NCBI GenBank assembly: GCA_029265615.1
Contig: JAJUIB010000009.1
Coordinates: forward strand, 1 to 64,000
Origin: Spirochaetota bacterium
GTDB taxonomy: Bacteria; Spirochaetota; Spirochaetia; Treponematales; Rectinemataceae
Reading direction: 5' to 3'
DNA length: 64,000 nucleotides
The position numbers and the translations under genes were made by a program. Under the pieces are notes generated by a model. That model searched no databases and was not told the origin of the DNA. It was given only the letters and a program-made list of their open reading frames with translations. Below are positions 1-64,000 of this stretch, in pieces. Each line of letters begins with the position of its first letter. Position 1 is the stretch's first letter.

Positions 1-2
1 CC

Positions 3-92
3 CCCAAGGCTAAGGGCGTCGTCGACGCGGGTAAGAAAGCCCCCGCGAAGCGCGGACGCCGCAGTGAAGATTCCCGCATGCGGGAGCTGTGA
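3..92 (+). CDS. 3' end of an unidentified gene with a Lys/Ala/Arg-rich tail (partial)
   Basis: Only the last 29 codons are in the window; the frame starting at base 3 ends in TGA at 90-92. The visible tail is basic and low in complexity (PKAKGVVDAGKKAPAKRGRR). Its first bases closely match the DNA at about 850-872 inside the next gene, which encodes PKAKGVAASRG at the start of that protein's linker. This suggests that the lost upstream gene is a paralogue of the next one, or shares its linker. The function cannot be judged from the fragment. The frame assignment rests on this match and on basic composition. Confidence 0.5.
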   Translation, partial: PKAKGVVDAGKKAPAKRGRRSEDSRMREL

Positions 93-116
93 TCGAGCAG
101 GATTTGGTGCATGATC

Positions 117-164
117 GGGCCCAGGGGGCCCGATCGCGGGCCCAGGGGGCCCGATCGCGGGCCC
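117..164. repeat. 21-bp GC-rich tandem repeat, two full copies plus a partial third
   Basis: Two identical 21-bp units occupy 117-137 and 138-158, and the first six bases of a third lie at 159-164. Each unit contains two GGGCCC palindromes and a CGATCG palindrome. The array lies between the end of the upstream gene and the gene at 305 and shows no coding sense. Confidence 0.85.
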
Positions 165-224
165 TCTGGGTTCAATTACGGGCGCCGCGGCGCAAGAACT
201 CTCGCGCCACAGCCCTGTTCTCGC

Positions 225-230
225 TATACT
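225..230 (+). promoter_or_regulatory. Possible -10 box for the HPr-like/PPDK-like operon
   Basis: TATACT at 225-230 matches the -10 box seen before many genes in this window. No good -35 box stands 16-18 nt upstream. A start near 237 would place the hairpin at 240-275 inside the leader. Confidence 0.4.
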
Positions 231-239
231 ACACACAGG

Positions 240-275
240 GCCGTCCGGACTGCCAAACGGTTCGGGCGGCTTTTT
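240..275 (+). terminator. Intrinsic-terminator-like hairpin
   Basis: GCCGTCCGGA (240-249) pairs with TTCGGGCGGC (261-270) with eight Watson-Crick pairs, one G-U pair and one mismatch, and TTTTT follows at 271-275. It could end the upstream transcript. Because it lies downstream of the TATACT box and only 30 nt before the next ATG, it could also be a leader attenuator. Confidence 0.55.
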
Positions 276-304
276 GCTTCTACGGCAAGGAGGGGGCGAC
301 AGCC

Positions 305-1342
305 ATGAAAAACCTTAGCTGCCAATTCGAGGGCCTCGCCGACAGGCAGGGCTTCAACGCCTCGGTCCGCCACATCAAGACCGTCGTTGCAGTGGTCGAG
401 CGGGTGGAAGGCAGGGAAAATCTCGCCGATGTCATCGGTGAGCTCATAGAGGAGCGCCTGCTCGACAAAGACGAGGTGCTACCCGTCGTCGCCATGGTGC
501 TCGGCGACAAATTCCATTACCGGGCGGTTTCGCTCAACCTCCCCTCGGTGGCTCAGGACCTTGCGACCGTTGCTGAGGCAGCGGGAACGTGGAACGCAGT
601 CGATCTCGTCGCCGTCTACCATCATCCCGACCTCGGTCCCATAGCGGTCAACCCGAAAAACCCCAAAAGCCTTGCGCGCATAGACCGGCTATCGCGGAAT
701 GAGTTACTTGTCGCTTGGGCCGGCCGCTATGGTAAGGAGGCGGATGCCGCGCTTCTCGACCAGGCCGCCCAGGCGCTCGCCGCCCTGTTCGCCGGGAAGA
801 CGCCCAAGCCGAAGCTCGATCTTGCAAAGGGAGACTGCACGTACAAGCAGCCCAAGGCTAAAGGCGTCGCCGCTTCGAGGGGCCCCCGTGCGTCGGCTCA
901 GGCTAAGGCCCCGGCTGCTGCGCCGCGCAAAAAAGCTACCGGGGCTGCGGGTGCCCAAGTAGCTTTCGAACACAAGCCCGCGGTCGAGGCCGAACGCGCC
1001 GTGAAACCGGGTTCCCGCATGACCCCGATGTACTCCGTGCAGGTCACGAATGAGCTCTTTCACAACGGCAATGTCGAGGCCTGGAAGCGCATTATCGCGA
1101 GCTACAATGCGAAATATCCCGGCCTTCAAGTGCTCGTGTACTATGATGGCGAGCGCATCGCCGATATCAATGCCCTTTTCAAATGGGGCAAGGTGAAGCA
1201 CGGATCGACGATTCAATTTGCTGTGGCCGGCGACGATATCCAGGGCGTCGCGAAACTCCAGCGCTACCTCGCTCAGGGCGCAAGCCCGCAGTTCGAGGCC
1301 TTTCTCCGGGGCCCCGTCAACGCGACCCTGCCCCTCTTCTGA
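305..1342 (+). CDS. Protein of unknown function with a C-terminal HPr-like domain
   Basis: The product has 345 residues. AAGGAGG at 287-293 stands 11 nt before ATG 305 and sets the start. Residues 1-165 form a globular region I do not recognise. Residues 166-238 are a Lys/Ala/Pro/Arg-rich linker. From about residue 242 the sequence aligns by eye with HPr of the PEP phosphotransferase system: VLVYYDGERIADINALF matches the HPr stretch around its NGK and Ser46 region, and KHGSTIQFAVAGDD matches the last strand. His253 (in ELFHNGN) falls where the phosphorylatable His15 of HPr lies, but the Arg17 and Pro18 that follow it in HPr are absent and a short insertion follows. The gene lies 12 nt ahead of a PPDK-like gene, so the two products probably act together. 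The HPr resemblance is a hand alignment; the partner role is inference. Confidence 0.75.
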   Translation: MKNLSCQFEGLADRQGFNASVRHIKTVVAVVERVEGRENLADVIGELIEERLLDKDEVLPVVAMVLGDKFHYRAVSLNLPSVAQDLATVAEAAGTWNAVDLVAVYHHPDLGPIAVNPKNPKSLARIDRLSRNELLVAWAGRYGKEADAALLDQAAQALAALFAGKTPKPKLDLAKGDCTYKQPKAKGVAASRGPRASAQAKAPAAAPRKKATGAAGAQVAFEHKPAVEAERAVKPGSRMTPMYSVQVTNELFHNGNVEAWKRIIASYNAKYPGLQVLVYYDGERIADINALFKWGKVKHGSTIQFAVAGDDIQGVAKLQRYLAQGASPQFEAFLRGPVNATLPLF

Positions 1343-1354
1343 GGCGACGGTCAC

Positions 1355-4015
1355 ATGGGAAAGGGACATGCCATGAAGGAAAACATCCACTTTTTCAGCC
1401 AGAATCAGACCGTCAAAAAGGGCGTTGATCTTGAAAAGCTCGGCCAGCGCGGAAGGCAGGCGAACGAATTCGCCGAGCTCGCCCTGCCTATTCTGCCCGG
1501 CTTCATCATCGATGCCGACGCCGCAGCCTCCCTCGGCAAGGAAAAGGTATTCGAGGCGATTCGCCCGACGGTAAAAAAGATTGAGGAGATCGTCGGGAAG
1601 CGTCTGGGCGACGCGGCAAACCCCCTCCTCTGGAAGATCGTCGTGTCGCCGAATCTTGCGATCTCGAACTATCCCACGCTCCACAACTTCGGCCTTGCCA
1701 AGGACACGGTTGAGGGCTTCGCCTCCTGGGTCGGCGCCAACTTCGCCGCGCATGAGGTGCTCTTCCTCGTGCGCGGTATGCTCGCCGTTGAGGAGAAGAT
1801 CGCACAAGTCGAGGAGCGCGCGAAGGACCTTGAAACCCTTCACCAGGCTTCTATCGCGGTGTCGAAGGCGCTCGGCGCAGAAAAGCTCGCAAAAACCGCA
1901 GCCGCGCTCATGGACGAGTATGCGCCCTATCTGCCAGAAGGCTTTTTTGCCTCGGCCTCAGGACAGCTCGAGACCGCGCTCAAGCGCGTGTCTCGCCTCA
2001 TCGAGCTCGACGAACAGGATGCCGAGGACACCGCGCTTCTTGTGCAGCCAATGGTCTATGGCAACTATGGCAAGGGATCAGCCTCGGGGGCATTTTTCAC
2101 CCGCGACGTGGTCTCGGGCGAACGCAGGCTCCAGGGGGAGTTCTACCAGGAGCGCTTCAATGAAATCGGCGCCGTCGGAAAGGACATCAACGCCATCGAA
2201 CCGGCGTACCTCAAGGAACTCGAAAAAATAGCGCGAAAGCTCGAAGATCGCCACAAGGAGATCCGCCAGATACGCTTCACCGTCGAGAATAAGAAGCTCT
2301 GGCTCATCGAGCAGCGCCAGGTTGTCGCGAAGAGCACGCAGGCCGACCTCAAGTTGCTACTCGACCTCTGTTCCCGCAAGGTGGTGGACGAGGCCTTTGT
2401 GGTGCAATCCATCGCGCCTGGTCGTCTTAACGAGATACTCCATCCCGTCGTCAATCTTGCAAGCGTTAAAAAGCTAGCGGGCGTGTCCGGCGGCATCGCG
2501 GGAGCGCCTGGCGCGGCGATCGGCCGCGTATATTTCAGCACCGAGGCCCTCCTCGAGGCACACCGCAACGCCCAGCAGCGCGGCGAGGACAAGCGCCTCA
2601 TCCTTGTGATGCCTGCGACCTTTGCGGAGGATGTCAAGGCGATCGAGGTGGCTCAAGGAGTGCTTTCCTGCGAGGGCGGCTACTCAGCGCACGCATCCGT
2701 CGTCGCCCGGCAGTACGGCAAGGTTTCGCTTGTGAAGCCCGAGATGAAAATCCGCGGGAAAAAGGCCGTCATCGGCGACCTTGCGCTCGCCGAGGGCGAC
2801 TATGTGACGATCAACGTACCCTACTACGGAGAACCGCAAATATGGGCCGGCAAAGCCGATCTCATCGAACCCGATCCCAAGGATTCAGGGCTCCTTGACT
2901 TCATCGCACTCGCCAAGGGGCAGATGGGGCACTTCCACGTGCGCGCGAACGCCGACAGCCCACGCGACGCCGCGCTGGCGCTCATGTTTGGCGCCGAGGG
3001 CATCGGTCTTTGCCGCACGGAGCACATGTTTTTCAACGAAAAACGCATCAACGTCATCCGCGAGATGATTCTCGCGGACACGCGCGAGGAGCGGGTTAAG
3101 GCGCTCGACAAGCTCAAGCCCATGCAGCGTGACGACTTCTACGGCCTGTTCAAGACGATGGCAGGCAAAGAGGTGACGATCCGCCTCCTCGATGCGCCCC
3201 TCCACGAGTTTCTTCCGCACAACTCAGGCGAGATGGATGCGCTTATAGCCCATCTTGGCGCAAGGAAGGGAGCGCCAAAGCTCTCCAAGGCCGAGATACA
3301 GGCTCGTTGCGATGCGCTCGCCGAATTCAATCCGATGCTCGGGCACCGCGGCTGCCGCATCGCCGTCTCCTATCCGGAGATTTACGAGATGCAGGTCCGG
3401 GCTATTTTCGAGGCGGTTTACAAGCTCCAGAAGGAGAAAGTCGACGTCCGTCCCGAGGTCATGATACCCATCGTGATGAATGCCGCTGAACTCAAGCTCA
3501 TCGTGTTCGGCAAAAAGATCGAGGGAAAGACCTACCGTGGTCTTGTCGACATCGAAGAAGAGGTTCGGAAGGAGCTTGGCGCCAAACCCGTGCCGTTTAA
3601 GATCGGCACCATGATCGAGCTACCCGCGGCCGCGCTTGGCGCCGGGGAAATCGCGCGCTACAGCGAGTTCTTCTCCTTCGGTACGAACGATCTTACCCAG
3701 ACGACGCTCGGCATCAGCCGCGACGATTTCAACACCTTCATGCCAGATTATTCGCTCTACGATCTAGTGGAGGGGAACCCCTTCTCAGTGCTCACCCCCG
3801 CAGTGAAGGATCTTGTGCAGGTCGCGGTGCGGCGAGGCAAGCTTTCACGTCCTGGTCTTGTCACGGGCCTGTGCGGCGAACACGGCGCAAATCCCGACAA
3901 CATCCGCTTCTGCATGGAAGCCGGGCTCGACTATGTGTCGTGCTCACCCTACCAGGTGCCGCTCTCGATCACTGCGGTCGCCCAAGCGGAGATCGAACGC
4001 CGGGCCGGAGCCTAG
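1355..4015 (+). CDS. PPDK-like PEP-utilising protein with degenerate ATP-grasp domain
   Basis: The product has 886 residues, close to pyruvate phosphate dikinase (about 875), and aligns with it end to end. The PEP/pyruvate barrel is intact: GIGLCRTEHMFF, TIRLLDAPLHEF, FSFGTNDLTQTT and GLCGEHG are all present. The phosphohistidine is kept as His446 in GGYSAHASVVAR. The N-terminal ATP-grasp domain looks disabled: GGKG is GQRG, the arginine of VRSGAR is gone, the Asp and Glu before FTIE are Gln and Arg (QIRFTVE), and Gln of LQTR is Glu. PPDK normally interconverts pyruvate, ATP and Pi with PEP, AMP and PPi; without the nucleotide site, the expected residual chemistry is PEP-dependent His phosphorylation, as in Enzyme I. 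The motif MIELPAAAL is also Enzyme I-like. ATG 1373 is an alternative start. It is the second gene of the operon, followed by a terminator at 4046. Confidence 0.85.
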   Translation: MGKGHAMKENIHFFSQNQTVKKGVDLEKLGQRGRQANEFAELALPILPGFIIDADAAASLGKEKVFEAIRPTVKKIEEIVGKRLGDAANPLLWKIVVSPNLAISNYPTLHNFGLAKDTVEGFASWVGANFAAHEVLFLVRGMLAVEEKIAQVEERAKDLETLHQASIAVSKALGAEKLAKTAAALMDEYAPYLPEGFFASASGQLETALKRVSRLIELDEQDAEDTALLVQPMVYGNYGKGSASGAFFTRDVVSGERRLQGEFYQERFNEIGAVGKDINAIEPAYLKELEKIARKLEDRHKEIRQIRFTVENKKLWLIEQRQVVAKSTQADLKLLLDLCSRKVVDEAFVVQSIAPGRLNEILHPVVNLASVKKLAGVSGGIAGAPGAAIGRVYFSTEALLEAHRNAQQRGEDKRLILVMPATFAEDVKAIEVAQGVLSCEGGYSAHASVVARQYGKVSLVKPEMKIRGKKAVIGDLALAEGDYVTINVPYYGEPQIWAGKADLIEPDPKDSGLLDFIALAKGQMGHFHVRANADSPRDAALALMFGAEGIGLCRTEHMFFNEKRINVIREMILADTREERVKALDKLKPMQRDDFYGLFKTMAGKEVTIRLLDAPLHEFLPHNSGEMDALIAHLGARKGAPKLSKAEIQARCDALAEFNPMLGHRGCRIAVSYPEIYEMQVRAIFEAVYKLQKEKVDVRPEVMIPIVMNAAELKLIVFGKKIEGKTYRGLVDIEEEVRKELGAKPVPFKIGTMIELPAAALGAGEIARYSEFFSFGTNDLTQTTLGISRDDFNTFMPDYSLYDLVEGNPFSVLTPAVKDLVQVAVRRGKLSRPGLVTGLCGEHGANPDNIRFCMEAGLDYVSCSPYQVPLSITAVAQAEIERRAGA

Positions 4016-4045
4016 CGCGCGCGAAGTGCAAGGTTCGTGAAAGAG

Positions 4046-4081
4046 AAGCCGCCCAGGGTGAGCCGGGCGGCTTTGTTTTTT
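4046..4081 (+). terminator. Intrinsic terminator after the PPDK-like gene
   Basis: AGCCGCCC (4047-4054) pairs perfectly with GGGCGGCT (4065-4072) and the T-rich stretch TTGTTTTTT follows. It lies between convergent genes and may also stop transcription coming from the minus strand. Confidence 0.85.
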
Positions 4082-4097
4082 AGGGTAGTGACCTGCG

Positions 4098-4658
4098 TTA
4101 TTCGTTTTTGAAGTCCATTGCCATCGCCTTGCGGAGCTTCGCCCCCACGCTGGCTGCGACCTTTTTGGCGTCGGCGAGCGGAACGCCCGCTTCCTTGTTG
4201 AAGGTTTTCTCGAAGAAGAGCTGCATTGAGTCGTAGACGTCGGGCAGCGCGTAGAAGATAAAGGAAAAATTCATACCCGTTGGCCGCATGATGGTGAACG
4301 AGCCGTAGGAGATTACGGCGTCTTTGCCGTAGTAGATCTTTGTCTGGTTGCGGCATTGAAACACTTCAAGCTCGCTGAACCGGTGGGGAATTTGCTCCGC
4401 ACTTGGTCGTATATAGGGCTCGATGCCCTTCTGGTGGTAGTTCGGCGGCTCGACGAGGATGTGGAGCTTCTTACCATCGGTCTGGAATGTGAGTCCGTCC
4501 TCGGTGGGATAGATGGACTTGACGTTGGCGTAGGAGACCACCTCGTACCGGCTATACGCCGTATGCGTGCTAAAGAACGAAGACACGAGGAACCCGTGGT
4601 CTTTGGGCAGTGCACTCTTCGCGTAGGCGTCAAACAGGTCCATCGCTTTTACCGGCAT
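4098..4658 (-). CDS. Hypothetical protein, 186 aa
   Basis: I do not recognise a family. The product is a soluble protein without a signal peptide or membrane segment, mixed in composition, with several aromatic-rich stretches (HTAYSRYEVVSYANV, NFSFIFYALPDVYDS) and a C-terminal helical segment rich in Ala and Lys. The start is well supported: AGGAGG stands 6 nt before the ATG, and a TTGCGC-16 nt-TATACT promoter lies just upstream. It is monocistronic, facing the PPDK-like operon, and downstream of the TPR gene but with its own promoter. The good ribosome site and own promoter make it a real gene; its role is unknown. Confidence 0.8.
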   Translation of the reverse strand: MPVKAMDLFDAYAKSALPKDHGFLVSSFFSTHTAYSRYEVVSYANVKSIYPTEDGLTFQTDGKKLHILVEPPNYHQKGIEPYIRPSAEQIPHRFSELEVFQCRNQTKIYYGKDAVISYGSFTIMRPTGMNFSFIFYALPDVYDSMQLFFEKTFNKEAGVPLADAKKVAASVGAKLRKAMAMDFKNE

Positions 4659-4676
4659 CTAACTCCTCCTGGGACG

Positions 4677-4704
4677 AGTATAGCATTGGCCGGGAAAAGC
4701 GCAA
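4677..4704 (-). promoter_or_regulatory. Promoter of the 186-aa protein gene
   Basis: On the minus strand a -35 box TTGCGC (4699-4704) and a -10 box TATACT (4677-4682) are 16 nt apart. The predicted start is about ten bases before the AGGAGG site. Confidence 0.6.
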
Positions 4705-4725
4705 GGCCGCAGCTAACTGTGCGAA

Positions 4726-6711
4726 TCACGGGCGGTTTGTCTGCGATGCGCGATTTCGACGCTTCGCCGACGCCTGGGCCTGCGGCGCCGACTGCTTTGC
4801 AGTCGCCGACTGCTTTGCAGTCGCAGGGTCAAGCGCCTCGGCGCGTTCGAATGCAGCGGCGGCGAACTGTGAAAGCCCCTGGCGCTCATAGATGCGTCCA
4901 AGATCGCGCCATGCGCGCGCGTTTCGGGGCTCGAGCTCGGTCGCCTTTCTGAGGGCATCGATCGCGGCCTCGGTGCGGCCGCGACGCGCAAGGAGGAGTC
5001 CGAGGACAATCCAGGGTGCGGCCTCCCTTTTTGCCGCCTCTGGCGCCTTTTCGAGCAGGGCGAGCGCATAGTCGCTTTTTCCGTCACGTTCGAGGCAGAG
5101 GCTGAGCGCGAGGAGCAGTTCTGTATTCGCAGGATCCTCTCGGAGGAGTTCGCGGTAGAGCATGGCGGCCTCGCGGAAACGTCCCGTGTTGCGGTAGGCC
5201 GCGGCGAGAAGCCTGCGCTCGCCTTTGCCGCCGCCATAGGCGAGACCCGTTTCGAGGAGCTTGAGCGCCTTGTCCCAGGCCTTGCGCGCTACAAGCCGGT
5301 CAAGGTACTCGCGCCTAATTTTCTGGTTGTCGGGATAGACGTCAAGATAGGCCTCATACGCGGCGTCGAGCGCCCGCTCGTCGTGGAGCGATTCCGCGAT
5401 CGAGGCGCGATAGAGCAGGGAGAGCTCGTGATCGGGAACGAGCGTGAGCACTTTTTCGAACCAGCCGCTCGCGAGGTCGGGACGCCCGTCGCGATAGAGC
5501 GCCTCGCCGAGTGCGAACATGAGTCGGGGGTCGGCGCCGCGCGCACGGATGAGCGTCTGGATGCGGGGAATGAGGCGCGAGGGCGCCTCGCCGAGCTGCG
5601 CATCGATGAGCGCGGCACAGTACTCTGTCTCGCCAGGGTCGGCTCCTAGGCGCCGCGCCCGATCCACGGCGGTCTTGGCTGCGGCATGCTCGCCGAGCTC
5701 CCAGAGCGTGAGGGCGAGTCCCAGGCGGAAATAGGCCGCTTCGGGGTCAGCTGCGATGGCGCGCTCCCAATGCGCTTTTGCGCGTTCGTATTGGCCGAGT
5801 TCGCGGAGGCTTTCCGCCGCGATGGCTCGGAGCGCAGCATCCTCAGGCCCGGAGCGGAGCAGGGCGAGGGCCTCCGCAAGGGCTTCGCTCCAGCGTTCTT
5901 CGCGAAAGGCGAGCGATGTGCGGATGCGGGCAAGTGCGCGTCCATCCTTCGGGATCAGGGGTATGCCGACATCTGATGCGTCGAGGGCTTGTAGTTCTTC
6001 GCGCGCCTCGTCTTGCCGTCCTGCTTCGATGAGAAGTCCTGCGCGAAGCCAGTGAAGCGAGCGGTCATCGGGTGCGGCCTTGAGGGCGGCCTCGCAGTCT
6101 ACAAGGGCGCTGTCGGGGCGGCCAAGCTCGCGGAGTGCGCGGGCACGCCACAGCCGCGGTCCGGGAGCGTCAAGGCCGTTTTCGATGACAAAACCGAGCA
6201 TTTGCGCGGCAAGATCGGTGTCTCCGCGTGCGATGAGGCGGACTGCGCGCACGAACAGCGCGGTGAGGTAGCCGCGGAATACACGGCGGTCCGCGGGGGC
6301 AAGTCCCACCGCCCGCTCAAGGCAGGCGACGGCAGCTTTGCTGCGCCGTTCCTTAAGGAGGGCGGCGCCGAGCAAGGCCCAGGTCTGTGCGCGATCCGGG
6401 TCCGCCTCGGCACTGCGCTTAAGACAGCTTCGCGCCTCCTCGTGGCGACCGGCCTGCAGGTAAGCTCTCCCAAGAAAAAAGAAGCCTGTCGCCCTGTCTC
6501 CTCCCGCGGTAAGATAGCTGCGCAGTGCTTCAATCGCCTTGCCGGTTTCGCCCAGGGCCTGGTAGCTTCTGCCGAGATAGAGATGCGCTTCGATCGGGGC
6601 TTCGGCCTCCGCAAGGAGGGCGGTGAGGAGGTTCACCGCCTGCCCATAGTCGCGCCCTTGGCCTGCCCTGATGGCCGCTTCGAGAACCTGTTTTGCCTGC
6701 TTAGTCGGCAT
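4726..6711 (-). CDS. TPR-repeat protein
   Basis: The product has 661 residues made almost wholly of tetratricopeptide repeats, recognisable by recurring patterns such as LGRSYQALGETGKAIEAL, WALLGAALLKERRSKAAVACLERA and WRDLGRIYERQGLSQFAAAAFERA. There is no signal peptide or transmembrane segment, so it is probably a cytoplasmic scaffold for protein contacts. The partner is not evident. The C-terminus is low complexity (residues TAKQSA repeated twice) and comes from an 18-bp duplication in the DNA. The ATG is only 8 nt after a TGTAGA -10 box and lacks a ribosome site, so the mRNA is probably leaderless. It is divergent from the sensor kinase gene. Confidence 0.85.
   Translation of the reverse strand: MPTKQAKQVLEAAIRAGQGRDYGQAVNLLTALLAEAEAPIEAHLYLGRSYQALGETGKAIEALRSYLTAGGDRATGFFFLGRAYLQAGRHEEARSCLKRSAEADPDRAQTWALLGAALLKERRSKAAVACLERAVGLAPADRRVFRGYLTALFVRAVRLIARGDTDLAAQMLGFVIENGLDAPGPRLWRARALRELGRPDSALVDCEAALKAAPDDRSLHWLRAGLLIEAGRQDEAREELQALDASDVGIPLIPKDGRALARIRTSLAFREERWSEALAEALALLRSGPEDAALRAIAAESLRELGQYERAKAHWERAIAADPEAAYFRLGLALTLWELGEHAAAKTAVDRARRLGADPGETEYCAALIDAQLGEAPSRLIPRIQTLIRARGADPRLMFALGEALYRDGRPDLASGWFEKVLTLVPDHELSLLYRASIAESLHDERALDAAYEAYLDVYPDNQKIRREYLDRLVARKAWDKALKLLETGLAYGGGKGERRLLAAAYRNTGRFREAAMLYRELLREDPANTELLLALSLCLERDGKSDYALALLEKAPEAAKREAAPWIVLGLLLARRGRTEAAIDALRKATELEPRNARAWRDLGRIYERQGLSQFAAAAFERAEALDPATAKQSATAKQSAPQAQASAKRRNRASQTNRP
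4787..4822. repeat. 18-bp tandem duplication containing a palindrome
   Basis: Units 4787-4804 and 4805-4822 are identical. Each contains GACTGC-TTT-GCAGTC, a 6-bp inverted repeat with a 3-bp loop. The duplication lies inside the end of the TPR gene and encodes the repeated residues near its C-terminus. Confidence 0.85.
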
Positions 6712-6719
6712 GACTCGAC

Positions 6720-6747
6720 TCTACACCCGCGCATCGCCTTACCGCAA
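6720..6747 (-). promoter_or_regulatory. Promoter of the TPR gene (leaderless type)
   Basis: TTGCGG (6742-6747) and TGTAGA (6720-6725) on the minus strand are 16 nt apart, and the ATG at 6711 starts 8 nt past the -10 box. Confidence 0.55.
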
Positions 6748-6794
6748 CGGGCACTGGGGCCGCTCTCGTGCATGTTGAGTTCCCAGGGCCGGTC

Positions 6795-6824
6795 TTGCGG
6801 CGCCGCTTTCGTGCAGGCTATGCT
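6795..6824 (+). promoter_or_regulatory. Promoter of the sensor kinase gene (leaderless type)
   Basis: TTGCGG (6795-6800) and TATGCT (6819-6824) are 18 nt apart. ATG 6834 follows 9 nt later, with no ribosome site, which favours this start over in-frame codons further upstream. Confidence 0.6.
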
Positions 6825-6833
6825 GGATGCGTC

Positions 6834-8240
6834 ATGGATGCGGATCGCCGGCGTTTCACTGCCTTTGTCCTTGGCTCGGCGCTTGCACTTGGGGCTGTTC
6901 TCGGCCTTGTCTGGGCCATGCTGCTGCGCGAAAGTGCGACACGGCGGCTCGATGTCGAATTCGCTGCCTATCGCGTTTCGGCGGGCCTTGTGGAAGCGCT
7001 CGCTCAGAATCCTGACCTAAATCTTTCCGCGAACTCTTCCGTGCTTGGATTCGGCCTCTATGGTGCGCGCGGCGTGCCACTTTTAGTCCGCGGGAGTGCC
7101 CCCCAGAGCCTCGCTACGCCCATTCCCGCCATCCCTTCGTTCGAGGAGCGCGCGGGGGGGGAGTCCTTCGTCTTGATTCGACCACTCGGCTCAGGCGACG
7201 TCTACCGCGGCATGCCGGGCATGGGGATGATACGTGGGCGCAATCGTTTTTTCGCGCCGCCTTCTGCGCCGCCGTCTGCGCCGCCCGTGATGCCGGAGGG
7301 GGCTCGCGAGGCGTCGCCTAGCGAGCCCCCTTTGGGCGCGCCACCTTCGAGCGCGCCGCTTTCAGGCGGCGAAGCCGCCGCCTCCGCAGGCAGGCTTCCC
7401 CGTGTGCTGTGGCTTGAGTACTCGGCGAAGGACGTTGTGCGCGAGCGGCGCGCACTCGTGTCGCTCGCCGTCATTGTCTCGCTCGCGCTTGCAGGACTCT
7501 ATGCGCTTCTCCTTGCATTTTACCGCCGCAATGCCGAGCTCCGCGAACGCGAGATTCGCACCCGCGAACTCGTCCAACTGGGCGAGGCGGCGCGCACCCT
7601 GGCACACGAAATCAAAAACCCTCTTGCGGTCATACGCATCCAGACGGCTGCGCTCCGTCGTCGCGCAGAAGCAGAGGGAACGTCCAATCCCGCGATTGAC
7701 CGAACGGCGCTTGTGATCGAAGAGGAAGTTGACCGCCTTTCGCGTTTATCCGATCGCGTCAGGGACTTTTTGAAAGGCGGCGCGGGAAACCCCGTCGATC
7801 TTGCGCTTGGCCCCTTTCTTTCGGAATTCGCACAACGCTTCGGCGATGCTGTGGAACTTGAACCGCCTCCCGAGGGCGCGCAGGTCCGCGCCGATCCCGA
7901 ACGGCTTGCCCAGGCGCTCGACAACCTTGTTGCGAATGCGCTCGAGGCCTCCTCCGAATCCGGCGCCCGCGCTGGAGAACGGCCGCGCATCGCGCTCTCG
8001 CGCCACGGGCGCTCGTGGGCCATCGCCGTACTCGATCGCGGGCCGGGGGTGCTGCCTGAGCACGAGACACGGCTTTTCGAGCCCTTTTTCAGCACCAAGG
8101 AGCGGGGTTCCGGCATTGGGCTTGCCTTGGCGCGGCGGATCGCCGAGGCTTCGGGGGGTGGCATAGACTACCACCGCAGGTCGGGAGGTGGCTCGGTTTT
8201 CACGCTGTGGCTTCCGGCAGAGCGGAGTTCCGGACGCTGA
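6834..8240 (+). CDS. Membrane sensor histidine kinase (orphan)
   Basis: The product has 468 residues. Two membrane helices (about 9-32 and 212-233) enclose an extracytoplasmic sensor region of about 180 residues that is rich in Pro, Ala and Ser and has a Met/Gly-rich patch (MPGMGM). The cytoplasmic part has the HisKA box LAHEIKNPL with the phosphorylatable His258, then the HATPase motifs: the N box (LDNLVANALEAS), the G1 box (LDRGPGV), and FEPFFSTKERGSGIGLAL. It autophosphorylates and would pass phosphate to a response regulator, but none is encoded next to it. The GHKL part is compact, as in the NtrB/ZraS-like group. The signal is unknown. Confidence 0.9.
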   Translation: MDADRRRFTAFVLGSALALGAVLGLVWAMLLRESATRRLDVEFAAYRVSAGLVEALAQNPDLNLSANSSVLGFGLYGARGVPLLVRGSAPQSLATPIPAIPSFEERAGGESFVLIRPLGSGDVYRGMPGMGMIRGRNRFFAPPSAPPSAPPVMPEGAREASPSEPPLGAPPSSAPLSGGEAAASAGRLPRVLWLEYSAKDVVRERRALVSLAVIVSLALAGLYALLLAFYRRNAELREREIRTRELVQLGEAARTLAHEIKNPLAVIRIQTAALRRRAEAEGTSNPAIDRTALVIEEEVDRLSRLSDRVRDFLKGGAGNPVDLALGPFLSEFAQRFGDAVELEPPPEGAQVRADPERLAQALDNLVANALEASSESGARAGERPRIALSRHGRSWAIAVLDRGPGVLPEHETRLFEPFFSTKERGSGIGLALARRIAEASGGGIDYHRRSGGGSVFTLWLPAERSSGR

Positions 8241-8268
8241 GCCTTAGTTCGCGTGGAAGGCCGCCCCC

Positions 8269-9099
8269 TCAGCCTAAGTAGCGTCGGGGTTCTTCGCCGC
8301 GCACCTGCGCCTCAAGCTCGACAAAGCCCTTTGCGGGACTCATCGCGAGTTTTTGAAGCAGCACTTCTTCGACCTGGAAGAACCCCACTGATTCGGTCAT
8401 TTCGACGGAGATTTTGATGGGAAGCCGGGCGCCCCGCTCGATATCGACCCGCTCGATCGATGCCGCCGAATACTGGTGAATGTCCCCAGCGCGCGGTTCG
8501 TTTCCGAGGAGCATGGGAATGCGCGAGCGCCCTTTTTCCATATCGCAGCCGTCGGCGATGAGGATAAGACCCGCTTCGAGCGAGTGGACCCGCTGTGTTG
8601 CCATGTGCCCTTCGATGCACTCGAGGGTGAGGCTACGAAGAATGACCCGCTTTTGCATCTCATCTGGATAACTTGTTTCCAAAAGCCGCGTGGCCACGGG
8701 GGCCGCGAGAATGGCGGAGTTGAGCTCGTGGTTTTGCCTTCCGACGCTCATGCCAACGTCGTGGAGCATGGCGGCTATGAGGAGCGCGGCGGCCGAATCC
8801 TCGGCATCTCCCGCTTCTTCTATCTCAAGCGAAAGTCGCACGCCTGCGTCGCGAAGAAGGCTGGCCATCACCAAGGCGTTGATCGCCACCTTGCGCATGT
8901 GAACGGGGCCGTGGTCGTTGAAGCCGAGGCGTCTGATCGACACCTGGTTTGCATAATCCTGGAGCGCCTGGACTTCGCTGTCCGCGAGCAGAAGCTCGGC
9001 AAGGCGCCGCGTGCGGCCCTGCGTCATGCCCAGGATGCGCTTGTCGAGTGACTGTTCCTTGGGGCTTTTCACGTCACGCTCCTTTTCCGGCCGCCGCAT
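8269..9099 (-). CDS. HD-domain metal-dependent phosphohydrolase
   Basis: The product has 276 residues. The HD signature is seen as NDHGPVHMRKV, followed by AMLHDVGMS and then EGHMATQRVHSLEAGLILIADGCDM, giving the His, His-Asp and Asp metal ligands expected of the superfamily. HD proteins hydrolyse phosphoesters such as nucleotides or cyclic dinucleotides; the substrate cannot be read from the sequence. There is no HD-GYP motif. The protein is soluble. The ribosome site before ATG 9099 is weak, and Met24 (MTQGRTRR) is a possible alternative start. It is convergent with the sensor kinase and has no operon partner. Confidence 0.8.
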   Translation of the reverse strand: MRRPEKERDVKSPKEQSLDKRILGMTQGRTRRLAELLLADSEVQALQDYANQVSIRRLGFNDHGPVHMRKVAINALVMASLLRDAGVRLSLEIEEAGDAEDSAAALLIAAMLHDVGMSVGRQNHELNSAILAAPVATRLLETSYPDEMQKRVILRSLTLECIEGHMATQRVHSLEAGLILIADGCDMEKGRSRIPMLLGNEPRAGDIHQYSAASIERVDIERGARLPIKISVEMTESVGFFQVEEVLLQKLAMSPAKGFVELEAQVRGEEPRRYLG

Positions 9100-9212
9100 C
9101 GCAAGGGGGCCTCATCTGAGGATGCCGCCCCTGGCGACACGGAATGACCTATGAGCGATGATACCGCTTCCCAGCCGCCTAGGAAAGGCGGCGGCGGGCT
9201 GGCTCTTCGAGA

Positions 9213-9246
9213 AAAAAAGGCGGCCGCTCATCGCGAGCCGCCGCCT
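9213..9246 (-). terminator. Intrinsic terminator of rocD
   Basis: Read on the minus strand, AGGCGGC-G-GCTC pairs with GAGC-G-GCCGCCT around a 5-nt loop, and seven Ts follow. It starts about 20 nt after the rocD stop. Confidence 0.85.
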
Positions 9247-9266
9247 TAGTTTTGTGCGATCCGGCG

Positions 9267-10469
9267 CTATTTGATCTCCTCAAAGACCTTTTTGATGATC
9301 GCAATGGCCTCGCGAAGCTCCGCCTCGGTAATCACGAGGGGCGGAGCGAAGCGAATGATGTTTCCGTGAGTCTGTTTGGCGAGGAGTCCTGCGTCGCGCA
9401 GGGCGATGCAGACATTCCACGCCTCGAAGCCCTTTTCGAAGACGACGGCGTTGAGGAGTCCCTTACCGCGCACCTGCTTCATCTTCGGGCATTTGATCTT
9501 GGCGACTTCCTCGCGGAATATCTTTCCGAGCCGTTCCGCGTTCTCGTCGAGCTTCTGCTCTTCGAGTACCTCAAGTGCGGCCATGCCGACGGCAGAGGCG
9601 AGGGGGTTGCCGCCGAAGGTTGAGCCGTGGGTGCCGGGGGTGAAGACCTTCATCACCTCATAGTCGGCGACGATGGCGGAGATGGGCATGATGCCGCCAC
9701 CCAGGGCTTTGCCGAGGCACATGATGTCGGGGCGTGCGTTTTCGTGCTGCCATGCGAAGCGCTTGCCGGTGCGGCAGAAGCCGGTCTGGATCTCGTCGCA
9801 GATGAAGAGCACCTTGTTCTTGGTGCAGATTTCGCGGACGGCCTTGAGGTAGCCTGCGTCCGGCACGAAGACACCCGCTTCGCCCTGGATGGGCTCAATG
9901 ATAACGGCGACGGTGTTCGGCGTGATGGCCTTTTCGATGGCCTCGGCGCTGTTGTAGGGGACGCGCTTGAAGCCGGGGACGTAGGGGCCGTAGTTCACAT
10001 AGGAGTCGGGGTCGTTCGACATGGACACGATTGCAATAGTGCGGCCATGGAAGTTCTCCTCGACGCAGATGATCTCCTGCTTGCCGTTTTCGACGCCCTT
10101 CACCTCGACACCCCAGCGACGGGCGCATTTGAGGGCGGTTTCCACCGCCTCGGCCCCTGTGTTCATCGGAAGCGCCATCTCAAAGCCGGTGAATTCGCAG
10201 AGCTTCTTGAGGAAGAGGCCCATTTTGTCGTTGTGGAAGGCGCGGCTCGTGAGGGTCACCTGGTCGAGCTGGTCCCGGACCGCCTTGAGTATCTTGGGAT
10301 GGCGATGCCCCTGATTGACGGCTGAGTAGGCCGAGAGGAAATCGAAATAGGTCTTGCCTTCGGGATCCTTGACCTTGCAACCTTCGGCCCACGAGATCAC
10401 GACGGGGAGCGGGTGGTAGTTGTGCGCTCCGTACTTTTCGTCCAGGGCGATGTAGTCCTGGGATTTCAT
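9267..10469 (-). CDS. rocD: Ornithine aminotransferase
   Basis: The product has 400 residues, the usual length of ornithine-oxo-acid transaminases (class III, PLP-dependent). It converts ornithine and 2-oxoglutarate to glutamate semialdehyde and glutamate. Visible motifs are the N-terminal HNYHPLPVVISWAEG, FDFLSAYSAVNQGHRHP, the PLP ring-stacking Asp in FICDEIQTGFCRTG, and the Schiff-base Lys254 in CLGKALGGG. AAGGAGG at 10477-10483 sets the start. The gene has its own extended -10 promoter, a structured leader and a terminator. Its neighbours upstream on the same strand are ddl and murE, so it may help control the ornithine used in the cell wall; that link is inference. Confidence 0.92.
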   Translation of the reverse strand: MKSQDYIALDEKYGAHNYHPLPVVISWAEGCKVKDPEGKTYFDFLSAYSAVNQGHRHPKILKAVRDQLDQVTLTSRAFHNDKMGLFLKKLCEFTGFEMALPMNTGAEAVETALKCARRWGVEVKGVENGKQEIICVEENFHGRTIAIVSMSNDPDSYVNYGPYVPGFKRVPYNSAEAIEKAITPNTVAVIIEPIQGEAGVFVPDAGYLKAVREICTKNKVLFICDEIQTGFCRTGKRFAWQHENARPDIMCLGKALGGGIMPISAIVADYEVMKVFTPGTHGSTFGGNPLASAVGMAALEVLEEQKLDENAERLGKIFREEVAKIKCPKMKQVRGKGLLNAVVFEKGFEAWNVCIALRDAGLLAKQTHGNIIRFAPPLVITEAELREAIAIIKKVFEEIK

Positions 10470-10483
10470 GGAAAAACCTCCTT

Positions 10484-10553
10484 GTCTCCCACTGGAGACA
10501 GTCTCCCGCTTACGGTAGCCCCGAAGAGGCGAGCCTCCGAAGGGGGCTACCGT
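10484..10553 (-). promoter_or_regulatory. Structured rocD leader with alternative hairpins
   Basis: The 5' leader holds an 11-bp perfect stem (10512-10522 with 10543-10553) enclosing a small GAGG/CCTC stem. Next to the ribosome site, the segment at 10494-10499 can pair either with 10501-10506 or with 10484-10489. These hairpins exclude each other, and the second ends directly beside the AAGGAGG. This could regulate translation; no known riboswitch class is recognised. Confidence 0.5.
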
Positions 10554-10573
10554 CTTGTAGCGGCGGCGAGGAG

Positions 10574-10579
10574 ATTATA
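10574..10579 (-). promoter_or_regulatory. Extended -10 promoter of rocD
   Basis: On the minus strand TGCTATAAT is a perfect extended -10 element. There is no convincing -35 box. It lies in an AT-rich stretch (10575-10673) and would give a leader of about 100 nt. Confidence 0.65.
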
Positions 10580-10673
10580 GCACTGATAAACAAAAAGCGC
10601 TACAAAAAACTATCTAAATGTCCTTTTCATAAATATTTATCATTTATGTATCTTTATGCGGTCTTTTAATTAA

Positions 10674-11777
10674 CTACCCTTGAGCGTTGAATTTAAGCTG
10701 CTTTCGGGATTCGTGCCGCGCAAGTGCAAGTTCGATGAGCCGGGAAAGGAGTGCAGGGTAGGGGAGGCCGCCTGCCTCGCACATTTTCGGATACATCGAG
10801 ATCGAGGTAAAGCCGGGGATGGTATTCACTTCGTTGAGATACATTGTGCCCGAGCGCTTGTCGACGAAAAAGTCGACGCGCGCCATGCCGGTGAGTTCGA
10901 GCGTCCTGTATGCCTCGATGGCGAGTTCGCGTATGCGCGTCGTCTCTGCGTCGCTAAGGCGTGCCGGTATTTCAAGCCGCGCCCCGTTGGGGTCGATGTA
11001 CTTTGCATCGTAGTCGTAGAACGCATGGCTCGGGAGCACCTCGCCGGGGACGAAGGCGACAGGCGTTTCATTGCCGAGCACGGAGCACTCGATCTCGCGC
11101 GCTTCAATGAATGGTTCGACGAGGGCCTTTTCGTCCCATGCGAGCGCTTCGCGCAGGGCGGGGTAGAGAGCTTCGGGTTTGGTAACCTTCGCGGCGCCGA
11201 CCGAAGAGCCTGCACACGAGGGTTTGACGAAACAAGGCCAGCCGAAGCGCGCGCCGAGTTCGTCGATCAGTCGTTTGTCCGCCGCGGCACCATCGAGCTC
11301 GGAGCGTCGCACGACGCGGAAGGGGACGACGGGGAGGCCCGCCTGGCTCCACAGCGACTTGGCGCGGTCCTTGTCCATGCCGAGGGCTGAACCGAGCACC
11401 GGCGCGCCGACATAGGGAAGGTCTGCCGTCTCAAGGAAGCCTTGGATCGTGCCGTCTTCGCCGAAGGTGCCGTGCAGGACGGGAAAAACCGCCACGCAGG
11501 GGAGCGGCGCTATGCGCGCCACCGATTCGACGTAGAGGCCCCCCGAGGGGGCGGCGAATACGCGCGGGCCTTTTTCAACGGGCAGGGAAGCAAGGCCTTT
11601 GCGCGCCTTGGTGATGAGCGCCCCATTTTGCAGGTACCACACCCCCTCTTTCGAGGCGCCGACCAGCACAGGTTCATAGGTGAGCGGATCGAGGTTGCGG
11701 ACGACACTCGCTGCGGACATGCGGGAGACATCGTGCTCGCCGGACCTTCCGCCGTAAAGAATGACAATGCGTTTCAT
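10674..11777 (-). CDS. ddl: D-alanine--D-alanine ligase
   Basis: The product has 367 residues and is a full-length ATP-grasp ligase joining two D-Ala for peptidoglycan synthesis in the cytoplasm. Motifs are ILYGGRSGEHDVSRMSA at the N-terminus, FPVLHGTFGEDGTIQGFL, CFVKPSCAGSSVGAAKV for ATP binding, and NEVNTIPGFTSISMYPKM, which holds the magnesium and substrate ligands. GGAGGAA lies 7 nt before ATG 11777. It follows murE by 26 nt on the same strand and is probably co-transcribed with it. Confidence 0.95.
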   Translation of the reverse strand: MKRIVILYGGRSGEHDVSRMSAASVVRNLDPLTYEPVLVGASKEGVWYLQNGALITKARKGLASLPVEKGPRVFAAPSGGLYVESVARIAPLPCVAVFPVLHGTFGEDGTIQGFLETADLPYVGAPVLGSALGMDKDRAKSLWSQAGLPVVPFRVVRRSELDGAAADKRLIDELGARFGWPCFVKPSCAGSSVGAAKVTKPEALYPALREALAWDEKALVEPFIEAREIECSVLGNETPVAFVPGEVLPSHAFYDYDAKYIDPNGARLEIPARLSDAETTRIRELAIEAYRTLELTGMARVDFFVDKRSGTMYLNEVNTIPGFTSISMYPKMCEAGGLPYPALLSRLIELALARHESRKQLKFNAQG

Positions 11778-11803
11778 GTATGTTCCTCCGGGAAGGGGCG
11801 CCT

Positions 11804-13372
11804 TCAGCCGCAGTACCCGAGTTCCGCCAAAGCGGCCTCCGCCTCGGCAATTTCGTCGTAGGGTATGGCGCCGGCCTTGTAGATGATGGAGTTTTCGTGC
11901 CCCTTGCCGAGGAGCATCACAGTATCACCCGGTGCGGCGAGGGAAAAGGCCTTACGGATAGCGGCCTTTCGGTCGGGGATGATGAACAGATCTTCGCCGC
12001 GGGTCTTTTCCGGACAACCCGCCGCGATCATTTCGAGGAGCTCGGTCGGATCTTCGCCGCGGGGATCCTCATCGGCGAGTATCACGACGTCGAAATAGTC
12101 GGCGGCGATGCGACCCTGCCGCGGCCGTTTTTCAAGGTCGCGTTCCCCGCCCGAGCCGAAAACACAGAGCATTCTGCCTTGCGCCTGAGCGCGTATGGGC
12201 GGAAAGACCGCCAGAAAGGATGAAGGCGTGTGCGCGTAATCGACGATCACCTCGAATGGCTGGCCGCGGTCGATGCGCGTCATGCGGCCGCGGACGGGTT
12301 TGAGGCGGGGAAGAAGGGGGACGAGGTCCGCCCAGTCGATGCCGGCGATGCCCGATACGGCGGCAAGGGCGGCAAGGCAGTTGTCGACGTTGAAGGCTCC
12401 CGGCAGTTCGATCCGTGCGCTTAGGCTGCGGCCGTCCGCCTCGATGAAAAACGACGCGCCTGTGGCGTCTGGGCGGACATCGCGTGCACGGAATGCGCTT
12501 CCGCCCGGGTAACGGTCTGCGGGGCCGCTATCGACTTTCGAGCTGAAGGCCAGGGTTGGTTTCGCCGTCGCCGCGGCGAAGTAGGGAGATGCGGGATCAT
12601 CCGCACAGGCGACGCCGAACGAAGGAATGGTCCGTATCTTCCCGCCGATGCGTTTTTCGTGGCCGCACCGATCGAGGGCACGAAAAAGATTCGCCTTGTC
12701 GTCGCGGTAGCGCTCCCAGCTACCGTGGAACTCGAGGTGTTCGTGCGTGACGTTCATGAAGACCGCAACGTCGAAGGCGACATCGCCTAAGCGGTTGGTG
12801 CGCGCGGAAAGTCCGTGGGAGGATGCCTCGACGACTGCGAATTCGCAGCCGGAATCGCGCATCGCCGCAAGCATACGTTGCACCGCCGTCGCCTCGGGTG
12901 TCGTCTGGTGCTCGGGGTTGGGCGTCTCGCCGCCCCCTACGTCCGACATTACCGTGGAGAAAAAGCCCGTTTTTCGCCCCGCAAGCCCAAGGAGCTGGTA
13001 GATGAGGTACACCGTCGTGCTTTTCCCTTCCGTTCCCGTGACGCCGACGACACCGAGCGCGCGGGATGGATGGTCATAATAGGCCGCGGCGACGGGAGAC
13101 ATCGCAAAGCGGCTCGATGGGACACGGATGTAGGTAATCCGCGGATCATAGATTGCAAGCTCGCCCTCGTGGATGACCGCGCGTGCCCCTGATGCGATCG
13201 CCTGCGCGATGAAACTACGCCCGTCTGTGTGGAGCCCCGGAAGGGCGAAGAAAAGAAATCCTTCGCCGACCTCGCGCGAATCATAGGCGAGGCCCTCGAT
13301 GCGCGTATCCGAGGGGCCGCGTCGTTCAAGAATCTCAAGTCCGTAAAGAAGGTCGCAGAGGGAAGAAGCCAT
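11804..13372 (-). CDS. murE: UDP-N-acetylmuramyl-tripeptide synthetase (MurE)
   Basis: The product has 522 residues. It adds the third amino acid to UDP-MurNAc-L-Ala-D-Glu. Motifs are the P-loop region GVTGTEGKSTT, the carbamylated-Lys region EASSHGLSARTNRL, the Mur motifs FMNVTHEHLEFHGS and GAFNVDNCLAALA, and VDYAHTPSS. The diamino-acid recognition stretch reads ADEDPRGEDP, not the DNPR of meso-DAP-adding enzymes, so a different diamino acid is likely; spirochaetes are known to use L-ornithine. A TTGAAG-17 nt-TATGGT promoter ends 6 nt before ATG 13372, so the message appears leaderless, and this fixes the start over upstream in-frame codons. Confidence 0.92.
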   Translation of the reverse strand: MASSLCDLLYGLEILERRGPSDTRIEGLAYDSREVGEGFLFFALPGLHTDGRSFIAQAIASGARAVIHEGELAIYDPRITYIRVPSSRFAMSPVAAAYYDHPSRALGVVGVTGTEGKSTTVYLIYQLLGLAGRKTGFFSTVMSDVGGGETPNPEHQTTPEATAVQRMLAAMRDSGCEFAVVEASSHGLSARTNRLGDVAFDVAVFMNVTHEHLEFHGSWERYRDDKANLFRALDRCGHEKRIGGKIRTIPSFGVACADDPASPYFAAATAKPTLAFSSKVDSGPADRYPGGSAFRARDVRPDATGASFFIEADGRSLSARIELPGAFNVDNCLAALAAVSGIAGIDWADLVPLLPRLKPVRGRMTRIDRGQPFEVIVDYAHTPSSFLAVFPPIRAQAQGRMLCVFGSGGERDLEKRPRQGRIAADYFDVVILADEDPRGEDPTELLEMIAAGCPEKTRGEDLFIIPDRKAAIRKAFSLAAPGDTVMLLGKGHENSIIYKAGAIPYDEIAEAEAALAELGYCG

Positions 13373-13378
13373 GGGGCT

Positions 13379-13407
13379 ACCATAGCACCCACGGGGAAGG
13401 CCTTCAA
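13379..13407 (-). promoter_or_regulatory. Promoter of murE-ddl (leaderless type)
   Basis: TTGAAG (13402-13407) and TATGGT (13379-13384) on the minus strand are 17 nt apart. Transcription should begin at or within a base or two of the murE ATG. Confidence 0.65.
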
Positions 13408-13529
13408 GACCGGCCAGGCCATCCTGCAGGGCGCCCCGCGGTGGGGCTCCGGGGCGTTCTTTACAGGTTGAGGGTCGCCTTTGCGTATAGAACGTGAAAA
13501 TCGGCTTTTCAGGACGCGCGCCCTTGGGG

Positions 13530-13535
13530 TATGAT
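13530..13535 (+). promoter_or_regulatory. -10 box of queD
   Basis: TATGAT at 13530-13535 lies 15 nt before ATG 13551, and GGAGA follows as a ribosome site. The -35 region is weak. Confidence 0.45.
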
Positions 13536-13550
13536 CCGCGCGGAGAAGCC

Positions 13551-13910
13551 ATGTATTTCGTTTGCGTTGAATCGGATTTCGCTGCCGCGCACTTCCTCAC
13601 CCATTATCACGGAAAGTGCGAGCGGCTTCACGGCCACAATTACAGGGTGCGCGCCTATGCGCGCGGCGAAACGCTCGATGAAGGCGGTATGCTCCTCGAT
13701 TTTGGCGCCCTCAAGGCCGCCCTGCGCGAGGTGCTTGCGGGGCTTGACCACACGCTTCTCAACGACGAGCCCTTTTTTAAGGGAGATCCGAGTGCCGAAC
13801 GCATCGCCGAGTTCATCTTCCGCGGTCTTGCCGAACGCTTGCCTGAGGCCCCCCTTGCCGCGGTCGAAGTGTTCGAAACCGAGACGAGCATGGCCCGCTA
13901 TGAGCCCTAG
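13551..13910 (+). CDS. queD: 6-carboxy-tetrahydropterin synthase (QueD)
   Basis: The product has 119 residues, typical of QueD/PTPS-6. It converts dihydroneopterin triphosphate to 6-carboxy-tetrahydropterin in queuosine synthesis. Zinc-binding histidines are in SDFAAAHFLTHY and CERLHGHNY, and the catalytic Cys is in the latter. LDHTLLND and the glutamate in VFETETS complete the family signature. GGAGA stands 7 nt before ATG 13551. No other queuosine gene is adjacent; the stop overlaps the start of a DNA methylase gene by 11 nt. Confidence 0.9.
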   Translation: MYFVCVESDFAAAHFLTHYHGKCERLHGHNYRVRAYARGETLDEGGMLLDFGALKAALREVLAGLDHTLLNDEPFFKGDPSAERIAEFIFRGLAERLPEAPLAAVEVFETETSMARYEP

Positions 13911-15747
13911 ACCGCGCCTTGCGGCGCTTACGGCCGGCGGCCTTGCTCCCGATGTCGCCGCTTATGCGGGCGCAGGCCTCATCGCGTACATCGGGAACAA
14001 GCGTGCCATTCTTCCGTTTCTCAACGCCGCTTTCGACGCGGTCGAGGCGCGGCACCCGGTGCGGCGCTTTGTCGATCCATTTGCCGGATCGGGGGCCGTG
14101 AGCCGTCTTGCCCGCGCTCGTGGCTGGGAGGTTGCCGCTTCGGACTGCGAAGACTACGCGGCCGCGGTGAACGCCTGCTGGCTCGGTGTGCCTGCGCAGG
14201 CCCTCCCCGCGCTCTTTTGCGCCGAAGGGGGTGTCGAGACCGTCTTCCGCCTGCTCAACCGCATGCACCCCGCCCGCGAGAACGAGACCCGTGCGTGCGC
14301 GCCCTATATCGCGCGGCACTATGCCCCCGCGTGCACCGCGACCGCCGATCCTCGCAGGGAACGTCTCTTCTACACCGCCGAGAACGCGGTGTTCATCGAC
14401 AGGGTGCGTTCCGCGATCGAAGCGATGCGTCCTGCCGCCTTTACCGGTTCTGCCGAGGAAGGGCGTCGGCACGCGATGGAGCGCGCCCTGCTCCTTGGCC
14501 CGCTCATCTACGAGGCTGCGACGCATGCGAACACTTCGGGGGTCTTTAAGGCCTGTCACCGTGGCTTCGGCGGCCACGGAAAGGACGCGCTCGGCCGCAT
14601 CCTCGCGCCGATGGAGCTTGAAGTCCCGCGCCTCTGGCCGGGGGATGCCTCCGAGGTCGCCTTGAGCGACGCAGCCGCCTTTTGCTCAGGACGGAGCGCT
14701 GACCTCTGCTACCTCGACCCTCCCTACAATCAGCATCAATATGGCTCGAACTACCACCTCCTCAACACGATCGTCCGCTGGGAGGGCAAGCCGGTGAGCG
14801 AGGCGCGGGAGCCTGATGGTAGTCTTCGCGACAAGGCGGGTATCGATCCCGACTGGAAACGGACTAAGTCGGCGTTCTGTTCCCGCAGGCTCGCAGCCTC
14901 CGCGTTCCGTGAGCTCTTCGACGCGATCGATGCGCGCTTCATCCTCCTTTCGTACAACGATGCGGGCATAGTCCCCCTCGAAGAGTTGTACGAACTCCTT
15001 GCACGGGATGCCGTCGTGGAGCTCCGCCAGGTGGGCCATGTGAGCTACCGCGGTGGGCGACAGAGTGCGACGCGGCGCCTTGCGAGCCGTGAGTTCCTTT
15101 TTGTAGCGGAAAGGAAGTCTGGACGCCCCGATCCCCGCGCAGCCCTATCCCTGCGTGATGCGGCGATTTCGGCGCTTCGCGCCGAGGCACGGCTTGGCAC
15201 CCTGCTTGCTGCCCCCCTTGCATTGGAACGTGTCCGCGCCCTTTCTGAGCGGCCTTCGGGCCGACGCTCGCTCAGAAGGGAGGGCGAGAGCCTTGTGTAC
15301 GCGTGGCCGGGCGGAGAGCTACGCATCGTCACATACCATCTCCTCGAGATCGAGTCACGCGAGGCGCTCTCCTCGCTTCCTCGTGCCGAGCGTGGGGAGC
15401 TTGCTACGCTGCTTGCGCCGCTTGCCGCTCAAGACCAGGAGGAGGCGCTTTTCGGGGCCGCGCTCCTCATCGAAGAAGGGAACGCCGAGCTGAGACTCCA
15501 ACGTTTCGCACTCGGCCGCCTCCGCAAACTGGCACATCCCCGCTACCGTGGGGCGTTTGAAGCGCTGTGGACGCGTTTTTGCTGCTCTGCGCGCGCGCGC
15601 CCCGGCGAGCTTTGGCGCCTTGCCGAAGGCCTCGCTGAGCTCCGAGCCCTCGCCGAGGCGCGGATGGGCGCTCTGTGCCTTCCCGCCTCGGACGGGGATT
15701 CGCCAGGGTCCGCATCTTTCGTGCGCACGATCGGGTGCGAAAGGTAG
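13900..15747 (+). CDS. D12-class DNA adenine methyltransferase with long C-terminal extension
   Basis: The product has 615 residues. The N-terminal 350 or so look like D12-class N6-adenine methylases: [12 protein letters not shown], the AdoMet motif FVDPFAGSG (from residue 57), and the catalytic DPPY at residues 273-276, followed by [10 protein letters not shown]. It would transfer a methyl group from AdoMet to adenine in a specific DNA site. D12 enzymes usually stop near 270-350 residues; here another 240 or so follow, rich in Ala, Arg, Leu and Glu, which I cannot assign. No restriction endonuclease gene is nearby, so it is an orphan methylase. The ATG at 13900 overlaps the queD stop, suggesting translational coupling; no frameshift is needed. 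Confidence 0.82.
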
Positions 15748-15752
15748 GTCTC

Positions 15753-17399
15753 ATGAACGTCGTCCGTCTCTTTTTTCCCGAGGGCGATCGCCAGGGTTTG
15801 TCCGCCGCGCTTGCGCGGCGCGTGCCCTATATCGTTGGTATGGACATCATCTACCTCGTCGCCTTTATGGCAATGGGGCTTGCGCGCTGGCTTTCCGATC
15901 CTTCGGCCTATGGCGTCTTTTTCGCCGCTCTCGCTGCGACCGAAGCGGTTTTCGCCTCCTCACTCGCTCTGGTTCGCCTGAGGCGCTACCGCGCGGCAGC
16001 ATATGTCGCCGCCTCGGGAGCCTTTCTCAACGCAACCTGGATAGGCCTCCTTCTGCCCTATGCGGGAACGGGCGACTTCTACCGCTTTTCAACCTACCTG
16101 CTTGCGGCGCTCTCCACGGTCGCGATGCTCGCCATCGACCGTCGGCAGATGCGTGTTTTCTCGGGCATTGCCATCTTTGTGTACATCGCCTTTGTCGCGA
16201 GCGTCGTGCTGCCATCGCCACCCCCGCATGACTATTCGGCGATCGGCACCTTCGGCATCCTGCTTGCGGGCCTTGCAGTTGTTGTCGAGTTCCAGTCAAA
16301 GCTCAACGGGGAGCTCATTGGCCTCGCCGAAGCCGAACTTGTGCGCAGCCGCGAACGCGCCGAGGCGCTTGCGACCCTCGTCGAAGGGAGCCGCGATGCG
16401 CTTGAGACCGGGCGCGAGCTTGCTCGTGCGAGCGCCGTGAGTCGAAAGAGTTCCCAAGAGATCAAGGTAGCGCTCGAGGCTCTTGCACGCGAAGCACATG
16501 GTCTGGCCGGAAATGTCGAAGCGGCGGAATCTTCGAACCGCGACATTGCGGGAAGGGCGGTGGCACTCGAGTCCGCGGTTTCTGAGGAGGGACGGCTTCT
16601 CGTCGCCACCAACGAGGCGCTTGCGCGTCTTGCCTCTGCCGCCCGGGAGGCCGCCGCTCTTGCGCGCGGCAAGCGCGACGCGATAGCCGCCCTACTTGCC
16701 GACGTTGAGCGGCAGAACCTTGAGGTCCGCGGCCTTGAAGAGGGTATGGCGCGCTTTCGCGCCGCGAGTGCTCGCGTTCTTGAGGCAGCAGGTGGCATCG
16801 GGGATCTTTCGGACAAGACCGGCCTTCTTGCGATGAACGCCTCCATTCAGGCGGCGCGCGCGGGCTCCGCCGGCAAGGGCTTTGCGGTGATTTCACAGGA
16901 GGTGCGCAAGCTTGCGGAGGACACGCGCGCCGAAACCGCCCGCATCGCCGAAGCGCTTGCGGAAACGGGCGAAGCGACTAGCGCCTCCTCGGAGACGGCG
17001 CACCGCTTCGCTTCCGAGCTTTCAACGCTTGCCCAGGGGATGCGCTCGACGCTCGACGCGCTTGCCGGCATTCTCGAGGAGCTTGGCGCCGTATCGGGCG
17101 AGGCGGAAGGGATCGAGCGGCGCGCCGCCGAGCTTGCCGCGCTCGCGCGGCAAGCGGGCGTCGAGGCGCAAGGGGCTGCTCAGGGCATGGCCGCGAGCGC
17201 CGAGCGGCTTGCAAACATCCGGGAATTCAGCGCGCGGCTCAGCGGCAAGGTTGACGCGATCGCCGCAAGTTTCAGTTCGATTGAGCAGGCTGTCGAGGAG
17301 GCTTCACTCGTCGGCGAGCGTAGCCTCGCATGCTTGGGCGGCCTCGACGAGCGGCTCGCCGCGCTTGGGCGCTGCGAGGACGGTGAAGGAGGCGCGTGA
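15753..17399 (+). CDS. Membrane MCP-like signalling protein
   Basis: The product has 548 residues. The first 180 hold about six hydrophobic helices with no sizeable extracytoplasmic domain and no clear HAMP domain. The rest is a long Ala/Glu-rich coiled coil with the chemoreceptor tip region [20 protein letters not shown] followed by [16 protein letters not shown]. Receptors of this kind pass signals to CheA through CheW. The tip has Gln and Ser where most receptors have Glu (IEAARAGE). With no large sensor domain it may sense membrane state or a small ligand between the helices. A ribosome-like AAGGTAGG precedes ATG 15753, which lies 5 nt after the methylase stop, so the two are probably one operon. 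Confidence 0.85.
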
Positions 17400-17446
17400 C
17401 AGTCGCGCCTCCACGGCTTGAACCGACGGCTCACAAGTCGATGGCA

Positions 17447-19945
17447 TCAAGCCGATGGCCCGAGGGTGAAGCCGAGCACCTCGACAGAGGCCGCGCGTCC
17501 CCGGGCGGGGCCGAGCCGATCGAGCCAGTTACGCAGATGCGCCTTGCCGCCGAGCGATAGACGGGCGCTGAACCTCCCTTCTTCTTCCTCGGTTTCAATC
17601 CTCGTGACAATCCCCTTTTTTTCATCCCGTGGGGCGATCGCAAAGCGGCGTCGCAGGCCCTCGCGGATTTCGGTGTAGGAAATGCGCTCTTCGGCAAGCC
17701 AGGCTTTGAGCGCCGCGAGCGCTGCGCCCTGCGGTGTAAGGGGCCCGCCCTCGACCAGCTTTACGGAAAGATCGATGCGCGCTACACGCAAGGGAAGCCC
17801 GCTCGGCCCCGTTTTCAGCACTGTGAAGCCCGCTATCCGAGCCGCGTCCGCGACCTCAGCGCTCTTGGGGCCGTAGAGCGCAAAGAGTGTTTGTCCAAAA
17901 AAGCCCTCGGGGAGGCCCCCCGAATCACCTGAGGAAAAAAGCGCCTCGCGGGCTTCGAAGATGCGCGATTCGGCGCCGGGGCATAGTTCCGCAAGGAGCC
18001 TGAGGAGCCAGGCGCCTTTGTAGGCCGCGGTGGAACCCGAAAGGGATTCAGGAACCGCCGCCTCGATGATGACCGGTTCGAAGGCGGCTTTCGCCGCAGT
18101 TAGTCGCGTTAGGCGATTTATAAGATCCGGTTTAGGCGGAATGATCACGTGCGACGCGATGAAGGCGCGCGCCGCCTTGGTATCGCAGGCGCCACACGAA
18201 TTGCACGAAGCCCCCAGGCAGAGCTGTCTGTCGCGCCGTGAACGCGCCGCGAGGTATTCGCCGTAGAGAAGCTCCTCGGTGCGGTCGAGAAAGGGAAGGG
18301 GAAATGCGTAATCGGGCCCTTTTTCCGCGGCAAGCGCCGCGATATCGCCTCTGTCCTTTAGGAAATCGAGTAGTGAGTCGCTAGCTCCGCGCACAAGTCC
18401 CTTGTCGTAGAGAAATCCTTGTTCCGGCGCCCTCTCAATCCAGGGTAGGGCGTCCTTTGCGGCGACGAGGAGCTGGTCCGCGAGGTACTCGTCGAAGTTC
18501 GCAGCGAGCCTGAATTCGACGCCCGCCTGCTTGCATGCGTCGCGCATCGCGTCAGCGACCCTGCGGAGAGGCTTCTCGTCGAGGACGAGGGGGAAGAAGC
18601 CAAGGGGGGTGCCCGGTATGCGCACCAGGTAGCCCGCCGAGGCGAGGATGCGGAGCCCGGGCGCCTTATTGCGCCTGCGCGTGTCGAGTGCCTGTGCGAA
18701 CTCGGCGAACTCCGCAAGGTCGTTAGGCCCCTCGAAGCCCGAGATAATGTAAAAGAGCTTAAGCTCGCGAACGCCGGGAACGACGAGGAGCTCGACGAGA
18801 TGCTCAAGATCATCCTCGGACAGACCCTTGCGGTAGAAAGCTCGCATCGAGGCGGAGATGCCCTCGACGCCGAGGGTGTAGGAGCGTTTGTCTGCCGCGA
18901 GCTCCGCGCGGACAAGCGCCTGGGTGCGCGCCAATATGTCGAGGCGCTGGCTCATGAAGTTTACCCGTCGGAATATCCGTCCGAGCTCGAAAAGGAGCGC
19001 AAAGACCTCCGTGTGGGTGTTGAAGTTGAAGGCGTAGACCTCGAGCGTGTCGGCACCGGTGTTTCGTCTGAGTTGCCGCGCCGCCGTGAGTGTTTCTTCG
19101 AGTGGCAGCTCCCGGTAGGGCCGCCGCTCCCAGCCTTCGAGACAGAAGGAGCAAAGCCCCGGACATCCTGCCGCTATCTGGAGGCGGGCGGTTCCCGATT
19201 CGGTGGAGTTGAAGACGGGATACGCGACGAGGGGCGGCGGCGAACGCTCGAGCCGCCGGATCTGCACAGGCTGGACCGAACGGAACCGCCAGAACCCCTG
19301 AATTCCGCGGGCGCGGTCAAGCCGACGCTCGAGCGGCCCCTCGCTGTTTGCCAGCACTGAGACAAGTTCGCCTATTGCTCCCTCGCCCTCGCCGAAGAAG
19401 ATGCCTTCCACGAGCGCGTCTCCGTCGGCGGCGACGATCGCGCCCGAGGCCTGCGCGTTCGAGCCGCCCAAGAGTACGCAAGGAAACTTTCGCCCCGACG
19501 TGCGCGCCTTTGACCTTTCTGAGGCCCGCAAGGGGATTCCTCCGGTTGTGAAAAGGTAGGGCAGATTGACAAGCTCGAGCGCGAAGGCGTTCGAAACGAG
19601 GACGAGGTCGAAGTCGGCGGGCCCCCGTCCCGAGGCGATGCCGTAGAACCAGGGAAGCCTTTCGCCTGTCTTTTGGCCCGCAGCTGCAAGGAGCTCGCGA
19701 TCGGCGCGGTCGGGGAAGAAGGCGAAGTCGATGTATGCTCCGGGGAGGGCGGCCCGTGACTCAGCAAAAAGGATAAGATGCGCGCTCGAGCGGTCAACGT
19801 CGTCCCAGGGCGAGAGTCGCACAACGAGCAGGCGGAAGGAGGCGGCATCCCATGTAGGGTTGTCGAGCCTCCTCTCAGTTGCGGGAAGAAGCGCGCGCGA
19901 TGCCTTGAGAAGGGGGCGTATGTTTGCAGGAATCATGCGTGCCAT
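17447..19945 (-). CDS. B12-binding-type radical SAM protein
   Basis: The product has 832 residues. The 4Fe-4S/AdoMet cluster motif is C261-x3-C265-x2-C268 (AAGCPGLCSFC). The region before it resembles the Rossmann-like domain of large B12-binding radical SAM proteins (LVLVSNAFALELVNLPYLFT, then VLLGGSNAQASGAIVA and GIFFGEGEGAI). A second cysteine group (CLGASCNSCGAC) lies about two thirds along and could hold another cluster. The substrate is unknown; related proteins are paired with a DUF2344-type domain, and the C-terminal 150 residues (from about 680) may represent it. The gene follows a DEAD-box helicase by 15 nt, suggesting an RNA or ribosome-linked role, which is inference. Confidence 0.78.
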   Translation of the reverse strand: MARMIPANIRPLLKASRALLPATERRLDNPTWDAASFRLLVVRLSPWDDVDRSSAHLILFAESRAALPGAYIDFAFFPDRADRELLAAAGQKTGERLPWFYGIASGRGPADFDLVLVSNAFALELVNLPYLFTTGGIPLRASERSKARTSGRKFPCVLLGGSNAQASGAIVAADGDALVEGIFFGEGEGAIGELVSVLANSEGPLERRLDRARGIQGFWRFRSVQPVQIRRLERSPPPLVAYPVFNSTESGTARLQIAAGCPGLCSFCLEGWERRPYRELPLEETLTAARQLRRNTGADTLEVYAFNFNTHTEVFALLFELGRIFRRVNFMSQRLDILARTQALVRAELAADKRSYTLGVEGISASMRAFYRKGLSEDDLEHLVELLVVPGVRELKLFYIISGFEGPNDLAEFAEFAQALDTRRRNKAPGLRILASAGYLVRIPGTPLGFFPLVLDEKPLRRVADAMRDACKQAGVEFRLAANFDEYLADQLLVAAKDALPWIERAPEQGFLYDKGLVRGASDSLLDFLKDRGDIAALAAEKGPDYAFPLPFLDRTEELLYGEYLAARSRRDRQLCLGASCNSCGACDTKAARAFIASHVIIPPKPDLINRLTRLTAAKAAFEPVIIEAAVPESLSGSTAAYKGAWLLRLLAELCPGAESRIFEAREALFSSGDSGGLPEGFFGQTLFALYGPKSAEVADAARIAGFTVLKTGPSGLPLRVARIDLSVKLVEGGPLTPQGAALAALKAWLAEERISYTEIREGLRRRFAIAPRDEKKGIVTRIETEEEEGRFSARLSLGGKAHLRNWLDRLGPARGRAASVEVLGFTLGPSA

Positions 19946-19960
19946 GGGCTGGCCTGGGCT

Positions 19961-21247
19961 CTAGCCTCGGGGACGGCCGCCTTGACGCTTTCCGGCCGCG
20001 GCATTCCCTTCGGCCGCGCGTGCGGCCCTCCGCGCGCGTTTTTCGGCTTCGGCGTGTTCGGCCCGTTCGAAGAACTCCTCCGCCGTCGGATCGAGAATCG
20101 CGCCGCCTTCCAGGAACTTGCAGCGGAACACAAAGCCCTCGGCGACGGCGAGTCGCGATGCACGCGCAAGCTCAACGCCGTCCGCAAGGACGATCGAGAC
20201 GCCGTGGGCGCCCGCACGCCCTGTTCGACCGGCGCGGTGCACATACACCGTGCGCTCCTCGGGGAGATCGAGCGACACGACGTGGGTGATGCCGGGTATG
20301 TCGAGGCCGCGGGCGCCCAGGTCGCTTGTCACGAGGTAGCGTAGTCCCCCCTTCGCAAAGCGTTCAAGGGCGACGCGGCGCGCCTCCTTTTCAAGGCGCG
20401 CATGGATGCCCGCGACGGGAAGGCCCATGGCCTCAAGCCGCTGAACCGCGCCTGCGACTCTGTGGGCCTGGGCGAGAAATACAAGGCAACGCTCAGGGTG
20501 GATCGCCGCTTCGAGCCTGCGGAGGAAGTCAAGGCGCTTCCTGCTGTCGCAGTAAAAGCACCAGTGCTCGATGTCGCCGGCGAGCACCTTGCCGGGCTCA
20601 GTGCGCGCGAAGGCGGGATCGGTGAGGAAGGGCGCGGCCTTTTCGCGCACTCGCCGCGGAAGCGTCGCAGAGACGAGGACACGCATCGCCCTGCGCGGCG
20701 CGGCCGCAAGTAGCGAAAGGGCCGCCTCCTCCGTTTCGGGCGCAAGAAGGCGGTCAGCCTCGTCGAGGACGAGTAGCTTAAGCGAGGAAAGCCTCAGACG
20801 GCGCAGGGCGATAAGGTCCCCGAGCCTGCCGAGCGTGCCGATGACGAGGGAGGGGCGACCCTGCAGTTTCGCTTCCTGTCGCGAGAGCGGCGTGCCGCCG
20901 AGGATCGTCGCCACCTTGCATGGAAGACCGGCCGCCTCGACGAGCCGCTCCGCCTCGCGTCCGATCTGGACCGCAAGCTCTTGGGTCGGCGCGGCCACGA
21001 GCACCGCGGGGCCTTCGCGGCTCGTCCCGGCCCTTCCGGTCGCCCCGGCTTTTTGCGCGAAGTCGAGCGCTGGCGCAAGATACGCAAAGGTCTTGCCGGT
21101 GCCGGTCTCGGACTCTATGAGGAGATCGCGCCCCGCAAGGAGCGGGGGGATCGCCGCTTCCTGGATCGGGGTGGGCTCTGCAAAGCCTAGTGCCGAAAAG
21201 GCCTTTGCAAGCTGCTCGGAAAGCCCAAGCGCAAGAAATGCGTCCAT
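19961..21247 (-). CDS. DEAD-box RNA helicase
   Basis: The product has 428 residues with all core motifs: the Q motif (GFAEPTPIQEAAIP), motif I SETGTGKT, PTQEL for motif Ia, LDEADRLL, VSATLP, TSDLGARGLDIP and HRAGRTGRAG. It unwinds RNA duplexes using ATP in the cytoplasm. A short basic tail (RRAARAAEGNAAAGKRQGG) follows the helicase core, as in many cold-shock or ribosome-assembly helicases. Met at 21247 fits the family N-terminus; a longer in-frame start exists upstream but adds no conserved residues. It is the first gene of an operon with the radical SAM gene. Confidence 0.92.
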   Translation of the reverse strand: MDAFLALGLSEQLAKAFSALGFAEPTPIQEAAIPPLLAGRDLLIESETGTGKTFAYLAPALDFAQKAGATGRAGTSREGPAVLVAAPTQELAVQIGREAERLVEAAGLPCKVATILGGTPLSRQEAKLQGRPSLVIGTLGRLGDLIALRRLRLSSLKLLVLDEADRLLAPETEEAALSLLAAAPRRAMRVLVSATLPRRVREKAAPFLTDPAFARTEPGKVLAGDIEHWCFYCDSRKRLDFLRRLEAAIHPERCLVFLAQAHRVAGAVQRLEAMGLPVAGIHARLEKEARRVALERFAKGGLRYLVTSDLGARGLDIPGITHVVSLDLPEERTVYVHRAGRTGRAGAHGVSIVLADGVELARASRLAVAEGFVFRCKFLEGGAILDPTAEEFFERAEHAEAEKRARRAARAAEGNAAAGKRQGGRPRG

Positions 21248-21320
21248 GCCGCTACTTTCGCACGGATGCCCGCGCCGCAACAAGGGGCGCAGCCTAAAGC
21301 CCGCGCAGGGCGCTGGGTCG

Positions 21321-21350
21321 TTGCCGAAGCGAGGCGCTTTCGGCTATAGT
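21321..21350 (+). promoter_or_regulatory. Promoter of rnz (leaderless type)
   Basis: TTGCCG (21321-21326) and TATAGT (21345-21350) are 18 nt apart, and ATG 21359 lies 8 nt past the -10 box with no ribosome site. Confidence 0.65.
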
Positions 21351-21358
21351 CTCGCGCG

Positions 21359-22288
21359 ATGAACCTGGAAGCCTTCGTGCTCGGCTCGGGTGGCATGATG
21401 CCCCTTCCGCAGCGCAGTCTTACGAGCGTGCTTCTTCGTCGCGAGGGCGAGCTCTTCCTCTTCGATGGCGGCGAGGGGACGCAAGTCTCGATCCGTCGCC
21501 TCAACCTCCGCTGGAAAAAAATAACAGCGATCTTCGTCTCGCACATGCATGCGGATCATGTCACCGGGCTTCCCGGCATTCTCATGCTGTCGAGCCAGGT
21601 CGATCGCGAGGAGCCGCTCTACATTTTCGGCCCGCCGCGCATCGCCGAGTACATCGAGCAAAGCCGCCGTGTTCTCGATATGTACATTAATTACGAGATC
21701 GTCGTCCGCGAGTTTACGGGGCCCGAGGTCCTATGGAACGGCGATGGATTCTCGATCCGTAGCTTTCCCCTGCGCCATACCAAGCCCTGCTACGGCTACG
21801 CCCTCGAGGAGGCGCCCCGCCCCGGCGCGTTCCACCCCGAGGCGGCGCTTGCGCTCGGCGTGCCCCGCGGCCCACTGTGGTCAACGCTCCAGGGCGGCAC
21901 GCCCGTGACGCTTGCCGACGGCCGCATCGTGCAGCCGGACGAGGTGATGGGCGCGCCTCGCTCGGGACGCAAGTTCAGTTATGTCACCGACAGCCTCTAT
22001 TTTCCCGAGATTTCGCGGGAGGTCGCAGGGTCGGATCTCCTCATCTGCGAGGGGATGTTCGAGGCCGCGCTCGTGGCGAGCGCCGCTGAAAAAAAGCACA
22101 TGACTGCGGATCAGGCCGCGCGGATCGCGCGGGACGCAGGCGGTGTTCGGAAGCTCGGGCTTATCCACTACAGCCCCCGCTACACCGAACGGGATTTGAA
22201 GCGTCTCCACGAGGAAGCCCGCGCGATCTTTCCGGAGACCGTTCTCACGCGGGATCGGATGGCGTTCCCCATCGAATACGTGGACTAA
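21359..22288 (+). CDS. rnz: Ribonuclease Z
   Basis: The product has 309 residues, the length of the short-form tRNA 3' processing endonuclease, which cuts the 3' trailer of pre-tRNAs. The metallo-beta-lactamase zinc motif is His62-x-His64-x-Asp66-His67 (SHMHADH), preceded by FDGGEGTQ. Later zinc ligands are seen in FPLRHTKPCYGY, in YVTDSLYF, and in LIHYSPRY. The arrangement matches RNase Z, including the PCYGY stretch of that family. The mRNA is predicted to be leaderless. Confidence 0.92.
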   Translation: MNLEAFVLGSGGMMPLPQRSLTSVLLRREGELFLFDGGEGTQVSIRRLNLRWKKITAIFVSHMHADHVTGLPGILMLSSQVDREEPLYIFGPPRIAEYIEQSRRVLDMYINYEIVVREFTGPEVLWNGDGFSIRSFPLRHTKPCYGYALEEAPRPGAFHPEAALALGVPRGPLWSTLQGGTPVTLADGRIVQPDEVMGAPRSGRKFSYVTDSLYFPEISREVAGSDLLICEGMFEAALVASAAEKKHMTADQAARIARDAGGVRKLGLIHYSPRYTERDLKRLHEEARAIFPETVLTRDRMAFPIEYVD

Positions 22289-22363
22289 AAGCGAGTAACC
22301 GCGGGCGTAAAGACGTTGTTTGCTAGCGGCCTGGCTTGTGAAGCAGGGCCGGCGAAACGATCT

Positions 22364-22396
22364 GGCCGCCTCCCCATCGAAGGCGGCGGCCTTCCT
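22364..22396 (+). terminator. Possible terminator after rnz
   Basis: GGCCGCC (22364-22370) pairs with GGCGGCC (22385-22391) and TTCCTT follows. It directly precedes the ribosome site of the next gene, so it may be only partly effective. Confidence 0.45.
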
Positions 22397-22410
22397 TGAG
22401 AGGGTGAGCC

Positions 22411-23370
22411 GTGATCCAGGCGATCGATCTGTACAAGAGCTACGGCCCTGTCGCGGCCGTGCGGGGCGTCTCGTTCGAGGCGGGCGAGGGCGTCGTCCTC
22501 GGTCTTCTCGGTCCGAACGGGGCGGGAAAGACGAGCATCATGAAAGCGCTCACGGGCTTTCATTATCCCGACGGCGGCAAGGCGGTTGTCGCAGGTATCG
22601 ATGTCACGGAGGATCCCGTCGCCGCAAAGCGGCTTGTGGGCTACCTGCCTGAGTCGGCGCCGCTGTACCCCGACCTCACCCCGGAGGAGTATCTTGCCTT
22701 CGCTGCGAGCGCCCGCGGGCTTTCAGGGCGGGTGTGTAGCACGGCGGTGGGGCGTGCGGTCGAGGCCTGCGGCCTCGGCCCCGTCTATCGCCGCCCCGTC
22801 GAAGAGCTCTCCAAGGGCTATCGCCAGCGCCTCGGTCTTGCGCAGGCCATTCTCCACGACCCCAAGGTGCTCATCCTTGACGAGCCGACGACGGGGCTCG
22901 ACCCCAACCAGATACTGGAGATCCGGGCGCTGATCCGCGAGCTCGGGCGGGAAAAGACCGTTGTGCTCTCGACGCACGTGCTCCAGGAGGTCGAAGCGAC
23001 CTGTTCCCAGGTCGTGATCCTCAACGAAGGGCGCGTTGTGGCGCAGGGAAGTCCCGCCGAAATCGGTGAGGCGCTTAAGGGTGAGGAGCGGCTTTCCCTC
23101 CGCGTTCGCGCCCGAAAGGGGCGCCTTGATGAACTCACGATAGGCCGTCTCGTTGCGGGTTTGCGCAGACTGAAGCCCGCCGCCCCCCCGGTCCTCGGAC
23201 CGGATGGCGTTGCCGCATGCGAGCTCGTCGCGCCGCCAGGTGAGGAGCCGGGCGCCGAAGCCTTCGACTGGGCGGTCGAGAACGACCTCGTCATTCTCGA
23301 GATGCTCAGGCGGCGGCTGTCCCTTGAGGAGATTTTCGTACGGCTGACCTCGGAAGGAGTCTCGAAATGA
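22411..23370 (+). CDS. ABC transporter ATP-binding protein (Gld-type)
   Basis: The product has 319 residues and starts at GTG after a GAGAGGGTGA ribosome site. Walker A is GPNGAGKTS, the signature is LSKGYRQRLGLAQA, Walker B is VLILDEPTTGLDP, and the H-loop is STHVLQEVE. It is an ABC-2-type exporter ATPase with a C-terminal extension of about 90 residues. Its stop overlaps the next gene (ATGA), and the following three genes match the GldF, GldG and DUF4340 proteins that accompany GldA-like ATPases. In spirochaetes, which do not glide by the Bacteroidetes mechanism, the cargo is unknown. Confidence 0.9.
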   Translation: MIQAIDLYKSYGPVAAVRGVSFEAGEGVVLGLLGPNGAGKTSIMKALTGFHYPDGGKAVVAGIDVTEDPVAAKRLVGYLPESAPLYPDLTPEEYLAFAASARGLSGRVCSTAVGRAVEACGLGPVYRRPVEELSKGYRQRLGLAQAILHDPKVLILDEPTTGLDPNQILEIRALIRELGREKTVVLSTHVLQEVEATCSQVVILNEGRVVAQGSPAEIGEALKGEERLSLRVRARKGRLDELTIGRLVAGLRRLKPAAPPVLGPDGVAACELVAPPGEEPGAEAFDWAVENDLVILEMLRRRLSLEEIFVRLTSEGVSK

Positions 23371-24089
23371 AGCCCGTTCATGCGCTTGCGCGGAAAGAAT
23401 TTCGCGCCGCCTGGAATTCCCCCGTCGCCTACGCGATTTCCGTCGCGTTTCTCGTATTCTCCGCGGCGTGGCTGTACTTCGTGCGCGGATTTTACGCCGC
23501 CGGCCTTGCAGACCTACGCCCCTATTTCGGCATTATGCCCGTCGCCTTCGCAGTTCTTGCCCCCGCCGCGACGATGCGGAGCTGGGCCGAGGAACGGCGC
23601 CTCGGTACCTATGAGCTCCTCCTCACGATGCCCTTTACCGAAGCCGAGCTCGTCCTCGGCAAATTCCTCGCCGCCTATGCGACGATCGCCATCGCGCTTG
23701 CGCTTACCCTGCCCGTCCCGCTTCTTGCCTCCCTCCTTGGAAGCTTCGATCCGGGTGTGCTCGCGGGGCAGTATCTCGGCGCCCTCCTTGTGGCCGGCGC
23801 CTCCACCGCCGTGGGTATCTGGGTTTCCTCTCTTGCGAAGAACCAGGCGAGCGCCTTCGTCGGCGCCGCCCTTCTCCTCATCGGCCTCTCGCTTGTCGAC
23901 CGGCTTGCGGCCTTCTTTCGCTTTTCTGGTCCCGCCGCGGCGATCGCGAACTGGGTGTCGACGGGCCGTCACTTCGAGTCTCTTTCTCGCGGTGTTCTCG
24001 ACGGACGCGACTTTGCCTACTACCTTTCGGCGGGTGCCGCCTTCCTTTATCTCACGGCCTGGAATGTCCGGCGCCGGAAGTGGAGCTGA
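23367..24089 (+). CDS. ABC-2 type permease (GldF-like)
   Basis: The product has 240 residues with about six membrane helices. The N-terminal amphipathic KEFRAAWNSPVAYAI and the loop RSWAEERRLGTYELLLTMP are typical of ABC-2 permeases of the GldF/NosY group. It forms the membrane channel with the ATPase encoded just before it, with which it overlaps by 4 nt. Confidence 0.88.
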   Translation: MKPVHALARKEFRAAWNSPVAYAISVAFLVFSAAWLYFVRGFYAAGLADLRPYFGIMPVAFAVLAPAATMRSWAEERRLGTYELLLTMPFTEAELVLGKFLAAYATIAIALALTLPVPLLASLLGSFDPGVLAGQYLGALLVAGASTAVGIWVSSLAKNQASAFVGAALLLIGLSLVDRLAAFFRFSGPAAAIANWVSTGRHFESLSRGVLDGRDFAYYLSAGAAFLYLTAWNVRRRKWS

Positions 24090-24092
24090 GCC

Positions 24093-25718
24093 ATGGACGC
24101 GAAAACCGGAAAGCGTCGCGACACCGTCCTTTTGTCACTCGTGCTCGTGGCGCTTGCGTTCGCGGTACTTGTTGCGGAGCGTTTTCCGTTCCGCCTCGAT
24201 CTTACAAGGGACCGCGCCTACAGCCTTTCCAAGGTTTCTAAGGACCTTGCCACGAACCTGCCGGACAGGCTACGCATAACGTACTACCGTTCGCCAGCCC
24301 TCGCCGCTCGCCATCCTGGCCCCGGCGCGATCGAAGATTTCCTACGCGAGTTCGAGGCCTTGGGTCGTGGGCGGATTTCGGTCACCTTTGACAATCCTGA
24401 TGCGAAGGCGGGGGCGGTCGAGGCGCTCGGAATCCGTCCGCAGAGCATGCAGGTCGTCGAGAAAAACGAGCGGCGCGTCGCCGTCGTGTATTCGGGGATC
24501 GTCCTTGAATATCGGGGCCGCACGGAGTCTCTTCCCTTCGTTCTCGGCACCGAGGCGCTCGAATACGACCTTGTCAAAGCCGCCCGCCGTCTCGTGCAGG
24601 ACCGCAAACCCCTTGCCGCCCTCCTTGTGGGAGACACGGACAAGTCCTTCGAGAACGACTATCGTAGCGTCAAGGAGGCGCTCGAAGCCTCGGGTTGGTC
24701 GGTCTCCCCCCTCGTCCCGGGCCAGGAAATTCCACCGGGAACGGACGTCCTCCTCGTCCTCGGCAATTCCGGCATCGATGATTATGCCGCCTATCGCATT
24801 GATGCCTACCTCGCTAGCGGCGGCAATGCCCTTTTTGCGGTTCGCGGCGTCGATGTCGAAGCCCGCGAGACGCTGTCGGCGCACCCTCTTTCGAATGACG
24901 CCATGCTCAAGGCTCTTGCGTCCTACGGCGTCAGCCTCCGTCCTGCGCTTCTCCTCGACGCCGCCTCCCTCACGGTGCCGTTCCAGGAAATGGCTCAAGG
25001 CGGCGGGCTTGCGGTGCGCTATGTCCGCTACCCCCACTGGGTCGTCGTGAGGCCTGAGAACACCGACCGTGCGCATCCCCTCACCCGATCGCTCGCGGGG
25101 CTCGACCTTTTCTGGCCGAGCCCGCTGGAGCTTGCCGCCCCTGGCGGGGTGAAGGCTACCCCGCTCATCCGCACGAGCGCAAACGCCTGGCTACAGACCA
25201 AGGACTTTGCGATTGCGCCCGAGGAGTCTGCCGACTATGCAAAGGAACGGGATGCGACGGCGGGCCGCTACCTCCTTGCGGCGACGCTTGAAGGAAGGCT
25301 TCCGATGGCGTACGCGGGAAAGCCGCTTCCCTCGCGCGAGGGGGCTGCGCCACTTCCCCCTCTTCCTGCGGAAGCTCAGGCCTCGCGCATCCTCATTGTG
25401 TCCTCGGCGGATTTTGCGAACGATCTTATGACGATGACCGATTCGCTTTTCAATGCCGCCTTTGTCGCGAACGGCGCCGAGTGGCTCGCGTCGGGGGATG
25501 AGCTTGCCGCCTTGCGCGCCCGAGGGGGGCGCGACACGCGTCTTGCGCGCATCGACGATCCCGCCCGGCGTGATCTTGCCGTCTTTTCGGCCTATCTCGT
25601 CAATCTTGTCCTCGTGCCGGGGGGCCTCGCCCTTTTTGGCATCCTGCGGGCGCGGAATCGTCGGCGTGCGGGCAAGGAGAACGCGCATGAGCATTCACAG
25701 GGAGGGTCCGATCGATGA
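24093..25718 (+). CDS. GldG-like ABC transporter auxiliary protein
   Basis: The product has 541 residues: an N-terminal membrane helix (about 12-30), a large extracytoplasmic domain, and a C-terminal helix (about 495-520) followed by a basic tail. Family traits are the FRLDLTRDRAYSLSKVSKDL stretch after the first helix and the Rossmann-like AALLVGDTDKSFENDY followed by DVLLVLGNSG. This is the GldG/ABC_transp_aux family that works beside ABC-2 permeases, probably as a periplasmic adaptor. The gene starts 3 nt after the permease stop. Confidence 0.85.
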   Translation: MDAKTGKRRDTVLLSLVLVALAFAVLVAERFPFRLDLTRDRAYSLSKVSKDLATNLPDRLRITYYRSPALAARHPGPGAIEDFLREFEALGRGRISVTFDNPDAKAGAVEALGIRPQSMQVVEKNERRVAVVYSGIVLEYRGRTESLPFVLGTEALEYDLVKAARRLVQDRKPLAALLVGDTDKSFENDYRSVKEALEASGWSVSPLVPGQEIPPGTDVLLVLGNSGIDDYAAYRIDAYLASGGNALFAVRGVDVEARETLSAHPLSNDAMLKALASYGVSLRPALLLDAASLTVPFQEMAQGGGLAVRYVRYPHWVVVRPENTDRAHPLTRSLAGLDLFWPSPLELAAPGGVKATPLIRTSANAWLQTKDFAIAPEESADYAKERDATAGRYLLAATLEGRLPMAYAGKPLPSREGAAPLPPLPAEAQASRILIVSSADFANDLMTMTDSLFNAAFVANGAEWLASGDELAALRARGGRDTRLARIDDPARRDLAVFSAYLVNLVLVPGGLALFGILRARNRRRAGKENAHEHSQGGSDR

Positions 25719-26677
25719 TGCGGTATGCCACCAAGGTGCGGGCGCTTGTCGCGACAATCGCGGTGCTCGCGCTTATTCTCGCGCTCGGCGAGATTTTCTC
25801 CCCCGAGCGTCGGCTTGAGCGGGCGGAGGCGGCGAGGCTCCTTCACGGAAAGCCCGAAGGGGTGACGGCACTCGAACTCGGTCTCCCTGAAGGTAGCATA
25901 CGGCTTGAGCGGCGCGGCGAAGCCTGGACTCTTGTGGAGGCGGGCGGGGAAGTTCCCGCCTCCGCCTCGCGCGTCGCCGCATTTCTTGGCGAAGTCGCGG
26001 CCGTCTCTCGCCTCGAGCCACGGAGCGATGACGAAGCCGCCTGGCCGCAACTAGGGCTCGAAGAAGGTAGGGCGCGCCGTGTCCGCGCTTTTGCCGCCTC
26101 GGGTGCAACGCTTGCCGACTTCGCTGTCGGTTCCTACGGGCCGACCGGCAAGGAAGCCTATGTGCGCCTGGGCACGGATCGGCGCTCCTATGCCGCGGCA
26201 GGCGGGTTTGCGTCCTACCTGTCCTCGCGGCGCCAGGGCTGGCTCGACCTTCGCGTTCTGACGCCTCCCCTCCGGCCCGAGGACATCGCCTACATCGCGA
26301 TGCGCGGTTCGCTCGCCCTTGATGGGCAGGGCGCGCCCGAGCGCAGGCTTGATTGGCGTGCGGTTCGCGACGGCAAGGGTTGGTCGGCCGCCGCGCGGGA
26401 ACTTGAGCCTCTTGCACTCGAAGCGATGGCCCGCGGGCTTGCGAACCTCGAGGCCGAGGATGCCCGCGCCGCGGCCCCCGAGGGCGCGTTTTCGCGCATC
26501 GCCTTCGTCATCGAGCTTGGCTTGGGTTCAGGCGAAACGCGGACACTCGAGGTCGGTGCCCCCACGGCGACAGGGCGCTACTACCTCCGTGTGCGGGGGG
26601 GACGCCTTGCCTACGAGGTCTCGGCCTATGCGCTTAAAAATCTTGCAAAGCCGCTTTCGGAGCTCGAGCGGAAATGA
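25715..26677 (+). CDS. DUF4340-like membrane-anchored protein
   Basis: The product has 320 residues. One N-terminal helix (about 8-28) anchors an extracytoplasmic domain with repeated beta-rich blocks (RLERRGEAWTLVEAGG, ADFAVGSYGPTGKEAYVRLG, LEVGAPTATGRYYLRVRGG) typical of DUF4340 proteins, which are encoded next to GldG-like genes. It overlaps the GldG-like gene by 4 nt and is the last gene of the cassette. The function is unknown. Confidence 0.78.
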   Translation: MMRYATKVRALVATIAVLALILALGEIFSPERRLERAEAARLLHGKPEGVTALELGLPEGSIRLERRGEAWTLVEAGGEVPASASRVAAFLGEVAAVSRLEPRSDDEAAWPQLGLEEGRARRVRAFAASGATLADFAVGSYGPTGKEAYVRLGTDRRSYAAAGGFASYLSSRRQGWLDLRVLTPPLRPEDIAYIAMRGSLALDGQGAPERRLDWRAVRDGKGWSAAARELEPLALEAMARGLANLEAEDARAAAPEGAFSRIAFVIELGLGSGETRTLEVGAPTATGRYYLRVRGGRLAYEVSAYALKNLAKPLSELERK

Positions 26678-26686
26678 CTATTCGGA

Positions 26687-26707
26687 GCCGCACCGACGTG
26701 GTGCGGT
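26687..26707. terminator. Hairpin between convergent operons
   Basis: CCGCACC (26688-26694) pairs with GGTGCGG (26700-26706) around a 5-nt loop. There is no strong T-run, so it may be a weak or bidirectional terminator. Confidence 0.45.
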
Positions 26708-26745
26708 TCCGCCGCCGCCTTGCAGGCGCTGCGCCGGCCTAGTCT

Positions 26746-28011
26746 TCAGCAACCGCGCGCGGCCAGGAAGAGTCGGTATTTGTCGGGATCGGGCCTGAAG
26801 GCGATGATGTGCGAGTCGCGTTCTTCTTTCGCCTTGGATAGCGCTGCCTCCGCTTCGGCGGTGATGCGCGCTGCATCGACGAGTCGGCCGGCGCGCGAGG
26901 AAAGGCCCATAAAGACGGGGAGATAGGCGAGCGGGTCGCGCTCTTCACGGAGCGTGAATGTGACCTTTTTGAGGAATTCCTCTGCCATTCTGATGCCGTG
27001 ATCGACATCGATGTTCGGCAAGATGACCGCAAAGCCCTCGGGGCCGTATTCAAAGCTGAGATCCCGGAAGCTGAAGAAATCCCGCGCCGCCTTCATGACA
27101 AGGCCGTAGTCTCGCGAGCCGGGGGCTAATCCTTCCTGGTAGTAGAGAAGGAGACTCAAGTCCTGCTCGAACGAGGCCGAACGTGCAAGCTCGGCATCAA
27201 GACGGTCGGCGAGGTAGGATTCCCAGCCGAGCCCGGAAAGCGGCGAATAGAGGCCGGTGGGGGTGGGCTTCGCCACTTCCTCGGCCGCGGCGGGTTCATG
27301 CCCAGTTTCCAGCTCAGGCACCTGGAAGTCTTCGTCGTCAAGGGCCGGAGCTAGGCCGCCCTCCATCGGGTTTTCGCTTTCGCTCGGCACAACGTCCCGA
27401 GCTTCCTTCTCACCATAGCTCGAGCGTTCGGTGCCCTGCGCGTCGCTGGTCTGCGGTCCGTGACGGCGGTCGCGCGCACTACGAACCAGGATCACAGCAA
27501 GCGCGAAGGCCGCCGTGAGCGCAAGATAGGCCGCAAGACCCAGTGCCGCATCGCGGAATGCCGCGAACACGGTCTCTTGGGGAAGGCTGGTGTAGAGCGC
27601 CTCGACAAACAGCCTGCCTGAGGGATCCCCCGCCAGCGGGGCGGCGAGAAGGAGCGCCGAACGCGGCGGATAGCTCGTTTCCGGCATGGCGCCAGGGCTT
27701 GCAGGGGCGGCATAGGGGGAACTGGCGGGAATCCTCCATCGGAGGCCTGCGCCGCGCTCGTATACGCTTACGAGGAGGAGTTCCGCGTCGGCCCGGTAAT
27801 ACCGCGCGAGCTTCTGTCTGAGCTCTGGATCGGCGAGATCCGCGGCGGTTGTGGCCGAGGAAAGCAGGCCGGACAAGCGTTGGAAATCGCGTTCTGCCGC
27901 CTTCCGTCCCGCGGCGTCGGTCGCGAGACTGCGATAGGCGACCGAGCCTGCCGCGGCAAGGACGGCGAGAAGACTCAGGAGGGCAAAGCCCGTTGCGGTT
28001 TTCTTGTTCAT
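26746..28011 (-). CDS. Membrane protein with degenerate GGDEF domain
   Basis: The product has 421 residues. An N-terminal helix (about 9-28) and a second at about 156-177 enclose an extracytoplasmic region of about 125 residues. The cytoplasmic part has an acidic, Pro/Glu-rich linker (about 190-255), then a domain that aligns with GGDEF diguanylate cyclases. The active loop reads GPEGF (323-327) instead of GGDEF, within FEYGPEGFAVILPNIDVDHG. Diguanylate cyclase activity is therefore unlikely; it may bind GTP or c-di-GMP or act as a scaffold. ATG 28011 lies 11 nt after a TATACT box and has no ribosome site. Confidence 0.75.
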   Translation of the reverse strand: MNKKTATGFALLSLLAVLAAAGSVAYRSLATDAAGRKAAERDFQRLSGLLSSATTAADLADPELRQKLARYYRADAELLLVSVYERGAGLRWRIPASSPYAAPASPGAMPETSYPPRSALLLAAPLAGDPSGRLFVEALYTSLPQETVFAAFRDAALGLAAYLALTAAFALAVILVRSARDRRHGPQTSDAQGTERSSYGEKEARDVVPSESENPMEGGLAPALDDEDFQVPELETGHEPAAAEEVAKPTPTGLYSPLSGLGWESYLADRLDAELARSASFEQDLSLLLYYQEGLAPGSRDYGLVMKAARDFFSFRDLSFEYGPEGFAVILPNIDVDHGIRMAEEFLKKVTFTLREERDPLAYLPVFMGLSSRAGRLVDAARITAEAEAALSKAKEERDSHIIAFRPDPDKYRLFLAARGC

Positions 28012-28022
28012 GGCGCGGTTCC

Positions 28023-28057
28023 AGTATATACTACTATCGGCCGCTACGCGGTAGTAT
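28023..28057 (-). promoter_or_regulatory. Promoter and inverted-repeat operator of the degenerate GGDEF gene
   Basis: TATACT (28023-28028, minus strand) is the -10 box. ATACTAC (28028-28034) and GTAGTAT (28051-28057) form an inverted repeat spanning the region upstream of it, with the palindrome CCGCTACGCGG inside its second half. It looks like a regulator-binding site between divergent genes. Confidence 0.45.
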
Positions 28058-28112
28058 CCTTCATTTTTCTTGCGCACTTTTTTAAGCGTGGCGCGCGAAA
28101 AGGGGGCCTATC

Positions 28113-28928
28113 GTGAGCACAAGACGGAGGGCTTTGCCGCCCGGCTGGTATCCGGCCGACGAAGGCGGTGTCACCGCCTTCGTGGAGACCTGGCGCGAGG
28201 GGTTTGGGCACGGCTCGGCCCGCGCGGTCATCGCCCCCCATGCGGGCTGGGCGTTTTCAGGCCGCCTCGCCGTGCGCGCCATAGCGGCGCTTCGACCCGC
28301 GGAGACGGTCGTCGTTGTCGGTGGCCACCTTCCTGCCGAAGCCCCTGTACTCTGTGCGCCCGAGCGCTACGTCGAGACGCCCCTTGGTGCCCTCGAGGCC
28401 GACGAGGAACTTCGCGAGGCTCTTACTCGCAGGATACCCCTTGCTACGGATCATAGCGCCGACAACACGGTTGAAGTGCAGCTCCCCATCGTGCGCGCTC
28501 TGTTCCCCGCGGCTCGGCTTCTCTGGCTCCGCGCGCCCGCAGGCCGCGAGGCGGTCCGGCTCGGCACGGCGCTCGCGGCGGCGGCAGCGGAAGTCGGCAG
28601 GAGTCTTGCCTGCATTGGTTCGACCGACCTCACGCATTACGGGCCCGACTACGGCTTTACGCCTGCGGGGCGCGGCCGCGCCGCCGCGGCTTGGGTGCGC
28701 GAAACAAGCGACAAGGGCTTCATCGATGCGCTCATTGCGATGGATCCTGGTTTGGTGCTCGAGCGCGGCGAAGCCGGCGCTGCATGCTCTTCGGGCGCGG
28801 CGGCGGCGGCGATCGCCTTCGCCGAGGCTATGGGCGCGCACCGCGCCGAGCTCCTCGGTTATGCGACGAGCCTCGAGACGCGAGAAAGTGAAAGCTTTGT
28901 CGGCTACTGCGCGGTCGCCTTTAGTTAA
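28113..28928 (+). CDS. MEMO1-family protein (AmmeMemoRadiSam system protein B type)
   Basis: The product has 271 residues. It starts at GTG 28113 behind an AAAAGGGGG ribosome site. Family motifs are APHAGWAFSG, VVVVGGHLP, DHSADNTVEVQLPIV and GSTDLTHYG, whose His, Asp and Cys positions resemble an extradiol-dioxygenase-like metal site. The bacterial proteins are often encoded with an AMMECR1 protein and a radical SAM enzyme; neither is adjacent here. The chemical role is not established. The stop codon shares bases with that of the convergent murD. Confidence 0.85.
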   Translation: MSTRRRALPPGWYPADEGGVTAFVETWREGFGHGSARAVIAPHAGWAFSGRLAVRAIAALRPAETVVVVGGHLPAEAPVLCAPERYVETPLGALEADEELREALTRRIPLATDHSADNTVEVQLPIVRALFPAARLLWLRAPAGREAVRLGTALAAAAAEVGRSLACIGSTDLTHYGPDYGFTPAGRGRAAAAWVRETSDKGFIDALIAMDPGLVLERGEAGAACSSGAAAAAIAFAEAMGAHRAELLGYATSLETRESESFVGYCAVAFS

Positions 28929-28932
28929 AGGC
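28917..28932. terminator. Palindrome containing both convergent stop codons
   Basis: GCCTTTA (28917-28923) and TAAAGGC (28926-28932) are perfect complements with a 2-bp centre. The stop codons of the MEMO-family gene and murD both lie inside it. It may mark the end of both transcripts. Confidence 0.4.
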
Positions 28933-30328
28933 CGAGGATCGCGCGCGCTGTCTCTTTGAATCGCCGCCCCCGGTCAAACTCGTGGAGGAACATGCCGAAC
29001 GAGGTGCAGCCGGGTGAGAGCATGACCGCATCCCCCGGTGCGGCGGCAGCCGCCGCTTCGCGCACGGCCGTTTCGAGTTCATCATAGGGACCCACATAGG
29101 CAATGCCGTCCCGATCGAGGAGCGGCCTGAGCTTATCGGTGCCCGAGCCTGCAAGGAGGATGATCGCCTTGGGCTTCCGGTATGCGGCCCGCACCGGCTC
29201 AAAGTCGAGGTTTTTGTCCGTGCCGCCCGTGATGAGGATGATTGGCCGCTCGATGCTCGCGATAGCCGCGGCAACCGCCTGGGGTATGGTCGCCGCCGAA
29301 TCGTTGTACCAGCGTATGCCGTTCGCTTCGGCGAAGAACTCGAGGCGGTGCTCGACGCCGGGAAAGTTGCCCATCGCACGGCGTATACCCGCCGCCTCAA
29401 GGCCGAACAATCGCAGGGCAAGGGCCGCGCCGAGGAGGTTTTTGCGCTGGTGCGCTCCGGGTACGGCGAGCTCTTCGGGAAGTATCTCTTCCGCATCCGC
29501 GGGCGAACCAGCGGGCGAGTAGAGACCTCGTTTCCCCTCAAGCCATGCGCCGGGGAGCCCCGGTTCGAGCCGGTCGGCGTACCAGCGCACCGTCCCCCGC
29601 GTTTCCGCGGCGAAGGAGCGGTTCCACTCATCGTCGCGATTGCAAACCGTGAAACAGGATGTGTCCTGATCGGCATAGATGAGCCGCTTGTCCGCCATGT
29701 ACTCCTCCATGGAGGCGTAGCGGTTCATGTGGTCGGGCATCATGCTCGTGAGGACTGCGACGCGCGGCTTGAGTACGCCGAGTCCGCGCAGATCGGCAAG
29801 CTGCCAGGAAGAAAGCTCAAGGACGACCGGCGTGTCCGCATCCGTTTGCGCAAGGAAGCTGAGCGGCGAGACGGTGATGTTGCCGCCTAAAAAGGCCCGA
29901 GCCCCGTTGGCGACAAGCCCGTGGTAGAGCGCGCTCGCGACGCTCGATTTGCCCTTCGAGCCCGTGACGGCGAGGATGGGCGAATGTGCAAGCCGTAAAA
30001 AGAGCGACAGATCGGTTTCGACGACTTTTGCGGCCTTAAGATAGGGGGAATCGGGTCTGACCGCGGGGTTTTTAATGACGAGATCGGCGTTGTGAAAGTC
30101 CGCAAGCTCGTGCCGACCAAGAACGTAGCGGATGGAAAATGCCGCAAGCGAGGCGATGGGCGCGGCGAGGGTCGATTCGTCTTTCATGTCGGTCACCGTC
30201 ACCTCGGCACCGTGTTCGGCGAGGAAGCGTGCGCTTGCAAGGCCGCCGCCGTTGAGGCCGAGGCCCATCACCGTGACCTTGAGTCCGCGTATATCTTCGA
30301 GGCTAGAAACCGGGGATTTCAAGAGCAT
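28925..30328 (-). CDS. murD: UDP-N-acetylmuramoylalanine--D-glutamate ligase (MurD)
   Basis: About 467 residues. It adds D-Glu to UDP-MurNAc-L-Ala. The N-terminal Rossmann stretch VTVMGLGLNGGGLASARFL, the P-loop AVTGSKGKSSVASAL, the Mur motifs VLELSSWQLADL and SMMPDHMNRYASMEEY, and NDSAATIPQAVAAA with ITGGTDKNLDF are all typical of MurD. The start is uncertain: ATG 30328 directly follows AAGGAG, and TTG 30322 has better spacing from it. The gene overlaps the end of the unknown gene upstream, so the two are translationally coupled. Confidence 0.92.
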   Translation of the reverse strand: MLLKSPVSSLEDIRGLKVTVMGLGLNGGGLASARFLAEHGAEVTVTDMKDESTLAAPIASLAAFSIRYVLGRHELADFHNADLVIKNPAVRPDSPYLKAAKVVETDLSLFLRLAHSPILAVTGSKGKSSVASALYHGLVANGARAFLGGNITVSPLSFLAQTDADTPVVLELSSWQLADLRGLGVLKPRVAVLTSMMPDHMNRYASMEEYMADKRLIYADQDTSCFTVCNRDDEWNRSFAAETRGTVRWYADRLEPGLPGAWLEGKRGLYSPAGSPADAEEILPEELAVPGAHQRKNLLGAALALRLFGLEAAGIRRAMGNFPGVEHRLEFFAEANGIRWYNDSAATIPQAVAAAIASIERPIILITGGTDKNLDFEPVRAAYRKPKAIILLAGSGTDKLRPLLDRDGIAYVGPYDELETAVREAAAAAAPGDAVMLSPGCTSFGMFLHEFDRGRRFKETARAILGL

Positions 30329-31262
30329 ACTCCTTAAGGTCGCGCTCATTGAGATAGGGCCGCGTCGCAAAACCGTGGAAGACCTCTTTCCATGCCTGCG
30401 GCACCTTGGCTTTGAGCTCGACGAACAGGGGCATTGTCTCCGAAAACTCACCGCCTTTCAAGGCGTTTTGGATGTGGTCCATTTCGGGCGCGAGAAAGCC
30501 GATGGCGCGGTGAAGGAGCGGAAGCACCCGGCGGCGATACGCTGCGGCGAGGGAAGGCGCACTCGCACACACCGTCTTGTACTTGCAGAAAAAGGGGTAG
30601 AAGGGATAGGTGCGGGCCCCCTCCGGCAGAAAAAGCTTTGAAAAGAACTTTGAAAGCCCTGCATCCATCCACACGCCCCGCACGAGATATCCGCGACCGG
30701 TTTCACCGATCCAGGTGTTCGAGACGAGCTGGCGGATTTTAAACGCGCGCGCCCTGCCGAGTTCCCACATGACCGCTTCGAGGGGGATGAGCTCACTTTC
30801 GGCATAGAGGCGCCGCGTCCTGAATGCCGGAGTGACATCGTTCGTGCCCGGTTCGAGCGTCTCGGCTTCGAAGGCACGAAAACCGAGGTCGACCCTAAGG
30901 AGGTAAAGATAGGTTGCATCCTCGACCTTGTAGAGGCGGTAAAAACAGGGTTTGAGGATGTCCGCGGGGTCGAAATAGTAGGTGAGGCCGTGGAAGGAGG
31001 AGGGGAGGACTGCGGCGAGCTGGCGAACAACGTCCCGAAGCGAAGCGGCATAGCCTGCGCTCGGTTCGGGTCGGCGTACGTCGTGGTGGATGGGGAGGCG
31101 CGGAACGAAGATGTCCTCCGTAAGTTCGAGAAAAAGCTCCTCGTTTGAGTTGTAGCGCGTGTGAAGTGGTCCCTCGCGGGCTTCCTCGGCGATGGCTCCA
31201 AGGATCTGGTTTATCTCGCCGTCCATGTAGGCGATGCGAATCTCGTTGAGGAGCTGTTCCAT
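30303..31262 (-). CDS. Hypothetical protein, 319 aa, upstream of murD
   Basis: I do not recognise a family. The product is a soluble protein with no signal peptide, many aromatic residues (FHGLTYYFDPAD, YPFYPFFCKYK, FYRLYKVEDATYLYLL) and an acidic N-terminal segment rich in Glu. Its operon position, overlapping murD, suggests a cell-envelope or cytoplasmic house-keeping role, which is inference only. The start is ATG 31262, 13 nt after a TATACT box with a TTGCAT -35 box 17 nt further up; there is no clear ribosome site. It is divergent from the FecR gene. Confidence 0.75.
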   Translation of the reverse strand: MEQLLNEIRIAYMDGEINQILGAIAEEAREGPLHTRYNSNEELFLELTEDIFVPRLPIHHDVRRPEPSAGYAASLRDVVRQLAAVLPSSFHGLTYYFDPADILKPCFYRLYKVEDATYLYLLRVDLGFRAFEAETLEPGTNDVTPAFRTRRLYAESELIPLEAVMWELGRARAFKIRQLVSNTWIGETGRGYLVRGVWMDAGLSKFFSKLFLPEGARTYPFYPFFCKYKTVCASAPSLAAAYRRRVLPLLHRAIGFLAPEMDHIQNALKGGEFSETMPLFVELKAKVPQAWKEVFHGFATRPYLNERDLKEYALEIPGF

Positions 31263-31275
31263 GTTCGTCGCGCTT

Positions 31276-31304
31276 AGTATAGCCCGCCCCTCCTCGCGAT
31301 GCAA
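31276..31304 (-). promoter_or_regulatory. Promoter of the 319-aa gene and murD
   Basis: TTGCAT (31299-31304) and TATACT (31276-31281) on the minus strand are 17 nt apart. Confidence 0.6.
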
Positions 31305-31329
31305 AGGAATAGGGAGCTTCGTTTACCTT

Positions 31330-31358
31330 TTGTGTTTTGCGCCCGATCTGTCTATACT
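31330..31358 (+). promoter_or_regulatory. Promoter of the FecR-domain gene (leaderless type)
   Basis: TTGTGT (31330-31335) and TATACT (31353-31358) are 17 nt apart. ATG 31365 follows 6 nt later without a ribosome site. Confidence 0.6.
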
Positions 31359-31364
31359 CGAAAC

Positions 31365-32390
31365 ATGATGCGACATATAAGCCGTCCTTTTGGCGCGGTG
31401 ATTCTTTCTGCGGTGTTTTTCGTTCTCGCAGCCGGGGCCTTTGCCCAGGCCGCGGTGGGCGAAATCGTTTTTGTCGACGGCAAGGGGGATGTATCCGTCC
31501 TGCGGGGCGGCAAGATCCTCGTCCTCGGCGAGCCGATCGGCTTCGAGCTTCACGAGGCGGACCAGGTGCAGACCGGCGCCAAAACGATGGTGGAGCTCCG
31601 CCTCAAGCAGAAGGGGGCGGTCGTCAAGCTCTCCGAAAACACCGTGCTTTTGCTTCAAGGGCTCGAGGGAGGGAAGAGTTCCCTTGAGCTTCTCTATGGA
31701 CGTGTTCGCTCCAAGGTGGAAAAGCTCACCGCGAAGGAGAGCTTCGAGATTCGGAGCGCGAGCGTCATCGCCGGGGTTCGTGGCACCGACTTTGGCTGCG
31801 ACCTCATCGTACCGCGCGCGGGCGCAACTTCTGCCGCAACTTCTGCCGCAGCTTCTGCCGCAGTTCCTGCAGCCGTGTCGGCCGTCCGCGTTTATTGCTT
31901 TTCAGGTGCGGTGGAGGTCGCGCTCGCTCCCCCCTCCACAGGCGCAGGCTCTGAGGGCCTCGCTCCGCCTCCCCCCCTTATCGTCGAGGCTGGGCGCATG
32001 GTGCTTGTCGAGCTTGCGGCGTCGGACAGCGGTGCCACAGGGCCGACCGTTCTTGAAACACGCCCCCTCGACGAAGCGCTCAGGAAATTCTGGAGCATGA
32101 ACGAGTTTTCCTCGCCGCCTCCTTCCTCTTCGCCTGCATTCGACCTGCGCGCTGCATCGGCGGCCTTGGCGCGGAAGAACGCGGCGCTAGCGGGCGGCCT
32201 CCTCCTCGCGGCGACCGGAGCGACCTGCGGTGTCGCGGCCCTGGCGGCTGGCGGAGAGAGTCCTGAACTTGCGACCTGGCTCGGCGTCGGTGCCGCCCTT
32301 GCGGGCGTGGCGAGCCTTCCTGCGCTTATTTTCTCGCTTTCGGTCGATCCCCTTGCCACAGGCGGCGCGCCAGCGGGAGGTGTCCGATGA
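31365..32390 (+). CDS. Exported FecR-domain protein
   Basis: The product has 341 residues. A signal peptide ends near AGAFAQA (residues 23-29). The FecR domain follows: [19 protein letters not shown], then [28 protein letters not shown], and [18 protein letters not shown]. Proteins of this type are periplasmic beta-rich domains; the FecR proper senses ferric citrate, but these free forms have other, unknown roles. An Ala/Ser-rich stretch at about residues 154-169 comes from a 12-bp repeat. Two hydrophobic helices near the C-terminus could anchor it. It overlaps the ZIP transporter gene by 4 nt (ATGA). Confidence 0.82.
31824..31871. repeat. 12-bp imperfect tandem repeat, four copies
   Basis: Four consecutive units related to GCAACTTCTGCC lie inside the FecR gene and encode a short Ala/Ser/Thr-rich linker. 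Confidence 0.8.
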
Positions 32391-33199
32391 GCGGGTGGTT
32401 TCTCGCCTTGCCGCACCCAGTGCAGGCGCTCTGTGCGACCTTATTCACCTGGGCGCTCACCGCGCTCGGCGCGTCGATGGTGTTTTTTTTCCGTTCGATC
32501 AACCGCAAGGTCCTTGACGGGATGCTCGGATTCGCCGGCGGTGTCATGGTCGCCGCGAGCTTCTGGTCCCTCCTTGCACCCTCGATCGAGCTTGCCTCCG
32601 GCATGGGCCTTCCACCCTGGCTTCCGGCGGTCGCCGGCTTTCTCGCAGGCGGCCTTTTTCTCAAGCTTGTTGACAAGGTTCTGCCGCACCTCCACATCGA
32701 GGCGCGGATGGACGAGGCGGAGGGACCTAAGACGACCTGGCAGCGTTCGGTGCTCCTTGTTCTCGCAATTACCCTCCACAACATCCCCGAGGGGCTTGCC
32801 GTGGGGGTGGGATTTGGCGCGCTTGCTGCGGAAATCCCTTCAGCAACGATGGCCGGGGCGCTCGCCCTGGCCATCGGCATCGGGCTTCAGAACTTTCCCG
32901 AGGGTGCCGCTGTTTCCATTCCCTTGCGCCGCGAAGGCATGTCGCGCGCCAAGAGCTTTTGGTACGGACAGCTGTCGGGGCTCGTCGAGCCGGTTGCCGG
33001 CTTTTTAGGCGCGCTTGCGGTGGGCGTCATGCGGCCCATCCTGCCCTATGCTCTGTCCTTCGCAGCGGGCGCGATGATCTATGTCGTCGTCGAGGAAGTC
33101 ATCCCCGAGTCCCAGGGCTCGGGCAATTCGGACATCTCGACCCTGGGTGCCCTTTGCGGGTTTGCGCTCATGATGTTTCTCGACGTGGCGCTCGGCTGA
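32387..33199 (+). CDS. ZIP-family metal transporter
   Basis: The product has 270 residues and about eight membrane helices. The metal-site motifs are [14 protein letters not shown] in helix IV and [13 protein letters not shown] in helix V, as in GufA/ZupT-like carriers that take up zinc and other divalent metals. A short His-containing loop ([12 protein letters not shown]) precedes helix IV. Translation is coupled to the FecR gene upstream. Confidence 0.9.
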
Positions 33200-33220
33200 G
33201 GGCCGTTTGTCAAGAGCGGA

Positions 33221-35056
33221 TTAGGCGCCATGCGGCGTCGCGCCATGCGGCGTCGCGCCATGCGGCGTCGCGCCATGCGGCGTCGCGCCATGCGGCGCAA
33301 GCTGTTCTTCGATGAATGCGCGGTAGGTTGCGTTTGTTTCAAAAAGCTCTTCGTGCCCGCCGAATGCGGCGACGCGCCCGTGTTCCAGGAACAGCACTTT
33401 GTCGGTGTACGTGAGCGTCGAGAGCCGGTGCGAGACGACGACGCAGGATGTGTCGCGCGAGGAAGCGTCGAGGGCCCTCCACAGGCGCTCCTCGTTTGCG
33501 GCGTCGAGGCTTGCGGTGATGTCGTCGAGGAGGAGGAGGCTCGGCTTCCGGGCGAGCGCGCGCGCTATGGCGATCCGCTGCTTCTGTCCGCCTGAGACCG
33601 CGATGCCGCGCTGGCCAAGAAGCGTCCGCTCTCCGTCGGAAAACGCCGCCAGTTCCGAGGAAAGCTGGGCTGCGGCGATAGCTTCGTGGAAATCTGCGTC
33701 ATCGATCGAGGCGCCGTCGCCGCGCGCGCCGAAAGCCACGTTTTCGCGCACCGTTCCCGAAAAGAGGAGCGGCTCCTGCGGCACATAGCCCGAGACCAGC
33801 GCGAAGGACGCTCGATCGGCCTCGGCGAGCGGACGGCCGTTGATGAGGATTTCGCCGGCGGAGGGCTCGATGAGCCCCGCTATCGCGCGCACGAGCGTGC
33901 TCTTGCCCGATCCGACGGGACCTACCACGGCGACCCGCTCTCCGCGCTCGATGACGAAGTCGACATCGTCGAGCGCAGGATCGGCGCGCCCCTCGTACGA
34001 GAACGTTAGCCGCCGCGTCTCGACGCGTTCCACCCTTTCGACGCAGAAGGGGGATTCATGTGCCTTCGCCGCCGTGAACGCGGCGATTTCCTCAAGTCGA
34101 TCGATGTTGACGAAGGCGCGCTTCCCCGATGCGAAGAGCTGGGGGATGTCGAGCATCGGATAGATGAGCATGCCGAGGTAGTTGTAGAACGCGTAGAACG
34201 TTCCGATCGTGATGTCTCCCCTCACCGCCATGTAGCCGCCTGCGAAGACTATGGCGATCTGCGCAACATAGTCCACGTACATGAAGATGAGGTCGATGAG
34301 CGTGCCAAGACGCGCGACCTCCATTTCCGTGGCGAAGCGCTTTGCAAGGGCTTCCTTGAAGAACCGCGCGTATTTTCGCTCGCAGGAGTATGCCTTGATG
34401 ATGCGTGCGCCCGAAAAACTCATTTCGAGCTGTGTGTTGATGTCGGATATCGCTTCCTGGTTTCGCCGGAAGCTGTCGTAGATGCGATCCTGCGCGATAT
34501 AGAAGACCACGAGCATGAGGGGGATGGGTAGGAGCGAAAGCAAAGTCAGCCGCCAGTCGAGGAGTAGCATCGCCGCAAGGCAGAAGACAACCTTGCTACC
34601 CGATTCCACCGCACGGAAAATGCCGGAACAGAGGAACCACGAGAGCTTCGGAAAGTCGTACAGGTCGTCCGTGAGCCGCGTCACGACGTCGCCCGAGCGG
34701 AATGCCGAGGCGAAGCGGTGGTCTTTCTCAAGCACCTTGGCAAAAAATCGCATTCTGAGGATGTGTTCGAAGACGCTGTTCACCGCGCCGCGGATTCCGG
34801 GAAAGAGTGATGCGACGAGGCTCGCCGCGCCCACTGCGAGGATGACGCCGACAAGGCGGTCGATGTTGCTCATCGCCTGCGTGGTGGTTCGTCCGGCAAT
34901 GAGATGCTCGATCGTGTCGATGAGCACCTTGGACAGGTAGGGAATGGCGACCGCGACGGCACTCGAAAGGAGCGTGAGCGCAAGGAGTAGCGCGATGAGC
35001 CCCTTTCGTTCGCGCCAGACACTCCATATCCAGGACAGATGCGGACTTTTTTTCAT
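33221..35056 (-). CDS. ABC exporter half-transporter with degenerate Walker B
   Basis: The product has 611 residues: a six-helix membrane domain (about 1-320) and an ATP-binding domain. Walker A is GPVGSGKST, the signature is VSGGQKQRIAIARAL, and the H-loop is VSHRLS. Walker B reads LLLLDDITASLD, with Asp in place of the catalytic Glu, so this half is probably the non-hydrolysing member of a heterodimer. The partner gene lies upstream and overlaps by 4 nt. The C-terminus carries five APHGA/TPHGA pentads made by a 15-bp DNA repeat. The substrate is unknown; the family exports drugs, lipids or peptides. Confidence 0.9.
   Translation of the reverse strand: MKKSPHLSWIWSVWRERKGLIALLLALTLLSSAVAVAIPYLSKVLIDTIEHLIAGRTTTQAMSNIDRLVGVILAVGAASLVASLFPGIRGAVNSVFEHILRMRFFAKVLEKDHRFASAFRSGDVVTRLTDDLYDFPKLSWFLCSGIFRAVESGSKVVFCLAAMLLLDWRLTLLSLLPIPLMLVVFYIAQDRIYDSFRRNQEAISDINTQLEMSFSGARIIKAYSCERKYARFFKEALAKRFATEMEVARLGTLIDLIFMYVDYVAQIAIVFAGGYMAVRGDITIGTFYAFYNYLGMLIYPMLDIPQLFASGKRAFVNIDRLEEIAAFTAAKAHESPFCVERVERVETRRLTFSYEGRADPALDDVDFVIERGERVAVVGPVGSGKSTLVRAIAGLIEPSAGEILINGRPLAEADRASFALVSGYVPQEPLLFSGTVRENVAFGARGDGASIDDADFHEAIAAAQLSSELAAFSDGERTLLGQRGIAVSGGQKQRIAIARALARKPSLLLLDDITASLDAANEERLWRALDASSRDTSCVVVSHRLSTLTYTDKVLFLEHGRVAAFGGHEELFETNATYRAFIEEQLAPHGATPHGATPHGATPHGATPHGA
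33225..33299. repeat. 15-bp tandem repeat, five copies
   Basis: Five units of GCGCCATGCGGCGTC (last copy ends GCA) run from 33225 to 33299. On the minus strand they encode repeated Ala/Thr-Pro-His-Gly-Ala at the extreme C-terminus of the ABC exporter. The repeat unit is in frame, so copy-number change would lengthen or shorten the tail without a frameshift. Confidence 0.92.
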
Positions 35057-36876
35057 GAGGCACCTCCATTTGCCGCGAGGGCCGCAGGGACGAAAAGCGC
35101 GGCGTCCTCGGTTGCCCCAGCGGATCTGACCGAGGGAAACTGGAGCCGGACAAGTTCCGCATATTCGGGAAAGGCCGCGACGAGCTCTTCGTGGCGGCCA
35201 CGGGCGGCGATCCGCCCCTCTTTGAAGAAAAGGATTTCGTCGGCGTTCATGATGCTCGAAAGACGATGTGCGACCACCACCGAGGTCCGCCCCTTCGTGA
35301 GCTCGGCCATGCCGCGCGAGACGAGCCGCTCGGTTTTCGCGTCGACACTCGCGGTTGCCTCATCGAGCACGACGATCTCGGGCGCGAATGCGAGCGCCCG
35401 CGCAAAGGCCAAGAGCTGTTTCTCCCCCGCCGAGAGGTTCGATCCCCGCTCGCGGATCTCGGCCCCAAGACCGCCCGGAAGTCGCTCAACGAATTCGAGC
35501 GCTTGCGCGGTGCTGAGCGCCTTCCGCACCGCGAGGTCAGGAATTTCGTCATTGTATACGCGGACGCTTTCGAGCACCGTTCCCGGAAAGAGATACACAT
35601 CCTGGAGGACAAGGCCGATTTTGTGGCGCCAGGATTCAAGGTCGAGTTCCGAAAGGCGCGTCCCGTCGACGAGGATCTCGCCGCGTGTCGGCTCGTAAAA
35701 GCGGCACAGGAGGGCGATGGCCGTGGTTTTGCCCGATCCCGAAGGTCCGACCAGGGCGATGTTCGCCCCGCGCGGTACACGGAAGGAGACATCCTTGAGA
35801 ACCCACTCCTCCTCCTTGTAGCGGAACCATACGTGGCGGAATTCGATATCATGTTGAAAGCGCGCTTCGTGCGAAGGGCCGCACACGGCATGCGTGCTAC
35901 CTCGCCCCGGTTCGGGCTCGAGGTCGAGAATGTCGAAGATGCGCTTGAGCGAGACGCGCGCCTGCTGCACCGCCCGGATGTTTTCGGCGATCGCCATAAT
36001 GGGATCGAAGAGCCTCCTACCGTATTCGAGGAAAACGAGCAGGGTTCCAAGCGTCATGGCCCCCGTGACGATTTGCGGCGCAAGCACCTTCACGATGAGC
36101 GCGGTGAAGAGCGGACCCATCACAAAGCCGAGCGCGCCCATTGCGGAGTACTCGAGCATCGAGGCTTTGACGTCCGCGTCCCGTTTGCCGCGCGATTCGC
36201 GCTCGAGCGATTCGTATGCCCACCTCCCGCGTCCGAAGGCCCGGATGATTTCCGCACCTTGCACGAACTCCGTCACCCGCGCCACGACCGCCGCGTAGCG
36301 CGTGCGCGATGCATCGTAGAGGACGCGGAGCTTGTCGAAGAAGTACACCACAAATCCGAGCGCGAGCGGCAGGCCTCCCGCAAGGACGGCGGTCACGCGC
36401 GGCTCGAGACACAGGCACACCACGAGCATGCCCGCGAAGAACAGCACGTTGGTGAGGAGGGTTATCCCGATGCGCGAGAAAAGCTCTTTCACGCGTTCGG
36501 TGTCACTTTCGACCCGCGCCATGAGCTCGCCGACGGGATGCTTATCGAAGTAGGAGACGGGCAGGGTAAGAAGGTGCGAGAACAGCGCCTCCTTGATGCG
36601 GGTCACGATCTCTAGGCCGAGCCGCGCCACGACGATGGTGCCATAGTAGTTTAGGCCGCCCATCGCAAGTACGAGGCCGAGATAGCCGAGCGCCGACATG
36701 ACCATTCCTCGCACATCGGCGCGGGGAATCCGCACGTCGATGATATTTCGCATGATGAGCGGTCCTGCGAGTTGTCCTGCGGTCACGAGGGCAAGCGATC
36801 CAAGGCCGAGGAAGAAGAGCCTCTTTGAGCCGCCGACGAACGCGGTAAGCCGCGACGGACGTTGTTGCAAGGTCAT
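35053..36876 (-). CDS. ABC exporter half-transporter (catalytic partner)
   Basis: The product has 607 residues with a six-helix membrane domain (TLPVSYFDKHPVGELMARV is the typical coupling region) and an ATP-binding domain: Walker A GPSGSGKTT, signature LSAGEKQLLAFARAL, Walker B IVVLDEATASVD with the catalytic Glu, and the H-loop AHRLS. With the next gene it should form a heterodimeric exporter in the inner membrane. TATACT ends 6 nt before ATG 36876, so the mRNA appears leaderless. Confidence 0.92.
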   Translation of the reverse strand: MTLQQRPSRLTAFVGGSKRLFFLGLGSLALVTAGQLAGPLIMRNIIDVRIPRADVRGMVMSALGYLGLVLAMGGLNYYGTIVVARLGLEIVTRIKEALFSHLLTLPVSYFDKHPVGELMARVESDTERVKELFSRIGITLLTNVLFFAGMLVVCLCLEPRVTAVLAGGLPLALGFVVYFFDKLRVLYDASRTRYAAVVARVTEFVQGAEIIRAFGRGRWAYESLERESRGKRDADVKASMLEYSAMGALGFVMGPLFTALIVKVLAPQIVTGAMTLGTLLVFLEYGRRLFDPIMAIAENIRAVQQARVSLKRIFDILDLEPEPGRGSTHAVCGPSHEARFQHDIEFRHVWFRYKEEEWVLKDVSFRVPRGANIALVGPSGSGKTTAIALLCRFYEPTRGEILVDGTRLSELDLESWRHKIGLVLQDVYLFPGTVLESVRVYNDEIPDLAVRKALSTAQALEFVERLPGGLGAEIRERGSNLSAGEKQLLAFARALAFAPEIVVLDEATASVDAKTERLVSRGMAELTKGRTSVVVAHRLSSIMNADEILFFKEGRIAARGRHEELVAAFPEYAELVRLQFPSVRSAGATEDAALFVPAALAANGGAS

Positions 36877-36882
36877 GCGGCG

Positions 36883-36912
36883 AGTATAGCGTTCGGCTTT
36901 CGGCCTCGTGAA
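36883..36912 (-). promoter_or_regulatory. Promoter of the ABC exporter operon (leaderless type)
   Basis: TTCACG (36907-36912) and TATACT (36883-36888) on the minus strand are 18 nt apart, ending 6 nt before the ATG. Confidence 0.6.
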
Positions 36913-37003
36913 GGGAGAGTTCGATGCTACTTTTTCTTTCCCCCTAAACTGTGCTTGCGCCGGAGGAGCCTTGGGCGGGTTCTGGTGTGTTCCCTATATT
37001 CAA

Positions 37004-37056
37004 AAGATATATATCTGATATTTCAGCCTTGACAGATTTCCCCAAACCGCGTTTCA
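37004..37056 (+). promoter_or_regulatory. Promoter region of the dehydrogenase operon
   Basis: TTGACA at 37029-37034 is a consensus -35 box; TTCAAT 18 nt downstream is a fair -10 box. Just upstream lies the AT-rich palindrome AGATATATATCT (about 37005-37016), which could bind a regulator. Confidence 0.5.
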
Positions 37057-37075
37057 ATGGTCATCGGAGATGAGC

Positions 37076-39187
37076 ATGAGACGAATCGATCGGCATCCCA
37101 TAGTCGCGGCACCCGTGGGGCGCCGCGAAGTGCAGTTCAGCTTCGACGGAGAGCGTTTGACCGGCTACGAGGGCGAGGCGCTCTCGTCCGCGCTCGCTGC
37201 GGCGGGCGTGGCGGCCTTTTCGCGCCACAAAAAAGCCGAGGCCCCGCAGGGCATCTTCTGTGCGAACGGCCAGTGTTCCCAATGCACGGTGATCGTAGAC
37301 GGCCTTGCCCGCAAGGCCTGCATCACGCCGCTTGCCGCCGGCATGGACGTGCGGAGCCTTGCCGGACTCCCCGCTCTTCCCGCCGCCGATCGCGCATTTG
37401 CTGGCGCCGAAAAGCGCCTTCTTTCGTGCGACGTCCTTGTTGTCGGAGGCGGCCCCTCCGGGCTTTCCGCGGCCGCTGAGCTCGCCCGCATGGGCCTTTC
37501 GGTCATTCTTGCGGATGACAAGGCCGAACTCGGCGGCAAGCTCGTTCTCCAAACTCACAAGTTCTTCGGTTCCGAGGCGGACTGCTATGCCGGCACGCGC
37601 GGCATCGATATCGCCCGCCGTCTTGAAGAGGAGCTCCGCCGCCTCCCCAACGTGACCATCCTCGCGCATTCTCCCGTCGTCGGCGTCTACAAAGACCGCA
37701 AGGCGGGGGTCTACGTGGATTATACCCGCTACGCGCTTGTCGATTTCACCGCGCTCGTCGTCGCCTCGGGCGCCCGGGAAAAAAGCGTGCTCTTTCCCGG
37801 CAACGACCTACCAGGCGTCTACGGGGCAGGAGCCTTCCAGACCATGGTGAATCGCGACCTTGTCCGTCCCGCAGGCCGCGTTCTCATTGTAGGTTCAGGC
37901 AACGTTGGCCTCATCGCCGCCTACCATGCGCTTCAGGCGGGGATCGAGGTTGTCGGCATCGTCGATGTTCTTGGTAAGGTCGGAGGCTACAAGGTCCATG
38001 CCGACAAGATCGTCCGCATGGGGGTTCCCGTCTACCTCTCTACGACCGTCGTCGCGGTCGAGGGAGATGGCCGGGTCGAGCGCGCCACCATCGCGCGCGT
38101 CGACGGATCCTTCCGGCCGCTCCTTGACACCGCCCAGACCTTCGAGGTGGATACCGTGCTCGTCGCAGCGGGGCTTTCGCCCTGCGATGAGTTTTACCGC
38201 CAGGCCCGCGCATTCGGATTTCTCGCGGTTTCAGCCGGCGATGCCGAGGAGATCGCCGAGGCCTCGAGCGCGATGTTCGGCGGCCGGATCGCGGCGCTTT
38301 CGCTCGCCAAGATGCTCGGAAAAAAGGTAGAGATCGACGCATCCTGGATTGAAAAGCGCGAAGTGCTCAAGTCCCGCCCCGGAGACCGCGTGCCGCGCGG
38401 TCCCGTTGTTGCGACCGAATCCTGGACGCCTGTGTTCTTCTGCGAAGAGGAAATCCCCTGCAACCCCTGCACGACCGTCTGTCCGACTAAATCGATCAAG
38501 CTCCTTCCCCGCCGGGGAAACATCCTCGATCTGCCCTATTTCGAGGGGAAGGACTGCCGCGGCTGCGCCGCCTGTGTCGCCATCTGCCCCGGTCTCGCCA
38601 TATCCCTCATACGTAGGATCGACGAGGCCTGGACGGAGGTTCTCCTTCCGTATGAGTTTCTCGCCGACTTCGAGCCTGGCGCTCGGCTTCCCCTCCTCGA
38701 CAAGGACGGGAATTTTCTCGAGGATGCAGAACTCCTTAAAAAGACCTATTACAAGAAGCACAAAACCTGGGTTCTTGCCTTCAAGGTGAGCGCGGCTAAC
38801 GCGCCTCGGGCAATCGGCATTCGGGTTCAGGACGAGGCATCGATCCGGCCGCTTCCCGAGCCGCGGTTTGAATATCTTCCCGATGATGCGATAGTCTGCC
38901 GCTGCGAGCGCGTCACGGTGGGCGAGATAGTCCGCTTTGTCAAGGAAAACGGCGTGCAGGACGTGAATCAGCTCAAATCACTCCGTGTCGGCATGGGCGC
39001 ATGCGGATCCAAGACCTGCTCGGTGCTTTTGCCCCAGGTCCTCCGCCGCGCGGGACTCGACCCGGCGAAGGTCGAGCCGGGGACGCTCAGGCCCCTCAAC
39101 ATGGAGGTGCCGATGGGCGATCTCGTCAACGAGGGCGGGTATGGAGAGTCGGGCGCCGCAGGGCGCCATGCGGGAGGCGAGCCGTGA
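37076..39187 (+). CDS. Fused [2Fe-2S]/FAD/4Fe-4S amino-acid dehydrogenase subunit
   Basis: The product has 703 residues with four redox modules in one chain. (1) A ferredoxin-like [2Fe-2S] domain with C62-x4-C67-x2-C70-x11-C82. (2) A two-dinucleotide flavoprotein: LVVGGGPSGLSAAAELA for FAD and VLIVGSGNVGLIAAY for the second nucleotide. (3) A double 4Fe-4S ferredoxin domain (CNPCTTVCP and CRGCAACVAICP). (4) A BFD-like [2Fe-2S] domain (CRCERVTVGEIVRF and GACGSKTC). Separate subunits with these modules occur in proline, hydroxyproline, sarcosine and opine dehydrogenases, together with a DAO-family FAD subunit like that encoded next. The product probably carries electrons from amino-acid oxidation. 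GGAG at 37066-37069 favours ATG 37076 over ATG 37070. The substrate is not evident. Confidence 0.85.
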   Translation: MRRIDRHPIVAAPVGRREVQFSFDGERLTGYEGEALSSALAAAGVAAFSRHKKAEAPQGIFCANGQCSQCTVIVDGLARKACITPLAAGMDVRSLAGLPALPAADRAFAGAEKRLLSCDVLVVGGGPSGLSAAAELARMGLSVILADDKAELGGKLVLQTHKFFGSEADCYAGTRGIDIARRLEEELRRLPNVTILAHSPVVGVYKDRKAGVYVDYTRYALVDFTALVVASGAREKSVLFPGNDLPGVYGAGAFQTMVNRDLVRPAGRVLIVGSGNVGLIAAYHALQAGIEVVGIVDVLGKVGGYKVHADKIVRMGVPVYLSTTVVAVEGDGRVERATIARVDGSFRPLLDTAQTFEVDTVLVAAGLSPCDEFYRQARAFGFLAVSAGDAEEIAEASSAMFGGRIAALSLAKMLGKKVEIDASWIEKREVLKSRPGDRVPRGPVVATESWTPVFFCEEEIPCNPCTTVCPTKSIKLLPRRGNILDLPYFEGKDCRGCAACVAICPGLAISLIRRIDEAWTEVLLPYEFLADFEPGARLPLLDKDGNFLEDAELLKKTYYKKHKTWVLAFKVSAANAPRAIGIRVQDEASIRPLPEPRFEYLPDDAIVCRCERVTVGEIVRFVKENGVQDVNQLKSLRVGMGACGSKTCSVLLPQVLRRAGLDPAKVEPGTLRPLNMEVPMGDLVNEGGYGESGAAGRHAGGEP

Positions 39188-40356
39188 GAAGCTACGATAT
39201 TGTGATCGCGGGGGCCGGCTCGGTTGGCGTGCCCCTGTCCTATTATTGTGCAAAGAAGGGCTTCAAGGTCGCCGTCGTCGAAAAAGAGGCGTCCTGGGGC
39301 CGCGGCCAGAATCGCGCCGCGATAGGCGGCATCCGCGCGACCCACTCCGACCCTGCAAAAATCCGCGTCTGTCGCGAGTCAATCGACATCGTCTCACGCA
39401 TGAAAGAGGAGCACGGCCTCGATGTCGAGTGGCGCTCTGGCGGCTACCTTTTTGTCGCATATGACGAGGAGCGAGAAGCCTCCTTCCGCAAGCTCCTCAA
39501 AATCCAAAAAGACTCTGGTCTTGATATCGACTGGGTCGGACCGGATCGTGTTGCCGAGCTTGTGCCCGGCATCAACCGCGAGGCTCTTCGTGGCGGTACG
39601 TTCTCTCCGGGCGATGGCTATGCCTCCACGCTCATGACGGCGACCGCCTTCCATAAGCTTGCAATGGACGCGGGGGTCGATTTCTTCTTTGGCGAAGAGA
39701 TAGGCGCATTCACCCAGGAAGGCGGCCGCATTGTGTCGCTTCGCACCCGTCACGAGGAATTTGGCGCAGCGCTCTTTGTGAATGCCGCAGGCGCCGATGC
39801 CGCCGAGCTCGCGGAGCTTGCGGGAATCGAGCTTCCCATCCATCCCGACTGCCATGAGGCCGGTGTCACGGAACCCGTCGAGCGCTTCATGGAGCCAATG
39901 GTGGTGGACATCCGCTCGGACTCGGAATCGGGGAACTACTACTTTTATCAGGCGGTGACGGGTCAGATTGTTTTCTGCATCACGCCTAAGCCGCAAGTGT
40001 GGGGCAAGGACAAGGATTCGACCTCGACTTTCCTTCCTCTTTGCGTCAGGCGCATGCTCGAGCTTTATCCACGGCTTCGCAACCTCAAGGTCAGGAGAAT
40101 CTGGCGCGGCATGTATCCCATGACGCCCGACGGCTTCCCCATTGTCGGCTATCCGCGCGAAAGCGACAACTTCCTGCAGGCCGTTGGCATGTGCGGTCAG
40201 GGCTTTATGTTAGGTCCCGGGCTTGGGCGCATCCTTGCCGAATGCCTTGCCGCAGGCGGTTCCGCGACAAAGCCGGAAGGCTCAACGGAGTATGGGTTCC
40301 TCTTCGAGGAACTCACCCCCTATCGCAGCTTTGAGGGGATGGAGCTTCTTAAGTAG
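39184..40356 (+). CDS. DAO-family FAD-dependent amine dehydrogenase subunit
   Basis: The product has 390 residues and starts at a GTG that overlaps the preceding stop (GTGA). FAD binding is seen as IVIAGAGSVGVPLSYYCAKKG followed by VVEKE, and the C-terminal FAD contact as YPMTPDGFPIVGYP and GMCGQGFMLGPGLG. This is the glycine/sarcosine/proline dehydrogenase family (catalytic beta-type subunit). With the preceding multi-cluster protein it should oxidise an amino acid or amine in the cytoplasm and pass electrons to a carrier. The facing oligopeptide operon may supply the substrate, but this is inference. Confidence 0.88.
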   Translation: MRSYDIVIAGAGSVGVPLSYYCAKKGFKVAVVEKEASWGRGQNRAAIGGIRATHSDPAKIRVCRESIDIVSRMKEEHGLDVEWRSGGYLFVAYDEEREASFRKLLKIQKDSGLDIDWVGPDRVAELVPGINREALRGGTFSPGDGYASTLMTATAFHKLAMDAGVDFFFGEEIGAFTQEGGRIVSLRTRHEEFGAALFVNAAGADAAELAELAGIELPIHPDCHEAGVTEPVERFMEPMVVDIRSDSESGNYYFYQAVTGQIVFCITPKPQVWGKDKDSTSTFLPLCVRRMLELYPRLRNLKVRRIWRGMYPMTPDGFPIVGYPRESDNFLQAVGMCGQGFMLGPGLGRILAECLAAGGSATKPEGSTEYGFLFEELTPYRSFEGMELLK

Positions 40357-40380
40357 CGCCTCCGGTCCGCCTGCACGGAG

Positions 40381-40414
40381 AGCCGGGTCCCCCCCTTGCG
40401 GGGGGGACCGGGCT
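40381..40414. terminator. Strong bidirectional terminator hairpin
   Basis: AGCC-G-GGTCCCCCCC (40381-40395) pairs with GGGGGGGACC-G-GGCT (40400-40414) across one mismatch. It separates the dehydrogenase operon from the convergent opp operon. Confidence 0.75.
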
Positions 40415-40432
40415 TCTGGCGGGCTGTGTCGC

Positions 40433-41395
40433 CTAATACAGGTGGCAGGCCGTCCAATGCCCTAAAGACGCTTCTTTGAACTCAGGCACCTCGGCTTTGC
40501 ACCGATCCATGGCCTTGGGGCAGCGGGTGTGGAACACGCAGCCTGATGGCGGGTTGATAGGACTCGGAACGTCGCCGACTAGGAGGAGCCGCTCGACCTT
40601 GCGATGAGGGTCGGCGACGGGCACGGCCTGGAGAAGAGCCTGCGTATAGGGGTGGAGGGGGTTTGCAAACAGCTCATCCGACCCTGCGAGTTCCATTGTC
40701 TTCCCAAGGTACATGACCATGATTCTGTCCGAGATGTGCTTGACCACGGAAAGGTCATGGGAGATAAACAGGTAGGTCAGGCCGAGCTTCTCCTGAAGGT
40801 CCATGAAGAGGTTGATGACCTGGGCCTGGATCGAGACATCGAGCGCCGACACCGACTCGTCGCAGACGACGAACCGCGGATTGAGCGCCATGGCTCGCGC
40901 GATCGAAATGCGCTGTCTTTGTCCGCCCGAGAACTCGTGGGGATAGCGCCGTAGGTGGTAGGGCGAGAGTCCGACGAGCTTGAGTAGCTCTTCGACCCGC
41001 GCCTTGCGCTCTGCGGCCGTGAGCTTGAGGTGGATTTCAAGCGGTTCGCCGATGATCGTTCCGACCGTCTGGCGAGGGTTTAGCGAGGAGAAGGGATCCT
41101 GGAAGATGAGCTGCATGTCCTTCCGCTTTACCCGCATCTCTTCCTTTGAGAGCTTTGCGACATCGACCCCGTCGAAGACGACGGATCCAGAGGTCGGCTC
41201 GTGAAGTCTGATGATCGCTCGGCCGAGGGTCGACTTGCCGCATCCTGACTCTCCGACAACCCCGAGTGTTTCGCCGCTCTTTATCGAAAAGCTCACATCG
41301 TCGACGGCCTTGACCGAAAGCTGCTCCCGCACGAACCACTCGCGCTTAAGGGGGAAGTGTTTTTTAAGGTGGCTTATCTCGATGAGGTCGCTCAT
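40433..41395 (-). CDS. oppF: Oligopeptide ABC transporter ATP-binding protein OppF
   Basis: The product has 320 residues. Walker A is GESGCGKST, the signature is [14 protein letters not shown], and Walker B reads [14 protein letters not shown], in which Ser follows Glu as usual in OppF. The C-terminal oligopeptide domain has the cysteine stretch [15 protein letters not shown]. The ATG at 41395 overlaps the oppD stop, which defines the start. It is the last gene of the opp operon. Confidence 0.93.
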
Positions 41396-42387
41396 CGCGC
41401 ACCCTCCTTCGCGTAGAGATGGCACGAGACGCGGCGGGATTCGCCCATGCGTATTATGTCCGGATGGGTTTCGCTACACACGGGCATGGCGTGGCGGCAT
41501 CGCGGCGCGAAGCGGCAGCCCCGGGGCAGGTTGAGGAGATTCGGCACCACACCGGGGATTGAATCGAGCCGGGCCTTGTCCGCGGATCTTGCGGGGATCG
41601 AGTGGAGGAGACCCTGGGTATAGGGGTGAAGGGGCTCGTCGAAAAGCAAGGTCACGGGCGCCTCCTCGACGATGCGCCCCGCGTACATGACGATGACCCT
41701 CTGGCAGGTCTCCGCGACGACGGCGAGGTTGTGTGTTATGAGTAGAATCGCCGAGTTAAGCTCGCGCTTTAAGCCGGTCATAAGGGCGAGTATCTGTGCC
41801 TGGATGGTGACGTCCAAGGCGGTCGTCGGCTCGTCGGCGATGAGGAGCTCGGGTTTGCAGGCCAGGGCCATGGCGATCATGACGCGCTGGCGCATGCCGC
41901 CTGAAAGCGCGTGCGGATATTCATCGGCGACCTTTTCAGGCCTGGATATGCCGACGAGCTTCAGCATGTCGACCGAGAGTTCCCATGCGGGCTTTTTTGC
42001 TAGCCCCTGATGGAGGGTGAGCACCTCAGATATCTGGTCCCCGATCTTGAAAACGGGATTTAGCGAGGTCATCGGCTCCTGAAAGATCATGGATATGCGG
42101 TTGCCCCGCATGGCACGCATGTCCCGCTCCGGAAGTTTGGTGAGCTCAAGGCCGTCGAAGAGGATGGAGGACTCAGGCAGTATTCTGCCCATGGGCTTGG
42201 GCAAAAGCCCCATGATGGAAAGCGAGGTGACGCTTTTTCCGCAGCCGGATTCGCCCACGAGGCCAAGGAATTCGCCCTTTCTGATGTCGAAGTCGATGCC
42301 GTCGACCGCGGGCACCACGCCGTCTTCGGTGTGGAAGCGGGTTTTGAGGTTTCTGACCTCGATGATGGTCTCGTTTGTGCTGGCCAT
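41392..42387 (-). CDS. oppD: Oligopeptide ABC transporter ATP-binding protein OppD
   Basis: The product has 331 residues. Walker A is GESGCGKSV, the signature is [15 protein letters not shown], and Walker B is [14 protein letters not shown]. The C-terminal cysteine stretch ([14 protein letters not shown]) is the oligopeptide-specific domain, which in some members holds an iron-sulfur cluster. OppD and OppF together energise the OppBC permease. The gap from oppC is 9 nt. Confidence 0.93.
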
Positions 42388-42396
42388 CGCGCGCTC

Positions 42397-43524
42397 CTAG
42401 GAATTCTTAAGACGCGGATCGAGCGCGTCGCGGAGGCCGTCCCCCATGAAGTTGTAGGACAGCACCGTGATGAAGATCATGAGACCCGGATAAAACGCCT
42501 TCCAGGGCGCCCGAATCATCGTATTGAGCTCCTGGGCGTTGGTGAGCATATTGCCCCAGCTTGCCGCGGGAGGCTGTACGCCGAGCCCGAAAAACGAAAG
42601 CCCCGACTCCGAGAGAATGGCGCCCGCGACGCCCATCGTTGCCGCGACAATGATCGGACCCATTGCGTTCGGAAGCACGTGGCGGAAAATGATGCGCCGA
42701 TCCTTCGCCCCGACGCATTTTGCCGCCTCCACGAAGTCCCGTTTCATGAGCGAAAGGAATTCGGCGCGCACGAAGCGAGAGATGCCCGTCCAGCCCGTGA
42801 GTCCCAGCACCACCATGACCTTGAAGATGCTTGGCCGTCCGATCGACATGACCGTGACAAGGAGAAGAAAGGTGGGTATGCACATAATGCCGTCGACGAT
42901 TCGCATCATGATGTTGTCGATGATGCCCCCATAGTATCCCGCGACGCATCCCCACACGACGCCGATGAGGATGGAGATGCCGACCGACACGAAGCCGATG
43001 GTGAGCGAGATGCGCGACGCATAGAGGATGCGCGAAAATACATCCCGGCCAAGCTCGTCGCGGCCCATGAAGTTGGGCGTGAAGAGAACGGGATTCCCCT
43101 GTTCGTCCTGGAGGTAGCTGCCTCCGGCCTTCGCTTTTGCGAGGAAGGCTGCATCAGCGGGATAACGGTTCTGGTCAACATCGCGGTAATAGGCCTGTCC
43201 GCGCACAGGCTCGAACACGACGTAGGACTTAAAGTCCTCGTCGTCGAAAAGGATGACGCGGTAGCTTGCAGTGTTCGGTGGCAGGTCGATCATGAAGATG
43301 TCTGCATTCGGATCCCCCGCCTCGGGGTATGGGGCGATGAGGGGCGCGAAGACGGCGAGTGTGTAGAGAATCACGAGGATGAAGAGGCCGGCGACAGCAA
43401 GGGCGTTCTTGCTAAACCTGCGCCAGATGACGCCGACCTTCTTGCCGAAGGTATCGGAGTACTCGGTGGACTCGGAAAGCTCGGCGACGGCGGAGCTTGG
43501 CACACTAGCGCTGTGCTTACTCAT
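42397..43524 (-). CDS. oppC: Oligopeptide ABC transporter permease OppC
   Basis: The product has 375 residues with about six membrane helices. The EAA loop region FVEAAKCVGAKDRRIIFRHV and the permease motif GRDELGRDVFSRILYASRISL are typical. The first periplasmic region (about 75-155) is about 80 residues long, longer than in most OppC, and rich in Asp and Tyr. The gene follows oppB by 14 nt. Confidence 0.92.
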   Translation of the reverse strand: MSKHSASVPSSAVAELSESTEYSDTFGKKVGVIWRRFSKNALAVAGLFILVILYTLAVFAPLIAPYPEAGDPNADIFMIDLPPNTASYRVILFDDEDFKSYVVFEPVRGQAYYRDVDQNRYPADAAFLAKAKAGGSYLQDEQGNPVLFTPNFMGRDELGRDVFSRILYASRISLTIGFVSVGISILIGVVWGCVAGYYGGIIDNIMMRIVDGIMCIPTFLLLVTVMSIGRPSIFKVMVVLGLTGWTGISRFVRAEFLSLMKRDFVEAAKCVGAKDRRIIFRHVLPNAMGPIIVAATMGVAGAILSESGLSFFGLGVQPPAASWGNMLTNAQELNTMIRAPWKAFYPGLMIFITVLSYNFMGDGLRDALDPRLKNS

Positions 43525-43538
43525 GTCTCATCCCCTTG

Positions 43539-44492
43539 CTAGTATTTGATACGCGGATCCGCGACCGCGTAGAGCAGATCTGCGATGAGCGAGCCGAGAA
43601 TGACCATGGTCGAGGTGAGCATGAGATTGCCCATCATGAGCGGATAGTCGCGGTTAAACGAGGCGGTGATTGCGATACGGCCTATGCCCGGCCAACCGAA
43701 AATGGACTCGACGATGACGGCGCCGCCGACGAGGCCTGGGATGATGAGGCCAAGGAGCGTGATTACGGGAAGTAGTGCGTTTCGGAGCGCATGCTTGGTT
43801 ATTACGACGAAGCCGGAAAGCCCTTTCGCGCGGGCCGTGCGCACATAATCCTGGCGGATGACTTCGAGCATCGAGGATCGCATATAGCGCATTTTGCTCG
43901 CCATGGAACCCATGCCGAGGACGATTGTCGGTAATACGATGTACTTGAGGCGGTCGAGTATGACGGGCCCCTTGACATCAAGGCTCTGCATGCCGGCTGT
44001 GGGGAACCAACCGAGCCTGAGGCTGAAAAACAATATGAGGAGGAGGCCGAACCAGAAACTCGGCAGAGAGACGCCAATGAACGATATCGTTGAAAAGAAG
44101 TAGTCGATAGGTGTGTTCCGCTTTATCGCCGAGATAATCCCGGCGGGGATGGCAACTGCAAAGGAAAAGATCGTCGCGGAGAGCGCAAGCACAAGGGTAT
44201 TGGGGAGCGACTCAAGGAGCACCTCCATTACTGGACGCTGGTAGAAGAACGACTTGCCAAAATCGCCGCGGAGCACGTTGCCGAGCCAGACGAGATAGCG
44301 AATGTGAAGTGGCTTGTCGAGGCCGAGCTCCCTGCGGACGAGGTCGAGATTCGCCTTGTCCATCTGGTCAGGGCTCACGAACATGTAGACCGGGTCGCCG
44401 GGCGCCAGGTTAATGATAATGAACGTGATGATCGTCACGATCAAAAGAAGGGGGAGGGCCTGGATGAGGCGCCTAATCAGGAATTTCCACAC
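43539..44492 (-). CDS. oppB: Oligopeptide ABC transporter permease OppB
   Basis: The product has 317 residues and six membrane helices. The N-terminal FLIRRLIQALPLLLIVTI and the motif LAPGDP are typical of OppB; the EAA loop reads YVRTARAKGLSGFVVITKHA. The start is GTG 44492, 7 nt after AAGGAG; upstream in-frame codons have no such site and would add 40 very basic residues lacking family resemblance. Confidence 0.9.
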   Translation of the reverse strand: MWKFLIRRLIQALPLLLIVTIITFIIINLAPGDPVYMFVSPDQMDKANLDLVRRELGLDKPLHIRYLVWLGNVLRGDFGKSFFYQRPVMEVLLESLPNTLVLALSATIFSFAVAIPAGIISAIKRNTPIDYFFSTISFIGVSLPSFWFGLLLILFFSLRLGWFPTAGMQSLDVKGPVILDRLKYIVLPTIVLGMGSMASKMRYMRSSMLEVIRQDYVRTARAKGLSGFVVITKHALRNALLPVITLLGLIIPGLVGGAVIVESIFGWPGIGRIAITASFNRDYPLMMGNLMLTSTMVILGSLIADLLYAVADPRIKY

Positions 44493-44566
44493 CTGACGTC
44501 TCCTTGGAATCCTTGTTTCTGAAGGGCTTTTTTTCGCACAGCGTTTCCGTCGTGAGGTGCGCAGAT

Positions 44567-44619
44567 CCGCTTTATTCGGGCGCCGCATGCGCGGCGCCCG
44601 AATGGCGCGCATAAGCGGC
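44567..44619 (-). promoter_or_regulatory. Long hairpin between oppA and oppB
   Basis: A 13-bp perfect stem (44574-44586 with 44591-44603) around a 4-nt loop ATGC starts 17 nt after the oppA stop; flanking CCGCTT and AAGCGG can extend it. No T-run follows, so it more likely stabilises oppA mRNA or lowers downstream expression than stops transcription fully. Confidence 0.7.
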
Positions 44620-44620
44620 C

Positions 44621-46189
44621 TTATTCGATGTACGACTTCTCCGCGTTGTACCAGCCGAGAAGGTCGTAGCTGATCACATTCTTGACCTTCTTGTTGTATG
44701 CGTAGGCCTGCGTGCGGTTGATGAGGAAGGTGTAGGGGACTTCGCGGCCCACGATTTCCTGCACCTTGAATGCGAGCTCGGCCTGCTTCGCGGTATCCGC
44801 GGTCGCTTTGATCGCTTCGAGAAGCTTGTCGACCTCGGCGTTGGCGTACTTGCCGCGGTTGAGGTAGCCCTTGCCAGAGGGCGTTGCCTCGGAGTGGTAG
44901 AATGCCTGATGATCGGCGGTGAGCCCGGTGGAGAAGCCGCCGACATAGGCGTCAAAGCGGCCGACTTCGACGTACTTCGTGAGGAAGGTGTTCCACTCGA
45001 GGATCTGCGCTTCGACTTCAACACCGACGACCTTGAAGGCGCTCTGCACATACTGGAGGATCTTCTCGCGCATGATGTTGCCCTTGTTGGTGATCATGAA
45101 GAGCTTCATGCGCTTACCGTTCTTCACCCTGATGCCGTCTGGTCCGACTTTCCACCCCGCCTCGTCGAGAAGCTGTTTCGCCTTTGCAAGGTCATAGGCG
45201 TAGTTCGGGGCCTTGGCGTTGTAGAACGGCGTTCCGGGGATGAAGGAGGATACTCCGGGCCGGCCGTTCCCCTTGTAGATACCTGAGACGATGGCCTGCT
45301 TGTTAATCGCGTAGGAAAGAGCCTGTCGGACGCGGACATCGCTCGTGATTTCGCCCTTGCAGTTCCAGATGATCGCATCAAAGACGTTGCCGACATAGCG
45401 GTGCACGTCGAGCGAAGGGATGGCGCTCATGCGTGCGACCTCGGCTTCGGGCACGAAGACGCGGTTGGTCTCGCCTTTTTCGGTGGCGACGAGGGCTGTC
45501 GCCTGGCTTCCCTTGTTGAGGTAGACATAGCGGTCGAAGCCGACCGGGCCGTCGAAGTACTTGTCGAAGCGCTTGAGGACGACACGCTGGTTCGTGAGCC
45601 ATTCCTCGAACATGAAGGGGCCGTTGCCGATCGGGGCGCGCGCAAAAGCGCTCTCCTTGAGCTTCGTTTTGTCGTACTTCTGGATTTCGGAGGCGGGCAC
45701 CGCGTATGCGGTGGTGAAGGCGTTGAGGAGGACGCCGTCGACCTTCGAAAGCTTGAAGACGACCGTGTAGCGGTCGGGCGTCGTGATCTCGGAGACCGCC
45801 TCGAAGACCGTGCGCCGGGGCGAGTTAACTGCGGGATCGCGGATGAGGTCGTAGCTCACCTTGACATCGTTCGAGGTCATCTCCTCGCCGTTGTGCCAGA
45901 GCACGCCCTTGCGGAGCTTGAAGGTATAGGTGAGTCCGTCGGGCGATATCTGGTACGACTCGGCCACCCAGGGGATGATCTTGAGGTTTTTGTCATAGTT
46001 AAGAAGGGGGGCGAAGACGTTCACAAGGACGTCGCTCGATGCAGAATCAGCGTGCATGAAGGGCACGAAGTAGAGGGGGTCAGAAAAGGTAGCGAACATG
46101 AGGTCGCCGCCCTGTTTCTGCTGCGCGGCAAGGGGGGCGGCGAGGACGGCGGCGAGCGCCAGGACCGCCAAAAGGCTCTTTGATTTCAT
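44621..46189 (-). CDS. oppA: Oligopeptide-binding protein OppA (family 5)
   Basis: The product has 522 residues. A signal peptide (KSLLAVLALAAVLAAPLAAQ) directs it across the inner membrane; no lipobox cysteine follows, so it may be soluble or held another way. Family-5 motifs are PLLNYDKNLKIIPWVAESY and the SPDGLTYTFKLRKGVLWHNG stretch that marks these binding proteins, and DVRVRQALSYAINKQAIV. It captures peptides or other nickel/opine-like solutes for OppBCDF. The gene lies 12 nt after the exported-protein gene and before a long hairpin. Confidence 0.92.
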   Translation of the reverse strand: MKSKSLLAVLALAAVLAAPLAAQQKQGGDLMFATFSDPLYFVPFMHADSASSDVLVNVFAPLLNYDKNLKIIPWVAESYQISPDGLTYTFKLRKGVLWHNGEEMTSNDVKVSYDLIRDPAVNSPRRTVFEAVSEITTPDRYTVVFKLSKVDGVLLNAFTTAYAVPASEIQKYDKTKLKESAFARAPIGNGPFMFEEWLTNQRVVLKRFDKYFDGPVGFDRYVYLNKGSQATALVATEKGETNRVFVPEAEVARMSAIPSLDVHRYVGNVFDAIIWNCKGEITSDVRVRQALSYAINKQAIVSGIYKGNGRPGVSSFIPGTPFYNAKAPNYAYDLAKAKQLLDEAGWKVGPDGIRVKNGKRMKLFMITNKGNIMREKILQYVQSAFKVVGVEVEAQILEWNTFLTKYVEVGRFDAYVGGFSTGLTADHQAFYHSEATPSGKGYLNRGKYANAEVDKLLEAIKATADTAKQAELAFKVQEIVGREVPYTFLINRTQAYAYNKKVKNVISYDLLGWYNAEKSYIE

Positions 46190-46201
46190 CGCGGCTCCTC
46201 C

Positions 46202-47326
46202 TTACTTGAGGCTTACGAGGACGATGTTGTACGCCTCGGCGGGCTCGGTGCTGATGATGACGCTGGCGCCGGCTTTGAGGTCCTTGACTGTCGCGGGTGC
46301 GCCGCTCGCCTGGGTTATGGTCACGCCAGGCGACATGGCGAGGGTGACGGTCTTTTTGCCGAATGCCAGGGAGAGTTTTTTCGCACTCGCTGACTTGAGG
46401 ACGGCGGGCATGGCGTTGAAATAGGCGTCGATATGGATGATGGCGCCCTCAGGGTTACAGCGGACGAGCCAGTAATTTGCCTCGTTCATCGCCTCGGCGA
46501 GGCTTGCGCGCGTACCGTTCACCTCGATGCAGGCGGCCTCGTCGACGGGAAGATAGGTTATCTCCGTCGAGGTTTCGCGGAACATCTTTTTCTTAAAGGA
46601 GAGCTGCACGATCTTCTCGGCCGCCTCGCGATCGGCGCCGAGCTCCTGGTCAAATTTGAGCGTGTAGACGCCCTTCGTAAGGTCGAGGAGGGCGGAGCTT
46701 CCCGCAGGCTCGGCGAAGCTCCCCTTGCCGTCGGTCGAGGGGAGCACCTTGAGCTCGACCCCCTTCACGGTGAGCTTGACGCTGTCGGGGAGGACGAAGA
46801 TGTTGCCGAGCATGATGGTCTTCGAGTCGGCGAGCGCCCATGCATCGTCTGTCTCAGGCTCAAGCTCGACGAGCTCGACCTTCGACTTAATCCTGCCCTT
46901 GTCATCCTTGACTTCGGAGGCCTTGGCATTGCTCGAGTCCGTCTTGTTGACGCGCACGTCCTTCACACCAACAACAGAGGGGGTCTCGGTCGGGACGGGA
47001 TAGCCCTGCGTTTCAAGGCCATAGAAGGGGAGTTGGACGGACAGAGCCTTCTTGCCTGCATAGGTCACCACGGCTTTGAGGCCCTTTCGGGCGGCGGCGA
47101 GCCAGTCCATGTCCTGGTCGCCGCGCTTGACCACGGTGGCGGCGTCAAGCGTGAACGTGAAGTCCTTGGCCTTGCCTTTGGCATCGACCGTCGCGATGGT
47201 GAGGCTGTTGCCGCTGAAGGCGATCAACGTGCCCGTCTGCGTCTCGCCTTTTGTCTCGCCCGCGAAGGTCAGCGCAGTGCCGACGAGCGCGAGGATGGCG
47301 ACGATCGACAGGAGTCTTGATTTCAT
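46202..47326 (-). CDS. Exported protein of unknown function heading the opp operon
   Basis: The product has 374 residues. The signal peptide is LLSIVAILALVGTALTFAG. No lipobox or membrane anchor follows. The N-terminal and C-terminal ends each show a small beta-rich module with the pattern TVVKRGDQDMDW...KGLKAVVTYAG and GVTITQ...VKDLKAGASVIIS, resembling the OB-like DUF5666 modules found in exported proteins. The middle holds EVNGTRASLAEAMNEANYW and other segments I do not recognise. AAGGAGGAGGAG precedes ATG 47326 and fixes the start. It is the first gene before oppA (12 nt), so it may cooperate with peptide capture; this is inference. Confidence 0.72.
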   Translation of the reverse strand: MKSRLLSIVAILALVGTALTFAGETKGETQTGTLIAFSGNSLTIATVDAKGKAKDFTFTLDAATVVKRGDQDMDWLAAARKGLKAVVTYAGKKALSVQLPFYGLETQGYPVPTETPSVVGVKDVRVNKTDSSNAKASEVKDDKGRIKSKVELVELEPETDDAWALADSKTIMLGNIFVLPDSVKLTVKGVELKVLPSTDGKGSFAEPAGSSALLDLTKGVYTLKFDQELGADREAAEKIVQLSFKKKMFRETSTEITYLPVDEAACIEVNGTRASLAEAMNEANYWLVRCNPEGAIIHIDAYFNAMPAVLKSASAKKLSLAFGKKTVTLAMSPGVTITQASGAPATVKDLKAGASVIISTEPAEAYNIVLVSLK

Positions 47327-47762
47327 CGCGTTCTCCTCCTCCTTATAAAATCCGGGGGCCTTGAGCGGGCCGCCCGTCCCGCCTTGCGCGAAGATGCGCG
47401 GCGGATTGATATGCGGCCTCATCGTATAAGCCCTTTTGCGCGCGCGCAAGTTATTTTTGCAGGTATTTTATTGTGGTATATGATTTTATCGATAGTATCC
47501 CTTTGGGATTTTTTCCTGACAGTACACGTGCGGCCTCGTGGGCTGTCTCCTACGACTGCAGAAACATGTTTTTATAGGAATTGTGCTTGTGCTATGCGTG
47601 TAAATAAATTGGCTGTGTATATTTTATATAGTGGGTATAATTCCCGGACTTGGCGTGGGCCTGTACAAAGTCGTTTTGGGATTTATTCCTAGCATCTGGC
47701 GCTGCGGGCATCGCCAGATGCTTGCGCCGCAAGGTCTGCTTGCGACGCAGAATTTCCTTTTT
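47327..47762. other. Gene-poor AT-rich intergenic stretch
   Basis: This 436-bp gap is the longest without a protein gene. On the minus strand it holds the opp operon promoter near 47421-47449. The centre (47450-47640) is AT-rich and shows several TATA-like stretches. The right part (47640-47762) holds two hairpins and a possible small RNA. No tRNA was recognised. Confidence 0.7.
47421..47449 (-). promoter_or_regulatory. Promoter of the opp operon
   Basis: TTGCGC (47444-47449) and TACGAT (47421-47426) on the minus strand are 17 nt apart. The -35 box lies within the palindrome TTGCGCGCGCGCAA (47436-47449), a possible operator. The leader would be about 90 nt. Confidence 0.5.
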
Positions 47763-47764
47763 TT
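47648..47764 (+). ncRNA. Candidate small RNA or 3' structured region
   Basis: A TATAAT box at 47636-47641 is followed by an 11-bp perfect hairpin (47691-47701 with 47712-47722), a second hairpin (CGCAAG 47728-47733 with CTTGCG 47739-47744), and a run of seven Ts at 47758-47764. No known RNA family is recognised and the -35 region is poor. On the other strand the hairpins could instead mark the end of the operon that finishes at 47763. Confidence 0.3.
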
Positions 47765-48710
47765 AGCGCCCGACGAAAAGACCGGCAAGCAGGGGGAGGG
47801 TTGCAAGCGACAGGGCTGTCGAGACGACGACAAGGCGGGAGGCGGTTTCCGCATCGCCGCCTCCTGCCTCCGCGAGAATGCTCGCATTGGCGGCGACTGG
47901 CATCGCGGCGATGACGACGGGCATGCCGAGGAGGAGTCCCTCAAAGCCGCATGCCTTGAGCACGGCGTAGAGGGCGAGGGGGAAGAGCGCAAGACGGTAG
48001 GCGCTTGTGAGCCAGACGCGCGGAGAAAGGAAGGCGCGGAAATTCGAACCGGCGAGGGTTGAGCCGATGAGGAGGCTTGCAAGGGGGGTCGTCGTATCGC
48101 CTAAGAGGCTTGCGGCGCGGAGAAGGGGCGCTGGGATGCGGAACTCAAGGAGGAAGAGTGCGAAGCCGACGAAAGACGAAACTCCCGCGGGGGTTACAAA
48201 GTCGGACAGCGCAAGGCGCCGTGCCGCGCGGCTCTGGGAGGGAGAGCCTTCGCCGCCAAGACCATGGGAAATGATCAGTGCACCGACAGAAAAGGCAAGA
48301 ATCTGGAAGGGGATGTTGTAAATCGAGGTGAGAAAGACGCTTTCCTTTCCGAAAAAGGCCTCCATGACCGGAAAGCCCATGAAGGCGACGTTGGAAAAGA
48401 CGCTGGCGAAAACGTGCACACCGCCCTCGGCGCCGCGTGCGCGGATAAGCCGGGCAAAGGCGAACGCGAGCGGAAAGGCAGATGCATAAACTGCGAAGGA
48501 GAGACCCAGCGCCGTGAACGCCTGGCTACGGAGTTCGGGACTCAAGGGGCGCTGCATCGAGGTGACAATGAGGCAGGGGAGGATAAAATTGACAAGAAGG
48601 CGCGACAAGGCGCGCCGTGTCCCCGCCTCAAGGAAGCCGGATTTGCCCGCGGCAAAGCCCGCGGCCATAAGAATGAAGAGCACCAAGGTCGCTTCGAGCG
48701 CTGGAGACAT
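47763..48710 (-). CDS. AEC-family (auxin efflux carrier type) transporter
   Basis: The product has 315 residues and about ten membrane helices. The N-terminal half has the family pattern ILMAAGFAAGKSGFLE and LLVNFILPCLIVTSM; the second half has the GLLLGMPVVIAAMPVAANASILAE stretch, which holds the crossed-helix proline region. AEC carriers export or take up carboxylates and similar anions. It follows the FGGY kinase gene by 2 nt and belongs to the MerR-kinase-carrier operon. Confidence 0.85.
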   Translation of the reverse strand: MSPALEATLVLFILMAAGFAAGKSGFLEAGTRRALSRLLVNFILPCLIVTSMQRPLSPELRSQAFTALGLSFAVYASAFPLAFAFARLIRARGAEGGVHVFASVFSNVAFMGFPVMEAFFGKESVFLTSIYNIPFQILAFSVGALIISHGLGGEGSPSQSRAARRLALSDFVTPAGVSSFVGFALFLLEFRIPAPLLRAASLLGDTTTPLASLLIGSTLAGSNFRAFLSPRVWLTSAYRLALFPLALYAVLKACGFEGLLLGMPVVIAAMPVAANASILAEAGGGDAETASRLVVVSTALSLATLPLLAGLFVGR

Positions 48711-48712
48711 GA

Positions 48713-50200
48713 CTAGTCCTCTCCGCGGCGGGCCGCCGCGCGTTCGTCGACGGGGCCGAGCGCTGCAAGCGCCTCGCGGTAGCGCGCATAGGCCTCGCCG
48801 TATCGCTGCGCATGGCCTTGGTCGGGTTCGTAGCGTTCCGCGATTCGCACAAGGCGCTGCGCCGCCTCTTTAAGGCTCGTGGCCTCGCCGAGGGCGAGGG
48901 CGCAGGCCGCCGCGTCGCCTGCAAGCTCGCAGTCGGCGAGCTCGGGCGTCTCCACGACGAGGCCGAGTACATCCGCCTTAAGCTGTGCGAGAAATCCGTT
49001 CTTTGCAGGGGCGCCACTTGTCCGAATAAGGCGCGCTGGGAAGCCCGCATCCTGGGCGAGTTCGAGTGGGTAGCGCAGTCCGTAGGCGAGTGCCTCGCAG
49101 GCGCCGCGCGCAAGATCCTCGCGGCCATGGGCGAGCGAAAGACCGACAAAGGCGCCGCGCCGATCGGGCGACCAAAGCGGCGCACGCTCACCCGCAAGAT
49201 AGGGCAAAAAAACAAGACCGCGCGCCCCTGGCGGCGAGCGCTCGGCCTCGGCAAAAAACGCCTCGGCGAAAAAACCATCTGCGCCGGATTTCGAAAAGCC
49301 CGCAATGCGCGCCACCCATTCAAGCGCCTTGCCCGCGGTGGATAGTCCGCCAGAAAGGTTGAAGAGGCCAGAAATCGCGTGGGGAAGCGAAAGGAGGGCG
49401 CGTCCGGGGTAGGGGCGCTCCGCCGCAAGGTTGAGTGCCTCGCTCGTACCGCTGCGGTCGCAGGCGAGGCCGGCTTCGATGGCGCCCGATCCGACGACGC
49501 AGGCGAGAAAGTCGGGATAGGCGGCGACGACGGGGATGCCTGCCCTAAGGCCGAAACGGGCTGCCGGGCCTGCAAGGAGGCGGCCGATGCACTCGCCCGG
49601 CCGGACGAAGCGGGGGAAGCGCTCGCTGGGCAGGCCGAGCGCGTCAAGGCTGCGGGAAGACCAGATGTAGGGCTCGTAGCCTGGGGCGGGGAGGTAGGTG
49701 ACCGCTTCGCCTGAAAGGTGGAACGCAAGGTACTCGGGGCAGGAAAAAAACCAGCGCCCGCGCTCACGGACCGCGTTGACATTGCGCCAAAGCCACAGTG
49801 CTTTGGGGAGGTAAAAGCTCGAGTCGAGGGGAAGTCCTGCGATGCGTGACACTTCCGCCGCTTCGCAGGTGGCGCGGCGGTCCATCCAGGAAAGCGCGGG
49901 GCCGAGAGGCGCCCCCGATGCGTCCGCGACAAGAAGCGTGGGACCGTTGCCGCTCACGGCGATGGCGCGTATTTCGGCTTGGCCCTTGCCCGAGCCGAGA
50001 CCCGCGCGGGCCGCGCCGATTTCTCGGGCCGCATCTGCGGCTGCGGCGAGCCACTCGGCGGGGGCGGCTTCGCGTTCGTTTGGGGCTGCACCCTGGCGGA
50101 GCGTGACGGGACGCCGGGCTTCGGCAAGGGCGCGGCCCTCTTCGGAGACAAGCGCCGCTTTGACGGCCGAGCTGCCGATGTCGAAGACGAGATAGGCCAT
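48713..50200 (-). CDS. FGGY-family carbohydrate kinase
   Basis: The product has 495 residues, the usual length of xylulokinase-like enzymes. The N-terminal phosphate-binding stretch is LVFDIGSSAVKAALV, the conserved Trp-Met-Asp is in LSWMDRRA, the catalytic Asp region is VVAAYPDFLACVVGSG, and the second phosphate loop is ACDRSGTSEALN. LVFLPYLAGERAPLWSPDRRG is close to the FGGY signature. It phosphorylates a sugar or polyol; substrate cannot be read from sequence. The start at ATG 50200 lies 4 nt after the MerR gene stop. Confidence 0.88.
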   Translation of the reverse strand: MAYLVFDIGSSAVKAALVSEEGRALAEARRPVTLRQGAAPNEREAAPAEWLAAAADAAREIGAARAGLGSGKGQAEIRAIAVSGNGPTLLVADASGAPLGPALSWMDRRATCEAAEVSRIAGLPLDSSFYLPKALWLWRNVNAVRERGRWFFSCPEYLAFHLSGEAVTYLPAPGYEPYIWSSRSLDALGLPSERFPRFVRPGECIGRLLAGPAARFGLRAGIPVVAAYPDFLACVVGSGAIEAGLACDRSGTSEALNLAAERPYPGRALLSLPHAISGLFNLSGGLSTAGKALEWVARIAGFSKSGADGFFAEAFFAEAERSPPGARGLVFLPYLAGERAPLWSPDRRGAFVGLSLAHGREDLARGACEALAYGLRYPLELAQDAGFPARLIRTSGAPAKNGFLAQLKADVLGLVVETPELADCELAGDAAACALALGEATSLKEAAQRLVRIAERYEPDQGHAQRYGEAYARYREALAALGPVDERAAARRGED

Positions 50201-50204
50201 CACG

Positions 50205-50675
50205 CTAGCCCCGTGCAAGGAGGAGCCGCACGTCACAACGCTCCGCGTAGGCGCAGGTCCCGCAGGATGCGCCCGGACATTGGAAGAAATCGGTGACGCG
50301 TTCAAGCTGCTCAATGTGCCATGAAAGGTCTTCGATGTAGGCATTAAGCGCGTCGCGCCTGCGTTCCGCTTCCGCACGTTTTTCGCGGTATTTCTCCGCA
50401 AGCTTTGCCCGAATCTCCTCGCCCGAGCGGTCGCGGCGCGCGAGCGCGAAGAGCTCGGCGATATCGGCGAGCGCAAGCCCGTAATCCTTGAGCTGCTGGA
50501 TACGTTTGAGGTAAATGACATTTTTCTCGTCGTATTTGCGATGGGCTCCCTCCTCGCGATCGGAGGGCTCAAGAAGGCCGAGCTCCTCATAGTAACGAAT
50601 TGTCCGCGGCGTGACGCCAAACATCGCGGCGAGTTCGCCGATGCGGTAGAGGACCGGTGGTGTATCGCTATCCAT
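50205..50675 (-). CDS. MerR-family transcriptional regulator
   Basis: About 156 residues. The winged helix is YRIGELAAMFGVTPRTIRYYEELGLLEP followed by RKYDEKNVIYLKRIQQLKDYG; a long coiled coil and a C-terminal cysteine group (CPGASCGTCAYAERC) follow. The Cys group could bind a metal or sense redox state. MerR proteins usually activate a neighbouring promoter by untwisting a 19-20-bp spacer. It probably controls the FGGY kinase and AEC carrier that follow it. The start is uncertain; GTG 50723 is an alternative. Confidence 0.82.
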   Translation of the reverse strand: MDSDTPPVLYRIGELAAMFGVTPRTIRYYEELGLLEPSDREEGAHRKYDEKNVIYLKRIQQLKDYGLALADIAELFALARRDRSGEEIRAKLAEKYREKRAEAERRRDALNAYIEDLSWHIEQLERVTDFFQCPGASCGTCAYAERCDVRLLLARG

Positions 50676-50755
50676 GGAGCGCTTGGAAACCTGACCTTTC
50701 ACGTCAATTTCGCGGCGCGGCACATTCGCGGCGTCGATTCGTCCGCGCGCGGCTC

Positions 50756-50763
50756 AGTATACT
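50756..50763. promoter_or_regulatory. Symmetric -10 element between divergent operons
   Basis: The palindrome AGTATACT gives a TATACT -10 box on both strands, one facing the MerR operon and one facing the BMP lipoprotein gene. Two polymerases could not use it at once. Confidence 0.5.
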
Positions 50764-50798
50764 CCAGCCCGCAATCGCATGAGAAGTGAGGTATGAGC

Positions 50799-51872
50799 AT
50801 GAAGTATCGCATGACGCTCCACCGAAGGGCCTTCGCCCTCATGGCTGCCGGCTTCGTCCTTGCGGCGCTTTCAACCCTGGCGCTTGGCGCCTGTTCCAAA
50901 AAGGCCGGATCAGAGGCAAAACCGCCCAAGGTGGCGGTGTTTGTCCCCGGCCTCGTTTCAGGAAGCCCCATTTACGAGCAGCTTGTCGCAGGTGTCGAAA
51001 AAGCGGTCGCCGAGATTCCAGGCGCCACCTGCAAGGTGGTCGAAGCGGGCTTCAACCAAGCCGAGTGGCAGGCAAAACTTGCAGCGCTCGCCGCCACGGG
51101 GGAGTTCGACCTCATCGCCACCTCGAATCCCGCGCTTCCTGAGCTGTGCAAAAAAGTCGTAGCCGATTTCCCTGCGGCGCGCTTTTTTGTCGCCGACGCC
51201 TGGCTTCCCGGTGCGGAGCGGATTCACACCGTGCTCTACAATCAGTACGAGCAGGGCTACATCGTGGGCTACCTTGCGGGCCTCGTGACGACGAGCGGCC
51301 TACCTGGCGCCAACCCCGAAAAAAAGGCGGGCCTGATTGTCGCCCAGCGCTATCCAACGCTTGATGAGCTCATCGAACCCGGTTTTGCAGCGGGCCTGGC
51401 CGCCGCGGCGCCCGGCGCTGCGCTCGAGACCCGCGTTATTGGCAACTGGTATGACGCGAACAAGGCCGCCGAGCTTGCAGGCAACCTCATCGACGGCGGT
51501 GTCGACGTGCTCCTCCCCATCGCAGGCGGTGCGGGACAGGGGGCGGTGAGCGCCGCCAAGGCGCGCGGCCGCTATGCGGTCTGGTTCGACGGCAATGGCT
51601 ATGGAGCCGCCCCCGGTACCGTGCTTGGTTGCGCTATCCTGCGCCAGGACCGCCTCGTCTATGAGAAAGTGAAGGCACTTCTCGCCCCCGGTGGCGCGGC
51701 GCTCTACGGCAAGGCCGAGATTGTCGGTGCCAAAGAGGGCTATGTCGACTTCGACGATTCGGGCGCGGCCTACAAGGCCCTTCCCGAGACGATTCGCCGC
51801 CCCTTCGAGGAACGGCTCTCCGCGCTGCGCTCCGGCTCAGCCTCCTTTCCGGTGACGGGGCTTTCGCGGTAA
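50799..51872 (+). CDS. BMP-family substrate-binding lipoprotein (PnrA-like)
   Basis: The product has 357 residues. The signal peptide ends at the lipobox LALGAC with the lipidated Cys32. The BMP fold starts with KVAVFVPGLVSGSPIYEQL and carries the typical NQYEQGYIVGYLAGLVT, LIVAQRYPTLDELIEPGF, and DVLLPIAGGAGQGAVSAA. Relatives in Treponema (PnrA) bind purine nucleosides. Three ABC transporter genes follow on the same strand, so it is the binding protein of that importer. GAGG at 50788-50791 favours ATG 50799 over ATG 50793. Confidence 0.92.
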   Translation: MKYRMTLHRRAFALMAAGFVLAALSTLALGACSKKAGSEAKPPKVAVFVPGLVSGSPIYEQLVAGVEKAVAEIPGATCKVVEAGFNQAEWQAKLAALAATGEFDLIATSNPALPELCKKVVADFPAARFFVADAWLPGAERIHTVLYNQYEQGYIVGYLAGLVTTSGLPGANPEKKAGLIVAQRYPTLDELIEPGFAAGLAAAAPGAALETRVIGNWYDANKAAELAGNLIDGGVDVLLPIAGGAGQGAVSAAKARGRYAVWFDGNGYGAAPGTVLGCAILRQDRLVYEKVKALLAPGGAALYGKAEIVGAKEGYVDFDDSGAAYKALPETIRRPFEERLSALRSGSASFPVTGLSR

Positions 51873-51886
51873 GCTTTCGCAGTAAG
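51861..51886. repeat. 13-bp tandem duplication over the stop codon
   Basis: CTTTCGCGGTAAG (51861-51873) and CTTTCGCAGTAAG (51874-51886) are a near-perfect duplication that includes the TAA of the BMP gene; a third, more divergent copy may follow. Confidence 0.75.
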
Positions 51887-51927
51887 CTTTAGTAGTGCGT
51901 TGACTGTACGAAGGAGAGACGTGTTCC

Positions 51928-53481
51928 ATGGAGCTTCTCGCCGTGCGCGGCGTCTCAAAGTACTACGCAGAAACGGACACGCTTGCGAACCACGAAGTAT
52001 CGCTCACCCTTGGCCCGGGAGAAATACGGGCGGTCGTCGGTGAAAACGGCGCGGGAAAGAGCACCCTCGCCCGGATTGTCTGTGGTCTTGTGGCCCAAGA
52101 CGCTGGCGAGGTGCTCATCCGCGGCCTGCCGCTTCCGCCGGGAAATGTGCGCGCCGCTGAGCGCGCAGGTATCGGCCTTGTGCCGCAACACTCCCTTCTC
52201 GCCGAGGGGCTTTCTGTCGCCGAGGCAATCGCGCTCGGCCGCGAGCCCCGCCGCGCCGGATTTCTCCTCGATCGCCGCCGCGCCTACGTCGAGGCCGCCG
52301 TCCTCGCCGAGCGCTTTGGCTTCCAGCTCGATCCTGCGGTAGCGGTGGGCGCGCTTTCGCCCGCCCTCCGCCGCCAGGCCGAGCTCATGCGCGCGCTTGC
52401 GCGTGGCGGTGAGGTGCTCGTGCTTGACGAGCCGACCGCCCTCCTTACCGAAGCGGAGACGGCGGGGCTTTTTGTCCTGCTTCGCAGGCTCGCCGAGGCG
52501 GGCAAGGCGGTTCTCTATATCACCCATCGCGCCGCGGAGATCCGTAGCCTCGCGACGAGTCTCACCGTGCTCAGGCTCGGGCGCGTGGTGGCTGACCGGC
52601 CCGCTACAGGAATCGAGGACTGCGAACTTGCCGCGCTTATGGCGAACATAGACGCGTGCGGCCGCAGCGCGAGTGCCGAAAATGGCGACGGAGAACCTCC
52701 TATCACCCCGCACGAGACGGCCAGAGCGGGGGACGCGGCCACAGCTCCCCCCCTGCTTGAGGCGCGCGACATCCTCCTCGACGGCCCCGGTGCGGCGCCG
52801 TTTTCGTTTGGCGTGCACCCTGGCGAGATCCTCGGGATCATCGCCCATGCCGGCAACGGCCTTGACCAGCTTGAGGCGGTAGCGGCGGGGCTTGCGCGGC
52901 CGCGCCAGGGGGCCTTCATCGTCTGCGGTCGTCCCATTTCCGCCTGCGATCGGGGCGAGCTCCGTTCCCGCCTGCTCTCGTATGTGCCCGCCGATCGCGA
53001 GGGGCGTGGGCTCGCCCTCGCCGCATCCGTGGCGGACAACCTGCTTGTGCTCGAGCGGCACGAATTTGGCCCGCGCGCCCATGCCCTCCGCCGACTGCTA
53101 CAGACTCGTGCGCGCGAGCTTGCCGCGCGCGGTGGTCTTAGCGCCGCGCTTTCCGTGCCCGCCGCTGCGCTTTCAGGGGGCAACCGTCAACGCCTCGTTC
53201 TCGCCCGAGAACTTGATTCACGACGTCCTGCCGCCATTCTCGTTGATCCGACCCAAGGTCTCGACGTCGCCGCCTACGATCGCGCCATCGCTTCGATCCG
53301 TGCTCTTAAACAGAGCGGTGCGGCGATACTTCTTCTCACGTCGAGTCTCGACGAACTTCTTGCGCTCGCGGATCGGATCGGCGTGTTGTACCGCGGCGCC
53401 CTCGTCCACCTCGCGCCGAAGGACCTGCGTTTATCGGGCAAGCGGCTTGCGGCGCTGATGACGGGGCTTGAGGCCGCATGA
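51928..53481 (+). CDS. Nucleoside/sugar-type ABC transporter double ATPase
   Basis: The product has 517 residues with two ATP-binding halves, as in the RbsA/YufO group. The first half has Walker A GENGAGKST and Walker B VLVLDEPTALLT; its signature is degenerate (LSPALRRQAEL). The second half lacks Walker A (AHAGNGLDQ), as usual for this group, and has the signature LSGGNRQRLVLAREL and Walker B AILVDPTQGLD. AAGGAGAG lies about 10 nt before ATG 51928. It powers the two permeases encoded downstream and overlaps the first by 4 nt. Confidence 0.92.
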   Translation: MELLAVRGVSKYYAETDTLANHEVSLTLGPGEIRAVVGENGAGKSTLARIVCGLVAQDAGEVLIRGLPLPPGNVRAAERAGIGLVPQHSLLAEGLSVAEAIALGREPRRAGFLLDRRRAYVEAAVLAERFGFQLDPAVAVGALSPALRRQAELMRALARGGEVLVLDEPTALLTEAETAGLFVLLRRLAEAGKAVLYITHRAAEIRSLATSLTVLRLGRVVADRPATGIEDCELAALMANIDACGRSASAENGDGEPPITPHETARAGDAATAPPLLEARDILLDGPGAAPFSFGVHPGEILGIIAHAGNGLDQLEAVAAGLARPRQGAFIVCGRPISACDRGELRSRLLSYVPADREGRGLALAASVADNLLVLERHEFGPRAHALRRLLQTRARELAARGGLSAALSVPAAALSGGNRQRLVLARELDSRRPAAILVDPTQGLDVAAYDRAIASIRALKQSGAAILLLTSSLDELLALADRIGVLYRGALVHLAPKDLRLSGKRLAALMTGLEAA

Positions 53482-54545
53482 ACGTCCACGGAACTAGCCC
53501 TGCGGGGCGCAACCCGCTTCCCGCCCTCGCCGCGGCAATCTGCCTCGCCGCCTTTTACGCCCTCGTGGCGAGTTCGGTTCCCGGGCTCGCCCTCCGGGCT
53601 TTTTTTCTCGGCCCCCTTTCAAGCCGCTATGCCTTCTTTTCGCTGCTCGGCGAGGCCTCTCCGCTCCTCCTCGCGGCCCTCGGCGCCTCGCTCGCCTTCA
53701 AGGCGGGTGTTTTCAATTTAGGTGGCGAGGGGCAGGCGGCGCTCGGCGGTCTTGTGGCCGCGCTCGTCCTCGGCGCCGCCGCCTCGCGGGGACTGTGGCC
53801 GCCGTTTGCCATTGCAATCGCACTTGTCGCCGCAGCGATCTCATCGGCCCTCCTTGCCTGCCTGTCCGCAGCCGCCGAGCGCTTTGCGGGTGCCGAAACG
53901 CTTCTTACGAGCTTCCTCTTTTCCCAGGCCGTCTTGCTCGCCGTCGATTGGGCCGTCGCAGGACCCTTGCGCGATCCCGGCTCCAACCTCCTTGCAATGC
54001 CGCCCATCCCGAAGCACTACCTTCTTCCTCGTCTTGCACCGCCTTCTCCCCTTGACGGAGGTGCGCTCATCGCGCTTGGACTTGCGCTGGCCTTTGCCTT
54101 CCTTCTCGGGCGCACCAGGATAGGGTACGAGCTCAGGCTCTATGGCGCGAATCCTCTCTTTGCGCGCGTTCAAGGGCTGTCTCCGGCGCTCGCATGGTGG
54201 CCGCTTGCGACGTCGGGCGCCTTGCACGGGCTGGCGGGCGCTCTTTTGGTCATGGGGAGCTCCGGGCGCGCGGTGAAGGGCCTATCGGGGGGCGTCGCCT
54301 GGAACGGCATTGCCGTCGCACTTGTCGCGGGAACTGAGCCGCTTTTCACTCTTCCCGCCTCGCTCTTTTTCGCCTGGCTTGATCTTGGCGCGCGCGCATC
54401 CGCCCTTTTTGCCGACCTTTCGCCCGATGCGAGCGCCATCATGAAGGCGGCGGTGCTCTTTTTGGTGACCGCGCGGCCGCGTTCAAAGCCGCGAGGTCCA
54501 GGCCGGGCGCGCAAGACCGCTCGGTCAAGACCCCGCGCTTTGTAG
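53478..54545 (+). CDS. ABC transporter permease (BPD_transp_2, first subunit)
   Basis: The product has 355 residues with about nine membrane helices. GEASPLLLAALGASLAFKAG, FNLGGEGQAALGGLV and SGGVAWNGIAVALVAGTEP are family motifs of YufP-like permeases of nucleoside importers. A basic tail (RSKPRGPGRARKTARSRPR) extends into the cytoplasm. It overlaps the ATPase gene (ATGA). Confidence 0.9.
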   Translation: MNVHGTSPAGRNPLPALAAAICLAAFYALVASSVPGLALRAFFLGPLSSRYAFFSLLGEASPLLLAALGASLAFKAGVFNLGGEGQAALGGLVAALVLGAAASRGLWPPFAIAIALVAAAISSALLACLSAAAERFAGAETLLTSFLFSQAVLLAVDWAVAGPLRDPGSNLLAMPPIPKHYLLPRLAPPSPLDGGALIALGLALAFAFLLGRTRIGYELRLYGANPLFARVQGLSPALAWWPLATSGALHGLAGALLVMGSSGRAVKGLSGGVAWNGIAVALVAGTEPLFTLPASLFFAWLDLGARASALFADLSPDASAIMKAAVLFLVTARPRSKPRGPGRARKTARSRPRAL

Positions 54546-54558
54546 AGGGGGGCGGTAC

Positions 54559-55452
54559 ATGCAAAGCTTCGGGTTTGACCTTTTTGTCGCGGCGGGCTGT
54601 GCTGCGGGCGCTCCCATTGCGCTTGCGGCGCTCGGGGGACTTTTTACGGAGCTCTCAGGCGCCCTCTCGGTAGCGCTTGAAGGCTCGATGCTCGCTGGCG
54701 CCTTCGCGGCTGTCGCGGCTACACGGATCACGGGAAGCGCGGCCCTGGGTTTTGCGGCGGGACTCGGCGCAGGCCTGGCTATAGCCCTGCTCGTCGCGCT
54801 GTGTGCCGAGCGCCTCGGGGCCGATGTCTTTGTCGCAGGCCTTGCGGCCAACATCCTCGCTCCCGGACTCGTGTCAGTCGTTTCCGAAGCAGTCTTCAAA
54901 ACCAAGGGTGTTGTCGTCGTCGATGCCTTTATGCGCGGGCCGCAGGGCGTCATGGCTCTTGCGAAGCTCCCCGTTGTGGGTCCTGCCCTTTTTGGGCAAA
55001 ACGCCGCGTTCTATCTTCTTGCACTTGCCGCGGCGCTTCTTGCATTTGTCGTGGGAGCCACGCCGCTTGGCAACAGGCTCCGCGCGGCCGGCGAACGCAA
55101 CGAGGCTGCACTGGCCGCAGGACTTGACCGATCGCGGCTTCGGATTATCGCGCATTGCCTTGCGGGCGCAGCGGCCGGGCTTGCAGGTGCTTCGCTTGCC
55201 GCAGGCGTTGGCGCCTTTGTCCCGGGGATGTCCTCGGGCCGCGGTTGGATCGCGCTTGTCGCGATTTACCTAGGCGGAAGGCGCCCTGCGGGCGTCCTTC
55301 TTGCAAGTTTCGGCTTCGGCTTCCTCATCGCCCTCGCAAGTGCGGCCCAGGCCCTTAAAGGCGCTCCAGCGGAACTCCTGCTTGCGCTTCCCTATGCGGC
55401 GACCGCGATAGCCCTCATCATCGGACGGGCGGCGCGCGGCCGCTTGACCTAA
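54559..55452 (+). CDS. ABC transporter permease (BPD_transp_2, second subunit)
   Basis: The product has 297 residues with about eight to nine membrane helices. FTELSGALSVALEGSMLAGAF matches the YufQ-like stretch, and GRGWIALVAIYLGGRRPAGVL is the conserved C-terminal block. A GAGGGGGG ribosome site precedes ATG 54559. With the first permease, the double ATPase and the BMP lipoprotein it completes a nucleoside-type importer. Confidence 0.9.
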   Translation: MQSFGFDLFVAAGCAAGAPIALAALGGLFTELSGALSVALEGSMLAGAFAAVAATRITGSAALGFAAGLGAGLAIALLVALCAERLGADVFVAGLAANILAPGLVSVVSEAVFKTKGVVVVDAFMRGPQGVMALAKLPVVGPALFGQNAAFYLLALAAALLAFVVGATPLGNRLRAAGERNEAALAAGLDRSRLRIIAHCLAGAAAGLAGASLAAGVGAFVPGMSSGRGWIALVAIYLGGRRPAGVLLASFGFGFLIALASAAQALKGAPAELLLALPYAATAIALIIGRAARGRLT

Positions 55453-55493
55453 GGATCATGACGACGGTATATTCCCAGTAAGCCGATAGGAAT
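55444..55493 (+). promoter_or_regulatory. Promoter and palindromic operator of the Rrf2-nifS-nifU operon
   Basis: TTGACC (55444-55449) and TATATT (55468-55473) are 18 nt apart. ATTCC (55471-55475) and GGAAT (55489-55493) form an inverted repeat overlapping the -10 box and transcription start, consistent with repression by the Rrf2 protein encoded immediately downstream. Confidence 0.65.
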
Positions 55494-55505
55494 TGTGGAG
55501 TATAC

Positions 55506-55955
55506 GTGTTTTCGGTGCCGACCAGGACCCAGTACGGAATACGCGCGCTCGTACATCTCGCCCGCTCCTTTGTTCAAGTCCCCTTATCCTCCGACTCCGA
55601 CGAGGAGGCACGGGGCGCCCAGGCGGTTGTCACGAGCGCGGAAATCGCCCGCACCGAAGCGATCTCGCCCAAATACCTTGAAGGCATTCTTGTTCAGCTC
55701 AAGGCCGCGGGGCTCGTCGTCGCAGAGCGCGGCAAAAATGGCGGCTACCGCCTTTCGCGCCCCCCTGAGACCATCCGCATGAGCGACGTGATAGCGGCGC
55801 TCGAGGGCGAGGTGCGGCCGGTCGATTGCGTCGAAAGCTCTGGAGTCTGTGCGCAAGGCGGATCCTGCCTGCCCCGCCGCTTCTGGCTCGGCCTTAAAGC
55901 CGCAATCGATGGCTATCTTTCCTCAAAGACCTTACGCGACGTCATCGACGCCTAG
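55506..55955 (+). CDS. Rrf2-family transcriptional regulator (IscR-like)
   Basis: The product has 149 residues and starts at GTG 55506 behind GGAG. The winged helix begins TRTQYGIRALVHLA and has the wing GKNGGYRLSRPP. C108-x6-C115-x5-C121 matches the three [2Fe-2S] cysteines of IscR-type regulators, which sense iron-sulfur cluster supply. A 16-residue Ser/Asp/Glu/Ala insert (about 27-42) enlarges the N-terminal part. It is the first gene of the operon with the desulfurase and scaffold, and likely represses it through the palindrome upstream. Confidence 0.88.
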   Translation: MFSVPTRTQYGIRALVHLARSFVQVPLSSDSDEEARGAQAVVTSAEIARTEAISPKYLEGILVQLKAAGLVVAERGKNGGYRLSRPPETIRMSDVIAALEGEVRPVDCVESSGVCAQGGSCLPRRFWLGLKAAIDGYLSSKTLRDVIDA

Positions 55956-55976
55956 GCGTTTCTAAGGAGCTTCAGC

Positions 55977-57209
55977 ATGGATCGAAGATTTGTCTACCTT
56001 GACTACAATGCGACCACGCCCCTCCATCCCGAGGTGAAGGCGGAAATGATCGCCGATCTTGAGCTCTACGCCAACGCGTCGAGCATGCACGAGGCGGGGC
56101 GCCGCGCCCGCGCCCGTATCGAGAAGGCGAGGTCCTCCGTTGCGCGGCTCATCGGCGCTCCCGACCCCGCATGCGTCTATTTTACCTCAGGCGGTTCGGA
56201 GTCGAACAACACGGTCTTCGGCACGATGTACGATCTTGGAAGGCGCGGCCGCGTGGACGAGGCAAAGTCCCATGCCGGGCGCAGGCAGAAGATTATCACC
56301 ACCGCGATCGAACACCCCTGCGTCCTCAACGCCGCGCGCCGCCTTGCGGACGAGGGTTTCCCCGTCGTCTTTCTCGGTGTCGACGCGCAGGGGCGCGTCG
56401 ACTTTGCCGAGCTCGAGCGCGAGCTCGATCCCGAGCGCTCCCGCGGCGGCCCTGCGCTCCTTGTGTCCGTCATGGCGGCAAACAACGAGATCGGCACGCT
56501 TGAGGACATACCCGCCATCGCCCGCCTCGCCAAAGCCGCGGGAGCCTTTGTGCACACGGACGCGACGCAGGCTGCGGGCAAGATACCCATCGATGTCGAA
56601 TCATGGGGCGTCGATTACCTCACCCTCTCCTGCCACAAGATCTATGGCCCCAAGGGCATCGGCGCGCTCTATGTGCGCAAAACCGCGCCCATCGAGCCGC
56701 TCATCAGGGGCGGGCACCAGGAAAAAGGTGTCCGCGCCGGCACCTACAACAACCTCGGCATCTATGGATTCGGCAAAGCGGCCGAGCTTGCGCTCGCGGA
56801 ACTTCCGAGCTACGCAAGCCGCGTTGCGGCCCTCCGCGAACGGCTTCGCGCCGGCATTGTCGAGCGGATACCCTCCGTGCACGTGAACGGGCATCCGACC
56901 AAGGTGCTCCCGAACACCCTCAACGTGTCTTTCCCCGGCGCCGAGGGCGAGGCGATTCTCCTGTCGCTCGATCTTGAGGGTATCGAGGTGTCCACTGGGT
57001 CAGCCTGCGCATCGGGCAGCCTCGAGCCATCGCACGTCCTCATGGCGACGGGGGTCGGTCCCGAGCTCGCCCACGGTTCCATCCGTTTCAGCCTTGGGCG
57101 GGACACCACGGAGGCCGATATCGACTACGTTCTCGAACGCTTGCCGCCGATCATCGCGCGGCTTAGACGGATGTCGACCGTTCCGGCCTCGCTTTCCGCG
57201 ACCACATGA
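55977..57209 (+). CDS. nifS: Cysteine desulfurase (NifS/IscS)
   Basis: The product has 410 residues. It takes sulfur from cysteine for iron-sulfur clusters. YLDYNATTPLHPEV opens the protein. The PLP Lys221 lies in SCHKIYGPKG, and the sulfur-carrying Cys344 in STGSACASGS. The active-site loop contains ACASGSLEPSHVL, as in NifS/IscS group I enzymes. GTYNNLGIYGFGKAAEL is the PLP-dependent fold type I core. AAGGAG precedes ATG 55977. The NifU-like gene follows by 34 nt. Confidence 0.93.
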   Translation: MDRRFVYLDYNATTPLHPEVKAEMIADLELYANASSMHEAGRRARARIEKARSSVARLIGAPDPACVYFTSGGSESNNTVFGTMYDLGRRGRVDEAKSHAGRRQKIITTAIEHPCVLNAARRLADEGFPVVFLGVDAQGRVDFAELERELDPERSRGGPALLVSVMAANNEIGTLEDIPAIARLAKAAGAFVHTDATQAAGKIPIDVESWGVDYLTLSCHKIYGPKGIGALYVRKTAPIEPLIRGGHQEKGVRAGTYNNLGIYGFGKAAELALAELPSYASRVAALRERLRAGIVERIPSVHVNGHPTKVLPNTLNVSFPGAEGEAILLSLDLEGIEVSTGSACASGSLEPSHVLMATGVGPELAHGSIRFSLGRDTTEADIDYVLERLPPIIARLRRMSTVPASLSATT

Positions 57210-57243
57210 GATCGGCCCCGCAAGAGGGCGCAAGGAGATACGC

Positions 57244-57846
57244 ATGAGTGATGCCTTTGAGTGGCTGTACTCCGATGTCGTCAAGGAGCACTTCACCAAT
57301 CCCAAGAACGTGTTCGACCCGGACGAGAAGTTCGAGGCCGATGCCGAGGGCATTGTCGGCAATATCAAGTGCGGCGACCAGATGATGTTCCTTCTCAAGA
57401 TCGAGAACGAGACCATCAAGGATGTGCGGTGGAAGACCTACGGTTGCGCGAGCGCCATCGCCTCGACCTCGATGCTCTCCGAGGTCATCAAGGGCCTTTC
57501 GCTCCGAGAGGCCTACGGTATTAAGCCTGCGGACATCGCGCGGCGCCTTGGGGGGCTACCTGAGAACAAAATCCACTGTTCCGTCCTCGGCGACAAGGCG
57601 CTCCGCGCTGCCATCGATTCCTGGCTCGAAAAACAGGGCAGAAAGGGCGAGTTCAAGGGCGAGGATGCCGTCGTCGTCTGCACCTGCCTCAATATCACCG
57701 ACAAGGACATCGAAGAGGCGGTGAAGTCCGGCGCTCGGACCTGGGAGCAGCTCCAGGAAGCCACCAAGATCGGTACGGTCTGCGGTGGTTGCAAGGGTAG
57801 GGCTGAGGAGCTACTCCACGAATTCGCGCACATCTACGGCGATTGA
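57244..57846 (+). CDS. nifU: NifU-like Fe-S scaffold with BFD domain
   Basis: The product has 200 residues. The N-terminal IscU-like domain has the cluster ligands C43 (NIKCGD), C68 (YGCASAIAS) and C112 (KIHCSVLG), with the assisting Asp45. The C-terminal domain has C146-x-C148 and C180-x2-C183, a BFD-like [2Fe-2S] site, as in NifU of nitrogen fixers but lacking the third (NfuA-like) domain. AAGGAGA stands 6 nt before ATG 57244. It receives sulfur from the desulfurase encoded just before it. Confidence 0.9.
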   Translation: MSDAFEWLYSDVVKEHFTNPKNVFDPDEKFEADAEGIVGNIKCGDQMMFLLKIENETIKDVRWKTYGCASAIASTSMLSEVIKGLSLREAYGIKPADIARRLGGLPENKIHCSVLGDKALRAAIDSWLEKQGRKGEFKGEDAVVVCTCLNITDKDIEEAVKSGARTWEQLQEATKIGTVCGGCKGRAEELLHEFAHIYGD

Positions 57847-57887
57847 GCTAGGCTAGGGCGCTTGCCCGCCCCTTTACGAGGTTTCCT

Positions 57888-58763
57888 GTGCCGCGACGTA
57901 CGGAGGGCCGCGCGGAGTTCTTAGGCCCTTTTTTCGATCCGGAGCGTTTCGATGCCCAGGCGGTCCGCGAATTCCAGACCTTGGTGCTGGAATTTTACCG
58001 CGCCGCGCCGCGGAGCTTTCCCTGGCGCATAACGCGCGATCCCTGGGCTGTCTTCGTCTCCGAGATCATGCTCCAGCAGACGCAAACCGAGCGCGTCCTT
58101 CCTAAGTACCTCGCCTTTCTCGAGGCCTTCCCTACGCCCGCGGCCCTCGCGGATGCGCCGCTTGAGCGGCTCCTCGGACTGTGGAGCGGCCTCGGCTACA
58201 ATCGGCGTGCGCTTGCCCTAAAGCGCGCCGCCCTCGCCCTCTGTCTCGAGCACGGCGGCCGGCTTCCTTCGACCGAGGAGGGCCTGCGCGCCCTGCCTGG
58301 CGTGGGCCCCTACACGGCCCGAGCCGTACTAGCCTTCGCCTTCGACATGCCGACGGTCTTTGTTGAAACGAACATACGGACGGTTTTTCTCTACCACTTC
58401 TTTCCCGGGGCTTTGGCGGTGGCTGATCGTAGGATCGAAGCGCTTGCGGCATGCGCCCTTCTGCACAGCGACCCGCGCGTCTGGTACTACGCGCTCATGG
58501 ATCTTGGGGCCGCCTACAAGCGCCTGTATGGCAACCCTAATGCGCGAAGCGCGACATACACAAAGCAGAGCGCCTTTGCCGATTCCCACCGCCGCGTTCG
58601 CGGCGCCGCGCTCCGCGAACTTGCCTCCGGGGGGCCGCGGAGCCGCGATGAGCTTGCCGCGCTTCTTCCCTTTTCCCGCGAACGTGTGGAAAAGGCCCTC
58701 GACGAGCTTGTCGCCGAGGGCTTCGCCCGGGAGCGGGACGGGGTCTTGCGTGTCGGGGAGTGA
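57888..58763 (+). CDS. MutY-like HhH-GPD DNA glycosylase without Fe-S cluster
   Basis: The product has 291 residues and starts at GTG 57888. The HhH-GPD fold is clear: SEIMLQQTQTERV with the catalytic Glu59, the helix-hairpin-helix LPGVGPYTARAVLAFAF, and the following VFVETNIRTVFLYHFF. MutY removes adenine opposite 8-oxoguanine. Here Glu160 replaces the usual Asp138, and the four cluster cysteines near the C-terminus are absent (the region is ALMDLGAAYKRLYGNPNARS). The Nudix-like C-terminal domain is also missing, being replaced by a short winged-helix-like end. Activity and substrate may differ from MutY. Confidence 0.82.
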   Translation: MPRRTEGRAEFLGPFFDPERFDAQAVREFQTLVLEFYRAAPRSFPWRITRDPWAVFVSEIMLQQTQTERVLPKYLAFLEAFPTPAALADAPLERLLGLWSGLGYNRRALALKRAALALCLEHGGRLPSTEEGLRALPGVGPYTARAVLAFAFDMPTVFVETNIRTVFLYHFFPGALAVADRRIEALAACALLHSDPRVWYYALMDLGAAYKRLYGNPNARSATYTKQSAFADSHRRVRGAALRELASGGPRSRDELAALLPFSRERVEKALDELVAEGFARERDGVLRVGE

Positions 58764-58782
58764 AAAGGCACGCCTTGCGGCG

Positions 58783-60093
58783 CTATGCCGCGGCTAGGCC
58801 AAAAAGTTGCGTGAAAAAGCGCGCGATCGCATCCTTGACGATCACGAAGATGTTGCCCTTCGGAATGTCCTGTGCTGCGACAAGATCGACGCGACGGAGT
58901 ACGCGCTCGCCCGAGAGGTAGACGACCTCGCCCACCTTCTGGCCCTTGGAAAGCGGCGCATCGAGGTCCTTGGGCGCGACGACCCGCGCCTTAAGGCCCG
59001 GCACGAGCGCGTGCGGCAAGGTCACCGCAAGGGCTTCGGCAGGGACGAGCTTTGCATAACGCTCGGTTCCGAACCAGGCGCGGGGCGCGGGGAGCGGGCC
59101 GAGATCGACGGACCTTGTCTCGAAACTATTGAACGCCCAATCGAGAAGGGCCGCTCCGTCGGCGCTTCGTTGGGCTGCGCCGCCGCGGGGGGCGCCCTCG
59201 CCCGAGCCGCCGAGCGTTACGAGGAGGAAGCGCGTGCCGTTTCGTACCGCGGTAGCTGCGAGATTGTAGCCCGCCTCGATGATGTAGCCGGTCTTGAGGC
59301 CGTCACAGCCTTCGTAGTCGCGCACAAGGTTGTTGCGGTTGTACTGGATGATGCGCCCTTTGGGGACATAGGTCGCGGTCGCGTGCTCTGCGCGGGGAAA
59401 CTCGATATACTTGAGCGCGTGGAGTTCCTCAAGCGACTCGGGGTGAAGTTCGATGTAGCGGCGGCAGAAGGCGGCAAACTCGCGCGCGGTGACGACATTG
59501 AGCTCTGACAGCCCCGAGGGCTCGATGAAGCGCAGGCCTGGAAATCCGAGTTCGCGCATCGCCTCGTTCATTTTCGCGGCGAAAGCCTCGCCCGATCCTG
59601 AGACGCGACGCGCAAGGGCGAAGGCCGCGTCGTTGCCCGAGACAACAGCGGCGCCGCGCATCAAATCGAGCACCGATACGTGCATACCCGGTTGTAGGTA
59701 CATGAGCGAGGAGCCGTAGGGGATCGCGGGCGAACAGTCCCGAGGATCGATCTCGACGAGTTCGTCCTTCGAAAGACGCCCCGCGGAAATCTCGTCGTAG
59801 ACCACGTGGAGCGTGACGAGCTTGGTAAGGCTCGCAGGCGGCACGGGAAGGTCGGGGTTCTTGGCGTAAAGCACCGTACCCGTCGCCGCGTCGATGATGA
59901 CGGCCGCGCGGGCGCTTATGTCAGGCGGCGCAAGCACGCCTGCGCCGCCTATGGCGGCAGCGCCCATAGGAGCGGCGCCCATGGCAGCGGCGCGGGCAAG
60001 ACCCAGGAAGAGCGCACAGGCTACGGCAAGGGCGCGTAGCCTAGTACCCCCGCCCCGGCGGGAAAGGATCGTCACAGCCTTACGATGCTCCAT
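58783..60093 (-). CDS. D-alanyl-D-alanine carboxypeptidase (penicillin-binding protein 5 family)
   Basis: The product has 436 residues. A hydrophobic signal segment (about residues 21-39) and Gly/Ala-rich stretch (GAAPMGAAAIGGAG) precede the peptidase-S11 domain. The motifs are S88-L-T-K91, S152-G-N154 and a KTG (GLKTGYIIEA). It trims the terminal D-Ala from peptidoglycan stems. The C-terminal domain (about 340-436) matches the PBP5-like extension and ends with a short amphipathic helix. ATG 60093 lies 4 nt after the asnS stop, so the two are co-transcribed. Confidence 0.9.
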   Translation of the reverse strand: MEHRKAVTILSRRGGGTRLRALAVACALFLGLARAAAMGAAPMGAAAIGGAGVLAPPDISARAAVIIDAATGTVLYAKNPDLPVPPASLTKLVTLHVVYDEISAGRLSKDELVEIDPRDCSPAIPYGSSLMYLQPGMHVSVLDLMRGAAVVSGNDAAFALARRVSGSGEAFAAKMNEAMRELGFPGLRFIEPSGLSELNVVTAREFAAFCRRYIELHPESLEELHALKYIEFPRAEHATATYVPKGRIIQYNRNNLVRDYEGCDGLKTGYIIEAGYNLAATAVRNGTRFLLVTLGGSGEGAPRGGAAQRSADGAALLDWAFNSFETRSVDLGPLPAPRAWFGTERYAKLVPAEALAVTLPHALVPGLKARVVAPKDLDAPLSKGQKVGEVVYLSGERVLRRVDLVAAQDIPKGNIFVIVKDAIARFFTQLFGLAAA

Positions 60094-60097
60094 CTCT

Positions 60098-61486
60098 CTA
60101 GAAATCGGCAAGTTTCGGCGCGCGCGGGAAGGGAATGACATCGCGGATGTTTCCCATGCCCGTGACATAGAGAATGAGGCGCTCGAAGCCGAGTCCGAAA
60201 CCTGAGTGCGGGGTTGTGCCGAAACGGCGCAGGTCGAGATACCAGGAATAGGCCTTCTCGTCGAGGCCGAGTTCGCGGATCCGCGTTTCGAGCTTTGCAA
60301 GATCGTCCTCGCGCTCGGAGCCGCCGATGATTTCGCCGAAGCGGGGCACAAGGAGGTCCATCGCGCGCACTGTCTTCCCGTCGGCGTTTTGCTTCATGTA
60401 GAAGGACTTGATCTCCTTGGGGTAGTCGGTGAGGAAGAGCGGACCACCTGCGATCTTTTCGCAGAGGAACTTTTCGTGCTCGCTCATGAGGTCGAGACCC
60501 CAGTAGGGTTTGACCTCGAAGTGCTCGGCGTTTTTTTCAAGGAGGGCGACGGCTTCCGTGTACGTCATGTGGGCGAAGGGCCGCTCAAGCACTGCTTTGA
60601 GGCTGTCGACAAGTCCAGGCTGAATGCGCTGGTCGAAAAAGGCAAGATCCTCGGCGCAATCCGCAAGCGCGGTTCTGACGAGGTGCTTGAGGAACTCTTC
60701 GGCGAGCTCCATGTTGTCGGAAAGCTCGGCGAAGGCGACTTCCGGCTCGATCATCCAAAACTCGGAAAGGTGGCGGGTCGTGTTCGAGTTTTCCGCGCGG
60801 AAGGTGGGACCGAAGGTGTAGACGCGGGACAGTGCCTCGCAGTAGGTCTCGACGTTGAGCTGGCCCGAAACGGTGAGATAGGCAGGTTTGCCGAAAAAGT
60901 CCTTCGTGTAGTCGACGGCTTGGCCCGACTGTGCAAGCCGATCGAGGTCGAGGGTTGTCACCTGGAACATGGCGCCTGCTCCCTCACAGTCGGAGGCGGT
61001 GATGAGGGGGGTGTGGACGTACACAAAGCCGCGCGCCTGGAAAAACTCATGGATCGCATAGGCCATGCGGTTGCGGACCCGTGCGACCGCGCCGAAGGTG
61101 TTTGTTCGGGGACGGAGGTGGGCGATCTCGCGGAGAAATTCGAGCGAGTGAGCCTTTTTCTGGAGCGGGTAGCTTTCCGCCGGTGCTTCTCCGATCACCC
61201 GAAGCGCATGCGCCTTGACTTCGAGCCTTTGGCCCGCGGCAGGGGAGGGGACGAGCCGCCCTTCGACCGCGACGCTTGCGCCCGTGCCTGCTTTGGAAAG
61301 CTCGCTGGCAAGCTCTGGTCCCGGCGCATCGAAGACGCACTGCAGATTGCCAAGGCGCGAGCCATCGTTGACCTCGAGAAAGACCGCGGTTTTGGTCTCT
61401 CTGCGGGTGCGTACCCAGCCCTTAACGACAACCTCCCTGCCATCCGGTTCGAGGGCGGTTATCTCCTTGACGGTCATGAGCTTCAT
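60098..61486 (-). CDS. asnS: Asparaginyl-tRNA synthetase
   Basis: The product has 462 residues, the normal length. It charges tRNA-Asn with asparagine. The OB-fold anticodon-binding part is at the N-terminus (VVVKGWVRTRRETKTAVFLE). Class II motif 2 is TFRAENSNTTRHLSEFWMIE, and motif 3 is GFGLGFERLIL. The stretch AYLTVSGQLNVETYC distinguishes AsnRS from AspRS. GAGGAGA stands about 6 nt before ATG 61486. Confidence 0.95.
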   Translation of the reverse strand: MKLMTVKEITALEPDGREVVVKGWVRTRRETKTAVFLEVNDGSRLGNLQCVFDAPGPELASELSKAGTGASVAVEGRLVPSPAAGQRLEVKAHALRVIGEAPAESYPLQKKAHSLEFLREIAHLRPRTNTFGAVARVRNRMAYAIHEFFQARGFVYVHTPLITASDCEGAGAMFQVTTLDLDRLAQSGQAVDYTKDFFGKPAYLTVSGQLNVETYCEALSRVYTFGPTFRAENSNTTRHLSEFWMIEPEVAFAELSDNMELAEEFLKHLVRTALADCAEDLAFFDQRIQPGLVDSLKAVLERPFAHMTYTEAVALLEKNAEHFEVKPYWGLDLMSEHEKFLCEKIAGGPLFLTDYPKEIKSFYMKQNADGKTVRAMDLLVPRFGEIIGGSEREDDLAKLETRIRELGLDEKAYSWYLDLRRFGTTPHSGFGLGFERLILYVTGMGNIRDVIPFPRAPKLADF

Positions 61487-61524
61487 GCTGCTCTCCTCGG
61501 GCGCATTCGCACGGTGATGCGCTA

Positions 61525-61553
61525 TGTTTACATGAAAGCGGGATGCTGGTCAA
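61525..61553 (-). promoter_or_regulatory. Possible promoter of asnS
   Basis: On the minus strand TTGACC (61548-61553) and TAAACA (61525-61530) are 17 nt apart. The -10 box is poor. Confidence 0.4.
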
Positions 61554-61639
61554 ATCCCCGGCTTCGCGCTACTATGATTTCGGGTCTGTCCAGCGGCAAT
61601 GACAAGAATTTTCTGGCCCCCTTTTTGAGGAGGTACGCC

Positions 61640-62128
61640 ATGCGCTACAGTGTTCCCGTCGCCTACGCCCTCTGGTTTATTTCCGGTTGTGGCGCGGCGG
61701 GCTTTCACCGCTTTTACCTCGGCAAGACCGGAACGGGCCTTTTGTGGCTCTTCTCGGGCGGCCTTGGCATGGTCGGCGCCATCTACGATTTCTTCACCCT
61801 GCCGCGCCAAGTGGCGGAGGCGAATCTCCAAGCCGATCTGCGTGCGGCCCTCGAGCTTGAGGGGCGTCGAGCCTCACCGCGCGACGTGATCATGCAGCGC
61901 ACGGAAAGCGTCGAAAAGGTGATTCTCCGCACCGCGAAGAAAAACGGCGGGTATGTGACGCCGGGTGAGGTCGCTCTCGAAGGCGACGTGAGCCTTGACG
62001 ATGCCCGCAAAGCCCTCGACAAGCTCGCCGCGAGCGGGCATGCGGAAATGCGCGTCCGCTCAAGCGGCGTCGTCGTCTATGTATTTTCCGAATTCCTCAA
62101 GACGGGCGCCGAGGACTTCGCGGTGTGA
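61640..62128 (+). CDS. TM2-domain protein with C-terminal winged-helix-like part
   Basis: The product has 162 residues. GAGGAGGT precedes ATG 61640 with good spacing. The TM2 domain is VAYALWFISGCGAAGFHRFY then GKTGTGLLWLFSGGLGMVGA, two helices with the GxHRFYLG turn. The cytoplasmic rest has ESVEKVILRTAKKNGGYVTP and KALDKLAASGHAEMRVRSSG, a helix-turn-helix pattern with a wing. This may link membrane and DNA or RNA binding. It overlaps the Nudix gene by 4 nt (GTGA). Confidence 0.78.
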   Translation: MRYSVPVAYALWFISGCGAAGFHRFYLGKTGTGLLWLFSGGLGMVGAIYDFFTLPRQVAEANLQADLRAALELEGRRASPRDVIMQRTESVEKVILRTAKKNGGYVTPGEVALEGDVSLDDARKALDKLAASGHAEMRVRSSGVVVYVFSEFLKTGAEDFAV

Positions 62129-62535
62129 CGGTCGTCGTTGCCGCGCTTGCGGAAACGCGCGATGAGACGGGCCGTCGCGTCTTTCTGGCGCGCCGCGCGC
62201 CGGGAAAGCGCGACGGCGGTCTCTGGGAGCTCCCCGGCGGCAAGGTTGAACCTGGCGAGGAGCCGCGCGCGGCGCTCCTCCGTGAGCTTGCCGAGGAACT
62301 CGGTGTCGGGGCTCAGGTCGCCGATTGCCCCTCGAGCTATGAGTCTCGACTCGGTGGCCGGGATTTTCTTTTTTTGGTTTTTTCGACCCGTTTCTTCGCA
62401 CCGCCAGCCTTCCTTGCGGTTCACGATGCCATTGCCTATGTCCGCCCCGAAGACCTCGTTCGCTATCCCCTTGCCCCCCTCGACGGCCCCGCGCTTGAGG
62501 CCTGGGCAGGGAGCGGCGCTACAGTGAAAGACTAA
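62125..62535 (+). CDS. Nudix hydrolase (MutT-like)
   Basis: The product has 136 residues and starts at GTG 62125. The Nudix box GGKVEPGEEPRAALLREL then AEELGV is complete, with the Glu ligands for magnesium. PGKRDGGLWELPGGK is close to MutT and its relatives, which clean 8-oxo-dGTP from the nucleotide pool or hydrolyse related nucleoside diphosphate derivatives. Its end overlaps the convergent omptin gene by 17 nt. Confidence 0.85.
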   Translation: MTVVVAALAETRDETGRRVFLARRAPGKRDGGLWELPGGKVEPGEEPRAALLRELAEELGVGAQVADCPSSYESRLGGRDFLFLVFSTRFFAPPAFLAVHDAIAYVRPEDLVRYPLAPLDGPALEAWAGSGATVKD

Positions 62536-63514
62536 GGCCGAGCGCGCATGCGCCGAGCCCAAGGCCTGCGCCGCCGCCGTTTCCATAGGTCGATTGCTCC
62601 CCCGTTGTGAGATGTGTGACAATGGTGTCGCCGACAAGCCTTCCCACGAGCCTGAGGTCTCCCGAAATCCAGAGCTGCGTTCCTTCCCTCAGGACGTGCT
62701 CATAGCGGAGCGTGCCGAGGAGGGATAGACCGCCCCGCATCCGTTCAACAAAATCGAGGCCTCGCACGACGTGGTTGTCGAGATCGTCGCAGGCGGCAAG
62801 GGGGGAGAGCGCCACGGTGAGGCTTAGGCGCGCATTGCGTGTGCATGCCCAGCCTGCGCGGAGAACAAGGCTGGGGATGAGATAGTTCTGCTCGTACACG
62901 ATGCCGGTGCCATAGTGGGGCTCTTTGGGAAGGCCCGCGGTCCAGGGTGTATAGTGAGTTTGCCGTTCGGTTGGATACTGCAGATAGCCGTCGCGCGCTG
63001 TCCATTTGAATCGCATGAGGGTAAGTCCGAGCCCCCCGCCAACTGTCAGCGCTGTGCCAAGGCGCGCCTCCCTGCTCAGCTCAATATCTGCGAGCATGGC
63101 TCGCTCGGTGAAGCACTCATGTGCGGAAAAATGCGTTTTCACGCCATCCATGTTGAGAAAGTCTGAATCGCTCATCGTCCCGGTTCTGCCGTCTAAGCCC
63201 GCGCGAAGCCGTAGTTCGAGACGGAGTCCCCATGAAGGTCGCTCAAGCCGAAGCCCCGACTCCCAAAAGACGAGCGGTTCCATGGGCCACACAAGCTCGC
63301 TTACGACGTAGGCTCCGCTATAGACGAATTCGCGGGCTATGCCGAGGGCGAGCCCGATGCCGGAGGTTGCGCACAAATTCCATTCCGAAGGGGAACTGCC
63401 GCGTGACGATGATGTGGTGCCCTCTGGGAACCTCTCGGCATAAGCCGTGCGGATGAGTAGCGTGCTTAGGATGAGGGCTAAGAGAGCTTTACTGCGCACT
63501 CCTTTAGTGTACAT
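62519..63514 (-). CDS. Omptin-family outer membrane protease
   Basis: The product has 331 residues. After a signal peptide (SKALLALILSTLLIRTAYA) the sequence alternates short beta strands as in a ten-strand barrel. By eye it aligns with OmpT/Pla: GTMSDSDFLN matches OmpT GNMVDQDWMD, giving Asp116 and Asp118; WTARDGYLQYP matches FTARGGSYIY; and DLDNHVV gives Asp246-x-His248, matching Asp210-x-His212. The distance between the two pairs (130) is close to OmpT (127). These are the four catalytic residues. It should face the exterior and cleave between basic residues. ATG 63514 lies 7 nt after a TACGAT box, so it is probably leaderless; ATG 63523 is the alternative. Confidence 0.78.
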   Translation of the reverse strand: MYTKGVRSKALLALILSTLLIRTAYAERFPEGTTSSSRGSSPSEWNLCATSGIGLALGIAREFVYSGAYVVSELVWPMEPLVFWESGLRLERPSWGLRLELRLRAGLDGRTGTMSDSDFLNMDGVKTHFSAHECFTERAMLADIELSREARLGTALTVGGGLGLTLMRFKWTARDGYLQYPTERQTHYTPWTAGLPKEPHYGTGIVYEQNYLIPSLVLRAGWACTRNARLSLTVALSPLAACDDLDNHVVRGLDFVERMRGGLSLLGTLRYEHVLREGTQLWISGDLRLVGRLVGDTIVTHLTTGEQSTYGNGGGAGLGLGACALGLSLSL

Positions 63515-63521
63515 GCATATC

Positions 63522-63549
63522 ATCGTAAGATACCGGAAAAATGCTTCAA
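63522..63549 (-). promoter_or_regulatory. Promoter of the omptin gene
   Basis: TTGAAG (63544-63549) and TACGAT (63522-63527) on the minus strand are 16 nt apart. An imperfect palindrome, GCTT-c-AAAAA-GCG-TTTTT-t-AAGC (63543-63565), overlaps the -35 box and may be an operator. Confidence 0.5.
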
Positions 63550-63618
63550 AAAGCGTTTTTTAAGCCGCTTTGCCCGCGCTTTGTTTTACGGTACATTAAA
63601 CGCGGAAGGAATGAAACC

Positions 63619-64000
63619 GTGTTTTCCCATGGAAGTAGACGCACCCGCTATGCGGCATGCATTGCGCTCCTCGTCGTAAGTTTTTCCTCCTGCGGCCGCC
63701 CGCATGGCGGCCTTGTGCATCTTCCCGCAAACCCGCCGCTTTCAGGTGGGCTCGGCTACGCACTCGTCCGGGACTCATATGTTCGCCTTAAGGCCGAACC
63801 GCGGGCCGAGGCTGCGGACCTTGGCTACCTTCGCGACGGAAGCCTTGTCGAGCTCTTAGGCCGCGAGCTTGCGTCCCCCGACGTGGGTGCGAATCCTGCT
63901 TCATCCCGCGCGGTTCTCTGGTACCGCATCCGCGCTTTGCGCGATTTTGCCGATGAAGGCTGGGTGCGCGAGACGGAGCTTGAACTCTACGCAAGCCGTG
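63619..64000 (+). CDS. SH3-domain lipoprotein (partial, 3' end outside window)
   Basis: The product starts at GTG 63619; GGAAGGA (63604-63610) stands 8 nt before it. The signal peptide IALLVVSFSSC ends in a lipobox whose -3 residue is Phe, as seen in spirochaetal lipoproteins. The mature protein opens with a Gly/Pro-rich stretch, then resembles a bacterial SH3 domain (YVRLKAEPRAEAADLGYLRD then VLWYRIRAL and EGWVRETEL). Such domains often bind peptidoglycan or act as protein contacts in the envelope. The reading frame is open to the end of the window. Confidence 0.72.
   Translation, partial: MFSHGSRRTRYAACIALLVVSFSSCGRPHGGLVHLPANPPLSGGLGYALVRDSYVRLKAEPRAEAADLGYLRDGSLVELLGRELASPDVGANPASSRAVLWYRIRALRDFADEGWVRETELELYASR

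Follow-up and report, generated by a model that had tools for sequence, protein, structure and literature searches.

The locus and its gene order

The stretch of spirochaete DNA analysed here (the window, 64,000 nt) begins with the end of one gene, followed by two genes whose products we call P1 (P0001) and P2 (P0002); their positions and main features are collected in Table 1. Both open reading frames of the preliminary description were confirmed. Their adjacency also stands, whereas the 12-nt gap between them probably does not: M7 of P2 is near-invariant in the family, which points to the ATG at 1373 as the true start, so that the gap would be nearer 30 nt and the phosphohistidine would become residue 440 in that numbering.

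Table 1. Features at the beginning of the window
Feature	Position	Strand	Details
CfpA C-terminal tail	3..92	+	remainder of gene beyond contig end
Intrinsic-terminator-like hairpin and T run in the cfpA/P1 gap	237..273	+	16-pair stem, -24 kcal/mol
P1	305..1342	+	345 aa; N-terminal domain of alpha/beta type (aa 1-170), then a variable linker and a predicted HPr-like C-terminal domain
HPr-like C-terminal domain of P1 (predicted)	1016..1339	+	aa 238-345; AlphaFold2 model, Foldseek PDB, alignments
His253 codon of P1	1061..1063	+	candidate phospho-acceptor directly before helix 1
P2	1355..4015	+	886 aa; PEP-utilising protein derived from PPDK, its ATP-grasp domain dead; start probably at ATG 1373
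Pseudo-ATP-grasp domain of P2	1376..2389	+	aa 8-345; R32, V96, Q305, R307, E319 in place of K22, R92, D321, E323, Q335
His446 codon of P2	2690..2692	+	swivel-domain phosphohistidine, GGYSAHASVVAR; PF00391 match; conserved 75/75
PEP/pyruvate-binding domain of P2	2888..3994	+	aa 512-880; PF02896, 237 bits; complete catalytic residues

The gene cut off by the contig end encodes the last 29 residues of a protein (PKAKGVVDAGKKAPAKRGRRSEDSRMREL, then stop), which score 84-97 against the CfpA tails of the nearest relatives, the maximum for shuffled sequences being 51. The same order recurs among relatives: cfpA lies directly upstream of P1 in 74 of the 75 loci with enough sequence, and P2 directly 3′ of P1 in 79 of 80 loci, mostly 8-32 nt apart, while one more distant family has P2 ~2-5 kb from P1. 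The co-occurrence in other spirochaetes that the preliminary description proposed to check is thus near-invariant. A hairpin and T run similar to that of the window was found in 67 of 74 cfpA-P1 gaps, compared with 8 of 44 control stretches inside P2; with so strong a terminator-like element between them in most genomes, cfpA and P1 need not share one transcript. P1 homologues are present in 71 of the 149 genomes of the order and in 107 of the 296 of the phylum. Elsewhere the source genome encodes a normal PPDK as well as Enzyme I and HPr, the first two of which the preliminary description had advised looking for. As a true PPDK, together with Enzyme I and HPr, is encoded in many other genomes too, the P1-P2 pair is an addition to the standard systems. 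In one complete genome (G142) P2 is spread over two overlapping frames, the frameshift being either an error or the mark of a pseudogene. Apparent insertions in cfpA and P2 at another locus (G001/L098) proved to be runs of N, that is, scaffold gaps.

Loss and conservation of sites in P2 and P1

Over its entire length P2 aligns to PPDK (TIGR01828; C. symbiosum 1dik/1kbl). Its identity to true PPDKs is about 34-37%, and it shares with them the fold, the three-domain order, the swivel histidine and a complete PEP site. It differs in its score (660 bits against TIGR01828, under the equivalog cut-off of 843), in its pairing with P1 and CfpA, and above all in its nucleotide site. The only Pfam matches of P2 are PF02896, PF00391 and a residual PF01326 (PPDK_N), the last being just a sub-threshold remnant with its best stretch at residues 280-330, and in a tree the branch that sets the P2-type proteins apart from true PPDKs and Enzyme I has a support of 0.995.

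The roles of the nucleotide ligands are known from established work on PPDK, and PPDK mutants are represented in the PDB (K22A, 1jde; R337A, 2dik). Comparing 75 members of the P2 family in C. symbiosum numbering, with genuine spirochaete PPDKs included, we found five key ligands replaced: K22 by R in 74 of 75 members (the remaining one has a gap), R92 by V or I in all 75, D321 in at least 71 (by Q in P0002), E323 by R in 73, and Q335 by E or D in all 75. H455, R561, R617, D620, E745, N768, D769 and C831 were, in contrast, kept in every one of the 75, and conservation is likewise complete when P2's own R554, R610, E755, N778, D779 and C840 are followed. The two halves of the earlier claim, that the ATP-grasp ligands of P2 are lost and that its PEP domain and phosphohistidine are intact, are therefore borne out across the family. 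The change at Q335 was not on the list of lost ligands in the preliminary description. A shifted alignment was ruled out as the cause of the missing residues, since true PPDKs alongside, among them the genuine enzyme of the source genome (contig C3), retain every nucleotide ligand in the same alignment. Sixteen more distant P2 members, at ~49-59% identity, have likewise lost the ATP ligands and kept the PEP residues.

One genus (g24) has deleted the dead domain altogether. Its P2, of 586 aa in a complete genome (G016) and 547 aa in a draft (G106), starts past the ATP-grasp domain, while the His motif, the PEP site and an intact P1 are kept, which argues that ATP binding is dispensable and PEP chemistry is not. 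Judged by its residues, P2 descends from a pyruvate phosphate dikinase and has lost the ability to use ATP. The proposal that the dead ATP-grasp domain docks the HPr-like protein found no support, as g24 retains P1 without that domain.

No part of the pair is better conserved than the HPr-like domain, whose mean pairwise identity of 0.77 exceeds that of every P2 domain. His253 is invariant in 81 of 81 P1 sequences and in every complete row of the phylum-wide alignment, and the segments NELFHNGNVEAWK and LFKWGKVKHG of the same C-terminal domain are nearly unchanged throughout the phylum. In the AlphaFold2 model of P1 (pLDDT 84) the elements follow the HPr order, with a helix (254-270) beginning right after His253, and the best 50 Foldseek matches in the PDB are mostly HPr-family proteins (prob up to 0.98, E ~0.1-1), the HPr matches having a target TM of about 0.5-0.7. 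The C-terminal domain of P1 is thus predicted to have an HPr-like fold. At the level of sequence the picture differs. A Pfam search of P1 gave no match to HPr (PF00381), P1 fits no curated family, the 25 families listed for a set of 70 P1 members do not include HPr, and hhalign of P1 against a five-sequence HPr profile returned a probability of 0.2%. Moreover, His253 is followed by Asn-Gly-Asn, so that the HPr signature H-x-R-P and Arg17 are absent. With neither the signature nor a significant profile comparison, P1 does not qualify as a member of the HPr family, and with Arg17 missing as well, phosphorylation of His253 is not assured. Of the earlier claim that P1 ends in an HPr-like domain with a histidine at the HPr position, the predicted fold and His253 stand, whereas family membership by sequence does not. 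None of the findings that the preliminary description had named as contrary to its proposal turned up: the alignment is not shifted, co-occurrence is kept, and the predicted fold is HPr-like.

With the PTS proteins Enzyme I and HPr the pair would share the transfer of phosphate from PEP to a protein histidine, and it has an HPr-like domain in an adjacent protein. Unlike Enzyme I, P2 gave no match to the N-terminal HPr-binding domain in a profile search and scored 102 bits against a family cut-off of 342, and unlike HPr, P1 carries an extra N-terminal domain and no HPr signature; genuine Enzyme I and HPr coexist with the pair. VadK of M. tuberculosis (Rv1127c; PMC13400623) is also a PPDK-derived protein turned regulator, with a phosphohistidine. 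It is, however, a mirror image of P2, being described with its ATP-binding part and autophosphorylation, whereas P2 keeps the PEP part and has lost the ATP site.

Genomic association with CfpA

CfpA (TP0748, TDE0842; NF040882), encoded directly upstream of the pair, is known as a filament protein, and its loss leads to chromosome condensation and cell-division defects (PMC3398590). In T. pallidum, where cfpA is tp0748 (PMC2217670), the gene upstream of the pair scores 1227 bits against the CfpA family NF040882 (cut-off 500). According to PMC3914990, the T. denticola genes TDE0842-0844, given as cfpA, a conserved hypothetical and a putative PPDK, are repressed together when the bacterium is co-incubated with other oral bacteria. 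The preliminary description mentions neither TP0746, which is a P2 protein, nor CfpA, whose link to the pair gives the strongest indication of what it does.

Among the 296 Spirochaetota genomes, P1 and CfpA are both present in 104, P1 alone in 3 and CfpA alone in 5 (Fisher 2.0e-69); for the 149 genomes of the order the figures are 68, 3 and 3 (Fisher 1.8e-34), p-values that overstate the case because related genomes are treated as independent. More weight attaches to the joint absence of the two within several families and to the cases in which they are unlinked: in several genomes (G030, G198, G204, G226 and G232) P1 and cfpA lie on different contigs or far apart, yet both are kept. The contig end truncates cfpA in the source genome, which counts as P1-only for this reason alone, and the few genomes with CfpA and without P1 are mostly incomplete or have a diverged CfpA (G035 and G139, in both of which P1 was not found). 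In the genus that lacks the dead domain, cfpA is diverged and located elsewhere in G016, and none was found in the draft G106. This pattern of g24, G035 and G139 fits a functional link and suggests, from few cases, that it is CfpA, and not P1, that the dead domain serves. Flagella were ruled out as the driver of P1 distribution: flagellin, present in 130 of the 149 genomes of the order, occurs in all P1 genomes and in 59 that carry no P1, and so fails to explain the P1/CfpA pattern. The open-access full texts searched mention no PEP-linked partner of CfpA; the filament protein alone appeared.

A possible PEP-driven relay and its alternatives

The reading that we prefer is a scheme in which PEP would phosphorylate P2, and probably P1 too, the relay serving the CfpA filament or sensing on its behalf; for this scheme our belief and our doubt are evenly balanced. 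The phosphate of PEP would pass to His446 in the swivel domain of P2, with release of pyruvate, and the likeliest protein to accept or sense this phosphate would be P1, with its invariant His253 beside helix 1. The pair would then act with or on the CfpA filament, in the simplest case making the assembly, anchoring or turnover of the filament depend on the PEP/pyruvate state of the cell. We infer, in short, autophosphorylation of P2 by PEP, transfer to His253 of P1 and an output on the filament. The broader proposition, that a PEP-driven phosphorelay made of a PPDK without ATP and an HPr-like carrier controls an intermediate-filament-like cytoskeleton across spirochaetes, including T. pallidum, whose annotated glycolytic PPDK would form no ATP, is tentative, and we incline slightly against it. 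For the CfpA filament this work puts forward two proteins as candidate partners, together with a chemistry that can be tested, and P2 shows clearly how a metabolic enzyme can drop one half-reaction and retain the other.

A serious, if unlikely, alternative is that P1 and P2 have a non-catalytic or a sensory part in the filament system. P2 would then bind PEP or pyruvate as a pseudoenzyme, and P1 would be an adaptor that might, for instance, bridge or anchor the CfpA ribbon, no phosphate passing between the two. The linkage and co-occurrence with CfpA speak for such a role, the near-invariant segments of P1 resemble a binding surface, Arg17 of HPr is missing, and a title cited in PMC3398590 reports, from tomography, components that bridge and anchor the filaments. 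However, every member of the P2 family keeps the PEP-site and phosphohistidine residues, the acid/base Cys included, which a mere scaffold need not do.

The same intact PEP residues would also allow P2 to be phosphorylated by PEP and to hand the phosphate to a target other than P1, such as CfpA, a small molecule, phosphate or pyrophosphate, in which case P1 would be the subunit for specificity or docking. Changes of partner have precedents among PPDK-related enzymes (VadK, PMC13400623; RPH, PMC4844700), and the conserved charged residues R32, R307 and E319 leave room for another ligand in the former ATP cleft. Against this stand the absence of that cleft in g24 and the invariant His253 at the start of a helix in an HPr-like fold, which points to P1, and we regard such a target as quite unlikely.

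We consider it very improbable that P2 has remained an active PPDK whose ATP site is unusual and which converts PEP, AMP and PPi to pyruvate and ATP, although its identity to true PPDKs and the shared fold speak for this. We read one genome of our set (G013, 1,139,633 bp) as T. pallidum because the variants reported in TP0746, at 810772 and 811414 (PMC10013896), fall inside its P2 and the gene order agrees; its P1-P2 pair lies at about 810.7-814.4 kb. The P2 homologue scores 609 bits against TIGR01828 (cut-off 843), and TP0746, annotated as PPDK, is on its residues a P2-type protein without nucleotide ligands. Family searches and selected regions of this genome yielded neither a PPDK_N match nor a second PPDK nor a pyruvate kinase, which would favour a working enzyme; Enzyme I and HPr are present. 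PMC10013896 describes TP0746 as most likely forming ATP from PEP, AMP and pyrophosphate, and PMC8525777 takes its expression as a sign of pyruvate metabolism. However, K22, R92, D321, E323 and Q335 are replaced throughout the P2 family, the ATP domain is deleted in g24, and many genomes have a separate true PPDK and pyruvate kinase. In the related enzyme RPH, for which the role of Lys22 has been given, K22A abolishes activity (PMC4844700). The T. pallidum genome also carries genes for PEP carboxykinase and for oxaloacetate decarboxylase alpha and beta, which could together take PEP to pyruvate without PPDK. The standing view of energy metabolism in T. pallidum is called into question, its sole PPDK homologue having been found without nucleotide ligands and pyruvate kinase being undetectable, and if the relay from PEP through P2 to P1 is real, the route from PEP to pyruvate in this bacterium must be sought anew.

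Finally, we give next to no credence to the idea that cfpA, P1 and P2 stay together by descent, without a common function: gene order alone can last between close relatives, and a terminator-like hairpin parts cfpA from P1, but the genes are present or absent jointly across families, within one family, and where they are unlinked.

PPDK-related proteins

The sole homologue of pyruvate phosphate dikinase (PPDK) found in the genome taken as Treponema pallidum (G013) is of the ATP-site-dead type, and pyruvate kinase gave no match there. In the genome that encodes P2, the PPDK-derived protein with a dead ATP site, a further frame carrying the nucleotide-binding domain of PPDK (PPDK_N) gave no match to the PEP-binding domain, and is a PPDK-related protein distinct from P2. 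In G142, a complete genome from the genus of G013, P2 is broken into two overlapping frames (L156/L169), reflecting a sequencing error, a pseudogene or a frameshift.

Coordinates of PPDK-related genes
Feature	Location	Strand
TP0746, annotated PPDK, ATP-site-dead type	G013, L152:4675-7377	-
1040-aa frame, PPDK_N domain	G000:C21:52752-53894 (L002)	

The cfpA–P1 interval and its surroundings

A strong terminator-like hairpin (window 237-273) separates cfpA, encoding cytoplasmic filament protein A, from P1, and such a hairpin is present in the cfpA–P1 gaps of most genomes (loci L040-L118); this element possibly sets CfpA high and P1–P2 low. In three genomes that each lack one of the two parts, cfpA or P1–P2 (L166, L170, L171), the genes flanking the locus resemble, judged by eye rather than by a search, those for a phosphate acetyltransferase and a DHH-family phosphoesterase.

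The CfpA tail

In the basic CfpA tail (window 3-92; L040-L070), a G-V-V-D stretch recurs and the end is usually R-E/Q-L or R-E-V, which together perhaps constitute a binding motif. Several genomes of family f5 (G043, G079, G091, G109, G143) carry a second cfpA copy outside the P1–P2 locus.
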